Source of the DNA: Haliotis asinina
Lineage: Eukaryota; Mollusca; Gastropoda; Lepetellida; Haliotidae
DNA: 64,000 nt
Reading direction: 5' to 3'
Assembly (NCBI RefSeq): GCF_037392515.1
Contig: NC_090288.1
Span: forward strand, 11,228,969-11,292,968
The notes below the pieces were generated by a model, which was given only the letters and a program-made list of their open reading frames with translations, did no database searches and was not told the origin of the DNA. Positions 1 through 64,000 of the stretch are shown in pieces. The position numbers and the translations under genes were made by a program. How positions within the stretch are numbered: position 1 is the stretch's first letter; every line of letters starts with the position of its first letter.

Positions 1-290
1 CTCACCTCACATCGCTTCACATCACATCACATCGCCTCACATCTCATCACATCGCCTCACCTCGCCTCGCCTCATATCACATCACATCACATTGCCTCAC
101 CTCACATCACATGACCTATCAACTCTCACCTCGCTTCAGCACACCTCACCTCGCCTCAGCACAGCTGAGTCACCTTACTAACTCATCCCATCCCATCTCC
201 CTTCCTACCTCAATTCACGTCATCTCACCTCGCATCACCCACTTCGACCTCACCTCACCTTATCTCACCCAACCCCACTACACCCCGTTG
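1..290. repeat. CTCAC/CATCA-rich degenerate tandem repeat
   Basis: Short pyrimidine-rich pentamers (CTCAC, ATCAC, CTCGC) recur almost without a break and drift in register. An open frame across it (111-509) is a by-product of the low-complexity sequence and has no domain. The left boundary lies outside the window. Confidence 0.8.
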
Positions 291-362
291 CTTTTGCTAG
301 CCCTGGTTTCTCTGTTGAGCTCGACGATTTACAGATCCAGACTTGAAAGTAGCACAGTAGAT

Positions 363-430
363 CAAGTGTTCGGTCCTGACGCCGACCTCCCGGGTTCGAT
401 TTTCCACATGGGTTCGTATACAATGAATAA
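363..430 (+). mobile_element. family A (tRNA-derived) SINE, 5' fragment
   Basis: The B-box region (CGGGTTCGATT) and the following CCACATGGGTTCG are recognisable. The body and tail are missing, so this is a short 5' fragment lying in the intron before the first visible sulfotransferase exon. Confidence 0.55.
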
Positions 431-543
431 AGTCATTTCGACCCACGCCGTGAAATTGCTTCATTATTGCTTCGTTCACCTGAAACCTCGCTCATTATAT
501 TATCATTGATTCAATAATATTAATAGACCATTCTTTCAAACAG

Positions 544-3500
544 GCACACATTGGGTGTGGGAAATATTGAACATGGTCGTAGCCGGAAAAGCAGAGTATG
601 CGAAGCACTGGCAGAATTCTGCATTCTACGAGTCGAGGACAGAGGACGACCTTGACACCCTTCCCTCTCCCAGGATCATATTTACCCATCTTACACCTGA
701 GTGAGTTGCCGACCTGTTGAACACATACTAGTTTGTCACGAGAGCTATTTAAATATTATTCTTAATGGGATAAATATATGAAACGTCCACTTACTGCTTT
801 AGGGATACGTTTTAAGTGAAACTGCCGAGATTATATATGTGATAAGGACTGCTTCTCTGTATACAAACCCAAATATAATCACCCGGAAAACTGATTGTCC
901 GGTTTAAAGGGGCTATACTGTACCAAAGCTACGCGTTAATGGAGTTCATACATATACTGAGCTCACTATCACTATTCACGCATTTATGAATACATGTTTT
1001 CTTATTAGTACCAATCAATCTATCAATCACTAACGCGAGTTAGAATGACCTTCGGTAACCCATGCTTGAGAGGTGGTAAACGGGATCTTCTGTCATGGTT
1101 GATGGATGTCATCCTATCCCAACTGCGGAGATCGATGCTCATTATGTTAACCACTGGACTGTCTTGTCCAGACTCATATATACACAAGCACAAAAACTCG
1201 TCCTACCACCTACTCACTCACTCGCTGCCCATGGCGTTTCTTGCGTTGACAGTCTACTACCACAAGACATATGGAACCGGAAGTGCCATGTTGTCAACGT
1301 TCAGAGAAATCCCAAAGATGCCGTGGTGTCCTTTTTTGTTCAACACACCAATCAGAACTGGGTGGACAAGTCACGTGACCCGGCCTTCGTGGGTTCCTGG
1401 GATAATTATGTTGACGCCCACATCAAGGGAAACGGTAATGTCAGTCACGTGATATTTACATGGGTATAACAACTACTTTCATTTCGGTTGCATGATGTCT
1501 CAGCATAAACGTCCATTGTGTTCATATTGTAGTAATGTAGTGCTTACTATCATACATATGTAGGATTTCTGCCTCAAATATAATTTGAAGGGGAAAAAAG
1601 GATCTTATCTATCTTTGTTTATAATATCTAAAGAGACAGTTGCGAGAGCACGTGGGGATATATTCGTTACTGACTTTCTTAATTTAAACTGAAAACGAAA
1701 AATCAAGTCAGTCATGTTATAATTAAACACTGATATTGTTTGCTGTCCCATATTTTGTTTCTCACTATATTTAGAACAGAAATTGTCAATTTGTGAATGC
1801 TGTGGACATGAGCAGAAATGAGTAAAACTATCAACAAAAGCAATTTTACCGAGCAGGCTCGCTGGCATCCTTGTATACTCTGCGAAAAAAGAAAGGCAGA
1901 CGTGGTTATTTGATGTATACGCTACGCTTGTTATAATTATCAACTGACCACAATAAATTGTTCAAATTTGTCACAAAACATTTAAACTGACATAGACTCA
2001 TACAATCGAATGCCTAAGTGAAAAATCATTTGTTCTCATTATCTCAGTATCCAGGGAAGGTGCCCGCCTTTCCCTGTCCAGATCTCATTGACATTGTCGT
2101 GCCATGGATCTATTCATATCACCACTTGTTACCTGGGGAATGTTCTCCCACTCTTCCTGTAGAGTTTGTGTCAATTGTTATAGGTTCTGTGAATGTTGCT
2201 GACGCAATCGCATAAACGTTCAACAGTTAGATGTTGAAGGTGTAGATCTGGACACCTTGAAGGCATTATGGTTCCACAAGAAGGCCGTTGTCAGTCTCTT
2301 TCCTTGTGAGGTTGGGCGTTCCCGACGCGACGTTTGCTTGTTGCATAATGGAAAGCACGAGTGGACGAAGGCGTTGAGCCGGTAAATTGTCCTCGCCGGT
2401 GTGGGAGATGGTAGCCCACATTATTCCAGTCTCGCATCCACACCTGTCCCCTATATGCAGTTTCAAACATAAGGTCCAGAGTAAACACGACATCTTCCGT
2501 CAATATGTAGAAGTGAAAAACATGACTCGTCGCAGACCCGGGTACGATTTCCAAAAGGGGCACAATGTGTGATGCCCATTTATGCTGTCCCTCGTCGTGA
2601 TTTTATTGGAATACTGATAAAACGGCGTAAAACTAGACTCAATCACTCACGATGATTGCATGCGTTAACATCACGTAGTACCAATTAGTGTCATCACAAG
2701 TAGTGTATATCAATGATATAAAATGGGAGATTTTTTTCGATGAAAAGATCACTTATTAGATATCGATGTTAATATCACCTACTCGTATCCACGCCGATGT
2801 CATACAACAGCCATCACTTACGATAAGTGTGCATCGATGATAATACCGCATGGTAATGCCAATATGGTGTATATCAATAATGACCTCCCTAGTGTATATC
2901 AACACAACTATACAATATTCAATAAATGAATTTTGTGGATTGAATATTCATGCTAACATCACCAGTACATCGGTCCTGACAATTTCAGTGCCGTTTGATT
3001 CTGTGCTGGAGCACAGTCTCCGCTGGAACAGATTTCCAAAGGAACACCCAGATGTTCCATTTCTGCAAGTACAGTTTGAAGATCTTAAAGAAGTGAGTAC
3101 TTTGCCACATGAATGTAGCTGAATGTAATAGCCCAGTCATGTACACAACGACAACACTTCATATGAATAGCTCTGTACATGGAGGTACCCTGCATTGGTT
3201 GGTTTCTTGGTTAACGCCTCACTCAGCAATATTCCAGCTATATGGCGGCGATCTGTAAACATACGGGACAGTCCTGTGATCAACAGCATGAGCATCGATC
3301 TATGCAATTATGATAAGATGACATGGGTCAACCAAGTCAGCAAGTCTGACCACCCGATCCCGTTAGTCGCCTCCTAAGAAAAGCATGGGTTGCTGAAGAT
3401 CAATTCGAACCTGGATCTTCACGGATCTGCAGTGTGATGTTCTGTCACGAACAAAGGAATCTCGTTAAAACTTTCTCTAGCACTAATATCAAGATACAGA

Positions 3501-5292
3501 CTTGTTCATAACAATTATTTTTTACGTGTTCTTAAATTAAGTCGACAGTTTTCTTTCTGATTCCACCGACATCCAGTAGATTCCGGATCTGGTTGTGGTA
3601 TCAGGTATACAAGGAGGTATTGTGGCCCGGATGGTCAGGTTCGTTGACTTGCTGACTGCGTATCTTGGTACCCAGTTGGTACGGCTGCTCAGAACGTCAG
3701 TCACTAGACTCAGTCACTAGACTGTGTGATAAGAGAGGAATATTGTTGACCGAAGTGAGCCATTACTCAAACAGTCGGTACCAACCAAACGTAAAAACCA
3801 TGTGAGATCCTGTTGAGCTGCAATATCCTAAAAGTGCCGTTTCGAACTTCCGGTGCGTTGGGGTACCATAGTGGTTAAAGCGTCCGCTCGTCACGCCAAA
3901 GGCCCGGGTTCCATTTCCTACATGGAGACAATGTTTAAGGCCTCTTTCCGGTGCCCCCGCCGTGATATTTTCCTGGAATATTGTTGAATGTGGCACAAAA
4001 CTAATCTCACTCATTTACTGTTTCCAGTACCAACTGATACTGACTTATACATTTGTGATATTTTCGTCGCAAGTTTGCCAGTCACCTCCATTGGGATCTG
4101 TTTCCTTTGGTTATTCTCTGGCACTTGTTTCCTATATTTCCAAGGAAATAATTTGGGTTCTTTAATCCATTGTTGTTCCTGACTTTTTTTTCTCGTGGAG
4201 GGGTGGGGGTGGGGAGGGGTTGTTTGTTTGCTCGTTTGTACTTATAATTTTATTTTATTTGTTATTTTGTCGTTGTTTCTGCGTTTTGTTTTGACGTCAA
4301 TTTGGCTTCATTTTTAGTTGTCATTGTTACATTACTTGGTTTTGTTGTTTGGCTGTTATACCTTGTTGTTATTATTTTCAAGACGGGTATTTTATCGAAA
4401 AGAATATATTCTTCAATTGTTTTGTGCTTTGTTAGAAAAAAATCCTGTTTTCGTGTTGTCAAACTAAGTTTTCTTTCAAAGGACCTCAGAGTCTCCAGGT
4501 TCTATTGTGTTCTTCTGTAACAGAGGAAACAGGAAATTAAAGTTGTCAATTATAAAGAATAACAATATTTTGAAACAAATTAAATCTACTTATAACATTT
4601 TCAGGATGCTGTGCGGGAGGTTCGGCGCCTGGCAGAATTCATCAAGCGCCCACTCTCTGATGACGTGTATGAACAAATAGCTGACGCGTGCAGCTTTTCT
4701 AAGTTGAAATACGCTTCCGAAAACATCAAGGACCAAACGTTCCACAACAGATGGAGGGAAGGGTCAAGCGGCTACTTCAGGAAAGGTACAGGGTCACTTG
4801 GGCAACCTACTTTCATAATGCATTTCCGTCCATGTCCCCTTTTCGTTTTGGGGTAGTTTGGGTTGATGTTGAGTTTTTAAATTTAATTTAATTCAATTTA
4901 AGATAAGTTTCATTTAATTTCGTTTATTTTAGTTTAGTTTAGTTTATTTCATTTGCGTGTATGTTGTCTTTTTATGTTTTTAAGACTTTTGTTCGTTTGT
5001 TTCTTTGCTACATGGTTGATGCTTTTTGTTTATTTTTTCATCTTTTATATTTTTATAATACTATTATTTGGGAGGGGAGGGTTTAAGATGCGTATTGCAA
5101 GACGTTATGTAGAGACGTTATGGTCATCTTAAAGCTAAGTCCGCTTTGTGCAAGTGGTTCTTGATGTACATTACATACCGAGTTCTGTCTTCAGGTGAAA
5201 CGGGTGACTGGAAGAACTGGTTTACCGTTGCACAGAGTGAAAGGTTCGACGCGGTCTACCAACAGTTATACAATCATCCCTTTCCTTACTGA
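544..5292 (+). CDS. cytosolic sulfotransferase (SULT family), 3' five exons; 5' end outside window
   Basis: Enzymes of this family transfer sulfonate from PAPS to hydroxyl or amine groups of small molecules in the cytosol. Exons read from the sequence: 544-700, 1253-1434, 2989-3092, 4605-4785, 5195-5292. All junctions have AG/GT borders and the phases agree, giving about 239 residues; the family is usually ~290-300, so about 50-60 N-terminal residues (with the YPKTG part of the 5' phosphosulfate loop) lie upstream. Exon 1 here starts at GTHWVWEIL, directly after that loop. PRIIFTHLTPD holds the presumed catalytic histidine, with Phe where Lys is common. VVNVQRNPKDAVVSFF is the 3'-phosphate-binding segment, and RKGETGDWKNWFT near the C-terminus is the conserved RKGxxGDWKN motif. 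The protein ends NHPFPY. Introns carry family A and B repeats. The acceptor substrate cannot be told from sequence. Confidence 0.93.
1036..1180 (+). mobile_element. family B repeat, partial
   Basis: The middle of the family B repeat (GAGATCGATGCTCATTATG, CCACTGGACTGTCTTGTCC) is clear, while its 3' tail is missing. It lies in the intron just before the second visible sulfotransferase exon. Confidence 0.6.
2522..2652 (+). mobile_element. family A SINE, diverged copy
   Basis: B-box-like GGGTACGATTTCC is followed by the family A body (CACAATGTGTGATGCCCATT) and the tail AACGGCGTAAAACTAGACTC ending in CAATCACTCAC. The A box is eroded. It sits in the large sulfotransferase intron 1435-2988. Confidence 0.6.
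3195..3427 (-). mobile_element. family B repeat, near full length
   Basis: On the minus strand it runs from a head near TGAAGATCCAGGTTCGAA to TGGAATATTGCTGAGTGAGG and TTAACCAAGAAACCAACC. It lacks the CTCACTCA tail and has the AACAAAC-type end. It lies in the sulfotransferase intron 3093-4604. Confidence 0.7.
3590..3700 (+). mobile_element. family B repeat, degenerate fragment
   Basis: Only the segment around GGATGGTCAGGTTCGTTGAC and the next ~60 bp can be aligned by eye with better copies. Both ends are lost. Confidence 0.4.
3855..4018 (+). mobile_element. family A SINE, near full length
   Basis: It holds the A-box region ATAGTGGTTAAAGCGTCCG, a B box altered to GGGTTCCATTTCC, the CCCCCGCCGTGATATT body and the tail AAAACTAATCTCACTCATT. 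It is inside the fourth visible sulfotransferase intron. Confidence 0.75.
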
Positions 5293-5746
5293 AAGCTTCC
5301 GCTAACCCACGTGCATCATGAGCCGTATTTCACGTTGCCATGGTTACAGTGCGGATTTGTCTCATACACAGACTACCAACATGTTGTCTTATTGACTATA
5401 AACACTATACCCTGCACGAGTGTGTGTTCCAGGCTTATGAGCCTCCAAGCCAGGATCTTTGTCTCATCGATTTCTGTCGATATACACCGAGGTCTTTGGA
5501 AATTTCTATGTTGGTACATTATTCATATTTATGCATCTCACTAATGATAAAATAGTCATTAGCTTTAAAACTGTTTATTGTTATTTGAACCTGGAGCCCC
5601 TTCGCTCACAATGGCAAGTGCCAGAGCGCGGCATGCTAATACGGACTCGGCTTATTACTGTTTGACAGTTGATGCGGCAGTAAAATCTTTTCTTGGAGTG
5701 ACATATAAGAAAGCTGGGAGGTACAAGTTTTCTGTTAACAGGGTGG

Positions 5747-6182
5747 TGACATTATCAGGGCGAACACATTATCAGGGTGAACACGTTATCAGGGCGAACA
5801 CATTATCAGGGCGAACACATTATCAGGGTGAACACGTTATCAGGATGGACACATCAGGGTGAACACGTTATCAGGGTGGACACATTGTCAGGGTGAATAC
5901 ATTGTCAGGGTGGACATCAGGAGAAACACATTATCAGGGTGAACACATTATCAGGGTGGACACATTGTCAAGATGGACACGTTATCAGAGCGAACTCATT
6001 ATGAGGGTGGACATATTATCAGGAGAAACACAATATCAGGGTGGATACAGAGTGAGCAAATCATTAGGGTGAATACATTATCATGGGGAACACATTATCA
6101 GGGTGGACACATCAGGATGGACACATCGGATAAACACATTATCAGGGTGGACACATTATCAGGGTGGACACATTATCAGGGA
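5747..6182. repeat. 17-bp minisatellite
   Basis: About 25 units of ATTATCAGGGTGGACAC and close variants (GAACAC, GTTATC, ATTGTC) lie head to tail just 3' of the sulfotransferase stop codon, with some unit deletions. Open frames through it only reflect the repeat. Confidence 0.9.
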
Positions 6183-6369
6183 GCACGGTGAATTCGAACA
6201 CACCATCACAGGTTACAGTTTCGCACATCGAAATCCGGCGCATCTGACGTCTGCGCATTCCAACTAGTGAGTCTAAATAGTTGTTGTTTTGTTAACACTA
6301 CTTATACAAACCTACAAAGGACTTGTTACCTGTCTGTATGTTTCTCGTTGTTGTACGTTTACATTCGCA

Positions 6370-6392
6370 GGGGGGGGGGGGGGGGGGGGGGG
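6370..6392. repeat. poly(G) run
   Basis: There are 23 consecutive G residues. The exact length is uncertain because such runs are read poorly by most sequencing methods. Confidence 0.9.
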
Positions 6393-6410
6393 AACCAGTC
6401 TTACACAATG

Positions 6411-6581
6411 AGTGAGTGAGTGAGTGAGTTTAGTGTTGGGCCGTTTTAACAGTGCTCAAGCAATATCAAGGCGGGGAACACCAAAAATGGGCTTCACATG
6501 TTGTACCCATGTGGAAAATCGAACTCGGGCTTCGACGTGACGAACCGACACTTTAACCATTAGGCTACTCCACCGCACCTC
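6411..6581 (-). mobile_element. family A SINE
   Basis: Starts with the reverse of the CTCACTCACTCA tail (GTGAGTGAGTGAGTGAGTT) and ends in the reversed tRNA-like head (ACACTTTAACCATTAGGCTA). The reversed B box reads AATCGAACTCG. Confidence 0.75.
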
Positions 6582-6609
6582 TGAGACTCTGTCACTGTAT
6601 GTTACTGCA

Positions 6610-7109
6610 CATCCTCGATATCTCCAGGGTATACGTTCCGATAAGTCTCCACTATACCCTGGACGCATCTACGGCTCTGCCCGATAAATTTATTACCTCC
6701 CTTTGTTGGCTCCGCCTTCTCACAGTAGCCAATCAGCTAGGCCGCCGTTATAACCGAGCTTGCCAGTGTCAACAAAGGTAGCGGTCGCAACTGCGAAGGT
6801 TTGCTCCCAGATTTTAGGAAAGTCATACAAACAAATTGACAGGTCCGAAACTTTAAAACAACATGTGCAAGAAAGCCTTCTACCTCTCCCAGAGAACCTC
6901 TGCATGGTTTCTGTTGCCAAGTATAATCGGTTAGATAATTCAAAAAACGAAAGTGAGTTGTGATTGGTTCGCTCAACTTCCCAGCGTAGACACCTGATTG
7001 GATCAAAAGACAGTCAAGGGAGGTAATAAATTTATCGGGCAGAGCCGTAGATGCATCCAGGGTATAGTGGAGACTTATCGGAACGTATACCATGGAGATA
7101 TCGAGGATG
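6610..7109. mobile_element. non-autonomous long-TIR DNA transposon (MULE-like MITE) with perfect 9-bp duplication
   Basis: The first ~94 bp (6610-6703, starting CATCCTCGATATCTCCA) are repeated inverted at 7016-7109 with very few mismatches. The flanks carry a perfect 9-bp direct repeat GTTACTGCA at 6601-6609 and 7110-7118. Long TIRs with a 9-bp target duplication are typical of Mutator-like elements. The 500-bp element encodes no transposase, so it is non-autonomous; the superfamily is inferred from structure alone. Confidence 0.85.
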
Positions 7110-7118
7110 GTTACTGCA

Positions 7119-7627
7119 AGGAACAGTCAGCTATTTGCGATGTAACGTCAATCTGCGACACAATATCTTAATGGCATATGGTCCTGTCCCCAGCAGACAT
7201 GTTACATGCAAGATGAAATGAACATCTGTCAGTTGGATTAATAGTTGGATGAGTGACAGTAAATGGCTAGAGCTTCTGTTCTCCCCCATATCAAAGCACA
7301 TGTAGCACTCTGCCCTCTTACTAAAGCACATGTAGCACACACGGGGTGTCACCTTTATCAGTATCTATATTCCGAATGTTCCATTATTCACCCAGTAGCA
7401 TATGGGTATGCGGGAGGATAGAACTGTTGCGGTTGCCTTCTTTAGCCTCACACGCATCCTGAGTTCCATATTTCCAAGGGAGTTCACATCGATTGTCACA
7501 TATTCTACCGATGTAGGGAATCCAACAAGATTTACGGCTTGACGAATTAATATAATTAATAATTATATCATTATCGTTATGTCAGATATTTTCGAATAAT
7601 TCTCTAATAATACTATTGAACCTTGAC
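7119..7627. other. no gene or repeat recognised
   Basis: AT-rich intergenic DNA. A short duplicated phrase (AAAGCACATGTAGCAC at about 7284 and 7324) is the only structure seen. Confidence 0.5.
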
Positions 7628-7772
7628 AATGGTTTGGTTTGGTTGATGTTTAACGCCGCACTTAGCAATATTCGAGCTGTATGGCTGCGGTCTCTCAATA
7701 ATCGAGTCTCTACCAGACAATCCCGTGATCAAAAGCCTGGGCGTCGATATACGCAATTAGGACACGATGACT
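7628..7772 (-). mobile_element. family B repeat, 3' half
   Basis: Contains the reversed segment TTTAACGCCGCACTTAGCAA and the GACCAGACAATCC-like part, then breaks off. The head is missing. Confidence 0.65.
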
Positions 7773-8021
7773 CCTTGAAAATGTGTCCTTTAGATGTATG
7801 ATTGGTGTTTTGGGGTATTTTTTAAGGTTCCACGTAAGAGTAGACGTTTTTTTAATTAAAAATCAGACAACGATCGGAAAATGAACATATACTGTCGGGA
7901 AAACGAAACTATACAACTATATACAACTATGTTTGTGATTCATTGGGCAGTTTTCAGGCATATACTGTATGTATACCGACTGTTTATAAAAGTCCCTTTC
8001 TCTTGTATGAAATGCTGTGTG

Positions 8022-8105
8022 CCTGACAACCGATCCTGACCTCCCGGTTAGATTCAGTCGCCTCTGACGGCCAGCATCGGTTGCTGGGAATGTGGGTGAC
8101 GTTCT
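8022..8105 (-). mobile_element. family B repeat, head fragment
   Basis: Only the part equivalent to CCGATCCCGTTAGTCGCCTC followed by the CAGCATCGGTTGCTG head is present. It may be the detached other end of the 7628 copy. Confidence 0.4.
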
Positions 8106-8249
8106 ACCAGGGTTAATCTATAACTACATATAGTCTCCCTGGTTGTACAAATCAATAAGTCAGTCGTAAGTTTATGTTACGATATAGGAGTTATCATCAT
8201 CTTAGTGCTAAGATTGCTTTGTAGAATGGAACCCAGTACCCTGAAGATT

Positions 8250-8400
8250 AACATGAGTGAGTGACCTGGGTTTTACTCCGCTTTTAGCAATATTCCAGCA
8301 ATATCACGGCGGGACATCAGAAATGGGTTTCACGCAATGTACTTATGTAGGAATCGAACCCGAGGCTTTGGTGTGACGGGCGAACGCTTTAACCACTATT
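8250..8400 (-). mobile_element. family A SINE
   Basis: Reads from the reversed tail (GAGTGAGTGACCTGGGTTTT) through AATATTCCAGCAATATCACGG to the reversed B box GGAATCGAACCCG and CGCTTTAACCACT. Confidence 0.75.
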
Positions 8401-8444
8401 TACATGCACCATCATAGGTTTAACTATCCTATATCTCTAACTCG

Positions 8445-8505
8445 GAACCGCCATAATGCTGGAATATTGATTATGAGCGGCGTTTAACAACAACCAAACA
8501 ACTTT
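8445..8505 (+). mobile_element. family B repeat, 3' terminal fragment
   Basis: The last ~60 bp of family B with the AACAA-type tail (GGCGTTTAACAACAACC). No other part of the repeat is left. Confidence 0.5.
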
Positions 8506-8674
8506 GATGCACACTTGTATTGTGGGCTAGCCAAGCACTTCTTTTCGGAGTCAGCAACCGTGCTTGGTTCGACTCCATACCCTATAACCGCTTGTTGCTT
8601 GCTGCTTATACTGCATCTAACTGTGACAGGCGGTGGTCATGATAACAGTTAATTATCATTCATTATCATAATTG

Positions 8675-9090
8675 AAAACATTGGGTTTTTTTGTTTGTTT
8701 GCTTGCTTGCTTTGTTTTGTTTGTTTGGTTGGGTTTGTTTTTTGTTTTTTTATTTTTTGTTTTGTTTTTGGATTATTATTTTTTTTGGGGGGGGAGGGAT
8801 TGTTGTTAGGGTTTTGGGGGTTGTTGTTTTGTTGGGTTTTTTTGTTTATTTGTTTTTGGTTGGTTGGTTGGTTGGTTGTGTTTTGTTGTTGTTGTTTTTT
8901 TATTTTGGGTTTTGGGTTTTTTGTGGGGAGGGGTGTTGTTTGTTTTGTATTTTGGGTTTGTTTGGTTGGTTTTGGAGGATTTCCTTTGCTGTTGCTCTGT
9001 TTGTTTTCTTCTTTTTTCTGTTTAATGTTTGTATGTTTTGGGTTTGTTTGGGGTTTTTTTTATTTATATTTTTCCATTTTATGTGCGTGT

Positions 9091-9092
<2 letters not shown>
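8675..9092. repeat. T/G-rich low-complexity tract
   Basis: Over 400 bp made almost only of T and G (TTTG, GGTT, GTTG words). Long open frames on both strands here are compositional and have no domain. Confidence 0.85.

Positions 9093-9166
<74 letters not shown>
9093..9166. repeat. (GT)37 microsatellite
   Basis: A perfect dinucleotide run follows the T/G-rich tract. Confidence 0.95.
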
Positions 9167-9167
<1 letters not shown>

Positions 9168-9562
9168 ACACAACGTTCACTCACATTATTGTTCATAATA
9201 CCGTTAAGCACAGCTCAAACTTACGTGGATTAATACCCGCTACTGGCGTGATGATCTATAGGTCTTTATCATACAATGCACCATGGTGTCCGCATGTTGG
9301 TTGCCTTGGTAACAGTCATTACAGGTTAACGAGTCCGAAAATCAATACGATTAGCATGAAAATATGTGTTGGATGTTGATAACTCGTTTGTTCTGAAGGA
9401 GTATATTTTAATCAATTAGTCAATTCACAATGATGAATGAGCAAAAGGATTGCTTTATGATTCAGGAGACCGGGGATTAAAGTAGCGATTTTAAAACGTT
9501 TAATAGAGAGAATATTTTCTATGCAGTATCGATGGTATGGAATGTAAACCTATTCTACAGTC

Positions 9563-9735
9563 AGTGAATGAGTGGGTATGGTTTTACGCCGCTTTCAACA
9601 ATATTCCTGCAATATCACAGCTAAGGACGCCAGAAACGGGATGCTTCACGCATTGTTCTCATGTGGGCAATCGAAACACGGGTCTTCCGCGTGACGACTA
9701 AAAGTTTTAACCAATAAGCTACTCCACTGCCCCTT
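9563..9735 (-). mobile_element. family A SINE, near full length
   Basis: The reversed tail is weak (CAGTGAATGAGTGGGTATGG). The AATATTCCTGCAATATCACA body, reversed B-box region (CAATCGAAACACG) and reversed A-box region (TTTTAACCAATAAGCTACTC) are all present. Confidence 0.75.
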
Positions 9736-10412
9736 GTGACGTTGTACAAAAAGATTTTAACCCTCGGGTGATCTAAACTCCCACATTTTTACATATGCTT
9801 ACAACAATTGTAGAGCTAACGTTGTTTTGTATAGCGCTAACTGACTGAGTTTGTAACCACAGTCCATATGTGAACAACATGCCACAAGTTTGCAGTTCGA
9901 CAGCACTGCGCATGGCTCATGATCAGTCAAGCGTGAAACCAGTTTATGAACTGAACCAGCTAAACGACATGCCTGTACATATTTTCCATTGTCCGACGCC
10001 ACATTCAACCATGCGTAATGTACACATATGTATGTGCGTACTGAACTACAAAAATCTAGGCTGACAGCCAATTGAAAGTTTCGTTTTGACATGCGTCGTC
10101 ACGTACATACACGCATACACTCAAAGTTGAAAGCTAAAATGCTGTTATAATTAACAGAAAAATTCTGAAATAAAAATCACATTAGAATTGCAATGATTTC
10201 TCCCATGGAAACCTCTATGCTCGAGACTCGTATTGACAACAACGCATGCTCACAATTTGCTCGACTGTACGCAGTTGCTACAATAACCGCTCCCTTGACC
10301 TTTTGGTCGCGTGGCCTTAATATCCCTGTTTGGCGACAGTCGAGTGTTGAGGAACGACGAGACATTCTTGACAGCGAAAGAACATTCTTGACAGTTCGAT
10401 CAATCAACAGCA

Positions 10413-13400
10413 ATGGCAGGAGGAGAAACAAAAGTCCTCGTTTCAGTTGACAACAGTGATATCAGCGAACGGGCTTTCAAGTGTAAGTATGCCAGAATCA
10501 GTTAGGTGTACATGTGTTGCAGGGAGTAATTAGTGAAATGCTCTTTTTTGACAGTTTCAAATCACTTGCTGAATAAAAATGCATGCTTTTCATAAATCAT
10601 TTCGGTTGTCGTTAAGTGTTGAAATATATAACTGGTTGGTGTTTAGAGCAATGAGTTGTTGCATCCGTGACGTTCAGGTGTATGTATTCATCCTCATGAA
10701 TGCTGTTTGGTTTAACATATAGATGGCCGGTATATATAATCCTGTCACCGATATAAGGCGTCGTCGGGGAATAATAGACAAGCTCGGTGTTGGACTGCAT
10801 TAGTGCGTGCATGCGTGTATGCGTGCTCCGGTCTCGTATTAATGGTAATATGTTGTCTCAAGTTGAAACTATACCTGCTGTAGATACCGTACTTCATAAA
10901 ATTAACGCTTGTGCTTTTTTATTAATAATTGTACGCTGAACTGGCGTGTTTAGAGGCTGGCATGCACAGACATGGAATCGGTTTTGTCCACTGTCTCTCC
11001 GAGTGGCTATGGACTACAGTATCATATCCGGAAGCTGCAGGATTGCAAAGGGTATCAACATTTTGAGGAACTGGCCATTATTAATCATCACAGATATCCC
11101 GCCTTATTTTTTTAGACAGAGCGTTTGGCCCGGCGGCAATCAGATTCCGGCTTGTTTGGGATTTAGCTAGTGAGTTTAGTTTTAAGCCGTTTTTAGCAAC
11201 ATTCTAGCAATATCACCAGGATTTGGCTTTCATGCATTCTGTCAACGTCGGGAATCGAACCCAGATCTTCAGTGTGACGATCGAACGCTTTAACCACCAG
11301 ACTACCCCCACCGCCCCTGGTAGCCCGTGGCGTCGTTTTCATGCGTGGTCATATGCATAGAGCCCAGGTGATATAAATCATGACGCAGAGTCATTGGATG
11401 AGGGACCGTGTTTTACAGTTTGATTTCGGTTAGTTTCTTGAACATCACCAGATAGAGCCGCCCCATGACAAAGCACACGTGACACACGTGGTCGGACCTT
11501 TGCAAGTGACTTTGCGTCAGCATAAAATGGGTACCCGGTGGGATGAGACTTGTGACTATACAACATCTCCTTACAAGCGCCTCACTTGCAGCCTGGGTTA
11601 TCTCCTGTAGTATAGTAATGTCCATTAAGTTATACGCCCTTAGTGCATGCCAGCGCGGGGCATTGTGAGCTGCGTTAATATTTATTAATATTAACAGAGG
11701 ACATACGGTATATTATAAGGACTCTGGGATTGCGTCGCCATCATCGACCGGTTTATTCAGCGTTGGTGTACCGAGTCATTGAAGTGGTTGGTTGTTAGTA
11801 CACGATTCATTATCGACTCGGGGCAAACACTGATGAAAGTAAATAAAAGATGAAGGTGAACGGCCCTAATTGTAACCTTCATCTCTTTCCTCTATCATGA
11901 GGCCTGTCTCATGAAGAAAGGGTGATAGAGTAGTCTAGTTGTTTAGCGTGCCCTCGTCAGGATAAAGACACGGGGTTCGATTCTCCTAATGGGTACAACA
12001 TTTCTAGCGTCCCCTGCCGTGATTTTAATAATATTACGACCGGAGACACCAGAGCTTCACACATGTGTTAACCATGTGTGGAATGGAACATCGACCTTGG
12101 ATGTGGGAAGCCAACACCTTAACCACTGACTTACCCATACTAAAATGTAAATCAAACCTTTCAAAGCCGTTTCAATTACCGTATCATGATGCAACAATTA
12201 AATACACCCATTGTAAACATTCGTGTTGGTTTTAATCCACAGCAAATGTTTGTCGTGAGAAGCCAGTGTTAAATAACATCGGGTAGTCAGGCTCGATGAC
12301 GTGACTGTTCTAACTGCTGAGTTCGATGATCGTGGATCCAGTCACCAGATTGTCTCGTTCAAATTCGATTATTTATTGGCAAAGCTTGGGGGGGGGGGGG
12401 GGGGGGGATTAACGAACAAACAATTAAATGGCATCCCATGTACTACTGAGCGACGTTTCGTTATCAGTGTCCAAACATCTTTTGTGTAGTATATATAGAA
12501 TGTGCTAGGCAATTTGAAATACATGTACTATGACCACAGTGATAGCTCTGTGGTGTAAAACTAACACCTTAAACATATGAATCGGTGTCGGTGGTGTTTA
12601 ATAACACCACGAAAGAATTCAGAGGTTGTTCGTGCTACCGACCACTGGCTTAAGGAACTAATAAGATACCGTTGTGAAACCCGGCAACGTACATGGTAGT
12701 ACACGCAATAACGTTGCATGGACGTAAAATAAGCACAAAACACAATACAACATATACCACAACGTTAATACAACGTTCCCGGGGCAGCGGGGTAGCCATT
12801 GTCACGCCGAAGAGACAGGTTCGATTCCTCATATGGGTACAATGTGTGAAGAACATATCTGGTGTCCTCCGCTGTGATAGTGTTGCAAAACTGCTAAAAG
12901 GGGCGGAAAACTAAGCTCACTCAATAACATCGTTCCCATGACGACGTCACGACGTGAAAATGATGTACCTCAGCGTTAGCATTGTAATAACGCTGTATTT
13001 AGGTACCATCTTAACGTCGTAACAATGTATCATTGCTAGCTGAGTTGCCTGCCCGTAGGACAACTGTGTCAAGGCCGCCGTGAACTTGTTGGGGTATTGT
13101 TGATCGTGCAGGAAATTTGCGGAAAGGTCTTAGAGCAGATGAGCGGTCGGTCAGCTACCTCGGGCCTCATGTGACAATGAATTGTTCACTGGAGCGGCTC
13201 AGGTGTTGTTTGAACGGGTGGCTTTTTCTTGGCAAAAGAATACGAATAGATACAGAGACTGGCGTCTCTCTCGTTCTCTCCGCCTCATTTACGGACGCAT
13301 ATATAAATTGTTTCATATATAAATGCACACACCACACCTCCCGTCAATAACCGAGACACATAAAGTCCAGTTTGAACTCTTATCAAATATGATCTACAGT

Positions 13401-16400
13401 ATACTGTTAGTGAAATTCTCTCTTCAAAGCCAGCAGCTTTTCAATCATTTCGTGGCCACCTGTTGCCAACATGTTTTCAATGTGATATCAGTGCATGCTT
13501 GTTATTCATCTTGACACTAGGTTTGTGCTGTCGGCGATATAACCAGCCCGCATTATTCTGGTCTATAGGGATTAAGGGTTTTGTATATATGTACACCACG
13601 TCTTGTTTGTGTAATGTGTACACATGTAACCGTATCCTTTGTCGTTACACATTCACGCCTAGACTGGTTTGCTGCTCTCGTAACAGTTGCTCTAACACAT
13701 TGAAATGGCGTCTGTGTCAGCGGTGTACATATGTGGCATTGATGTTTTGTGTTGAACGTGGTCGTTTATACATGTCACTGTATGTCATGTAGCCTGACGA
13801 ATGAGGTATGCATAGGAACGGCCTTGGACACTTAAAGTTTGTTTGTTTATTGCATGTCCCACCTGACAGTGTCTCAACTGTTAGTACATGCTTGAGGCTG
13901 ATACAAAAAAAAAACGACATCGTGAGCATCGAATTACGCACTGCTGCGCTGTGTTTGAAACGCACGAAAACACGAACAGCCAGTCCCGTTCATACTCTCT
14001 TAATTGCCACAACCTGTTCTAACATGGGGCGGCGAGGTGGAATAGTGGTTAAAGCGTTCGGTCGTCCCCCCGAAGGCACGGGTTCGATTCTCAACATAGG
14101 TTCATCGAACCAGCATTTCTGGTTCGCCCAGATGTGGTTTTGCTGGTATTTTGCTAAAAGCGTCGTAAAACTAAACTCACTCACTCATTGTACCAACAGA
14201 GATCTTCATGGGATAGTGGCATGGTGGCATAGTTGTAGTGGTAGCAACACATGCCATCGATCCGACGGAGGAAATAGTCTCTCCTGAATAAATTTACACA
14301 GACCCGTGAAGATGCGGTGTACAATTGATCAACCAGTGCCTCTCGAAAGAGGCGGACCGGGTGGTCAGGTTTGCTGACCTGGCTGACACATCTAATTGCA
14401 ACCCATTTGCTTAGAAAGATTTAAGAAAGCTGTGCGTAAGTGACAGCTAGAGAGATCGGCTGGTCAGGCTCGTCATATCCCGTAGATCGATGCTCATGAT
14501 GTTAATCACTGGTTCGTCTTGTCTAGAAGCTGTTATTCACAGGCCGCCGCCATATTGGTGTAGGCGGCGTTAAACAACAAATACATAAACAAATATGTTT
14601 TTGCATCTGATGCAGGGTATCTCAATACATTCCATCGACCCAACCACAAGCTGTTCCTCTGTCACGTGCCTGAGTACTGGGGAGACGTTCAACGCATGAT
14701 GAGTGAGTATGGCCTGTGTCGATATGGTTTCAGAGTCTGCAATATTTTGGGTTTTCAAGAGTAAGCTTCCTTTGAATTACTTATCGGAAAGGGCGGGGAA
14801 AAGTTACGATTTTTCCAAGTCGGTTAAAACTCACGAATATTCGTTACAATGCAAAATTGTGATAATTCACAGACTTGGGCCACTTTCTAGTTACCGGTCA
14901 ATGATGTAAACAACCGTTAAACATCACGCATCGCGGCAGAAAATGTGTTTACCGCGAGAATAGGAGAGGCCCTACATATATGGCTATCAACTTGTAGGGT
15001 GTTCCCATACCTTTTGTTTGTAGTATAGTATGACACGGGCATTCACACGATATCCTCTGTTTACTAGTATTTCTGTTGGTTTCATAACATTTTACAATGA
15101 AGTATCTTCACAGATACCAATAAGTTTTGGTAGGTGTGATGAGAGGTGATCGATAGGACAGTCTTCCATGATTATGTTTACATTGGGGTTTAATCGATGA
15201 CATGCGATGGTAATCCTCGGAAAGACACGAACCCATGTGGTCATACTCTGACCTGTAAAATGAGTAAGAGCTACCGGCCCTACCTTGACCTTCCCCCTAT
15301 TAAACGAGAGCAAGATGTAACTTGATACGTTCCCACAGACAATTTAATGCTTGTTTTGTTTTGTTTTTTGTCACAGGCCCTGCTCGGATTCAAGAACTGA
15401 TTGACGAGACCAATGCTAATACGAAAGGGATTGAAGTAAAATTCTCTACCATTTCTGCTGAATATGGGGTAAGGAAGAGTAACAGTTGCATCGATATATA
15501 TTGCATAATATTTTGTCTTCGGGGACATGGTGGGCGAGCTGGCTAAGGTGCCAGTGTAGTGATCCAGCGAGGTTGAGGTTTCGGGATCGAGCCCACCTGT
15601 GACCGGGTGTAAAAACCTTGGAGTCAACTTTGTGTGCAGACTCTTTCAGTGTTGTCACAACCCCTAGTGTACAGTACACAACCCTGTGCACTTAAAAGAA
15701 CCCACGAATCCGTTGGTTTATGACCAGATGGTGGCCACATGAACACGTGCAGACACCTAGTTGCGGGTACAGCAACGTACAATAAACATGGACAAAGTGC
15801 TGTGACTATGTGTCACAGTCCACCCAGCTGTCAACTGGGTACCTCATTAAGGTGAGAGAGCCACAATAAAATCGATGCGCCTAGTGGCAGCAAGAGTTGT
15901 ATACTCCCCATGGAGTTGAGATTGAAATACGATGTGCTGTTGAGATTGACATCCAGTGATCGAGGGAAAAATACCAGCGCCTTGAGCATGCACTAGTGGG
16001 TGGATATGTGCGCTATGTAAACATCCTACCTACCTACCTATATTTTAATGACCAGTGTGGAGGAGATTGTTACATGGAGTATTCGCTTACAAATGACGTT
16101 CCCATGCTTGCGTATTTTGACAGGCGAGTGAGTGAGTGAATATTGCTTAACGCAGCAGCAGCAATGTTGTAGCTAGACGAGTTTTCCACAGGAGCCAGCC
16201 CCACGTCACGAACACCACGGGGGACACCAGAAATTGGCTTCCTACACTGGAACCGTTTGGGGAATCGAACACGTGCAAGCGCCTACTTCATGTAGCAAAA
16301 ATGAACTTGTGCAGATTTCACATTTGACCGTTTGAAGACACTCACGAGCATTGAGCTGAAAGCCTTAGAAATATGTTTGTGGTGAACCAAAATTCGAACC

Positions 16401-17609
16401 CATGATGTTTTGGGTTCTTTTTAAATGAGTAGCTCGGTATCCCACATGGGTACACTGGATTTAGCCCATGTTTGTGCACCCTCGCGTAAAACCATACTCA
16501 CGCGATGCTCATGTTGTTGATCACTGGATTGTCTGGTCCAGACTCGATTCTTTACAGACCGCCTCCATATAGCTGGAATATTGCTGAGTGTGACGTAAAA
16601 CTAAACTCATTCTCTTACTCTTTGCGAAGTTTAAGTCCGATAAATAGTCTGCTGTTGGTTTGTTGTTTAACGCCGCACACAGCAATATTCCAGCTATATG
16701 CCTGCGGTCAGTGAATAATGGAGGATGGACTTAATAATCCAGTTATCAACATCAGGTTCATCGTTCTACGCAACTAGGATACGATTACCAGACAATCCCG
16801 TGATCAAAAGCACGAGCAACAATCTGCGCAATTGGGAACCGATGACATGTGTCAACCAAGTCGGCGAGTCTGACCACCCGATCCCGTTAGTCGCCTTTTA
16901 CGACAAGCATGGGTACCCGAAGACAAATTCTCACCCGTATCTTTAGGAGGCAGTTTGAGCTTGACTAGATATAAGTGTGGCTGTGGGTATTCTCTTTAAT
17001 TTCTTAACTGGCAGATTTGTCATTCACATTCAGTCTATGTTTATGTAATAATGTTGAATGTTTTGAGGGTGCATCACCACTTGCACTTCCTTGTGACCAT
17101 AGCTTTTTGTAGAGTAATCGTGTATGACGTGATATCTGCATGTGCACGATTTTTGTTTTCAAACAAAAAAAAAACGGCTAGAGACATACACTGTGAAACA
17201 ACTGTGTGATACAAAATGATTGTCAAAATCAATTGTTCATCTGTGATTTATCGACTTTCTTGAAAACCGTCCAAATCAAGAATGATTCCTCATGCATATG
17301 TGCGAGGCTACTGCGTTGTGCACGTGCATCACATACGTTTTGTTTAACTAACCCGGATCTTCATGGGGTCTTATTTCTTATGAGCTTGGATCTACGCAAT
17401 TATTTTTGCTTCAGGTCAGTGCCGAGTTTGAAGCGCTGAGGGGCCAGGAAGTATGGAACGAGATCTGCAACCAAGCCAAGAAGATCCATGCTGATGTCAT
17501 CGTTATCGGAACCCGAGGGATGGGGAAGATCAAGCGCACCATTCTCGGCAGCGTGAGTGAAGGCGTCCTTCATCACACCCACGTCCCCGTCCTCATCTAC
17601 AAGGAGTGA
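10413..17609 (+). CDS. universal stress protein (USP/UspA family), four exons, complete
   Basis: Exons: 10413-10482, 14616-14702, 15377-15468, 17415-17609. Together 444 nt, so 147 residues plus stop, the usual size for a single-domain USP; every junction is AG/GT and in phase. The protein starts [19 protein letters not shown], the first beta strand with its conserved Asp. [15 protein letters not shown] is the second strand. The last exon carries [12 protein letters not shown] and then KIKRTILGS, which fits the G-2x-G-9x-G-S nucleotide-binding motif exactly, and ends VPVLIYKE. This start was chosen because the fold begins directly after it. USPs are soluble ATP-binding alpha/beta proteins, expanded in molluscs and linked to stress; the role of this one is unknown. 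Introns (4.1, 0.7 and 1.9 kb) are full of SINEs. In the 5' flank ACATTCTTGACAG occurs twice, 21 bp apart (about 10362 and 10383). Confidence 0.95.
11168..11320 (-). mobile_element. family A SINE, in USP intron 1
   Basis: The reversed tail is shortened (TAGTGAGTTTAGTTTTAAGC). The B box (GGGAATCGAACCC reversed) and the AACGCTTTAACCACCAGACT head are well kept. Confidence 0.75.
11930..12036 (+). mobile_element. family A SINE, head and partial body
   Basis: The A-box region GAGTAGTCTAGTTGTTTAGC and the B box GGGGTTCGATTCTCC are followed by part of the body, up to the CTGCCGTGATTTT segment. It abuts an inverted copy just downstream. Confidence 0.65.
12040..12145 (-). mobile_element. family A SINE, inverted partner of the 11930 copy
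   Basis: Lacks a tail and starts inside the body (GGAGACACCAGAGCTTCACA). It ends in the reversed head (CACCTTAACCACTGACTTAC). Both copies of the pair lack the CTCACTCA end and meet at their bodies. Confidence 0.6.
12388..12407. repeat. poly(G) run
   Basis: Twenty consecutive G residues inside USP intron 1; length uncertain. Confidence 0.9.
12780..12925 (+). mobile_element. family A SINE with internal deletion in the head
   Basis: GGGGTAGCC is joined directly to CATTGTCACGCCGAAGAG, so the A-box region is lost. B box AGGTTCGATTCC, body and the AAAACTAAGCTCACTCAA end remain. Confidence 0.7.
14025..14190 (+). mobile_element. family A SINE, best-kept copy
   Basis: Shows the family layout: tRNA-like head with A box (TAGTGGTTAAAGC, 14043-14055) and B box (GGTTCGATTC, 14081-14090), a ~60-bp body, then GCTAAAAGCGTCGTAAAACT and a CTCACTCACTCA tail. 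Family A is probably transcribed by RNA polymerase III from these boxes; that is inferred from SINE biology. Confidence 0.85.
14348..14588 (+). mobile_element. family B repeat with internal disruption
   Basis: The segment GGGTGGTCAGGTTTGCTGAC is present; after an unrelated ~60 bp a second GGTCAGGCTCG and the 3' half follow, ending GGCGTTAAACAACAAATAC. It ends about 25 bp before USP exon 2 (14616). Confidence 0.65.
15515..16039 (+). mobile_element. long tRNA-derived SINE (third family), near full length
   Basis: Begins with a Ser/Leu-like tRNA head (GTGGGCGAGCTGGCTAAGG, then B box GGATCGAGCCC) and continues ~450 bp to GCGCCTTGAGCATGCACTAG and a (CTAC)n tail. A possible 7-bp duplication ATATTTT flanks it (15508-15514 and 16040-16046). 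It starts ~50 bp after the donor of USP exon 3. Confidence 0.75.
16125..16290 (-). mobile_element. family A SINE, degenerate
   Basis: Reversed tail GCGAGTGAGTGAGTGAAT, then a disturbed body with an extra stretch, then GACACCAGAAATTGGCTTCC and the reversed B-box region GGGGAATCGAACACG. Confidence 0.5.
16380..16500 (+). mobile_element. family A SINE, degenerate fragment
   Basis: CCCACATGGGTACACTGGAT and the end GCGTAAAACCATACTCAC are recognisable; the tRNA head is not. Confidence 0.4.
16503..16622 (+). mobile_element. family B repeat, 3' half
   Basis: Starts at GATGCTCATGTTGTTGATC, directly after a family A end, and runs to GACGTAAAACTAAACTC. The junction may be an end-to-end insertion or a recombinant. 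Confidence 0.7.
16655..16950 (-). mobile_element. family B repeat with a ~70-bp internal duplication
   Basis: Near full length on the minus strand. The segment around the GACAATCC and 'ATCAACATC' words is partly doubled (about 16720-16815), which makes it longer than other copies. Confidence 0.65.
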
Positions 17610-17755
17610 CGTCACACATCATCACCATATCAAGTTTCGTGTTGTAGCAGACAGATCTAGATCGCATAATAAGCAGAAACGTTGAATCATTGTGTTGACG
17701 ATATCTTCTTGCTTATAAATACCAAACATTCCTTGGTATTTTGTATAATTTGTAT

Positions 17756-17761
17756 AATAAA
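17756..17761 (+). terminator. poly(A) signal AATAAA for the USP gene
   Basis: A canonical hexamer 147 bp after the USP stop codon, in AT-rich DNA. No other candidate lies closer. Confidence 0.6.
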
Positions 17762-17875
17762 CTCAATTACATATACTGAAAGACAGATTTAGGGACCATG
17801 GAGAATATTTTTCAGCGTAAGGGAGTCTACAGTTTTATCAAACGTATCCCCTAAGTTATTATTGATCCTTTAAGG

Positions 17876-18022
17876 GACGGTGGGGTAGCCTAGTGCGTAG
17901 CACATTCGCTCGTCACTCCAAATACCCGGGTTCTATTCCCCATATGGGTAGACTGTGTGAACCCTGCTGTCCCCTGCCGGGATTTTTCTAAAAGCGGCGT
18001 ATAACTAAACTCACTCTTTTGA
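17876..18022 (+). mobile_element. family A SINE, downstream of USP
   Basis: Head GGTGGGGTAGCCTAGTGCG, B box CGGGTTCTATTCCCC and the end GGCGTATAACTAAACTCAC. The body is about 15 bp shorter than in the 14025 copy. Confidence 0.75.
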
Positions 18023-18204
18023 TGCCTAATAAATTGGGCACCAATCGCACTGGAAAAAATATGCCTTAAAATGCTAACAGGGTACCTAATTTGATATTTC
18101 AGAATATGTTTGATATACGAGATGTAATATATTATTTTTGTAAAATCTTGAATTCGTTTTACCATGTTCAGTTGTTGAACGGAAACAACCTAATCTGCTG
18201 CGTC

Positions 18205-18297
18205 GCTGTAGTAAATGCTGGGTAAGCTGTAGTAAATGCTGGGTAAGCTGTAGTAAATGCTGGGTAAGCTGTTGTAAATGCTGGGTAAGCTGTAGTA
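18205..18297. repeat. 21-bp tandem repeat, about 4.5 copies
   Basis: The unit GCTGTAGTAAATGCTGGGTAA repeats head to tail with one substitution (GTTGTAAATG) in the last full unit. Confidence 0.9.
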
Positions 18298-18299
18298 GT

Positions 18300-19277
18300 C
18301 GTGCATCATAATGTTGTTGATATTCACTAGAAACTGCATCCATGCGCTTGCTGTGGATCTGAAGTGATTAGCGTAGTGGCAGTTTTAGACTGTTTACGGT
18401 AGACTTGTACAAGTATGTTTGCCAACATTATTAAATAATTACTGTGATAGTATTATAAGCACTGCACCAACACGTGACAGCATTCAAATGTTTTCCTCGT
18501 CATAACGTCAGGACGCGCCGCCATCTTGGCCACATTTGACGTCGCTCTGAAGTTACCATGGTGACAGCATTCTGATGACGCTGACAGTAAAGTTCATTTA
18601 TTGACATATCTCTGTATAGTGTTCTGAAATATTTTAGTGGGCAGAATAGATCATCTGTATTAAAAACCCTGTAAACCAAAAGCCCACAGTGAAATCATAA
18701 TACGATACACTGCACGTCACAGGGGTGTATCAACTAGTACGAAAATGTGCTTTAATCAGTAATAATAAGCATCTTGAGTTAATTAAGATCATTTTCGTTC
18801 CTATTTGTTCTAATCGCTGACAAGATAAGAACACTGACCAGGTCGATATTAATTTTACAAAACATCTACAAAACATACAGAAACAGGTCGGTAGAAAAAC
18901 TGCAGTGCAAGTAACATCGGAACTGACCCTCCTATGAAATTAACATTTTTATCTGAAAATCAGACTTTTGCACTAGTACCAAAGAGTGCACAACATTTCA
19001 GTTCAAATGCAAAACAATTATGCAGACTGTTTAAAGAGTGCGTTTATGAAAGATTAAGCAACCCTTTTAGTTGATTTTCACTTCTTGTCATTTGAAAATG
19101 TGATATGTCTGTCATGAATGCCAGTCTAAAAATAGAAATGGACATCTAGTTCATTTCCATTGTAATACTTTACAAAAGAAATCCAACAAATATATTTAGC
19201 AAATATACTTGCTAGTCTGTTTTATCAACGTAGTAATACACAGTGAGAATGGCTTCAAACATCCCTTGCTGGTCCAA
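18300..19277. other. no gene or named repeat recognised
   Basis: AT-rich DNA without coding potential that I can see. It may hold the end of the USP transcription unit. Confidence 0.4.
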
Positions 19278-19470
19278 GTGAGTGAGTGAGTTTACTTTCA
19301 TGCCGCATTATTCCGCGGCGGTTTGTGTTTAATCGAGTGAGGACCAGACAGTCCAGTAATATATTGCTTGAGCATCGAACTACACAACTGGGATACAATA
19401 ACACTGGTCAACTAAATCAGCCAGTCTGACCACCCGATCTCGTTACCCGAAACTTACGACAAGCATTATC
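19278..19470 (-). mobile_element. family B repeat, diverged
   Basis: Reversed tail AAGTGAGTGAGTGAGTTTAC. A short deletion removed the AGCAATATTCCAGC part, leaving CATGCCGCATTATTCCGCGG. The CTGACCACCCGATCTCGTTA part is well kept. Confidence 0.65.
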
Positions 19471-19585
19471 TTTTCTGAGACCATTGTGCCCTGGTGATAA
19501 CGCCTCATTTGACAATATTTGGGCCAATGTTTTCCTGAGGATACCAAGAATAGGCTTCGAACTCAAAAACCTTCCACCGCTGGGC

Positions 19586-21699
19586 CACAGGGGCTTGTAA
19601 CGCTGAAAACTGCCATCATGATATATATTGTCCCGAATGGGGTATTACTACTATATACAAGAAAAGGGGTGTAACGAGGTCAACACACCAAGTTCGTTTC
19701 AGGGCAAATTCAACAATGATCACTGCATACATCCCTAATAAACTGCATACACTTTGAAAGCAAATAGATTTACCTACAAAATAAGACACATAAATCGAAG
19801 CAGTACTTAGGGTGCTAGCGTATTCAGAGCCAAAATCCCTGCTCAGAATTTGTACTGCTAACTTACTGAATATGATGTTTATTGCATCGTGTACGCGCAC
19901 ACCGCGAACCAAAACACGCTGAATCGGTGGCACCTGTCTCCGCGCTAATCACCAGTCGTTCCGAGACTCATAAACCTTACAGTCATGATCACAGATTACG
20001 CATCGCGATCGGACTTAAGGTTACACAACACCAAATGTTTTCCCATAGACTTCTATAGTAACCTTATATTTTTTAAAAAAATAGCCAGGCTATCAACAGC
20101 CATTCCATGTACACATGGGCACAGTCTGGCCTCTAAGCCTCTAAGCACAGGAAGCGGAACACATCAACCCCCAGCTCCGCACCGAATGTCACCTACTTCA
20201 AAATATATGTACACACATAAGCATAACCCATGGTGATAAAAATGACAGCACTAAATACTTAAAATTGTGGTCAGTTTTAATAACAGGGTGGATGTGCTTT
20301 TAAAACACATACACATCTTACACTATTTCATCCAATCACAGCTGTCACAGGCCTCTGTCCGTACGGTCCTCGCTCGGGCAGCATGTGATATTGATATAGT
20401 GTAGTGGAACCTGTAGAAAAAATTATCTGCATCTGCACTAGGCCAATCTGTGATTTATGTACTGTATATACATGTAACTTCTCAGAAAAAAAATAAAACT
20501 GCATGAAACCTCAATATTTTTTTCTGTCCAACATATCTGTTATGGCAAAAGAATAAAGAGATTTGCTGCACTGATAGAGGTGTAAGAGTTACATCATGTC
20601 TACTTCATCAAAGCTTTACAAAAATGCATTTCTGCTTTCATAGAGAAAGTTTTCAAATCATGTATATACCATGGGAGTTTACGCCTATTTCACAAAAGAA
20701 GGGGGTCATGGGTTGATTCCATACATGACTGGGGCTGCCTAGATCATATCAACCCAGAATAAATTTTGAACGACCAAAATCATGGAATACAGGCCAGAAA
20801 TTGGAGAGATTTCACATTAAGCAGCTTTAGCATCTTGACATATGTAAGGCTGGTTGATGAAGTTTGTCAGAAAGTATTAAGTGAGGAGATGCATAATGCC
20901 TAGCTGTCTGGAACACTGATCAGAGTACCCTGCCGCCTGTTCGTCGATCAAGGCAAATGACCCCTTAAACAGATGAAATCACTTTTAGACCACAGTATGA
21001 TAGGAACTTATGCTTGAATCTATTGATTCATCAAGCTAAGACTTTAAAAAACTTCCAGGAAATCAAAACTATTTACTGTGTATTGTTTTCAGGTTGTTAG
21101 ACTTGACAGTTTCATGTATAAGCCAGTTTAGAGGGTACAAAGTGAAAATATCCTCATAATTTTAAAACTTTATTGGTTAACCTGCCCAAAACTGAATATT
21201 TCTATTCACAGTTAACAGTATTTGACAGTATCAGCTAAAAACAGTGTTTCTCTGCAATAATTTATGGGTTACTGGGTGACAAGAAGACATATTGTATATG
21301 GGTAAACAAGGGAGATAATTTAAAGACATCACACACTCTCAAGTCAATAAAATTTGTGGTCAGACCCACTCTACAAGGGTCAGTTGGGAAAAGACAGAGG
21401 CATAAAATGCAGTTCATTTGTTTGTATAATTAAACAGAATTAAATTACGTAATTATCACAGCGTTAATACATTTACATTACAATGTCATGCATTAACATA
21501 CTTACTCAAAGTATGAATTATGGCTTTGCAGGCTGATAATGCTTGCTTACTCACACCCTTTTCTGTGGCAAACTAATTTGCCCTGAAACGAACTTGGTGT
21601 GTTGACCTCGTTACATCCCTTTCCTTTCATATAGTAGTAATACCCCGTTCGGGACAATATATACCTTGATGGCAGTTTTCAGCGTTACAAGCGCCTGTG
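19586..21699. mobile_element. 2.1-kb element with 125-bp terminal inverted repeats
   Basis: 19586-19710 (starting CACAGGGGCTTGTAACGCTG) is repeated inverted at 21575-21699 with roughly ten differences. No clear target duplication and no transposase were seen in the 1.9-kb interior, which has only short unassigned frames. The superfamily is unknown; long TIRs without coding capacity point to a non-autonomous DNA transposon or foldback element. Confidence 0.8.
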
Positions 21700-22825
21700 A
21701 GTTAATATTTAGCCTCACATCGGCTGCATTTCAGCCATATTATGGCGAGTTAAAAGCCTGTCGTCGATGGACATGTTATCATAAAATGATATCATAAAAC
21801 AAAATAGTACAATAAAAGCATACGCGCTGTGAATTGCAATCAACTGACGGTAGATAACCACACTAGGGTCCAACGAGTACTTTGTCACCTTCATGGACCG
21901 TACCCGAACTTGCATCATTCCTTGTAATAGCGACTGTTAGCAGATAAGGAATGCATTAAAAGAACAAATATTCTACAATAAAATTCCGGAGAATTAAATG
22001 AATACTTTGAATGAAATATTGCTTGCGTAGACTCTAAGGGGCTAATTATTGCTTTGTAATATAGGCAATGACAGTTTTGTTGAAAATGAATTTCATTTTC
22101 TGTGTAAAGTGTATCATGGTATGCGCGTGAAGTCATTTCCAGGGATGGCAATTTTCCTCGGATCCGCGGATTTCCGCCGATTTCATTCCAAACTGATCAA
22201 TTTTTTTAATCGTCTGAACCCCCATTTCATGGCACAATATTAACTTTTCAGCTTTTTACAGATGGATTTGATTGTCACTACATGTACATCTACTTTTTAA
22301 TTAAACTTGTTCAGTTTGCATTGCACATGGGCCTAATATAAGGCCTTTCTACGAAACAGTCCCGATCGACTGATGATGTTATAACACCTCATCAACCTTC
22401 TACATACATTCAGTTGCGTATTCATTCGGTCAACATCACCCGTTGACGGTTGTTCTTTTTATTTACAAAACATTAAAAGTGATTGCATATGCATGCACTT
22501 GCAACTCTCCTGATTGTGAAACTTCACCTTGTCGATAATATTTACTTTCTCGCCGCTAAAGGGTTTCTTCCTAACTCATTTTACTATAGTTACTGCTGAC
22601 ATTTTACAACCTCCTCTCTCGTTTGCGCGACTATCCTGAGGGTGGGCGGGTAACTGTCGGCAAGGGAGATTACTCTATTTAGGAAACTGGGGACCAAGTT
22701 GAGTTCAAACCATATCTGACCTATGGGCGGTCTTTGAAGATGACGCTATGCAAATATTGCTGTGAAACCAATGTAAATATATTTAGACAACGATGCACAT
22801 TTCTATCAGTATGACAGCGCATCTG
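21700..22825. other. no gene or named repeat recognised
   Basis: Moderately AT-rich DNA. Short open frames lack recognisable domains. Confidence 0.4.
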
Positions 22826-23010
22826 TGAGCGAGTGTGTTTAGTATGTTTTACGCCGCACTCGGCAATATTCCATCTATATGACGGCGGTCTGTAAATAAT
22901 CGAGTCTTGACAAGACAATCCAGTGATCAACATCATGAGCCTCGATCTATCTCAAGTGGGATATGAGGAGCCTGGCCACCCGATCCCGTTAGTCGCCTCT
23001 CACGCAGAGC
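22826..23010 (-). mobile_element. family B repeat, head truncated
   Basis: GTTTTACGCCGCACTCGGCA and GGCGGTCTGTAAATAATCGA are well kept. A deletion joins CTCGATCTATCTC to the CACCCGATCCCGTTAGTCGC end. Confidence 0.75.
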
Positions 23011-24639
23011 TTTCTTAAATCGTGGAACAAATGGATGCATGTCAAACACCTCAGTACAAATCCCCATTCTCGTCAAACGAGTTTTTCCCTTCCTTACGTG
23101 TCTTTTCTTGTTTGATTTAGCTACGTGACCCAGTACATGACAAAATGTCACTTGTGGACAAGGGAGGTAACTCTAGTACACCTACTGTTTCAAATGACCG
23201 ACAAAGTACTCAAACGTACTCAAGTGGTGCAAACATGATACGAAAGAAATACAGACTTATTTACACATGTTCAGTCAAGGTTCGCAGTAAAATGCAGATT
23301 TAAGTTTGTCATGTGGTGTACATGTTATATTTAAACACACATTCTGCATTTCTTATCATAACTACGTTTTAAAGTCCAACAAGATCATGAAATAATGTTT
23401 TAAGATTTTTGTAGATTTATTAACTCGACTTCACCAAGAGGGAAATATACAACCAGTCCTACATGCGTATACTTTTCACATATACCTAAGGCAAGGCTTC
23501 TAGATGGAGTTTATTAAGAACAAGGCCGTGGTCGGTGGAAACTATGAAATCTACATATACACTAAACGCTGCACAGGAAAAAAAACACTTAGGAGCATAG
23601 AATACAGGCCCTTGTATCATTGCCAGGATTACAGATTTTTTGAAAAAATATAAAACTTTTGAGATTATCCCACCCCCACCCCCCACCCTCCGGTTTGAAA
23701 CGCTTCACAAAACATCATATCTAGACATTGTCTTATCCCCATTTTCTTTCAAAAAAAAATTGAAGTTAAATCCTCGCAATGACACGCGTGCCTGTGGCAT
23801 GGAGCGTTCAAGCAGATTGTCTTTATCCTGCACATTTTCCCTGACTATTTGAAGTATAGCATACACTACCTCACAGCCATGGTACAGATGTCCATAATGT
23901 ACAAGTCACTAATACCAGCTCAGCCCACCCAGATTGTATCAATTTCAAAGAGCATATGTCTTGGCTGAATGAAAGAACGTGCAAATGTAACCATTGTTAC
24001 CAATCGTGTGTCGAATGCTGTGCCTCTGTGTATTTATTTAAAATGTGAAACATATAATATATGTGTCTGATACTGACACATTATCTTGATATAATGATAC
24101 TAGTTATTGTTAAGGAATGTGAAAGAATAAATATATTATGAAAAAGTCAATATCCCCTATGTTGGTATTGATACTATGCAGTGTGTATAGAATTGTCTGG
24201 GTCCGTTAGACAGGGAATTCATTACTTTCTTCTCCAGATAAACAATTTGTACCAACAGATTTCAAATTCAACGTCTCCGAACCTGCGACAGGTATGTAAT
24301 GTTAGGTAAAGATATTTTGAACTAAAACTAAGCTCTGATCAAAGTTGTATGCATCAGTTTGTAACAACGATTTCAGTTGCTATGTCTGCTATGTCAAAGA
24401 GATATAGAACTACATCTACCCCGATACGCAAAAACGCAAATCCTTGAGTCTGTTTAAGCGAATATAAAAATAAACATAACGTATATAAACTTTGTGTTAT
24501 TGGTGATTACCGTGAGCCTTTCGGGAAGGTAATAAATTATATATTACTATATTATTAAATATTAACATAAATTATATATTATATTATTAAAAGGGCATAT
24601 CATTCATCTCCCATTCCTTCTGTCAACTATACCAGCCAA
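23011..24639. other. no gene recognised; one isolated exon-like segment
   Basis: Mostly AT-rich sequence. The only notable item is a 54-bp open stretch (24238-24291) between a good acceptor and a good donor, treated as a finding because no gene could be built around it. Confidence 0.4.
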
Positions 24640-24862
24640 CATCCGGGTTACATCGGTCTTCAGTAGTCCATGCTTCTCTTTAGAGGCGACTAACTGGATC
24701 AGGTAGTCAGACTCACTGACTTGGTTGACACATTTCATTGTATCCCATTTGAGGTCGACGCTCATGCCGTTGATCACCGGATTGTCTAATCCGATCTAAA
24801 TATCAGCCCCTACATGGTTGCATGGAATATTCCTGAGTACGGCGTTAAACAACAAACAAAAC
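24640..24862 (+). mobile_element. family B repeat with AACAAAC tail
   Basis: Complete from ATCCGGGTTACATCGGTCTT to GAGTACGGCGTTAAACAACA. It belongs to the subgroup ending in AACAACAAACAA rather than CTCACTCA. Confidence 0.8.
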
Positions 24863-24879
24863 AATAAGAGCGCAGATTG

Positions 24880-24975
24880 ATGGTCACTGGCTTGTATTGG
24901 CCCGATTATTTACAGACCGCCGCCAAATAGCTGGAATATTGCTGAGTGCGACGGTAAACAACAACAAACAAAATC
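24880..24975 (+). mobile_element. family B repeat, 3' third
   Basis: Starts near GATTGATGGTCACTGGC and includes ACAGACCGCCGCCAAATAGC; the tail is AACAACAACAAACAAA. It lies directly behind the 24640 copy in the same orientation. Confidence 0.7.
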
Positions 24976-27048
24976 AAACATGTAGTAACATGTTGTTCAG
25001 GTAGGCATTTAAGCTTGATCACTTTCTAATTGCCTGTATTCTCAAATACGTCCTCTGACGTCACAACATCTGCCTCAGTAACAATGATGTAAGGGCTTTG
25101 CTCTCAAGACAATGATGAGGAAGGCAGAAAATCATCAAAGGATTGTAAACCTTTATGTGCTTGTTTAGTAATCAGAAATATGACTCCGTGCACATAATTG
25201 CAAATCACATTTTTATTTTCACTTTGACCTACTTGTTCATTTGAGAAAGTCACGTTTGTGTACACAATTCATCAGTGAATTGGAGCGTATAAAAGCTTTA
25301 TTAGAAGTAGATAAACCGCAGATTGTCGAACAAGAATCTATGTTTTAAATGTCAATAATATCACACAATTTCAACAACAATAGGTGTACGAAAGAAATCC
25401 CCGGGGAAAAAATATCGGGGAAAAAATCCTAAATTTGCCCTAAAAAACACGTCCTATTTTGAAAAAAAAGTCCTGTTTTGAAAAAGGGAGCACCCTTGTT
25501 GGTTTGGAAAATGTCCATTGTGGATTCGTTTCTGGTGTTGTACTAGGTTTGCATATCTATACCTCGCTGACAAGTTTTGCTTCAGACATCTGCAAGCAAT
25601 GGCAGAGGAAAAAGTAATATATATACTGAGAATAAAAAGGTAAACGCCACCCAGGATGTTTTGCCGATATAGGTTGTCTCACAGGAACTCTTTCAGAATA
25701 GAATATATATTGTTTCGATACTTTTAGTTTATAAACAAAGCCAGTATTGAAATTTTCTTATACTTTAAACGGGATGTATGGGCTTTTGTAAATCCTGCAT
25801 TTTGTTTTCATCAAAAAGCTTCCCTTCTTTTGAAAAGTGAAAATCAGAAATGACTGCTACATGGTCACATGATTGTCACTTTTGAGAAGTGAAACCGAAT
25901 TTTAGTAGGGCAGTATGAGCAGAAGAGAAATAGTTTGGGATTTTTTCTTTAAAAAATAGTGCCATCATATACATGTATATCATGTATTTAACAATATTTC
26001 CTTTAACTGCAAATACAAATGATTGTCATATCCCTAGGTTACCAGATGAATGTCTCTAATAACTCTAATAAAAATTGGTATTCCCAGTTTTTTTAGCCTA
26101 ACATTTCCACAGCATCACATCTTAGTTGGCGCTTGACTTTTTATTCTCGGTATATTTCAAACTGCTATGCTCCAACGATCCGCCAGTGAGACGTGACGTG
26201 TTTGTTGTTTGCATGGTACCCAGCAACAATCTACCATAACACAGGCGATACGTAAATTGTCAGAGCAAATATGGTGCACTTAAATCTGTTTTAAGAGCAG
26301 TTTGTCGCCATTGTACAGCCTCAAGGTTGATCATTGTGATCAGTTGAATATTTTAAACCCTTGTTTTATCCTTCACAAGGGATAAATATTTCAGTGTCAA
26401 AACAATAAACGATCCTTTAACCACGTAATTATCATTTTATTATAGACCTTTCAAAGGAAAAGGGTTAGTTGAATTGTGAATGGTATGTTTTGTAAATAGA
26501 TGAATGGTGTTTTTTAATTGGTAGCAACAATACTGCGATTGTTAGTAGCTGTTTCCAGAAAGGGGTGTGAAGTTTTAAATTACTGTCCTCCTGAGAGGGT
26601 CATAAGATCACGCTTTAAAAAGTGTATTTCTATATTTTTATTCGTATCATATGTGTTGTTTCATCTTGGGTTAAATTTGCCATATTCCCTAACAACTGAA
26701 TGGACGATAAATCCCCTGGGTTCATTCAGGAAGCAAAAGTACTGTGAGTTCCAATGCTCCCTAGTGAGGCAATCTACCTTAAGTTGTTGGCGACCTATAA
26801 ACTGTGTCTGTACTGTATTTTCTTGAAAACTGCATATGGTAGTTTTAAACACCATCTGTGATACTTTAGTTATTTTACGGTCTTTCGTGACTGGACTTAT
26901 AACAAGTTGCATTTGTTATACGTGCAAACCTTTCTCGTCACTATACAATAAAAAAGGTGACAAGGTGACGTTAACTTGTAACTCACTAATTCACTTTGGT
27001 CTCGTGTTCTGCGGTAACCTATTCTTAGGGTATTGTTATTGGTCCCTT
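24976..27048. other. no gene or named repeat recognised
   Basis: AT-rich. An open frame of 102 codons (26518-26826) has no domain I know. The phrase CAAGGGATAAATATTTCAG near 26378 resembles the sequence after the LINE end at 53.5 kb and may be a scrap of its 3' UTR. Confidence 0.4.
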
Positions 27049-27114
27049 ATATATACTGAACAGCAAAAGAAACGCAAAAACAGTGATGCGTTTCTTGTGC
27101 TGTTCAGTATATAT
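27049..27114. mobile_element. 66-bp foldback with Tc1/mariner-like ends
   Basis: Arms of 28 bp, nearly perfect (left TATACTGAACAGCAAAAGAA, right its inverse), are separated by only 10 bp. The ACAGCAAAAGAAAC words resemble the ends of Tc1-type elements, so this may be two element ends brought together by an internal deletion. Confidence 0.65.
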
Positions 27115-27464
27115 GTTGCCTGAAGGCTGTTGCTTTCGGTAAAGAGTATTTGGCAACCGACTGAATAAATAGATCCTTCTCCTGAATCATATCTATCTCA
27201 CATAAATAAAATGTAAAAGCATACTAAATAGTTTTGTGTAAATGTAGATGTTCCAGCCACGTATTAGTGACTGAAGACGGTCAAAAGGACAACATACCAG
27301 ACTTAGAAAGGTCCTATGTATTGTATCAACAACGGAAAATGAATATCATGTTGTGTTTGAATATCCATTTTATTATAATTTAAAGTGTGTAATATTGCCT
27401 AAATAAACTGCTGGCAAAAGAAAGTATGGGCCCACTTTCATTTTGATTTAAACATATTTATTTC

Positions 27465-27592
27465 CAAACAAAGGAAAAACATTGGTGTCCAGTTTCGCTA
27501 TTCCGTTACCGGATGTAATCTGTCCGTTCTGCAATGATGGTTTTGAAGGGGAATATCATATTCTACAAGTTTGTCCTTCGTACCAAAATATA
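27465..27592 (+). pseudogene. LINE C-terminal zinc-knuckle-like fragment
   Basis: One frame reads PDVICPFCNDGFEGEYHILQ followed by VCPSYQNI. The pattern CPxC-x8-EYH-x4-C resembles the Cys/His motif at the C-terminus of several LINE ORF2 proteins. Nothing upstream continues the frame, so it is an isolated remnant. An unrelated zinc-binding protein exon cannot be ruled out. Confidence 0.45.
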
Positions 27593-27593
27593 T

Positions 27594-27655
27594 ACAGCGG
27601 AAGCTGTCTCAACCGGCACTCATTGGGACTGAAGAAATAATCCAGTTTAGGTACA
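27594..27655 (+). mobile_element. left end of the GTGGAAGCTGTC MITE
   Basis: CGGAAGCTGTCTCAACCGGC and TGGGACTGAAGAAATAATCC match the first ~50 bp of the complete MITE at 38051-38226. The rest is absent. Confidence 0.6.
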
Positions 27656-28059
27656 AGAATCTGTGTCGTAGCGTCACACGCGCGAAAAGAAGAATTTGTT
27701 ATCCATAAAGTTTCTTATATATTCTAAACTGATGTCCAGTACAGATAATTCTGTATTGTTAATCCTGCTGTCTATCTGATCATAACGTCCACACTGCGAA
27801 AATATGAGCCATTATGACTTTTCAGTTTATAACAATAACAAATATGCATTTGTAATGCGCCTTTTCCATGTACAAGGCACATACTCAAAACGCTGACATG
27901 TTATATACATACATACATATATACAGAGCGAGAAATATAGTAACTGCCATCATCTACGAAATAAAGAGTCTTCGCATGGGTGATTCTGAGTGTTTGTCAC
28001 ACAGATTAATTTTATAATTTATGGTATTGGTTAATTGATCTGCCACTTGATTTACATCA

Positions 28060-28620
28060 CGAGAGGAAAGTATTGTATTCCTATCAAAAGGGCTAACTTA
28101 ATCAGTACGGGCTGCATTGTCGGTTCAAGTACAATCATAGATTTTTCTTTTATAAGGAACTGTTTTTGTATTTTTTCCTTTAAAGCGGCATACACGGGAC
28201 AGTTGTCACTACTTAAAGGTTCAAGTACACCGGATTCCATTACAGTACCAATATGTGAAACGAGGATCAGATCAATAAACATACTGGGGTAATCCTTATA
28301 TGGTCGGTTATGATCTGAGATAATCCATATATCAATTTGATTTGATCAATTATGTTCGAATCTGTGGTAAAAATATCTTCATTAAAATCACCAGTCACAT
28401 TATTGTAATTAAGTCGAAATCAACAGTGTTCCGGTGAGACAGTACGTTACCAATAGACCCTTCTATTACGGCATCGCTTTTATCTGCATTATAAAGTGTC
28501 CCGGAGAGACGGTTTCATTTCTTACTGATTATTTTAACCCATATTGCTTCAAGCCCAGAAGTTATTATTATTCATACATTCGAAAGTTTTAATATATACT
28601 GCTACACCTCCTCCCTACTC
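28060..28620 (-). pseudogene. LINE ORF2 endonuclease domain remnant
   Basis: Minus-strand frames spell the landmarks of the apurinic-like endonuclease in order: GGGVAVYIKTF (about 28600), LEAIWVKIISKK (28540), RLSGTLYNADKSDAVIEGSI (28490), VTGDFNEDIF (28395), FIDLILVSHIGTVMESGVLE (28280), LSSDNCPVYAAL. At least two frameshifts and one in-frame stop separate them, so it is dead. The reverse transcriptase part is not next to it. The clade (CR1/L2/Jockey-like) is not resolved. Confidence 0.75.
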
Positions 28621-28629
28621 TGTCACTTT

Positions 28630-28740
28630 CGGGGCTAGTGGTTAAAGCATTGGCTCTTCACGCCGAGGACAAGGGTTGAATCCCCACATGGGTACAATAT
28701 GTGAAGCCCATCTCTGGGGTCACCCACTGTGTTGTTTCTA
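28630..28740 (+). mobile_element. family A SINE without tail
   Basis: GGGGCTAGTGGTTAAAGC, B box AAGGGTTGAATCCCC and the GTGAAGCCCATCTCTGGGGT body are present; the 3' end is lost. It abuts the upstream end of the LINE remnant. Confidence 0.7.
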
Positions 28741-28919
28741 GAAAACCAAAATTACGTAAAACCAAAATCTGTCAGTCTGTCACTTTCACTATCAAAACGT
28801 GCGAAGGGTTGCACACTAATGAGAAACGATGACGTGCACACTTCATTTTCACCCGAGTTTCAATGGTCATTTACCAAAATTTCAGGACTAAATTTCAGAG
28901 CACCCCTGCACTCAGCAAC

Positions 28920-29085
28920 TTTACTCGGGTGGTCATGCTCGTTGACTTGGTTGGCACATGTCATTGGTTCCCAGTTGTGCAGATCGATGTTCATGTTGTT
29001 GATCACTCAATTGTCTGGTCCAGACTCGATTATTTACAGAATACTGCTGAGTGGGCGTAAAACTAAAATCAGTCACTCACTCTCT
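28920..29085 (+). mobile_element. family B repeat, head truncated
   Basis: Starts at CGGGTGGTCATGCTCGTTGA and ends GCGTAAAACTAAAATCAGTC. A small deletion removed the ACCGCCGCCATATAGC part. Confidence 0.7.
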
Positions 29086-29159
29086 AACACTATGTATAGA
29101 CTGAGAGACTGGGTGTGGCCACGTCTTAGTGATACATTTCAACGGTCAATCAATTGACT

Positions 29160-29683
29160 AACGGGGAGTCGACGTTAGCTAATGCAAGTAAATTTATTCG
29201 GTTAAACCCGGGAAGAACCGGGTTAGAACAAACAAACACATGCTCGGATGTGAAATAGCCACTAGCTCGTAGCTAGTGAAATTCCAGTCGGGTCAGTAAA
29301 TTTGCAAAGTTTCTGACCTGTATTGCCTAGTTAATTTTATTAGCAGCATAATGATAAACCACGTGTCTACAATCAGTTTTCAGGCTCGTGAATTATTTTG
29401 CGGGCTAGCGATCTTTTTGGAAACTATTTCTTACACTGGCTTGTACTATAGTCAAAAGTATACATTGAAACCGTAATAATAAGAGATATCTCTTATAAAA
29501 GCGTAAAGGATTCTGTCACATTTATTAATGATAGTAATAAGGATAATGAATACTGAGCGGGTCATAAGCCACCCACAGGCACGTGCTCGAGGCGCTTCAT
29601 GAAAATGTTAACTCGCGAGTTTGGGGAATCAGCTCGCTTGGCAATTAGGAGGTGTAACTATACCAACCCACACACAACACGAG
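29160..29683. other. no gene or named repeat recognised
   Basis: Contains only short phrases such as CTCGTAGCTAGTG and no open frame of note. Confidence 0.35.
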
Positions 29684-29828
29684 AACCTGGGTGAATAAAC
29701 AATGAGTTTATTATGCCACAGTCACAGGATGATTTTTACATGATTAGGTACAAATAATTATTAGAACATATTGACAATCAGTAATCAGTTGTCAAACTAC
29801 ATTATCATTATATGCTGATATACAAAGT

Positions 29829-29956
29829 ACATAATTATCATACGTCGATGTACACGACACATACTACATAAATCAAGATACATTTTCTTACACATAATTA
29901 TCATACGTCGATGTACACGACACATACTACATAAATCAAGATACATTTTCTTACAC
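29829..29956. repeat. 63-bp tandem duplication
   Basis: Two adjacent units starting CATAATTATCATACGTCGAT are identical as far as can be read by eye. Confidence 0.9.
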
Positions 29957-30160
29957 ATAACATCAACCCAATTTCGTTCATACATCTTATAATACTAGCA
30001 TATCCAAAACAATATTGCGCAGTACATAATGATACGTAATAATACACAGTGTCGAACACACTCTATACATTATACCAGTATCATTCAACACGGGAAGATA
30101 CTCACTCATAACACACGAAACCACTATTATCAAATAGACAAAACATGAAGAGCAATACAG

Positions 30161-30307
30161 GGAGCGAGTTGGGTTTTACACAACAATATTTCAGCAATGG
30201 CTTGGGACACCAGAGATGGACTTAACACATTGTGCCCACGTGGGGAATCGAACCCGGGCCTTCATCGTGATGAGCAAACGCTCTAACCACTAGGGTACCG
30301 CTCCTGA
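30161..30307 (-). mobile_element. family A SINE, near full length
   Basis: Has a well-kept reversed B box (GGGGAATCGAACCCGGGCC) and A-box region (CGCTCTAACCACTAGGGTAC). The tail is reduced to GGAGCGAGTTGGGTTTTAC. Confidence 0.8.
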
Positions 30308-30735
30308 ACAGAGCAATAGAGAGTAATACAGTCTAAATGTATTTACGATCCACTTTCCACATAAACATAACGACTTTGCCAAGGATCTTAACATGTGGTC
30401 ATGATAGCAAAAATGTATTGCAGAAAACTTTGAATAGTAATGGTAACGATTTGCCAAGGTAGAAGAAAGTAAAGGGTCTTACCTGAGTGAATAAACAAGG
30501 AGTTTATTATGCCACAATCACAGGATGATTTGTGACTGTGGTCGTCCCTGTTTTATACCCTTTCCCAGTTGTCATAGCTAATCGGGTTTACAGATAATAT
30601 TGCTGATAGGTTGTTGTATCTAAATCCTATTGCCTAATTCGTTTACCGATAACGTGCCTACTGCGAAGTTAAGTTACACTATCTGTCAGAATTATGAGAA
30701 AGTGCTCTTTCTCACCACTAAGAACCCTTAAAACC

Positions 30736-32430
30736 TAATAAAATAATAGTTAAAGATGAGGAGTCGCTGATGTAGTTTCCACAGTTTATTCTGGAAGTGT
30801 GACCATTACAACACAATACATAATACAAACTCAAATGTATTTTATCATATACATTTACCAGATACACAACTCATTAACAATTACTTCCCATATTCAATAT
30901 CAAATGTAATATAAAGATAACATTTCATTTTAAACATTCACTTTGTGTTATTCAATATAATACAATTAATGGCAATTTTAATTATGACTTGGAATATATT
31001 CATCACAACACACCTGCAAATATGAAAGACTGAACAATTATCTATAATATTTAGTTCACCTTGCACTGGCATTTCAATGTAAAGACAACGATAGTTTTGT
31101 ACACAGTAGTCATCTCAATATTTACAGTCAGTTGGAATATTTACTAAGGGAGACAAGAAAGATAATTATAATGATTCGTCCCTCAATAAATAAAACATAC
31201 ATACATAACTAACTTTTCACACAAACAACAAAGACTGAACATGAAACATTAACATCATACCTTAATAATAAATTTATCTTGTCTGACTTAACAATATGTA
31301 AAAAGACTTAATTGATGATTGAAATAGACTAAGTTACGAAATAAAACATAGTTGCTTACCTTAAAGCATAATAAAACAATAGTTAAAGATGAGGAGTCGC
31401 TGATGTAGTTTCCACAGTTTATTCTGGAAGTGTGACATAGGTTGTACACAGGCAAATTGTAATAAAATATTACAGTAAAATACTCTAAAATACTTGTGTG
31501 TAAAATATGAAAAAAGGTACACATTTTGTCACTGGGACAATACCCCTCTGTGACGACAAGCTTTTGCCCTCAAAAGCGGCATAAAACATGGGGAAAACTA
31601 ACAAATAGTTAAAGCTGGCGCATTCGTTAATGGTTGATACAAATTATGGTGTAGAATAAACAGTGTTGCTGAAAATGGCATACTCATAATTTTATTGATG
31701 CGGTAACGGGCAATAGGAGAATTTTAATGACATTTGGTACAACGAGCGTCTGATGGTTAAGCTGGCTGGTAATTGTGAACTTAGAACAATTAATGTACAA
31801 GGTGGGAAAGAAAATTCCTTCAGTCTTGATATCAGACAAATCATGTGGAACATTAACATCTAGAAAAGATGGACAGAGCGACAAGTACATTAAAGGTACC
31901 ATTTGACACATTGTACCTGTTGACAGTTCTAAGTAAATGTAAGTATGGTAACGATTACGTTGATAAAGTTTGTAAATTATAACAATGGCATGGAGAACTA
32001 TGAAACGATACTAATTAAATGAATTGGCGGTTGACTAGGTGAGCTATATTAATTACAAGCTGTTTACCTGGCAACTAGATGTTGTTACATGAATAATAAC
32101 CTGCCAAGCTTGGAACGTATGTTACAATAAAAGTGGACAATATAAATATATACACAAATTGTATTAAAATATTACAGTAAAATACTCTAAAATACTTGTG
32201 TGTAAAATATGAAAAAGGTACACATTTTGTCACTGGGACAATTACATAAAGATTTTCATAACGTATTTGACGACAACGGCGTTGACAAGCGAAAGACACG
32301 ATGCATCTGCTGACATATATAAGATATTGGTCTTGGACATTCGTTATCGGTGTGACCACAAGTGAAGTTCACGATAAACTAGATAAGCCTATCTCTATCT
32401 GTTGACACTTACAAGATATTGGTCTTGGAC
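30736..32430. repeat. block of interleaved direct repeats, unclassified
   Basis: Three phrases occur twice in the same orientation: ~65 bp with GATGAGGAGTCGCTGATGTA (30736-30803 and 31368-31436), ~88 bp with TACAGTAAAATACTCTAAAA (31456-31551 and 32152-32241), and ~45 bp with AAGATATTGGTCTTGGAC (about 32315 and 32411). Spacings are ~633, ~697 and ~96 bp. No protein domain was found in the AT-rich DNA between them. It may be a degraded non-coding element or a local duplication cluster. Confidence 0.6.
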
Positions 32431-32978
32431 CTTCGTTATCAGTGTGACCCTTGGCAGATTGAAGATGTGGAACGTGTAGCATTTCGATATTTCAATAAAA
32501 TATTCTGTCATAGAATCTTTATAAAATATTGTGCATTTCCACCATGTTAATAAAAACATGGATGCTGTGTGACAGATATGAAGTCATGTAAGGTCTGTTT
32601 ATTTGAAGTTGTCATCATCTATAGTTTTAACACAAGTAGTATCCTGTTTAAGTGTTAGTCTATGGTTATTTTTAGAACTTGCCTAATCCTTTGCAGGTAT
32701 AAGGGGTGTCAAGAGATTGTGTCATCGCTTGTGTTATGCCCTTTGACTTGTTTGACCCCTTGTGTCGAATGGTTCTTTTAAATCACAAAATACTACTTGC
32801 ACATAGAAACTAACACCTCAGATCTATATCTGTATATTCAGTATATCCCTCTTGGGAGACGTGGCTTTTTGACACCCCAGTCTCACGCACTGGGATGTCT
32901 GTCAATAATTATATAGATCCCACAACCCGTAATCAGTGTCTGGTCTTCAATATAGTTATTCACATCCACATTCATATA

Positions 32979-34520
32979 AACTCATGGGCAAAAGAAACTT
33001 ATCACTTTAAAATTTCCATTTACGCTTCTAAACAAAACTGAACTAGGTAAAACATACTGAGAAAACATTCGCTAAAACACATTTTTAAGCTGAGTAGCAA
33101 GCAAAAAACCCGAGATATTGTGATTTTCGTGAAAGCACGAAAAACAGTGAAAAAGGTTTTTTGAGTGTAACCAAAAGTTCTCGTGCACATTGGTTGCATA
33201 AATACAGCTGTTCGACAGTGCAATCATGCATTATCAAAAAGCATATCAAAGTTATGCCACGACTGTCATCGGAGCAACGCAATAGGGCCATCGGTATGGC
33301 CCATATGGGGGCGTCACAACGTCAGATTGCCAGAACATTCCACTGCAGCCAGGCAACAATCAGCAACCTCCTGAGACGTTTTCAGCAGACAGGTCAGACC
33401 ACTGACCGTCCAAGATCAGGTAGACCAAGGGTTACGACGCCCGCCGAAGACCGCCATATCCGTACGATACACCTACGGAACAGATTCGTCACAGCGACGT
33501 CAACGGCGACCACAGCCTTGGGACACCGCATCAGCAGACGAACCGTACTAAGACGTCTCCGTGCTGCTGGTATCAGAGCTCGCCGTCCATTCCGTGGAAT
33601 GCCCTTGACCCGCCAACATTGTCAACGTCGGCTGCAGTGGGCACGAACAGTACGTCGGTGGCAGCGACGTGACTGGCAGAGAGTGCTCTTCACTGATGAA
33701 AGTCGTTTCAACTTGTACAGAAATGATGGCCGAGCCCGTGTATACCGACGTAGAGGTGAGCGATTGGCGAGGAACTGCATTCAAGAGGTGCACCCATTTG
33801 GAGGAGGTGGTATCATGGTGTGGGGTGGGATTTGTGCTGATCAGAGGACACAGCTTGTCATCCTGCATGGAAATCTGACAGCCCAAAGGTATAGGGACGA
33901 AGTCTTGAGGCCAGTTGTTTTGCCCTTTGTGCGTCAACAGCCAAGAGGTGTTCTTTTGCAACAGGACAATGCACGTCCGCATACTGCCAGAATCGTTGAA
34001 GATTACCTCAACAACGCCAACATCAACGTTTTGCCCTGGCCAGCACGTTCCCCAGACATGAATCCCATTGAACACCTCTGGGATCATCTCGACAGACAGC
34101 TAAGACAACGACAGCAACCACCAGCAAATCGCCAACAATTGGAGCAAGTTCTCTTGGAACTGTGGCAGAGGATTCCTCCTGACGTCATCAGGCGTTTGAC
34201 GACATCAATGCGGAGACGTGTACTAGCGTGCATTGATTCAAGGGGTGGACACACTAGGTACTGAGTGCTCAGACACTTCCAAGATTCAGTTTTCCACACA
34301 CTCTGTGAATGCAATCCTCTGTGTAAACTTTCACGTCCACCCCATGTGTCATCTACCTCACTTCCTGCATGCATGAACATTGACAGGGCATCAACAAATA
34401 CAGTTTTTGCTGTGTAAATGGCTTATCTTTCTTATATAAACATTCTTTCTGACATTTTTTTGTTTTTGTCGTTTTTAACACAAATAATGTCGGGTGATAA
34501 GTTTCTTTTGCCCATGAGTT
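32979..34520 (+). mobile_element. Tc1-type DNA transposon, intact copy 1
   Basis: 1542 bp, bounded by inverted repeats of ~27 bp (AACTCATGGGCAAAAGAAAC at the left, its inverse at the right) and by TA target duplications (32977-32978, 34521-34522). It encodes one complete transposase. Every feature is repeated in copy 2, exactly 16,328 bp further on. Confidence 0.95.
33254..34264 (+). CDS. Tc1-family DD34E transposase, copy 1
   Basis: A 336-residue protein starting MPRLSSEQRNRAIGMAHM; an in-frame ATG at 33161 would add 31 residues, but the family normally starts at the helix-turn-helix. N-terminal paired-type DNA-binding helices (SQRQIARTFHCSQATISNLL) are followed by a basic linker with GRPR. 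The catalytic triad is visible: FTDES, QQDNARPH, and NPIEHLW, with 34 residues between the second Asp and the Glu. The glycine-rich box GGGGIMVWGG precedes the second Asp. The frame has no stop or shift. It acts in the nucleus, cutting and joining at the TIRs. Confidence 0.95.
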   Translation: MPRLSSEQRNRAIGMAHMGASQRQIARTFHCSQATISNLLRRFQQTGQTTDRPRSGRPRVTTPAEDRHIRTIHLRNRFVTATSTATTALGHRISRRTVLRRLRAAGIRARRPFRGMPLTRQHCQRRLQWARTVRRWQRRDWQRVLFTDESRFNLYRNDGRARVYRRRGERLARNCIQEVHPFGGGGIMVWGGICADQRTQLVILHGNLTAQRYRDEVLRPVVLPFVRQQPRGVLLQQDNARPHTARIVEDYLNNANINVLPWPARSPDMNPIEHLWDHLDRQLRQRQQPPANRQQLEQVLLELWQRIPPDVIRRLTTSMRRRVLACIDSRGGHTRY

Positions 34521-34761
34521 TACAACGGTACATTCAAAAGTATATAATGGTAAAATAAGTATCCATGGAAACTGATGACAAAAAGATTGATTTTCAGAAA
34601 TTGGCTTTTGAGAAAAAGAAACTTTTCAACTTAGTTGTGAACGTTTCCAATGTGGGAGACTGCTTTATGTGGAGAGGGAGAGAATTCCACATAGTAGAAC
34701 AAGCAAATTAGCAAATACCCCTTGCCAAAGGAGGAAAGGAGAACATTGTGAACGGAGAGGA

Positions 34762-35405
34762 GATTGGTCTTGAGATCTGAGATAGTGGTCTTGAGATCTG
34801 TGATAGGTGTCTTGAGATCTGTGATAGGGGTCTTGAGATCTCAGATAATGGTCTTGAGATCTGAGATAATGGTCTTGAGATCTGTGATAATGGTCTTGAG
34901 ATCTGAGATAATGGTCTTGAGATCTGAGATAATGGTCTTGGGATCTGAGATAATGGTCTTGGGATCTGAGATAATGGTCTTGAGATCTGTGATAATGGTC
35001 TTGAGATCTGTGATAGGTGTCTTGAGATCTGTGATAGGGGTCTTGAGATCTGAAATAATGGTCTTGAGATCTGAGATAATGGTCTTGAGATCTGTGATAG
35101 GGGTCTTGAGATCTAAGATAATGGTCTTGAGATCTGAGATAATGGTCTTGAGATCTGAGATAATGGTCTTGAGATCTGTGATAGGGGTCTTGAGATCTAA
35201 GATAATGGTCTTGAGATCTGAGATAATGGTCTTGAGGTCTGTGATAATGGTCTTGAGATCTGTGATAGGTGTCTTGAGATCTGTGATAGGGGTCTTGAGA
35301 TCTGAGATAATGGTCTTGAGATCTGAGATAATGGTCTTGAGATCTGTGATAGGGGTCTTGAGATCTGTGATAGGGGTCTTGAGAACTCAGATAGTGGCCT
35401 CGAGA
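34762..35405. repeat. 21-bp minisatellite with AGATCT core, about 30 units
   Basis: Unit GGTCTTGAGATCTGAGATAAT with alternating variants (GTGATAGGGG, GTGATAGGTG). Because 21 is a multiple of 3, long frames stay open on both strands (heptad VLRSEIM on +, SQDHYLR on -). Neither looks like a real protein. Confidence 0.92.
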
Positions 35406-35523
35406 TCTGAGGTGGGAGAAGAGCGCACGGTGGGACATTTAGAGAGATAAGAAGGAGTTTGATTCTCTAAACGTTTATACACGTGTGAAGTCTAACCGCA
35501 ACTTGACTGGGAGCCTGTATAAT

Positions 35524-35616
35524 GATGAGTGAGTGAGTATGGTTTTACGCTTGTAACAATATTCCAGCAATATTACGGCTGGACACCAGAAATGGGTTTC
35601 ACAAATTGTACCCACG
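35524..35616 (-). mobile_element. family A SINE, 3' half
   Basis: Reversed tail GATGAGTGAGTGAGTATGG and the GGACACCAGAAATGGGTTTC body are present; it breaks off at GTACCCACG before the tRNA-like head. Confidence 0.7.
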
Positions 35617-35821
35617 TAATGATGAGAGTATAGGTGTGATATGTTCTCGTTTTGTGTTAAAGGAAATAATACATGCTGCTGTATTAGGATTTTTGTAGAT
35701 TATAGAGATGTCCGTTATGATCAGCAAAGATGTCACAGACAATACCCCTTTGCATTATCATTAGACACCTTCCAAATCTGCCCTTGTATGTTTCTGACTA
35801 CATGATGTGAATGTATCACCA

Positions 35822-35936
35822 AATATGCTGAACAGAAAAAGAAACCCAAGTTTCTAAAAAATGAAATCTCATAAAAGTAAGTGTTCATGTTTATGTCTTC
35901 CATTTAATAACTAACTTTCTTTTTTTGTTCAATATG
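35822..35936. mobile_element. 115-bp MITE with Tc1-like ends
   Basis: ATATGCTGAACAGAAAAAG at the left faces an inverted ATTGAACAAAAAAAGAAAG at the right. The end words resemble those of the foldback at 27049-27114. Confidence 0.5.
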
Positions 35937-35939
35937 GTA

Positions 35940-36425
35940 TTGATACCAAGTTTATTGTGAAAAGGTGAGAGTATCCTGAACTGCTATTTTCGCCCTTTTC
36001 AAGTGGAAAAAATCATGCCTATTGTATCGTTTTATCGGCATTCTATAAAGTTTTGAGTCAATACTAAAATAAACAGTTTAAGGTAACATATTAACTTGCC
36101 ATTTATCATGCTCAGCTCATACGAAATAAATGGAGGCGTTTCAATGTCTCATTTGCTTACTGTTTGGCTAAGGGAGGAACTATGTTCAAACAACTAAACA
36201 TGCTGAATAATATTTACGATGCCAACATACAGTGATTGCAATCAATCCTGTATTTAACAACACGTAACAGGATGTGCACCGTGTGATCTTTATGCCTGCT
36301 TTATTATGAACCTAATTATCAACAAGAATTTGAGACCTTTGAAGATTCACCAGTATTGATAAACAACAAACGCGTCAAGGTTACACGCAGCCAAATGTTT
36401 TCCCACAGAGTCACATAGCAACGGA
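35940..36425. other. no gene recognised
   Basis: AT-rich. Near 36378 the words CAAGGTTACACGCAGCCAAATGT resemble a phrase near 20018 inside the 2.1-kb TIR element, without further extension. Confidence 0.35.
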
Positions 36426-36429
36426 CCTT

Positions 36430-36615
36430 TGGAGATCCGGGTTAGAATTGACCTTCAGTAACTCATACTTGTCGCAAGAGCAGACTAACCGGATCATGCG
36501 TGTCATCGTATCAGAAATTTTGTAGATCAATGGATTGTCTGGCCCAGATTCGATCATTTAGAGACAGCAACCATATGGTTCGGTCATTGCTGATTGCGAC
36601 GATAAACAACAAACA
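36430..36615 (+). mobile_element. family B repeat, diverged, AACAAAC tail
   Basis: Runs from GATCCGGGTTAGAATTGACC to GCGACGATAAACAACAAAC. A ~40-bp deletion lies in the middle (CTAACCGGATCATGCGTGTC). Confidence 0.7.
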
Positions 36616-37364
36616 AACAAAAGGCAGTAAAATCTAATACCTGAGGGCTGACTGGAAACCGAAAAACACTAGTGAAATATATTCCCATGACAAAATACCA
36701 ACCACCAGTTGACAACTCTCACAGCACATTCCTAGTTTACGTGATAACCGCAAATGGCGGTGTTGAACACAATGGTGATATTCAGACCAAACTAAAAAAA
36801 CACAAACAAAAAGGCAATTTTAAAAATCAGACTGTCTAAACCAACAGGTCGATTAGCCTCCTTAAAAAGACATAAGTGCAGTATGACTCACAAACAGCAC
36901 CCATTTCCCCCTAGTCTCAACATCGACCCTCGTAAAGGGTAAGATAATAACAAGATATATCTTAACACGTCGTTTTACTTGTGTGTACATGTATATAGCT
37001 ACATGTCCAACAGAACATCAACAGCGTCAGACATACGCCCTGTGAACTCAACCCGTACCCATGAAGAAGCGGGTCAGAATTGGTACTCAGGAACCCATTC
37101 GGGCAAAAATCATAAACATGAAATTCTATTAAGAAATATACATCAATAAATAAGCATTTGTCTTCCTTTAATACGCCTTTGTACAATGGTATCCCACCTG
37201 AACTGTCAATCATCCTGTGTGTCTGTTTCTGATAATTGCATGAGCATAAAGTTACTATTGTAAGTATCATGGGGTGTATATGTTGTCAGAACTTGCCCCT
37301 AATCCTTTTCAGGTCGTGCATAAAATGAAAAAAATATGTTGAAACTACAAATGGGATCATGTGG
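36616..37364. other. no gene or named repeat recognised
   Basis: AT-rich DNA. A minus-strand frame of 102 codons (36962-37270) has no recognisable domain. Confidence 0.35.
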
Positions 37365-37450
37365 TAATGCCAGCGGACGTGGTTGACACGTCATCGTACC
37401 CGAATCCCATGATGTTAGTCACTGGATTGTCTGGTCCAGACATGCGGTTA
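37365..37450 (+). mobile_element. family B repeat, central fragment
   Basis: ACGTGGTTGACACGTCATCG to CACTGGATTGTCTGGTCCAG; both ends are missing. Confidence 0.55.
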
Positions 37451-37529
37451 AATGATTATGTCTAACATATGAAACGTATCAGCACCTTGTTTCTGTAACT
37501 CCACATCCATTACAATACACATGTACTGG

Positions 37530-37582
37530 GGGCAGTGGGGTAGCCTAGTGGTTAAAGCGTTCGCCCGTCACGCCGATGACCA
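37530..37582 (+). mobile_element. family A SINE, head only
   Basis: GGCAGTGGGGTAGCCTAGTG through CGTTCGCCCGTCACGCCGAT, cut off before the B box by the tandem repeat that follows. Confidence 0.65.
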
Positions 37583-37690
37583 CAACCCCTAGTCAAAATG
37601 GCCATACCAAATAGTCAAAATGGCCCACACAAAAATGTCAAAATGGCCACAACCCCTAGTCAAAATGGCCATACATTATTGTATTATTTT
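37583..37690. repeat. degenerate tandem GTCAAAATGGCC repeat
   Basis: The phrase AGTCAAAATGGCC occurs four times in about 100 bp with spacers of varying length (ACAACCCCT, ATACCAAAT, CACACAAAAAT). Confidence 0.8.
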
Positions 37691-37759
37691 TCAATACTCA
37701 TGACATTGTTCTATTTGATATAAAAATGTAAAAATGACAAAAGAAGCTTTATCACACAC

Positions 37760-37762
<3 letters not shown>

Positions 37763-37792
<30 letters not shown>
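37763..37792. repeat. (AC)15 microsatellite
   Basis: A perfect dinucleotide run. Confidence 0.95.
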
Positions 37793-37794
<2 letters not shown>

Positions 37795-38050
37795 TAATTA
37801 CTGCCAATCATTTCAAACGAAACGTGTGCACACAAGTATCATGATGATTAATGAAAAATATCACAACAAAAATACTTCAGAAAGTGGAATGCAACGTTTG
37901 TTCAAACTGTAAAATGGCTCCACGCCGTTGAAACTTCCTCTTCCATGTGCACATGCGCAAAATCGAAGTTGCAGTCTTTTCGGTTTTTTTGCTCCAGTTT
38001 TAGCGATTTAAAGTTGCTGTTTTTGACTGTTTCAGTAACGAGGTAGTATA

Positions 38051-38226
38051 GAGTGGAAGCTGTCTATTCCGGCACTCGTTGGGACTGAAGAAATAATCCG
38101 CTTGAGACAATAAGGCGGATTGGAGAGCTGATGATAAATGTACAAACCACAGAAGGGACTTGGATTTTATACCGGTAATGACAACTTACTGGGTTAGACA
38201 GATGCCGGTTTTGACAGCTTCCACTG
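38051..38226. mobile_element. 176-bp MITE with TA duplication
   Basis: Ends GAGTGGAAGCTGTCTATTCC and (inverted) CAGTGGAAGCTGTCAAAACC pair with few mismatches; TA flanks both sides (38049-38050, 38227-38228). Size, TIRs and TA site fit a Tc1/mariner- or pogo-type MITE. A left-end fragment of the same family lies at 27594. Confidence 0.8.
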
Positions 38227-38369
38227 TATTTCCACGGTTAATGCGTTGTTCTACACCGTGGAAAGGTTTTCGTTGATACTAGTATTTGCAACAAAACGTT
38301 TGCTACGGATCGCCATTGGAAACTGATGTCGTGTTGTAAATAGCCACCCTCCTAAAAACACAACCTCGT

Positions 38370-38560
38370 CAAGATCTGGTTTAGAACTGGTCTTCAGATA
38401 GGCTCGCAGACCTGGTTGACACATGTCATCGTATCCTAGTTGCGTAGATCAGTGCTCATACTGTTGATCACTAGATTGTCTGGTCCAGACTCGGTTATTT
38501 CCAGATCACAACCATTTAGCCGTATTATAGCTGAGTATGGATTTGAACAAACAAACAAAT
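38370..38560 (+). mobile_element. family B repeat, AACAAAC tail
   Basis: Starts near AAGATCTGGTTTAGAACTGG and ends TTTGAACAAACAAACAAATA; ~35 bp are missing from the head half. Confidence 0.7.
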
Positions 38561-38699
38561 AAAATGCATACCTAATGCATGTGCGTATTAATTTTCAAAA
38601 GTATATTTTTATTGTTTCAGGATTCTGTTACATAAACGAAAATAATGCAGTATATGTTTTGACCGAGTGGGAATACTTAGAAACATCAATTTGAAAAAT

Positions 38700-38870
38700 A
38701 TGGGCTGGGTAGCCAAATGGTTAAAGCGCTCAATTCTCCACATGGGTACAATGTGCGAATCACATTTCTGGTGTCCCAGGTCGTGATATTGCTAGAATGC
38801 TAGACTGTTGCTAAAAGCGGCGTTAAACTCGTTAACTAAACTCACTCACGCACTCACTCACTCACTCAGA
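38700..38870 (+). mobile_element. family A SINE, B-box region deleted, long CTCACTCA tail
   Basis: GGGTAGCCAAATGGTTAAAGC leads directly to CTCCACATGGGTACAATG, so the stretch with the B box is gone. The end has a small duplication (GTTAAACTCGTTAACTAAAC) and an ACTCACTCACTCACTCA run. Confidence 0.75.
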
Positions 38871-38989
38871 CTGCCCTGTGTATCTGGAACCTGGATTGTC
38901 TTACCGCAAATTTGTCCCAAACTCGATGCTCTATCTAACTTAAACTCGGCAAGAGGTACCAAATAATAAGATATTTCTCCTAACGCCAA

Positions 38990-40535
38990 TAACACGTCAC
39001 GATAATGAAAAATTTCACCCGTGGGTGAAAAAAGATTTCGGCCCATGGGCGAGAATATTTACTTTTACTCATAATACATCTTTTTCCATGTTTGGGGGTT
39101 GTAAATAAATGAAATAAATGTTTAGTAGTATCATGACACAAATTTCAAATCATTTTGACTTACTTCCGCTAATTTAGAACGATTTTGAAAAATCTGACCC
39201 ATGGGCGAGAATATTTACCTTTTCTTCAAATACATCTCTTTACATGTTTTGTTGATTGTAAATGTACATTTATGAGTATCTTGATAGAAAATTCAACTCA
39301 TTTTGGCTTAATTCGGTTAAAACAAATCTCGCCCATGGGCGAAAAACACTTGGCCCATGGACAAGACACTTTCCTTTCACTCTAAATGCATCAGCCAATC
39401 AGAAAACGACTTTTATGTGTGAAGTAAGATAAGTACTTTGTAACTGGGGAACGTATGCTACCAGTCGAAATAAGGAAAAAACTTCTTTTTCACCGATGCA
39501 TCAAATTTCAAAATGCTGTTAATACGTCACAATTTAACTCTGGACTCTCCGCACTGTGGCCACTTTCTCACAAGGGATTTGACAAAAATAAACATGCACC
39601 TGTAATGAATATGTGTTAAGGGTGAAAAAATGAACAATTTCTTTTTTCGAAAACTCAAAATTTAAACTCGCTTGCACATGGACAGACCCATAACTGTTTG
39701 ATTTCTGTTAATTCTGCTAATTTAGAGCGATTTTCAAAACATCTCGCCCATCTGCGAAAAATGTGGCCCATGGGCGAGAATATTTACTTTTACTCCAAAT
39801 ACGTCTTTCCACATGTTTTGGAGGTATTGAATGAATGGCAACAATATCAACTCCTTTTGACTTAATTCAATTAATCTAGAGCTTTTTTTTAAAAAAAAAA
39901 AAAATCATTTTGACCCATGGGTGAGAATATTTACTTTTACTCCAAATACATGTTTTTCCTCATTTTGTAGGGGGAAATGAGGAAAAGTATCACGACACAA
40001 AATTCAACTCATTTTCAACTCAGCAACTTTAGAACATTTTGACACATGTCCAAGAATATTTACTTTTACTTTAAATACAAGTTTTGGACGTTGTGAATGA
40101 ATAAGGGTATGTATATTCATAAGTATCATGACACGACATCAACTGTTGTTGACATAATTCCGCTTATTTAAAGTGATTTTGAAATATCTCGCCCATGGAC
40201 GAAAAACATTTGGCCCATGGGCAAGAATATTTCCTTTTACTCCAAACATACCTTTTACCATGTTTTGGAGGTTGTGAATGACTGCGGGTATATTCATAAG
40301 TATCATGACACAAAATTCAACTCATTTTGAGTTAATTCAGCTAATCTGGAACAATTTGAAAAACTGTCGCCCACGGGCGAAAAACATCTTGACACGTATG
40401 CGAGAATGTTTACTTTCATTCAAAATGCATGTTTTTTTCGTGCTTTCGTGAATGAATGAAAGTGCATTTTTGAGTATCTTGACACAAAATGTAACTCATT
40501 TTGACTTTGGCCTATTTGCGAGAATATTTACTTCT
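38990..40535. repeat. tandem/dispersed array of ~160-180-bp units with CCCATGGGCGAGAATATTTA core
   Basis: The core recurs near 39040, 39199, 39770, 39911, 40210 and, decayed, near 39350, 40045, 40390 and 40508. Each unit continues into TTTTACTCCAAATACAT, then AAGTATCATGACACAAAATT and CTCATTTTGACTTAATTC. A second palindrome, TCGCCCATGGGCGAAAAAC, often precedes the core. A unique spacer (about 39376-39715) splits the array. Units differ from each other by 10-20% by eye, so the array is old. No open frame. Confidence 0.85.
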
Positions 40536-40539
40536 GCTA

Positions 40540-41531
40540 ATAACATTGTTGTTCTCCCGTGATGATATCCCAGAATTTGTGACTGGTTCGCGACCTCTGC
40601 AGCGCAACCCATATGCGCAACTGATAGTTTAAGTACAGACTGACTAACAACGATGAAGTTGTTATTATGAAAACAAATGAAACACTTTGAAGTTAACCGT
40701 CTGTCAGTGGTAAAACATGGTTAGGACTGAAAAATAAAGAAGTCAGTGTACCTATTAATAGTTTGTCTTAAAACCCTAATTAGTTTCTTGATACATTTGT
40801 ATGTATTTTGAAAGTTAGTAAAAAAACACCAACACGGACGGCTTATACTTATGGTGAATTTACAATGTGACTGTAGTATAGATTGTATAGATTGCCAACG
40901 TGAATCATGTTTCACATACCCGCTATTCGCGATCTTGTGCATGTTTTCTGTAATACAGATTCTGCTGAATGCTACAACGAATAAATTAAAACAAAAAGCA
41001 GATATTAAATTTAAAACAGACTAAAGTTATAGCAACAATGTCAGGCTGTTACTCTCGTTCAGGAATGTATCCATCAACATCCACATGCAAGAACGATATT
41101 CCATACATCTGCAGTGGTATATGATCCTGCTCTGTGTCTTGTGTGTTTCAACAGTCTAATGTGCGAAAAAGTGACACATCGTTTCAGAATTTCTCACACT
41201 ATAGTCTCACTGGTCACCCTAAGATGGCACACCTGTCAACTAAATGCATGATGGTCACCATTAGTTAGCCAATATTGAGAAATCAATCAGTCAAGGTAGT
41301 GGCAGTTAATTCTTTGAAGGAAGGATGTTTTTACAGTCGCACTTTACGACAGGGTGTAGTCAGTATAGATTAGTAAATCCACACACATAAACACTGCCTT
41401 TTGACAAATCCGCTGTGGAAGATATTATTCAATCAGCGTGTTATCGGTTAATCCTTAGATCGATGTTTGTTTTTGTAACTCAGCTGATAAACCCTCTTGC
41501 ATCACTTACATGCACATATTACATAACATGT
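40540..41531 (-). mobile_element. inverted relative of the interior of the Kolobok-like element
   Basis: Aligns, inverted, with about 61100-62135 of the element at 60185-62178 (for example ATGATATCCCAGAATTTGTG and ATTCTGCTGAATGCTACAAC here). Neither terminus nor a TTAA site was found at its ends. The array units abut it directly at 40535. Confidence 0.75.
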
Positions 41532-41939
41532 AATATACGACAAAATGTTATGGATGTCAACTTCTTCTTTATTGTTTTCACAACGTTTCTGGGCTATTCC
41601 TTGCCCCTGCATCAGGTGGATGCTAACTAACAGTTAAACAGGATATATATACTAGTAATGTACATGAAGCCAAAGAGGTGATTTAAGCATGTATATACAA
41701 TTGAAGCATAGCAGATGAAAAAGAGGATTAAAATATACAAAGGCTGGTATGGTGTTGTTACAACGGATTAATCGGGAGAAGCCAATGCGTTGATAGGTGT
41801 ACAATGGTGGGGAATGATAGACTAACAATTTACAAAAGCTAAGATACTAAGGGTGGGATGATGCTGTAACGGTGGGTAGCAGATGACTGATGAAGCCTCG
41901 TGTCTAACTGATTTCCCAGGCATTGGGAAGGTAAACCCC
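41532..41939. other. no gene or named repeat recognised
   Basis: AT-rich; no open frame of note. Confidence 0.35.
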
Positions 41940-42043
41940 AAATATGACATATGTTGCATTTGACCAAATATGACATATGTTGCATTTGACCAAATATGAC
42001 ATATGTTGCATTTGACCAAATATGACATATGTTGCATTTGACC
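41940..42043. repeat. 26-bp tandem repeat, 4 copies
   Basis: Four adjacent near-perfect units of AATATGACATATGTTGCATT plus TGACCA. Confidence 0.92.
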
Positions 42044-42699
42044 ACTTTCTAAATGGCATCGTGTAATCATCGTGTAATCACCCTTGGTCTCTGTTCATCT
42101 GTGGGGCTAATCTCCAAACTGAAATAGACCATCTATGAACTACGTTCATCATCCTCAACGGTTATCCAAAACAACTTGTAGACAGAACCATATCAGTTGT
42201 TTTTTAAGGAGTAAGAGGATTTTCAGGTATGGTCGACTCTGTTACTTTGCCTAACTAATTCCACACGGCCTTCACCGTTAGTGGGAATGATTTTTGTTCA
42301 GTTATGACATTGCGTTTCTCCATATGTCTCCATTTTCTCCATGTTGTGTTTTTGTGTGTTTCTTAAACACTGATTGGGATTGGTGAACAAGCTTTACAGT
42401 TTATATCAATACCGCACCCATACAACATATAATACAAAATATAAATGAAGCATGTGTCATCATCCATATGAACTATGATATAAATAATATATATGCACAC
42501 ATATTATTACATCAAATACACTCATATACGTAAACATAAAAAGACAGTTACGGTTTGTTGTGTCTGACTAGCTCTTTGTAGAAACGCAGAACAATTGTGA
42601 GAAGGTTATTGATAAGTTAATTAGTTTTCTGTAAAATAATCAAGGTTAGTGTTTTGATGATAAAATCATGGTCGGATTCAATTATCTTCTGTTTTTCGC
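42044..42699. other. no gene or named repeat recognised
   Basis: AT-rich DNA before the P module; nothing supported. Confidence 0.35.
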
Positions 42700-43505
42700 A
42701 GTGAATAAGTTCGTTCACCGAAGTCATCACAGACCACATTGAGAAAAGGTCCATCTTCAAGCAGTGAGGAAGACCATAATAGAGTATGGAGTACTTGTGT
42801 CTTCCTTGGTTTGATCATCTTCTCCGATACCCCCCCCCCCCCCCCTTCCCCTGAATCCACACCCCACCAGGGCGTGTAGGATTGTGGGGCCGTGTCAGCG
42901 ACAATTTAGCTCGGCGGATATAACGGGACTCCCATCACCCCATATACCCCTCATCACAATGCTATAATTTTTCGTTTATGTGTAACCAGTTTTGTGTATG
43001 CTGTAATATTGTTTACTAGTGGTGAAGTATTAATCAAAGATTTTTTAGAATCAAAATATGATTTACCCACATTTTCAAAATTAAAATACAGCATGAACAT
43101 GCACACGATAAAAAAATGAAAGGAATATCGTGCTGGACAAGGTCTTCCAGAGCACATGCACATAAATGACAATGTCTTTCACAGACTAATGTGTGCACGC
43201 CTTGAAAAAGGACAAAGTCCCCATTCCTATTTTAGTAAAGAGGATTGTTCAGTCACACATGCATGTATAGTGTTTTCAATATTTACACTGAAATGACAAC
43301 TAAATTAATGCAAATAGGAGAATCTTACAAAAGGTCGAAATTCAAGAGTATTCAAGTGCATATATTTGTATATAAGGTCTCCGATGCATTCCCAATATAA
43401 ACAATAATGCATGTATATTTAGACTCTAAGTTCACATGACAAAGGAGGTATATACACAAAACCAAAACAAATTGGTCAGCTCCACACCTTATAAAACAAT
43501 CAATT
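42700..43505. repeat. module P, copy 1 (inverted copy at 58086-58866)
   Basis: Matches the second copy in reverse over at least 700 bp, for example ACAAGTGTGTCTTCC-type words at the left and CCTTATAAAACAATCA at the right, with frequent small differences. Contains a poly(C) run at 42830-42845. No known protein domain. Confidence 0.8.
42830..42845. repeat. poly(C) run
   Basis: Sixteen C residues inside module P. The inverted copy has no such run at the matching place (near 58775), so it arose after the copies split. Confidence 0.85.
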
Positions 43506-43714
43506 CGAGTAAGTAAAAAGTAAAATGTGTTCCTTCAGGAAACGAAATAAGACATGTGTACTAGAATGTGAGAGAAACGATTTTATGAAATTCACATAGT
43601 GACTTTAAAATAAACTTTCAGTTCACTCCTTCCATTAGTTACGAGTTATTCAATTTCTTAATAAAACTGCATGCAATATGAATGTTGGAAATGACAGTTT
43701 TCATTATCATTTTA

Positions 43715-44279
43715 ACAACTTCAGTTATGGCAAATGGTATATTTCACGTTTCCCCCTACTTATCTTATGAGAAGACACCTTTGTGTAAACGGTTATATGT
43801 TCATTATCAAAAGGGTAAAATGGGAGAATATATCTCGTGAAAATGAATTTTGAAAGACTGCAGATCAACAGATCCAAGTGTCTCAACGACATAATTTCTA
43901 AAACACTTAGATGCCACAACCTTGGACCTGTACACAAGGAAGCCAGGGTAAATCTTTTCGACTGTAGCAAAATTAGCGATAATTTAGATAGAAGACAGAA
44001 ACGTAAACGCAAAATCAGTCTTCAATATACTACGCGTTCCTCAAAGCCTAACATAAAGATTACTTTAATACATATTAATAGTATGGATACTTTCAGCTAT
44101 AGTTTAAAATAAAGTTTCTTCAAGAAATCGTGACTGGATTGGCAAGCATAAACATGCATATCAATGCCGCTCCATAGCAATAATATAATTACATAAAATA
44201 CATGATGACAACACTTCATGTCCCGCTCGTCAAGCGTCTCAGTAAACTTACACTTATCAAACCAGGTTCACACAGTAGG
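43715..44279. repeat. module Q, copy 1, left part
   Basis: Starts AACTTCAGTTATGGCAAATG. Its first ~245 bp match 58867-59115 and its last ~320 bp match 63003-63329, both in direct orientation. A frame of 91 codons (43837-44112) ends its conserved part at a splice-donor-like GTAAAT. The module is interrupted at 44280 by a transposon and resumes at 47021. Confidence 0.8.
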
Positions 44280-45022
44280 GGAGCAGGACAATTCAAACCT
44301 AGGACAATTCCCACCCAGTTGCTTTCACCATAATCCCCACCATACCACATGAAGTTTTCACTGTGTGCAACATTCACTTTGATAAAATATAAACTTGATT
44401 TTTAAGTTTGAAGTTTTAAGATCAAATGTTTATAAAACCAGTTTATTTGAGCTTGGGAGCTACTGTTATACAATATACGTATTTTGAGAAGGTATGAGAA
44501 GACATATTTATTAAAATAACATCGAGAAATGTGTATTGTGAGCAAGTGCTTGGCAGATCAAGTGTTTTTAAAACCAATTTATTTGAGCTACTGTTTTAAG
44601 TATACATATTTTGAGATGAACCTTAGTGTGAATGTTCTTATAAGGTAAGCATACATACTTTGCTAGAAAAACAGTAGTATTCTATGGTTTCACCCTTTTG
44701 TTTTTCAGCATTAATTTAATTTAATAGTGTTTGTAGTAAATTACAGAGTTGTACATAAAATGGTCTGTATTCCACATGCACATCACTTCCACCATGGATA
44801 ACCAAGTAGAGCATGTTATGTCACAGAGAGGTGTCAAGAAGGTTCATTTCAGGGGGTATCGGTATGTAAGACTCAAGGATCTGAAGAATGGAGTTGTCAG
44901 CTACCACTGTGAGCTGAGACAGTGCAGTGTGTCCATCTAAGTTCTCGACGACAAGTGTGTTGGTGTCCTGCGTGTCCACACGCGCCTGACCAGATCTTCT
45001 CAGAGGTATGTTTTATTGTGTG

Positions 45023-45061
45023 TACACGCACACACGCACGCACACACACACACACACACAC
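45023..45061. repeat. (CA)n microsatellite, imperfect
   Basis: ACACGCACACACGCACG followed by a pure CA run, in the probable intron of the MULE transposase. Confidence 0.9.
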
Positions 45062-45395
45062 TTCAGTTTTCATGGTATTTAGATTTACAATACAGTTCTA
45101 CTTTATCATTTTGTTATTTTAGGTGCAGAAAATCAGGGCGTTCATCAAGGAGTAGGCAGAGACTTCAGAGGAAACTGCACAACAGATAATGACTGCAGCA
45201 GTCATCAGACGGTGCCAGTGCCATGTCAGCTGTACCCGACCTGCGTCGGAATGTACGACATCAGAAACGCAGAGTTGATTGATCACTCCCCGAACCCCGC
45301 GACTCCAGCCACTATGATCATCCTACACAAGTACAAGTTGACTGGAGCAGGAGAAACTTTCCTTCAGTTTGACGGCGGAGGGATTGTACTGCGAT

Positions 45396-46089
45396 GGCCT
45401 AAAAGTCGGGTCAAGTAAAGTCGGGCCGGGCCGGGCCACCGGGTACTACTAAAAATGGATTGCAGAATATTAAAACGAAATCTGCGCATTTGAGTAGCCG
45501 GAATTCCAAGTATGGTTTGGTTGAAAATGTATAGTTAACGATGAAAAACCAATATTGATAACATACCGAGAGTCCCAGAGAAAAGACATTGTGTTGTTGT
45601 TATGTGTTGTCCTTGATATGTCTGTGTGAGAAGGTTACTTACTTCTCTTAGCGCGTGAGGTGTGACATCCTGGGGTCCTGGGGAGGAAGTGACAGAGATC
45701 GTATAATGCATACTTTAAATACTATGAATAGTGAATGTATTGGGTGATATTAATTGGATATAGACGTAGGAAATATTTTCGGACCGACGGAAACCTGTAT
45801 TCGAATGAAGTCAAATATTTATGCATTTTAAATCATGTTTCGTTTATCGAACCCACTTTTAGACATAACCTCGGTCATCCAGTTAGCAGGAAACTCGTCT
45901 TCTGGAGTTTTAGTCGATTTACTGGTAGTAACCTATATATGGTACGCGTTTGCGGCTTAAAAGTAATCATTATTATTATCAAGGGTGTATGTTGCATTAA
46001 TCACTTGTAGGCATGGTGTTCATTAATGGGTTTATTAGCCAATAATGTATTTGGCCCGCCGTGGCCCGGCCAGGCCCAACTTTTGGGCC
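45396..46089. mobile_element. ~694-bp DNA element nested in the MULE transposase
   Basis: Terminal inverted repeats GGCCTAAAAGTCGGG and (inverted) GGCCCAAAAGTTGGG are followed on both sides by GGCCGGGCCAC. The left end carries an extra ~16 bp. Transposase sequence stops and resumes at its borders. The target duplication is unclear. About 250 bp near its left end resemble 48955-49210. Confidence 0.7.
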
Positions 46090-47020
46090 ATCCCGATTGT
46101 ACTCCTGTTTCCATCTTGCTGGACTATGAGAGAGCCATCTGGAATGCAGCTGCGACAGAGTTTCCGAATGTTGACATCAAGGAATGTTTTTACCATTTGA
46201 GCCAGAATGTCTACAGACGTATACAGAGTTCAGGTCTGCAAGCAGCGTATTCAGCATCACATGAACTCCAAGAATGATTCCAGCCTTAGCGTTCATCCCA
46301 GAAGACGAGGCAGAGCATTTGCCTGAAGGACTAGAGCCCGTCATTGACTACTTTGAGGACACCTACATTGACCGTCCACAGAGCCGAGGTCGACGCCCTG
46401 TAATGTTCTCAACTGGATCCTGGAACCAACACCAGAGGACACTGGACGGCCTGCCCAGAACTAATAACCATCTGGTGGGGTGGCATCGTCGCCTGTTGAC
46501 CAACATGTCAGGCTGTCACCCTCCATTTGGAGGTTCCTGGATGTTCTCAGACGAGAGCAGACCGTCAACGACCACGTCATAACCCAGATGCCATCTGGGT
46601 TGAACATTGCCCGATCGAGGAAACAGTATCGCGACTGCCAGCAGCGTCTTCAGCCATTCTCCACAGACTACCCCAACAGACTAGAACTTCTTACGAAGCG
46701 TTGCCCACAATATTAGAATGTAGCGAGTTCATGCTACATTAGTAAACATGGCAATATCATTAAAAGATACAGTAACCTTATGTATGTCACATGTATGTGC
46801 TTCCTTACTTAAATGCTATCATTTGTTATGTATGAAATAGGATCAGTAAAACTGATACTAAAGCATGTCAAAAAGAAGGTAATAGTTCATGTTTGTTTTA
46901 AATGGAATATTGTTATATTATTATTTGGTACATATGTTAAAATGAATAATGTTGAAAATGTTCTTCATCTTATTTTTATTTTGGGGTGGGAATTGTCCGG
47001 GTGGGAATTGTCCTAGACCC

Positions 47021-47207
47021 CACAGTGGGACTCCGCAGTAACAAACACCAAAACTAAGTCAATAAATCAATAAACGAATAAATCTATACAAATAGATGAA
47101 AAAAACACCAAAATATGCACGCCCCAGGTAAAATGGTAGAGCGCAAAAGTGGCAAAACCGGCAAAATAGCAAAGATTCAAACTCTAAACTGTACAATCTA
47201 CTTAATC
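47021..47207. repeat. module Q, copy 1, right part
   Basis: GTCAATAAATCAATAAACGA and CACCAAAATATGCACGCCCC continue the alignment with 63330-63445 after the MULE insertion. It contains ~40 bp (GGTAAAATGGTAGAGCGC...) absent from the other copy. Confidence 0.8.
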
Positions 47208-47220
47208 TTATTTTACTCGA

Positions 47221-47492
47221 AACCCGTGAAGGTCCCGGGGTAGAATAGGCCTGCAGCAACCCATGCTTGCCATAAAAGGCGACTCAGCTTGTCGTAAGAG
47301 GCGACTAACGGGATCGGGTGGTCAGGCTCGCTGACTTGGTTGACGCATGTCATCGGTTCCCAATTGCGCAGATCGATGCTCATGTTGTTGATCACTGGAT
47401 TGTCTGGTCCAGACTCGATTATTTACAGACCGCCGCCATATAGCTGTAATATTGCTGAGTGCGGCGTAAAACTCAACTCACTCACTCACTCA
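47221..47492 (+). mobile_element. family B repeat, complete, with 13-bp target duplication
   Basis: 272 bp from AACCCGTGAAGGTCCCGGGG to ACTCACTCACTCACTCA, with perfect 13-bp direct repeats TTATTTTACTCGA at 47208-47220 and 47493-47505. This is the clearest full-length copy, and its flanks show it moves by target-primed reverse transcription like a SINE. Its last ~40 bp (GGAATATTGC-like word, then GCGGCGTAAAACT) match family A. Confidence 0.88.
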
Positions 47493-47505
47493 TTATTTTA
47501 CTCGA

Positions 47506-48028
47506 TAAATCAGAATGGTCTCAATGTTAGCATTGTCATAATGTGAGCAGTTACACAATCAAAGCAAAATATTTTACATGTAAGTGTACGATTTATTTAA
47601 CAAGCCAGAACATATCTCCACAAACACGGCAGCTACTCCTCAATCTCAGGGTTTGTGACTGTGAGGGGTACTCCCTACAAGGCTCACTCCCATTAGTGAA
47701 TAGGGTGCCCTCCCATTTCACGTATTTTTTACTCGGTTCTGTTCTGCTACGGAAAATTAATTAGGTGATGTTGGTATGTCATGCCTGGTGTATTTCTCAG
47801 GATTAGGTGAATTGGGTATGGACCAGTCCATATATGATCAGAGGGGATTCAGCAACCATGCTGGAGTGAAAGAATGACAAAATTCAGAGACAGATTTACT
47901 GCTGGTTGTCTTTTTTATGCATTATGAAAATGGTAATGGTAAAGTAACACAGACTACTTTCACGTATAACATCACATTATAGTTAAAAGCTGCATGCGTT
48001 GAGCTTGTTAGATGTTGTTGTAAAGATT
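47506..48028. other. no gene or named repeat recognised
   Basis: AT-rich; a 73-codon frame (47543-47764) has no domain. Confidence 0.35.
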
Positions 48029-48390
48029 AAGGTCACATGCAACCAAAAAATCAAACATAATTAAAACACAATTATCACTTATTCATGACATATAATATAC
48101 ATTGCTGCTTGTGAAAAAAAACAAATAAACAAAATTACAAGAGTACAATCGCGATTCAAAAGCGCAATATTTTGTACTTTGGCTCACATCCCTCGAAACG
48201 AAGCCCTCGGGAGACCGAACCCAGTCATAGCGGGTGGTTGTGCCTCTCAAGTGTAGCGGGCTATTTTTTCATTGCGTTTTTTTTTTAACTTTGTAGGCTG
48301 AATTAGCATTTTTTGATGATTTGCTTCTGTTAGTGCATACTGAAAGGTATCAGAATCTGCAAAGTTGAATTTTACGTTGCATGTGACCTT
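48029..48390. mobile_element. 362-bp MITE with GGTCACATGCAAC ends
   Basis: AAGGTCACATGCAAC at 48029-48043 is exactly inverted at 48376-48390. TTAA-like sequence flanks both sides, but the exact target duplication is not certain. A second, inverted copy lies at 59960-60180. Confidence 0.75.
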
Positions 48391-48954
48391 TTTAATTAAA
48401 ACGTAGAGAAGGACACCCACACTTGAAGGGTGAAGGTTATGCAGGAAAATGAGGTGATGTGGGTTTACTACGTCAACAGGCAGCTGTGCAGTCAACCAGA
48501 TAGTTTGTTGTTTTAACATGTCTGACAATTGGTACGTCTGACCAGAGAGACTCTAACAAGCCGATGTTAACGCATGTGATCTAGCGATAGTTTTGCGTTC
48601 TTTAACATGTTTTGGGACTGATGGCCGTGGTGTATCATTTATTCTTCATTCACTCTCATACGTACTTCTTTGTTTTATTTTTTCTTTATTTCTTTCAATC
48701 ATTCACATATAATTCTTGTTCTTAATTCTTACTATAATTTACATTCACTGTAAAATTCCGACTGATACAGTAAACTAGCTGAGGTACTGTTAAACGCAGC
48801 CGAAGTTGCGCTGGAAACGAACCAAGTCACTGTGTGTGTTGGACCATGGCGAGGCACACGTTAATTAGTACAAATGGTAAAGAAAGCAAGCGAGTGACCT
48901 ATCCCTGTTGTAGATTATTCAAATAGGAGAATACCCCATAAAAACCTCGGTAGA
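48391..48954. other. no gene or named repeat recognised
   Basis: AT-rich intergenic DNA. Confidence 0.35.
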
Positions 48955-49260
48955 AAAAATAGCCAGGACGGGCAAACGAGAATTACTAAGAATGGATCTC
49001 ACAATGTTAAAACGAAACATGCTAAACTGGGTAGGTACACTCAAAGAATTGCAAGCGTAAGGTTTTACCCACGATAGAATATATTCAACAATGGAAACTT
49101 TGACTACATACCGAGTGTCACGTAGAAAGAAACAGTTTTGGTGCTTTGTGTTTCCTTTGTGAGGGGTTTTGCATGGCCTTTAGTTCACGACTGGTGACGT
49201 GTGACGTCCTGGACAGAAAGTGGAAGCATTTTAGTTCTTTCCTTCATTACCCATTTGGGG
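48955..49260. mobile_element. diverged relative of the element nested at 45396
   Basis: TTACTAAGAATGGATCTCAC, GTTAAAACGAAACATGC and GACTACATACCGAGTGTCAC match the left part of the nested element in order. Its ends are not recognisable. Confidence 0.6.
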
Positions 49261-49306
49261 CTTCTTAACTAACCCTTATGTGTTCTGAAGAAGCACTGAC
49301 TATGTA

Positions 49307-50848
49307 AACTCATGGGCAAAAGAAACTTATCACTTTAAAATTTCCATTTACGCTTCTAAACAAAACTGAACTAGGTAAAACATACTGAGAAAACATTCGC
49401 TAAAACACATTTTTAAGCTGAGTAGCAAGCAAAAAACCCGAGATATTGTGATTTTCGTGAAAGCACGAAAAACAGTGAAAAAGGTTTTTTGAGTGTAACC
49501 AAAAGTTCTCGTGCACATTGGTTGCATAAATACAGCTGTTCGACAGTGCAATCATGCATTATCAAAAAGCATATCAAAGTTATGCCACGACTGTCATCGG
49601 AGCAACGCAATAGGGCCATCGGTATGGCCCATATGGGGGCGTCACAACGTCAGATTGCCAGAACATTCCACTGCAGCCAGGCAACAATCAGCAACCTCCT
49701 GAGACGTTTTCAGCAGACAGGTCAGACCACTGACCGTCCAAGATCAGGTAGACCAAGGGTTACGACGCCCGCCGAAGACCGCCATATCCGTACGATACAC
49801 CTACGGAACAGATTCGTCACAGCGACGTCAACGGCGACCACAGCCTTGGGACACCGCATCAGCAGACGAACCGTACTAAGACGTCTCCGTGCTGCTGGTA
49901 TCAGAGCTCGCCGTCCATTCCGTGGAATGCCCTTGACCCGCCAACATTGTCAACGTCGGCTGCAGTGGGCACGAACAGTACGTCGGTGGCAGCGACGTGA
50001 CTGGCAGAGAGTGCTCTTCACTGATGAAAGTCGTTTCAACTTGTACAGAAATGATGGCCGAGCCCGTGTATACCGACGTAGAGGTGAGCGATTGGCGAGG
50101 AACTGCATTCAAGAGGTGCACCCATTTGGAGGAGGTGGTATCATGGTGTGGGGTGGGATTTGTGCTGATCAGAGGACACAGCTTGTCATCCTGCATGGAA
50201 ATCTGACAGCCCAAAGGTATAGGGACGAAGTCTTGAGGCCAGTTGTTTTGCCCTTTGTGCGTCAACAGCCAAGAGGTGTTCTTTTGCAACAGGACAATGC
50301 ACGTCCGCATACTGCCAGAATCGTTGAAGATTACCTCAACAACGCCAACATCAACGTTTTGCCCTGGCCAGCACGTTCCCCAGACATGAATCCCATTGAA
50401 CACCTCTGGGATCATCTCGACAGACAGCTAAGACAACGACAGCAACCACCAGCAAATCGCCAACAATTGGAGCAAGTTCTCTTGGAACTGTGGCAGAGGA
50501 TTCCTCCTGACGTCATCAGGCGTTTGACGACATCAATGCGGAGACGTGTACTAGCGTGCATTGATTCAAGGGGTGGACACACTAGGTACTGAGTGCTCAG
50601 ACACTTCCAAGATTCAGTTTTCCACACACTCTGTGAATGCAATCCTCTGTGTAAACTTTCACGTCCACCCCATGTGTCATCTACCTCACTTCCTGCATGC
50701 ATGAACATTGACAGGGCATCAACAAATACAGTTTTTGCTGTGTAAATGGCTTATCTTTCTTATATAAACATTCTTTCTGACATTTTTTTGTTTTTGTCGT
50801 TTTTAACACAAATAATGTCGGGTGATAAGTTTCTTTTGCCCATGAGTT
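49307..50848 (+). mobile_element. Tc1-type DNA transposon, intact copy 2
   Basis: Same length (1542 bp), ends and content as the copy at 32979. TA duplications lie at 49305-49306 and 50849-50850 and the flanks are unrelated, so this is a separate insertion and not part of a larger duplication. I saw no difference between the copies on reading through them. Confidence 0.95.
49582..50592 (+). CDS. Tc1-family DD34E transposase, copy 2
   Basis: The same 336-residue protein as copy 1, with an in-frame upstream ATG at 49489 that would give 367 residues. The HTH region, the GRPR linker, the glycine-rich box and all three catalytic acidic residues are intact. Two identical full-length frames in one 64-kb window suggest a source family that is, or was very recently, active. 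Confidence 0.95.
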   Translation: MPRLSSEQRNRAIGMAHMGASQRQIARTFHCSQATISNLLRRFQQTGQTTDRPRSGRPRVTTPAEDRHIRTIHLRNRFVTATSTATTALGHRISRRTVLRRLRAAGIRARRPFRGMPLTRQHCQRRLQWARTVRRWQRRDWQRVLFTDESRFNLYRNDGRARVYRRRGERLARNCIQEVHPFGGGGIMVWGGICADQRTQLVILHGNLTAQRYRDEVLRPVVLPFVRQQPRGVLLQQDNARPHTARIVEDYLNNANINVLPWPARSPDMNPIEHLWDHLDRQLRQRQQPPANRQQLEQVLLELWQRIPPDVIRRLTTSMRRRVLACIDSRGGHTRY

Positions 50849-50850
50849 TA

Positions 50851-51089
50851 TTTTATTCATAAGTGGTTATTGGCAAATGTCAGTGAGATTGACAAGACAT
50901 ATTTCAATACATCTCTTATCGATGTGTCCCAGCATAGTCTTTATTTCACTGGAGTTCGGTCAGGGCTTTCACAAATAACTTCATCGATATATCTTAGTTA
51001 GTATTTATAAAATGCCTAAATTCAAAAGAGTTCCAAGGTGTAGTATTCTAGGTGTATATGATGCTGGAAGTAAAGCTCTGCGTTTAGGA
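50851..51089. other. no gene recognised
   Basis: Short AT-rich spacer between the Tc1 copy and the next SINE-like repeat. Confidence 0.35.
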
Positions 51090-51335
51090 ACCCTGAAGAT
51101 CTGGGGTAGAATAGGCCTTCAGCACCCCATGCTTGCCATGAAAGGCGACTATGCTAGTCGTAACAGGCGACTAACGGGGTGGGGTGGTCAGACTCGCTGA
51201 CTTGGTTGACACATGTCATTAGTTCCCCATTGCAAAGATCCATGCTCATGTTGTTGATCACTGGATTGTCTGGTCCAGACTCGATTATTTACAGACCGCC
51301 GCCATATAGATGGAATATTACTGAACTCACTCACT
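51090..51335 (+). mobile_element. family B repeat, near full length
   Basis: Starts AACCCTGAAGATCTGGGGTA. The 3' end is shortened: GGAATATTACTGAACTCAC skips the GCGGCGTAAAACT part. It belongs to the CTCACTCA-tailed group. Confidence 0.8.
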
Positions 51336-51399
51336 AAATTAAATTGAATTATGTGTCATTATACTTTGATCTATTTTTTATTATATGCTTGCAAAATAT

Positions 51400-52400
51400 A
51401 GGAAACAAAAGTGAAAATATTTTCGTTCACGAGCGAGAATAGTCGAATTAAAACCAGAATGATGTCATTTTTTGTCATGATACTTGTAAACACTTTCATT
51501 CATTTACAACCTCAAACAATAAAAACCTTACGTATTTTGAGTGCAAGTACATATTCTTGTACTTGTTAAAAATTAGCGGAATTAAGTCGACGAGTTGAAT
51601 TTTGTGCCACGATACTTATAAATATACCCTCATTCATTTACAACCTCCAAAAGATGCATTTTTAGTAAAGTAAATGTTTTCACACATGTTTTAAAAAATC
51701 GCTCTCAATTAGCAAAATTAAGTCAAAATGAGTTGAAGTTTGTGTCATGGTACTCACAAAGGTACTTTGTTTTATTTACATCCTCCAAAATATTGGAAAA
51801 GATTCTTTTGAGTGAAAATAAATATTCTCATCCATGGGCCAAAATGTTTTCGCACATTGGCGAGATTTTTTAAAATTACTCTCAGTTAGCGGAATTGAGT
51901 CAAAATGAGTTTAAGTTTGTGTCATGATACTCATAAATATAACTTCATTCATTTACATCCTGCAAAACATTTGAAAAGACTTATCTGGAGTAAAAGTAAA
52001 TATTCTCACCCATGGGCCAAAGTTTTTCGCAGATGGGCGAGATGTTTTGAAAATCGCTCAAGCAGAATTTTCAGAAATTAAACACTTATGGGTCTGTCCA
52101 TGTGCAAGCGAGTTTAAATTCTGAGTTTTCGAAAAATGAATGTTCATTTTTTCACCCTTCACACATATTCATTACAGCATGTTTATGTTTGTCAAATCCC
52201 TTGTGAGAGAGTGGCCACAGTGCGGATAGTCCAGAATTAAATTGTGACGCGTTAACAGCATTTTGAAATTTCAGTGAAAAAAAGACGTCCGATGCAATTC
52301 CCTATTTTGACTGGTAGCATACGTTCCCCAGTTAAAAAGTACTTATCTTACCTCATACATAAAAGTCGGTTTCTGATTGGCTGAGCCTTACAAGGGAATA
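51400..52400. repeat. inverted copy of the CCCATGGGCGAG array and its spacer
   Basis: Reverse matches to the 39-40.5 kb array: TAAATATTCTCACCCATGGG near 52000, a decayed unit near 51820, GAGTTGAATTTTGTGCCACG near 51592. From about 52030 to 52385 it matches the unique spacer of the first array (AAATCCCTTGTGAGAGAGTG, GCATACGTTCCCCAG). Order and orientation agree with one inverted composite repeat. Confidence 0.8.
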
Positions 52401-53044
52401 AACGTGGCGCAAAGCCATACTCACCCATTCGCAGATCACAGAGTATACACGCAACGAGATTGCTCCTAATCGTTTAATCATGTATATGAGAAACATTGTA
52501 AAAAAAAGAATGATAAAATCATTGCTGACAACAGAGAACGAATACAAGTTCTATATTGCTCTTTGAAATGGATCGGTTCTACAGCCAAATAATACACACT
52601 ATCATTAACTGAACAGAACTCTTTCCTATTTGACTTAGGTGACTACTGACTGTTATTGCTATGGAACACTCCATATGCATGTTCAAACGTTTTAACAACA
52701 ACCAGATCAAACACTGTCTCTGATAAAGCGACAGCGTGTTGTGGATCTCTCTTTTGTGCATGCTGGTCTTTCCTTTGTGGTTATATGTGTACATGACGGG
52801 AAACGATGTGAATCTAATGAATGCCTGTTATCTGTAGTGTTACCTGAAGCTGTTACGGCAGTTTTGCTTGTTACTCTTATACTGTGTGTTTCCTATTGAA
52901 GGAAATGAGTGGATAATCACTGCTTTTATTGTACTACTTTTGAATTTGTAATACTAATGTAATATCGATGTAGTGATTTGTATTAAATGTGTGAACTTAG
53001 TTAATTATTAATCAGATCACATTGCTTTTTGCTGATTCCTGTTG
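52401..53044. repeat. diverged dispersed repeat (relatives at 54440-54720 and 55800-56030)
   Basis: TCTTTCCTTTGTGGTTATAT (about 52768) recurs near 54568 with similar surroundings, and GAGTGGATAATCACTGC with GATTTGTATTAAATG-like sequence recurs at 55808-55930. No coding signal. Confidence 0.5.
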
Positions 53045-53140
53045 AACTGTTGCATTTGTCTCAATATTGAGATTCGAGCCCCTAACAGCTGTCTCTGGCA
53101 TGTGAACAGTATAGCGAACTCGTACGAACGAAGAAAGGGA
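53045..53140 (-). mobile_element. tRNA-derived SINE, fourth family, partial
   Basis: On the minus strand GGGGCTCGAATCTC is a B box and GTATAGCG-like sequence marks the head; the body GCAACAGTTCAACAGGAATC matches the better copy at 57178. Confidence 0.5.
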
Positions 53141-53394
53141 AATATTTCACCTTTGTTGTATTTTCATTCACAAAATCCAAAACTTATTCTTGTAAGCCTT
53201 ATTTACTTTTGATTTGGGGTTTGTGGCAGTGACACCACTTCCTATCCCTTCCAGAGTGTTTACACATCTTATTAGAAGCTACATCATAGATTCAATGCAC
53301 AAGCAAGAAGTGGGGTACCCACGTAGGTATCAATACAGTACACCAAATAAAACCAGTTATTAGGTACACCTAATTGGGCTCTCAGTCCAGATTT

Positions 53395-53535
53395 GAAGAG
53401 GCCATTTTACGACGATGGTGTATTGGTCATTCAATATTAACTCTCGAGTATCTGTTGAAAGGTGAGGCTCCTCCGTTGTGTATGCCTTGTGACGAGAGAA
53501 TCAGTCAGGCATGTTCTGTTTGATTGTGTTTTTTT
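53395..53535 (+). pseudogene. LINE ORF2 C-terminal remnant
   Basis: From 53410 the frame reads RRWCIGHSILTLEYLLKGEA then PPLCMPCDERISQA, and after one shift VRHVLFDC. This is the RLRIGHTxLTHxYLL...C-x2-C...VxHxLxxC signature at the end of I/Jockey-group LINE proteins. The Arg-Ile of the signature is Trp-Cys here. The rest of the ORF is not adjacent. Confidence 0.7.
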
Positions 53536-54439
53536 CCATCCCAAGGGATGAATATTTCAATGTCAAAAAGCATTAAAGTGCCTTTTTAGTAAAGTTCATT
53601 TTCATATGATATATCTAAAAGAAATAGATCTAAATAATAAAGTTTCATATATATAATGAATTTTTATTTTTTTGTTAGTATGCGAACATTATCTCTGATT
53701 GCTTTTTTGAGACTGCTCCATTGATTTAAGCATCGAAAAATTATTGCTCCCCTAAACCAGTTCATTCAAAGTATATTCAAAATATATATCTAACTGTGTT
53801 TTACCTGCAGAATATTTGTTTCATCTTAATCTGTGTCTAAACCTACAGCAATCATCAGTAAATGTATAACTCCAAGTAGGAAGCCACGAAGGAAACAGTG
53901 GCACCGTTATTCCCAATGACCCCCAGTCTGGGCCACACATAATCAGCGCTAAGCACCTTGTATGTTATTTGGTCCTACTATTGATCTTTGTCGTCGAACA
54001 ACTTCAAGTATATGTCCACCTACTGGATCACTTTAATGTACTGGAGCAGCGTTAATACAAGCTTCCTGGCATGTTCGCCTATCCAGATTTCAGAACATTT
54101 TGAAATAAAAGTACGTTTATACCGCATACGCACTTATGCATGTCGTCAAAGTAGCGAAATAATCTTACGTGCGACGTTAACCTAACCTCACTCATACTTG
54201 ACAAACCGTATCGATCGTGTTTAGAAAAGTAATTACTGTCAAAATTACACGTCTTTCATGGAAAAAAGCTGTCTTTGAAACACAGAATGTATTCCGAACT
54301 GATTTGTTTTTCAGTCACATCCTGTCACACGCCCAGGTATGACATTGACATTGTGTGATGGAACAACGAGAAAAAATATTTCTACAACATAATACATGCT
54401 AACTGACACATAATGGCGGATATAAGAGAACCAAAGCCT
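53536..54439. other. no gene recognised
   Basis: Possibly includes the LINE 3' UTR. Near 54170 GTGCGACGTTAACCTAACCT looks like a decayed family B tail. Confidence 0.35.
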
Positions 54440-54720
54440 GTTTGAATTCAGTTTGTCAACTGATGACTTGTTGCCGTCGAACACTCATTGTTTACATGTT
54501 GTAACGACAACGAATTCAAACACTGAGGTCGTATATTGTCTGTGCCTGAGCATGTTGATCTTTCCTTTGTGGTTATATATGCACATGATGGGATCTGATC
54601 AATGCATTATTGTGCATGGATTATTTTATATGTTGAGTCACTCGTCCACAACGCCGGATGTGCAATGCTTTCCTGTCACCCTTGATGGTGCAGTGCATAA
54701 CGGAGATATGTAGAAACAGG
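54440..54720. repeat. diverged copy of the 52.4-53.0 kb repeat
   Basis: ATCTTTCCTTTGTGGTTATA and TGCACATGATGGGA parallel 52766-52800 in the same orientation. An 86-codon frame (54453-54713) crosses it without a known domain. Confidence 0.5.
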
Positions 54721-55541
54721 TGATAGTGAGAAGTCAATTCTTAACGCCATTCGTAACGGATACTAGTATTACTTCATATCCCACTCATGCACACTTACAC
54801 ATAAAGCAAACCCATGATGGCTTTAATTCCACTTGAAACTACTGGCAAACACATATAAGATGATCCACGACCTGAAAAATGACCCCAATTTGCATACTTG
54901 GGAACGCCCCACAGAACGATCCACTTGAAACAAGAGGGAGACAGGTTGTCTGATAAATATCGAGAAGTTCATTTTCCCCGTGCGTTTCACGCATGAATTG
55001 TTATAGCACACTCGATTTGGGAACAGGTACAATCCCAACGAATTGAATCAACACAATATACTGAGCAAATATGTTTAGGACCACCGATCCATTTCACGAA
55101 GCAAATGACATTTTCCTGGGTTTTTGTTAACAGAATTGTTGAATATCTAAAATGCTCGTCAATGCCTCAATCATCTGTTTGTCTTCGTCTTAACTAAAGG
55201 TTAGCGTGGAATATCAGTATCATATGCCTGAAATTGCAGTCCTATCATTCGAAGGAATATGCGCTGTTGATTTCATGTCACGGATAGCGTGTATTGCACG
55301 TGCATAATCGTCAAGCTACCTGTAGCAGCCAAGTGTACTCGCCCAATTCGTTGTGCCGCCTCTCTTGTCACAAATGTGTTTAGTGCGCAGGATCATCTAA
55401 TATGTGTCTAGCAGTACATTATCAATTCCGCCTTAGTACGTTCTGTGAATATAAAGAAAGACAGGATGTTTACATAAACTATTTACCACAGTTACCCTTA
55501 TGTTGTGTCTTTTGTGTCTTTTGTGTTGTGTCAAGAAAATT
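54721..55541. other. no gene or named repeat recognised
   Basis: Nothing supported; short frames only. Confidence 0.35.
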
Positions 55542-55800
55542 AGTGAGTGAGTTTAGGTTTACGCCGCACTCAGCAATATTCCATCTATATGGCGGCGGTC
55601 TGTAAATAATCGAGTCTGGACCAGACAATCCAGTGATCAACAGCATGGGGATGGATCTGCGCAATTGGGAATTGATGACATGTGTCAACCAAGTCAACGA
55701 GCCTGACCATCCGATCCCGTTAGTCACCTTTTACGACAAGCATAGTCACCTTTTATGGCAAGCATGGGTTGCTGAGGGCCTATTCTACCCTTCACGGGTC
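55542..55800 (-). mobile_element. family B repeat, near full length, with small duplication
   Basis: Reversed tail TAGTGAGTGAGTTTAGG to the head TATTCTACCCTTCACGGGTC. TAGTCACCTTTTACGACAAG and TAGTCACCTTTTATGGCAAG form a short tandem duplication near the head (55722-55765). AGAAAATTAG occurs on both sides (about 55534 and 55801), a likely ~10-bp target duplication. Confidence 0.82.
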
Positions 55801-55859
55801 AGAAAATTAGTGGATAATCACTATTGCCTTTGAAGTTGTATTGCCACTGTAATACCTGT

Positions 55860-55934
55860 GTAGAGATTTGTAATATTTTTTAAGTTAGTCAACTGTGTAG
55901 TGATTTGTAATATTTTTTAAGTTAGTCAACTGTG
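55860..55934. repeat. 37-bp tandem duplication
   Basis: Two units of GATTTGTAATATTTTTTAAG plus flanking bases, with one difference. Confidence 0.85.
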
Positions 55935-56859
55935 AATCACATCACATTGTTTTATTGCTTTTTGAGATCACATCAAATCCTTCTATGGCCTGATTCCCGG
56001 TAAATTGCTACATTAGTCTCAACATTGAGTTGACAGAGGCATTATTCCAGCCATACACTGACAGTTTATACAGCATCAGATTCAAAAGCAATCAATTCGT
56101 TATTTACATTACATAGCCACAATATATGATACAGGTCAACTCCCTCAGCTAACAATGAGGAAACAGGTCTTTCACATTTGTCGCTCCATAATACGAGACT
56201 TGCCTTTACAAAACTCCGCAAAGTAAAGCAGAATATGATTGACGATGCGCACTTCACTGCAACAGACAAATTTGGGAAGTCTATCCCCATTCAGCAGATA
56301 GTCATGAGTAAACCAACTCTGGCTAATACGACATCGTCGAAAAATCACTTCTTTACGTCTTTACAATAAAAGTAGGTATAACCAATTTATTGCCTTCAAT
56401 GCATGAAGTTTATTTCTTCCTACTTGGGTTTCACTGTACCACATCAGCAGTAGAGGTAATTTCTTGATCAGACAATCCATTCTGGTTTCCGCGATTCCGC
56501 GGTTGTCGAAAAAATCGCGGAATTTACTGTTCCATGCAGAAAAAAACGTCTGGTCAGCGGAAAACGCATTTTCTTGCAGACTCCGTGCAGAATTTACCAC
56601 TTTTCTGCAGCGGAATTGTTTTTTAAACGTAGTGAAAACTGATTGACAGCCGAAATGAAAAGTAGAGTTAATATCAAAAGTAGGATCGGTTGCACATAAA
56701 ACGAACTGAGATATTTACTGTGACAACATTTCCAAAGCAATCAATTTCTTTCAGATATCGTTTAAATGCAAAATTGTTGTTTGCATGAAGCTGTGGTTGT
56801 GAAGTTGTGGGTGAGTGTAACCGCAGAGTGTTTTGCAGAATATTGCAAAATAGGGTGCA
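55935..56859. other. no gene recognised
   Basis: Some short frames on both strands (56066-56290, 56178-56369, 56361-56600) have no domain I can name. CCGCGATTCCGCGGTTGTCG near 56488 is a GC-rich local palindrome. Confidence 0.35.
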
Positions 56860-57035
56860 AAATTTGCTTCGCGGAATTCTTAAAAATTTGCCGAGGAATC
56901 CAGAAGGGACTGATAAGAGCTGCTTTAGCTGTAGCATCGGCCCTTGTGTTACCTGCTTTTTCGACGTGACCTGGCAACCAGCAGAAGGCGATGCTACTCT
57001 GGCCAGTAGAAAGATCGTTGTAAAGTTCTAACCCG
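56860..57035 (-). pseudogene. LINE ORF2 RNase H domain remnant
   Basis: The minus strand reads SSIAFCWLPGHVEKAGNTRA then DATAKAAL, the WxPGHxxxxGNxxAD...AK signature of RNase H in I/Nimbus-type LINEs. The preceding LYNDLSTGQ fits the linker. The open frame runs on toward 56762, but the sequence after AKAAL is unlike the family. Confidence 0.7.
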
Positions 57036-57054
57036 TCCAGGATGATAACGCATT

Positions 57055-57100
57055 GTGCCCTTGCGATTGACAAAAATACCGGCGCCTTTGAGCAGGTGGT

Positions 57101-57101
<1 letters not shown>
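57055..57101 (+). mobile_element. 3' end of the third SINE family
   Basis: CAAAAATACCGGCGCCTTTG AGC matches the terminal part of the 15515-16039 SINE (AAAAATACCAGCGCCTTGAG). The rest of that SINE is absent. Confidence 0.55.
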
Positions 57102-57172
<71 letters not shown>

Positions 57173-57174
57173 AT
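57102..57174. repeat. (AAAT)18 microsatellite
   Basis: A perfect tetranucleotide run between two SINE ends; it may be the tail of either of them. Confidence 0.93.
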
Positions 57175-57177
57175 GGA

Positions 57178-57315
57178 CTGATTCCCGGTGAGCTGCTGCA
57201 TTAGTTCCAACACTGAGATTCGAACCTCTGAAAGCTGTCTTATGTTCAGCAGTTAGCGAGCAAGCTGGCTATAACTCATGCGCACGACGATGGGGCATAT
57301 TTCACGAGAAAAGAT
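57178..57315 (-). mobile_element. tRNA-derived SINE, fourth family
   Basis: On the minus strand: head TTATAGCCAGCTTGCTCGCT, B box AGAGGTTCGAATCTC, body to GCTCACCGGGAATCAGTCC, then an (ATTT)n tail. Confidence 0.65.
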
Positions 57316-58085
57316 AACACCTCATACCTAAACGCATCCAACACGGGTGGTCAAAGATGGATAATTGTGAAAATGAAAACAGTAGAAACTAAAAAGAAAA
57401 GACGAATGCTTCTTCCAGTGACGCCATGTTTTGATGTGTGAGTTTCAGAACGCGACCGACAAATCACGGAACTGAGCCGAGAAATCTCCGAAGATGGCCG
57501 ATCTTGCTTCAAGTATTACCGACATTGTTTCCGATAGGGCCGTTGTGTTTCTGTTATTACCGCTAAACTACCGATATCGTTGCAATTATTTCGCGAGTGG
57601 GCTGCGTTTGTTTACATTTGAGATGCAATTCCTTCAAATTTGCCGTAATTCCTTCAGTTACTTAGGGGGCCTGATTATAAGATGTTGTATATCCACAGAA
57701 CTTTCTCCGGTTTTCATATTATCACGACTTCCAGTTTTTCATCATTCTGACTTTCATCTCAGTTTGTTGAGTATTTCACTATACCTCGCAAAGACAATAC
57801 CACTGGACGGGACGATGACGTTTTCTGTTTCTCCGCGTTCAGTTACGTAATTTCCGCAATGCGCCTACGACAATTTGCGCCGAAAAAGTCTTGTCTCATC
57901 CGCTGGTCTTGTGTATTGGAGTAAAATAGCCGCGGTTGTCAAGTGTATTTTACTTGTCATAAACACACTTCATCCACGGATCACATTAGGTTATTAGGTG
58001 ACACCAGCTTTGAAATGAACAGATGAGTGAGTGTATATGGATGAAAAAGACTGACTGCACATGACGCGAAGCCAAATATCTCACA
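57316..58085. other. no gene recognised
   Basis: A 118-codon frame (57494-57850) has no known domain. Nothing else supported. Confidence 0.35.
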
Positions 58086-58866
58086 TAACGCAGGAAACAT
58101 AGAATTGTTTTATAAGGTGTCGAGCTGACCAACTGGAATTCTTTGTGAGGTTTCCCACCTTATCAGGACCAAGATTTTGGTTTTGTGTATTCACCTTCTT
58201 TGTCATGTGAACTTACAGTCTAAATATATTGTTGTTTATATTGGGGATGCATCGCAGACCTTATATACCAGTATATGAACATGAATTTCGACCTTTTGTA
58301 ACATTCTCCTATGCGCATTAAATGAATGTCATTTCAGTCTAAATATTGAAAACATTATACATGCATGTGTGACTGAGCAATCCTCTTTACTAAAATAGGA
58401 ATGGGGACTTTGTCCTTTTTCAAGACGTGCACATATTAGTCTGTGAAAGACATTGTCATTTATGTGCATGTGCTCTGGAAGACCTTGTCCGGCACAATGT
58501 TCCTTTCAGTGTAGTTATTGTGTGCATGTTTGTGCTGCATTTCAATTTTGGAAATGCGGTTATAACATATTTGGATTTTCAAAGAATCTGGTTCGTTTAG
58601 CAAGCAAAATATTGCTTTTACCAGTACTATACACTCTAACTGAATACACCAAACCGGTTAAAACGACACGACAAATTATAGCATTGTGACGAGGGGTTAT
58701 AGGAGCCCCATTATATCCACAGAGCCAAACTCACTGACACGGCGCCACAATCCCACAAGCCCTGATGGGGTGTGGATACGGGGAAAGGGGTAACGGAGGA
58801 GATGACCAAGCCAAGGAAGACACAAGTACTCCATACTCTATCATGGTCTCCCTTTCTGCTTCATTT
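58086..58866. repeat. module P, copy 2, inverted relative to copy 1
   Basis: CATTGTCATTTATGTGCATG, AAAATAGGAATGGGGACTTT and CAAGGAAGACACAAGTACTC match 42760-43500 in reverse. Confidence 0.82.
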
Positions 58867-59115
58867 CAACAACTTCAGTTATGGCAAATGCGTTGTTATA
58901 CTTCACGTTTCCTCCTACTTATCTTATGAGAAGACACCTTTGTGTAAATGGTTATATGGTCATTGTGAAAGAGGGTAAACGGGGAGAATGTATCTCGTGA
59001 AAATTCATTTTGAAAGACTGCAGATCAAGAGTTCCAACTGGCTGATCGACGTAATTTCTAAAATACTCAGACACCACAACCACGGACCCACATACCTCGG
59101 AGCCATGGTAAGTCT
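58867..59115. repeat. module Q, copy 2, truncated, direct
   Basis: AACTTCAGTTATGGCAAATG to a splice-donor-like GGTAAGT at 59106. It keeps the same orientation as copy 1, although the adjoining module P is inverted. The reading frame over the conserved part stays open in both copies (FERLQI..., then VISK or IISK). Confidence 0.78.
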
Positions 59116-59725
59116 TTTTGGTCTTTTATGCCCATAGCGCATGCGCAGTGAATAGGTTCGCGGAGCTTGGAACGGTATGCATGTTCGGAGTATGAGGTCG
59201 TGAGCAGTAGTCTAATCTTGGTTGTGTACACATACAAGTAAATAATCTACTCGTTACATAAAAAAACCTTGTTAATTGTAGTAAGCAGCCTCTGTCACAA
59301 AGAAAGCTCAATGTCTGGTTTATTGACACCTGCATGTCTGCTAAAGACAATATACAATGGACAGCTTCAATCATTGACCGGATGCAATTTGAACTTAACA
59401 CCCATCAGGCTATACGCCATAAACAAAATGAATTGATTTATGACTCGTGCACCCGAGTCCTCTCTCTGCCACATTATGTAGTTAGGCAGGTGTGATTTTT
59501 GTACACATGAAAAGTGTGTTATGTCTGTGGGTTGCAAACAAACTACAGCCATTTTTCGGATGACTGGATTTGACGGAAACTGGTGCAAACTCTTGTCAGT
59601 TTCAAGTAGTAGCTGGACGAATGACACTTTCCAGTCACGCAGTAGTTCACCATCTCTGCTGAGATGATATTTGATTTGATCGAACTCGAATTCAGAGAAC
59701 GTGTAACCCAATATCTCTATATACA
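59116..59725. other. no gene recognised; one unassigned 119-codon minus frame
   Basis: A minus-strand frame (59367-59726) starts MYIEILGYTFSEFEFDQIKY and ends KFKLHPVND. It has no known domain, no obvious splice context, and starts inside a foldback, so I do not call it a gene. Confidence 0.35.
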
Positions 59726-59841
59726 TTCTTTATGGATAACAACGTCTTCTAGTGTAAATGATTTTGTTTGACAACTGTATATGAATCCATATTGAAACGA
59801 TGCATCGAGTACAATAAAAAAAAGTTGTTATCCATAAAGAA
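59726..59841. mobile_element. 116-bp foldback MITE
   Basis: TTCTTTATGGATAACAAC (59726-59743) is exactly inverted at 59824-59841. The phrase TTGTTATCCATAAAG also occurs once near 27697. Confidence 0.75.
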
Positions 59842-59959
59842 TCTTACTTTCTTGTCACTAGCCATACTTATAAAAGGCCCATCAAACAGATCATCTTTCT
59901 GTACACACAATGAGCCCTCAGCGTATCAGCAAATGAACCGGCCAATCGGAAGTCGTCGT
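59842..59959. other. short spacer
   Basis: Nothing recognised between two mobile elements. Confidence 0.3.
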
Positions 59960-60180
59960 TACACTTAAGCTTACAGCCATCCGCTATGACTGGGTTCGGT
60001 CTCACGAGGGCTTTGTTTCGAGGGAAGTGAGCCCAAGTACAAAATATTGCGCTTTTGAATTGTATGCTTATAATTTTGTTTATTTGGGGTTTTTTTAACA
60101 AGCAGCAATGTATATTAGATGTCATGAATAAGTGATAATTGTGTTTTAATTATGTTTGATTTTTGGGTTGCATGTGACCT
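59960..60180. mobile_element. GGTCACATGCAAC MITE, inverted partial copy
   Basis: Matches 48029-48245 in reverse (GACTGGGTTCGGTCTCACGA, AAAATATTGCGCTTTTGAAT, GGGTTGCATGTGACCT). It is cut at its far end and abuts the TTAA at which the Kolobok-like element is inserted. Confidence 0.75.
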
Positions 60181-60184
60181 TTAA

Positions 60185-62178
60185 AGGGGCACTGATGCGG
60201 AGCGAATAATGTTTCTCGCCAACGGTCTAATTACGAAACCAAACTGCAAATTGGCCAGCGCCCACTCCCTCGACCGTGACGGACAAAGGAACTGGGCTCC
60301 TGTCCAGATTAGCAGAATTTCTTTACCTAAACAGTCAGGAGGTCAGATGCCCATCATATGCCATTATTTAAAAATATCCATGGTATTCCTTGTCTGATCG
60401 TATCAAAATATCCCAGCAGTGTAGGTTTTTTTTCCGGATGCTTGGATGGTATAGCTACTGATCCAGTTTGATCCTACTTCTGTGTTTTTAACCTCTATAT
60501 TTAATCATGTTACATGAAAATATGATGTCTACAGGCACGTAGCAAGCCATTTGTTTCAGTCCGAAACATTGCAAAGCTTTATATTTAGGTAGTTTTGAGT
60601 GTTGGTTCAGCTGTGATAGGAAATATCATACGTAAATTTTGGTAGCTATGGTAGCTACAATGGTTTATTATTTATGATAATAAAAACACACAGTTGATTT
60701 ATTTGAATTCGTAAACAAAAAAAAACGATGACTAAGCCTTTGATAGAGAAAAAAACGTTTTGATACGTAAAAAAAAAACCTATTACACCTATTTACCCAA
60801 GTATACAGCAAATGCCTGTATGTATTCCTTATGTAACGAAATTCCGTTGGTATCCTCAAAACAGTTTCGGCCCCTAAGTGTTTTCAGGCTGCATGCGACA
60901 CAGATTACATCTTCCTTGCTGCAACTCGCGTTTGATGGTGTAAACCTACACGTGATATTTGTCATCATTCTCTGGATGGTCAATTAATGAATTTATAACA
61001 GGTATAATTAGTAGTAACACCACTTCGGTTACTCAACAAAGGTTCCCATTTGGCATTTCTCCTGTCTGGAGTAAATACTCAACATTATAAATTAAGGTCT
61101 GTAATGGCAAATGTATTGCATGTTATGTAATATGTGCATATAAGTGATGCAAGAGACTTTATCAGCTGAGTTACAAAAACAAAGATCGATCAAAGGATTA
61201 ACCGATTACACACTGATTGATTAATTACTTTTATGTTCTAGCGGATTTGTCAAAAGGCAGTCTGTGTAGATGACTACACCCTCTCGTAAAGTGCGAGTGT
61301 AAAAACAACATCCTCCCTTCAAAGAATTAACCAACTACTCATTATTGGTAAACTAAATTACTCAGAATAGCGGACATCATACAGTTAGTTGCCAGGTGTG
61401 CTATCTTGGGTGACCAATCAGAAGGCTATCAGGTTTTCACCAAGGAAAGACGTGAAACGATGTGTTACTTTTTCGCAAATTAGACAGTTGTGTAAGACAC
61501 GCGACACAGAGCAGGATTATTTACCAGCTGCAGATGAATGGAATACGATTGCTTTTACGTGGCCATTGATGGATACATTCCTGAACGAGGTAGTAGCCTG
61601 ACATTGTTGCTATAAAATTAGTCTGTTTTACATTCATTATTTGCATTTTGTTTTAATTTATTTGTTGTAGCATTCAGCAGAATCTGTATGACAGAAAACA
61701 CACACTAGATCGCGTATGTGTGTGAAATAGGATCCACATTGGCAATCTATACAATGTATAAATGTTGCTCATGTTAGAAATTTACTATGAGTATAAGCAG
61801 ATCGTGTGTTCTTTCATTAATTTTCAAAATCATACAAATGTGACAGTAAACTAATTAGGGTTATGAGACGAAATATAGAGACGTACATTGGCTTCGTTAT
61901 TTTCCCGTCCTAATAGTTTTTGTTACCATTTCTACCACTGGCAGATGATTAACCTTCAAAGTGTTTCATTTGTTTTCATAATACATTTGTAATGAAGTAA
62001 AAATGACTTCACCTCAGTTGATCTGTCTATAATTAAACTATCAAGTGCGCATACGGACTGCGCGGCAGAGGTCACAAACCAGTCACGAATTCTGGGATAT
62101 CATCCGGGTATTCACGGGAGAAAAACAATAACAAAAGTTTACACCAGTCCACGGAAATTGCTCCGCATCAGTGCCCCT
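60185..62178. mobile_element. Kolobok-like DNA transposon, non-autonomous, TTAA duplication
   Basis: Inverted ends AGGGGCACTGATGCGGAGC and its exact inverse are flanked by TTAA at 60181-60184 and 62179-62182. A TTAA site plus 5'-AGGGG ends fits Kolobok better than piggyBac (5'-CCC). The 1994-bp interior has only short frames (longest 85 codons or less) and no THAP or transposase signature. Confidence 0.85.
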
Positions 62179-62182
62179 TTAA

Positions 62183-63002
62183 CTCTCCTCTCCACTCCCG
62201 TGCAGAATCACGAACTTTCTCAATATAACAAACATGCATGACAATCTTGTGGAGAGGTCCTATCCGCGAAGCGTCGTGTGTTCGCAAGAACAAAACATCC
62301 ATGAACTGTTTGTCCCCAGACTCATCAGTTATATACAGTCCACCGTCACCACGTGCATTTGTTCATTCTCTGCGGTGTGAGAGTTCCAAAACATTCCATG
62401 AACCATTCTTTAGCCCACTAACTGTGCGTCTGCCATCACAACAGCCCGGCTTCGGCTTGCAACTTACATATTTTAACATGGATTAATCTTCCACCAATGT
62501 TTTTTTTTTATTATTTCTAATTAAATACATTGAAAATGCGAAGAAGATTATGACAATGTTTTGAAAATAGATCTCTTTACTGATGAAACTTCCTCCATTG
62601 CTTCTCAGCGAAGGAGTCACTTATATAACGTTCAAAACAAGCGAAGAAGATTATAATAATGTTTTGAAAAGATATCTCTCTACTCTCGACATGATTTATG
62701 CTTCCCGGCACCCATCTTTAGCTTTGGCGGTACTCCTAGACTAACAGCTAGTCTCTGAAATGAACATATTTTACTGAAAAAACGTTCATATTGAAAATAC
62801 AACAATAATATAATGAAATGGAGCCCGGAGACTTTCTTCATTTTCAGAAGCTAAAGAAATCTAGACTTGCCACATTTTCTAGACTTGCGTGGGCTTTCTT
62901 GGATATATATACTTCAGGGTCTGTACGACAGACTACGGTACTCCCTAATTAGCTCTCCCGGGAAAACTGAAATTTACATTTTACCCTTCCCGGGACTTCT
63001 AA
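62183..63002. other. no gene recognised
   Basis: A plus frame of 82 codons (62238-62486) has no known domain. The opposite strand also has a long near-open frame (about 62225-62475) with Cys-rich start and one stop. CGAAGAAGATTATGACAATG and GCGAAGAAGATTATAATAAT (62538 and 62641) form a ~100-bp spaced duplication. Confidence 0.35.
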
Positions 63003-63448
63003 AAACAAAGATTTTAGCCTACCCGGTGCGACACCATCTTTTCGACTGTAGTAAAAATAGCGAAAATTGATAAAAATATAGAAAAGAAAACGTAAAATCA
63101 ATATCGAATATGTTACGTATTCCTCATTGCCTAATATAAAGATTACATATTAATAGTATGGATACTTTAATCTATAGGTTCAACTAATCTCTTCAAGTAA
63201 TCGTGACTGGATTGGCAAACATACACATGCATATCAATGCTGCTCCGTACCAATAATATAATTACATAACATACATGTTAACAACACTTCGTCAAACGTC
63301 AGTTATCAACGCCAGATTCACTCAGTGGGCCCCTAACAGTAAACAAATAATGAAATCAATAAATCAGTAAATGACTAAATCTAAACAAATAGATAAAATA
63401 CTAAAAACCACCAAAATATGCCCAGATTCAAATTCTAAACTATACAAT
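63003..63448. repeat. module Q, copy 3, undisturbed by the MULE
   Basis: TCTTTTCGACTGTAGTAAAA to TAAACTATACAATCTACTTG matches 43960-44279 and then 47021-47207 without interruption. It therefore shows the empty target of the MULE (CTCAGTGGG at 63321-63329). Confidence 0.85.
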
Positions 63449-63655
63449 CTACTTGGGCCCATGGGCGAGCGAGTTTAAATTTTGAGTTTTCGAAAAACAA
63501 TTTTTTCAGTTTTCATCCTTAGCACATATTCATAGCAGCTGCATGATTATTTTTGTCAATTCCCTCGTGAGAGAGCGGCCTCAGTGCGGAGAGTTTCTGG
63601 ACGTTTGTGAGTCCAGAATTAAATTGTGACGTGTTACAGTATTTCTTACGTATAT
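63449..63655. repeat. part of the CCCATGGGCGAG composite, third copy
   Basis: GGGCCCATGGGCGAGCGAGT then AGTTTTCGAAAAAC, CCTCGTGAGAGAGCGGCC and GAATTAAATTGTGACGTG match the spacer region 52030-52260 in the same orientation. It follows module Q directly. Confidence 0.8.
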
Positions 63656-64000
63656 TTCAGATGACGTCAACAGGGGACTCCCCCAGGCAGTAACCTCCCC
63701 CCCACCTCCCACCCCAGGGGTATTTCAAAATGCCGTTTAATTATTTCTCACATATCTGTATATTATAGGGCATGTGAGGAAAACGTAATGGATCGCCTAT
63801 AGTGAACAAATGATTTAGTGTTTTAGCCTACACGATTTAGCGCACAAGACTACATGGCTGGCTGTTCCAACCGATTTAGCTTACAGGACTACATGACTGG
63901 CAGTTCTTAGCCAACACTGATATTTATCTCTGTGTGTGTAGACTTACAGTATTTGGTGTGCCAGCCTACATTATCTCAGCCTATAGACCTATTGCCTGTG
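63656..64000. other. no gene recognised
   Basis: A C-rich stretch (CCTCCCCCCCACCTCCCACC, near 63695) and a short duplication with GATTTAGC and GACTACATG words near 63835 and 63875. Nothing else supported before the window ends. Confidence 0.35.

Follow-up and report, generated by a model that had tools for sequence, protein, structure and literature searches.

With a probability of roughly 0.78, family B of the Haliotis asinina genome is a short non-coding retroposon, SINE-like and of the stringent type, that is copied by a LINE of the I superfamily through a 3′ end made of a hairpin and ACTC repeats; family A uses the same end. The 3′ end is common to A and B, a LINE bearing it is present in the genome, the hairpin covaries, copies are flanked by target duplications, and two 5′-truncated insertions with duplications were recognised by eye. 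The window is the whole stretch of DNA that was analysed, 64,000 nucleotides of contig NC_090288.1 (positions 11,228,969 to 11,292,968).

Family B in the window and in the genome

The best family B copy of the window is 272 bases long (47221-47492) and lies between perfect 13-bp duplications, TTATTTTACTCGA, at 47208-47220 (+) on the left and 47493-47505 (+) on the right, as the initial annotation had described. Its body (47221-47427, +) is without a recognisable tRNA, 5S or other Rfam head. Alignment of 17 heads reveals a 22-bp tandem duplication in the head (47265-47308, +, with units at 47265-47286 and 47287-47308). Folding and covariation define the 3′ hairpin, the part common to family A and the LINE, at 47431-47466 (+): the outer stem CGCCGC/GCGGCG is formed by 47431-47436 pairing with 47461-47466 (+), and the interior holds an inner 4-bp stem and a 9-nt loop (within 47431-47466, +). 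The terminal ACTC repeats occupy 47476-47492 (+). In place of the tail word first proposed, GGAATATTGC, the window copy itself has GTAATATTGC, one substitution away.

The first estimate of about 18 copies holds well, with 18 window matches at E≤1e-8 and 19 found by nhmmer with a tail-free body. A second ACTC-ended copy (55542-55799, −) is flanked by an exact 12-bp repeat that runs into the tail, and the hairpin of a third (51088-51335, +), also ACTC-ended, is partly deleted. Copies of an old type include one called AAC-ended and lacking the 22-bp duplication (3211-3426, −), one with the end GTTAAACAACAAACC and a body repeated in part (16664-16943, −), and one with the end GATAAACAACAAACAAAC (36430-36607, +). 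Family A is represented by a copy with a tRNA-type head, the common 3′ hairpin and an ACTC end (8255-8399, −) and by another with the common 3′ hairpin (9566-9733, −). A degenerate LINE-type 3′ end (TATGGCTGAAATGCAGCCGATGTGAGGC...TTAACTCAC) lies at 21697-21747 (−).

The genome searched comprises 1.14 Gb in 159 contigs. The best 40 of 984 first-look candidates for B are 97-100% identical to the window copy, with one further piece that is a 38-base part, and at this level of identity B is evidently a recently active family. Twenty ten-kb pieces at round coordinates contain 29 matches to the B body and 18 to the A body, which, if the sample is fair, would correspond to roughly 166,000 B and 103,000 A fragments in the genome. 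Copies can be closely spaced: three B copies fall inside 1.7 kb at locus L003 (378-2068).

Two other repetitive features of the window were noticed. Two 388-aa frames on one strand, separated by 16 kb and identical in translation (33098-34261 and 49426-50589), read by eye as a Tc1/mariner-type transposase, and the open frames on both strands at 34668-35447 come from a short tandem repeat (RSQDHYLRSQDPYH-like).

A 3′ end common to families A and B

The bodies of A and B are unrelated, and their 3′ ends align far beyond chance. In local alignment with the ACTC repeats left out, the two tails reach a score of 32, and the highest score among 5,000 dinucleotide shuffles is 16; the common end proposed in the initial annotation is thereby borne out. 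When 83 hits of a tail profile in the sample were assigned by their upstream sequence, 32 belonged to B, 28 to A and four to the LINE, with 19 assigned to none. A difference between the A and B tails genome-wide would have spoken against common mobilisation; no such difference was found for ACTC-ended copies.

A LINE with the same tail

A LINE of the same genome carrying their tail would, as first suggested, support common mobilisation of A and B, and a full-length copy of such a LINE, closing with this hairpin and with ACTC repeats, was found. The route to it was a reverse transcriptase match at C9:12998847-12999602, with CGTCACGATATGGCTGAGATATTGCCGATGTGACGTAAAATATTAACTCACTCACTC ∼2 kb downstream of its end. 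Five 3-kb stretches downstream of reverse transcriptase matches were read, among 150 matches listed; the tail is present in one of the five and the other four, which may stop before the 3′ end of their LINE, show none. The full-length copy starts directly after TCGGATGTAACG and finishes in ACTC repeats, where the 12-bp duplication TCGGATGTAACG recurs and overlaps the last two letters of the repeats. Its frames, read in pieces of one copy, match endonuclease (PF03372/PF14529), reverse transcriptase (RVT_1, PF00078) and RNase H (PF00075) domains, and its ORF2 is split over two overlapping frames. The combination of an APE endonuclease, a reverse transcriptase and RNase H in ORF2 marks the I superfamily, and the LINE is assigned there because its ORF2 carries all three. 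Nimb and Ingi are I-superfamily clades that occur across molluscs, according to PMC10294476.

The best 40 of 3,211 first-look candidates for the last ∼255 bases of the LINE are 98-100% identical, with three more partial pieces at 91-99%; by this identity the tail-bearing LINE is both abundant and young. At least three of these 3′-end places (C1:38568132, C15:42544604 and C9:13001350) begin ∼2.5 kb past the starts of reverse transcriptase matches. Further traces of LINE sequence were seen in passing. Four LINE-type hairpin ends 73 bases apart form a short tandem array of the LINE 3′ end at C2:77241934-77242187. A cluster of reverse transcriptase matches lies within 400 kb at C6:42280000-42680000, with frames of up to 1,253 aa and scores that are mostly equal; beside one of these matches, locus L039 has a lysine/alanine-rich frame that looks histone H1-like by eye. 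In the window, a frame at 56765-57100 (−) contains an RNase H-like stretch by eye (CWLPGHVEKAGNTRADATAKAAL), perhaps a LINE remnant.

Compared with the whole LINE, the B tail matches at 31 of 41 positions, its best hit is the LINE 3′ end, and none of 300 shuffles is as good; compared with the LINE tail, without the ACTC repeats, none of 5,000 is. For the A tail, one of 5,000 shuffles is as good against the LINE tail and two of 300 against the whole LINE, so that the A-LINE likeness taken on its own is weak. Possession of a 3′ end in common with a LINE of the same genome, as in a stringent-type pair, is therefore clear for B and weak for A alone. Outside the tail, no significant match of B to the full-length LINE was found.

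The 5′ end of the LINE (L043:1570-1668) is matched weakly by three Rfam families of HDV-type ribozymes, all below their gathering scores, with a best E of 0.026. Two of the matches begin at the first base of the LINE or two bases before it, and the third lies inside, which suggests a possible self-cleaving 5′ end in an I-superfamily LINE.

The 3′ hairpin

Stringent-type ends carry a stem-loop, as described in PMC3747384. The same fold is predicted for B, A, the LINE and AAC-type B: an outer 6-bp stem, an inner 4-bp stem and a 9-nt loop. The B tail folds clearly better than its shuffles (z −2.2), and the A tail does not clearly do so (z −1.2, with 19 of 200 shuffles as good).

Covariation was assessed in 26 hand-chosen tails, 23 of them from the 83 sample hits and three from loci L041, L036 and L032; six rows are LINE-type (one, L022, of doubtful LINE identity), 11 are ACTC-ended B and nine are A. 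Pairing is found in 90.6% of cells, against 87.0% in shuffles. Changes on both sides occur in six of the ten pairs (one of 500 shuffles as high), and the cells changed on both sides number 17, against 5.5 in shuffles (none of 500 as high); as for further pair types, 31 of 500 shuffles have at least as many. Every measure drops when the partner is slid by one to three columns. The LINE copy L041 has U-A at outer pair 3, where most A and B rows have C-G, and A-U at outer pair 5, where most B rows have G-C. At inner pair 2 the LINE rows carry G-C, and every B row except one carries A-U. Inner pair 2 is unpaired in ten of the 26 sequences, including all nine A rows. The tails thus have a 3′ hairpin with compensatory changes, of which RNAalifold retains the outer stem only, and related sequences can beat shuffles in such comparisons without structure. 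On the evidence of these alignments, the hairpin is apparently under constraint. Together with the discovery of the predicted tail-bearing LINE, its maintenance by compensatory changes supports the earlier proposal that a common LINE mobilises A and B.

Patterns for the hairpin core, in which some stem letters were left free, match 3,702 places genome-wide in the LINE form, 5,003 in the B form and 2,156 in the A form; the reversed patterns match none. These figures bear on the idea that the ACTC-rich ends are alike by chance or low complexity. The ACTC repeats are indeed simple sequence, and the A-LINE score was reached by one of 5,000 shuffles and by two of 300 for the whole LINE. However, the scores omit the repeats and no shuffle reached those of A-B and B-LINE, the hairpin changes are compensatory, and the reversed-pattern controls gave zero. 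Chance likeness was accordingly rejected, since the shuffle, covariation and reversed-pattern evidence already contradicts it, and it retains almost no probability.

Relationship between the SINE and LINE tails

The LINE tail departs from both SINE tails at pairs 3 and 5 of the outer stem, within the loop and at the junction before the repeats, which is TAAAATATTAAC in the LINE versus TAAAACYAAAC in the SINEs. With the ACTC repeats left out, the A and B tails score 32 with each other and 19 and 15 with the LINE. A pattern joining the LINE loop to the SINE junction gave no matches, and the SINE-type loop word occurs together with a LINE-type end at only 17 places. Because the tails differ and no LINE with the SINE junction was found, the SINEs may, on their sequences, follow another LINE.

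A different, unseen LINE could then be the true partner, the I-superfamily LINE having merely a distant common tail ancestor. The pattern search found no LINE with the A/B junction, only five downstream stretches were read among the 150 reverse transcriptase matches listed, and the pattern designed to exclude A and B listed 100 of 277 matches. Yet the LINE that was found is abundant and young, its hairpin is shaped like that of the SINEs and its terminal repeat is likewise ACTC, and among the 100 of 277 matches listed no repeated upstream sequence was seen by eye besides A/B variants and one C1 sequence. An unseen partner is thus unlikely. The exclusion pattern, which barred the A/B upstream bases, was itself a search for a closer LINE: the matches (277, with 100 listed and eight taken with flanks) were by eye variants of A or B, copies truncated close to the hairpin, or one sequence in three C1 places, and were rejected as such. 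Those three places fall within 190 kb of one contig (among the 100 of 277 matches listed). Neither a closer LINE nor a partner LINE with AAC ends was found by the patterns tried.

The closeness of the SINE tails could also reflect transfer from SINE to SINE, by template switching or recombination of SINE RNAs, with only one of the two families having taken its end from a LINE. The mutual score of 32 fits such a transfer, as do the junction TAAAACYAAACTCACTC, present in young B and in A and absent from the LINE, and the occurrence of B and A side by side in some stretches, for example L021:5919 and L044 (by eye). However, AAC-ended B copies already carry the hairpin in the version belonging to B (CATATAGCTGGAATATTGCTG); no more than the last ∼15 bases would then have come from A, and such a transfer would still require one LINE that recognises both families. 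It is a reasonable possibility that is given less weight than direct sharing with the LINE.

Target duplications and mode of movement

Target-primed reverse transcription is recognised by duplications of variable length, by 5′ truncation and by a 3′ end that stays constant. All 15 near-full-length B copies are bounded by exact repeats of 8-15 bp; this set has no null of its own, and nine of its copies come from loci L002-L008, chosen because they matched the window copy best. In an unpicked sample (the window and the 20 ten-kb pieces at round coordinates), exact repeats of at least 8 bp flank seven of 12 ACTC-ended B copies and six of 19 A copies, with mismatched-flank rates of 0.6% and 0.3%, respectively. 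An absence of duplications, which would have told against the proposed common mobilisation, was therefore not encountered in ACTC-ended copies. None of the eight B copies listed as AAC-ended, several of which are not truly so, has a target duplication of at least 8 bp, and for this reason retroposition of AAC-ended B draws no support from duplications. Both truncated insertions, read by eye, have 10-bp duplications: L032 is hardly more than a tail, and L031 is a shortened A copy. Family B is thus short and dispersed, with target duplications of variable length, as in a SINE.

Promoters and heads

Scored against the pol III box consensus, family A has the boxes ascribed to it at the outset, with seven of eight fixed letters in the A box and nine of nine in the B box, and none of 300 shuffles is as good for either of two copies. 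The boxes, TAGCCTAGTGGT and GGTTCGATTCC, are 31 bases apart, which is the usual spacing. Family A therefore has the tRNA-type head with A and B boxes of a SINE; ARAGORN found no tRNA in the window.

The promoter of family B had been called not obvious, and a box scan agrees, with no pair above shuffles: for two young copies 17-18% of shuffles do equally well, and for three old copies 33-48%. Neither a young nor an old B copy has an Rfam match at E≤5. Box-like words inside B were rejected as no better than shuffles, among them GGTTCGAATTG in an old copy (window 3426, minus strand), which has seven of nine B-box letters but no accompanying A box. A tRNA, 5S or 7SL head with an internal pol III promoter is thus missing from B, and since neither a box pair above shuffles nor an Rfam match was found, B is termed SINE-like and placed outside the strict SINE class. 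The window copy is free of any TTTT run, so pol III could still transcribe it. In a majority-style B sequence, the first bases are predicted to pair with ACGGG around several hairpins, a weak signal (z −1.6).

The missing boxes would be accounted for if B were a LINE derivative, composed of the 5′ and 3′ ends of a LINE with the middle deleted. B has no pol III box pair and no Rfam match, and Bov-A2 and RTESINE1 are known elements of this kind in Table 1 of PMC3747384. Against such an origin, the full-length LINE, 5′ UTR included, has no significant match to young or old B except the tail of the young copy, in a comparison that covered the 5′ end of one LINE and an old B query that stopped before the tail. 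Descent of B from a LINE is accordingly improbable.

Two terminal repeats in family B

A B-body search of the sample gave 48 hits, of which 43 reach the end of the body; 20 were called ACTC-ended, 16 AAC-ended and seven unclear, and the corresponding calls for 34 A copies are 24, one and nine. These automatic calls contain errors: L009:3503, called ACTC, reads as AAC-type by eye, the ACTC of L021:5919 is an A-type end adjoining a B copy, and the sole AAC call for A (window 12136) has no tail by eye. Several AAC-ended B copies retain the hairpin of B, for example GACCGCAGGCATATAGCTGGAATATTGCTGTGTGCGGCGTTAAACAACAAACC at window 16664-16709 and slightly beyond.

The 22-bp tandem duplication distinguishes the two kinds. 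It is present in nine of 11 ACTC-called heads versus none of five AAC-called heads (Fisher p 0.005), among 17 alignable heads that include one unclear-ended copy also without it; of the two ACTC-called heads that lack it, one is the doubtful L021:5919. Median identity to the young reference copy is 89.7% for ACTC-ended copies (n=19, reference left out) and 82.0% for AAC-ended copies (n=16), a borderline difference (Mann-Whitney p 0.057) biased by the reference being an ACTC copy. Identity to the window copy exceeds 92% in six ACTC-called copies, the window copy included, and in none of the 16 AAC-called ones. AAC-ended B without the 22-bp head duplication therefore appears, from these comparisons, to be older than ACTC-ended B. 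A change of end from AAC to ACTC is likely, short of proof because the overall identity gap is borderline and was measured against an ACTC copy.

A pattern of the LINE loop with an AAC end gave no matches; a looser pattern gave one, which was rejected as an AAC-ended LINE because it looks like an old B copy with an A copy next to it. Since 16 of the 43 B copies were called AAC-ended, the partnership with the LINE was probably inconstant over time, and B may have changed its terminal repeat and perhaps its LINE partner too. On the simplest reading, B exchanged one terminal repeat for another and in this way either transferred to the ACTC LINE or followed it. A more specific proposal is offered tentatively, at a little below even odds: B, with a head that is neither tRNA nor 5S, would have switched LINE partner through its last ∼15 bases only, from an ancestral state with the same hairpin and AAC-type repeats to the present ACTC repeats like those of A and the LINE. 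The hairpin would then be a general handle for the reverse transcriptase, with the terminal repeat deciding which LINE does the copying.

Proposed route of mobilisation

B, A and the LINE all end in a hairpin and ACTC repeats, and for this reason one copying machine is probably behind the spread of all three. In the favoured scheme, B RNA would end in the hairpin followed by ACTC repeats, and this end would be bound by the reverse transcriptase of the abundant I-superfamily LINE, whose own RNA would carry the repeats after a hairpin of matching shape. The LINE enzyme would copy B RNA into a nicked target, giving rise to the 8-15 bp duplications, and the unrelated, tRNA-derived family A would employ the same end. 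The evidence supports this LINE as the helper without singling it out; that it, and no close relative as yet unseen, supplies the protein is what we infer. Binding of the end by the reverse transcriptase, the role of the repeat and the way in which B is transcribed are likewise parts of the scheme that we infer.

Comparison with known systems

The genome gives a LINE with both ends set by a target duplication, together with two short retroposons that end alike at the 3′ side. With AAC as well as ACTC ends in a single family, it could be tested directly whether a LINE reverse transcriptase reads the hairpin or the terminal repeat. B also invites the question of how transcription proceeds in a short retroposon that has no recognisable pol III promoter. 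For bivalve SINEs, LINE donors are identified for only three of the eight families described in PMC10294476. Gastropod and bivalve SINEs (Matetovici et al. 2016) and MetaSINEs (Nishihara et al. 2016) are cited in PMC11203168 and PMC10294476; the molluscan families of these two studies possibly include A or B. Searches by title or sequence words found no published account of this SINE/LINE pair; the most relevant molluscan SINE papers lay outside the search, and absence from print is not claimed.

Several systems described in PMC3747384 are close in kind. The eel elements UnaSINE1 and UnaSINE2 have a 3′ end in common with the LINE UnaL2 and a short terminal repeat, but UnaL2 belongs to the L2 clade and has TGTAA repeats, whereas the Haliotis asinina LINE belongs to the I superfamily and has ACTC repeats. 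Short retroposons with different heads on one LINE tail are seen in Ped-1 (5S head) and Ped-2 (tRNA head) with BovB_Pca and in SlmI, Hpa I and OS-SINE1 with RSg-1; small-RNA heads are named for both sets there, whereas the head of B is not recognisable. Bov-A2, RTESINE1 and MAR4, with promoters given as the '5′-end of RTE' or 'of BovB', resemble B in having a LINE tail and no small-RNA promoter; unlike them, B has a head without a match to the one LINE 5′ end compared. The Gecko SINE of Aedes aegypti is listed with a tail from an I-named LINE, I-74_AAe, and differs in its tRNA head and insect host; the likeness is one of listing. Tail sharing between SINE and LINE, several SINEs per LINE and an I-named partner LINE are already known, since all three features are listed in Table 1 of PMC3747384. 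B stands apart from these in having a head that fails the pol III test and, on one hairpin, two kinds of terminal repeat.
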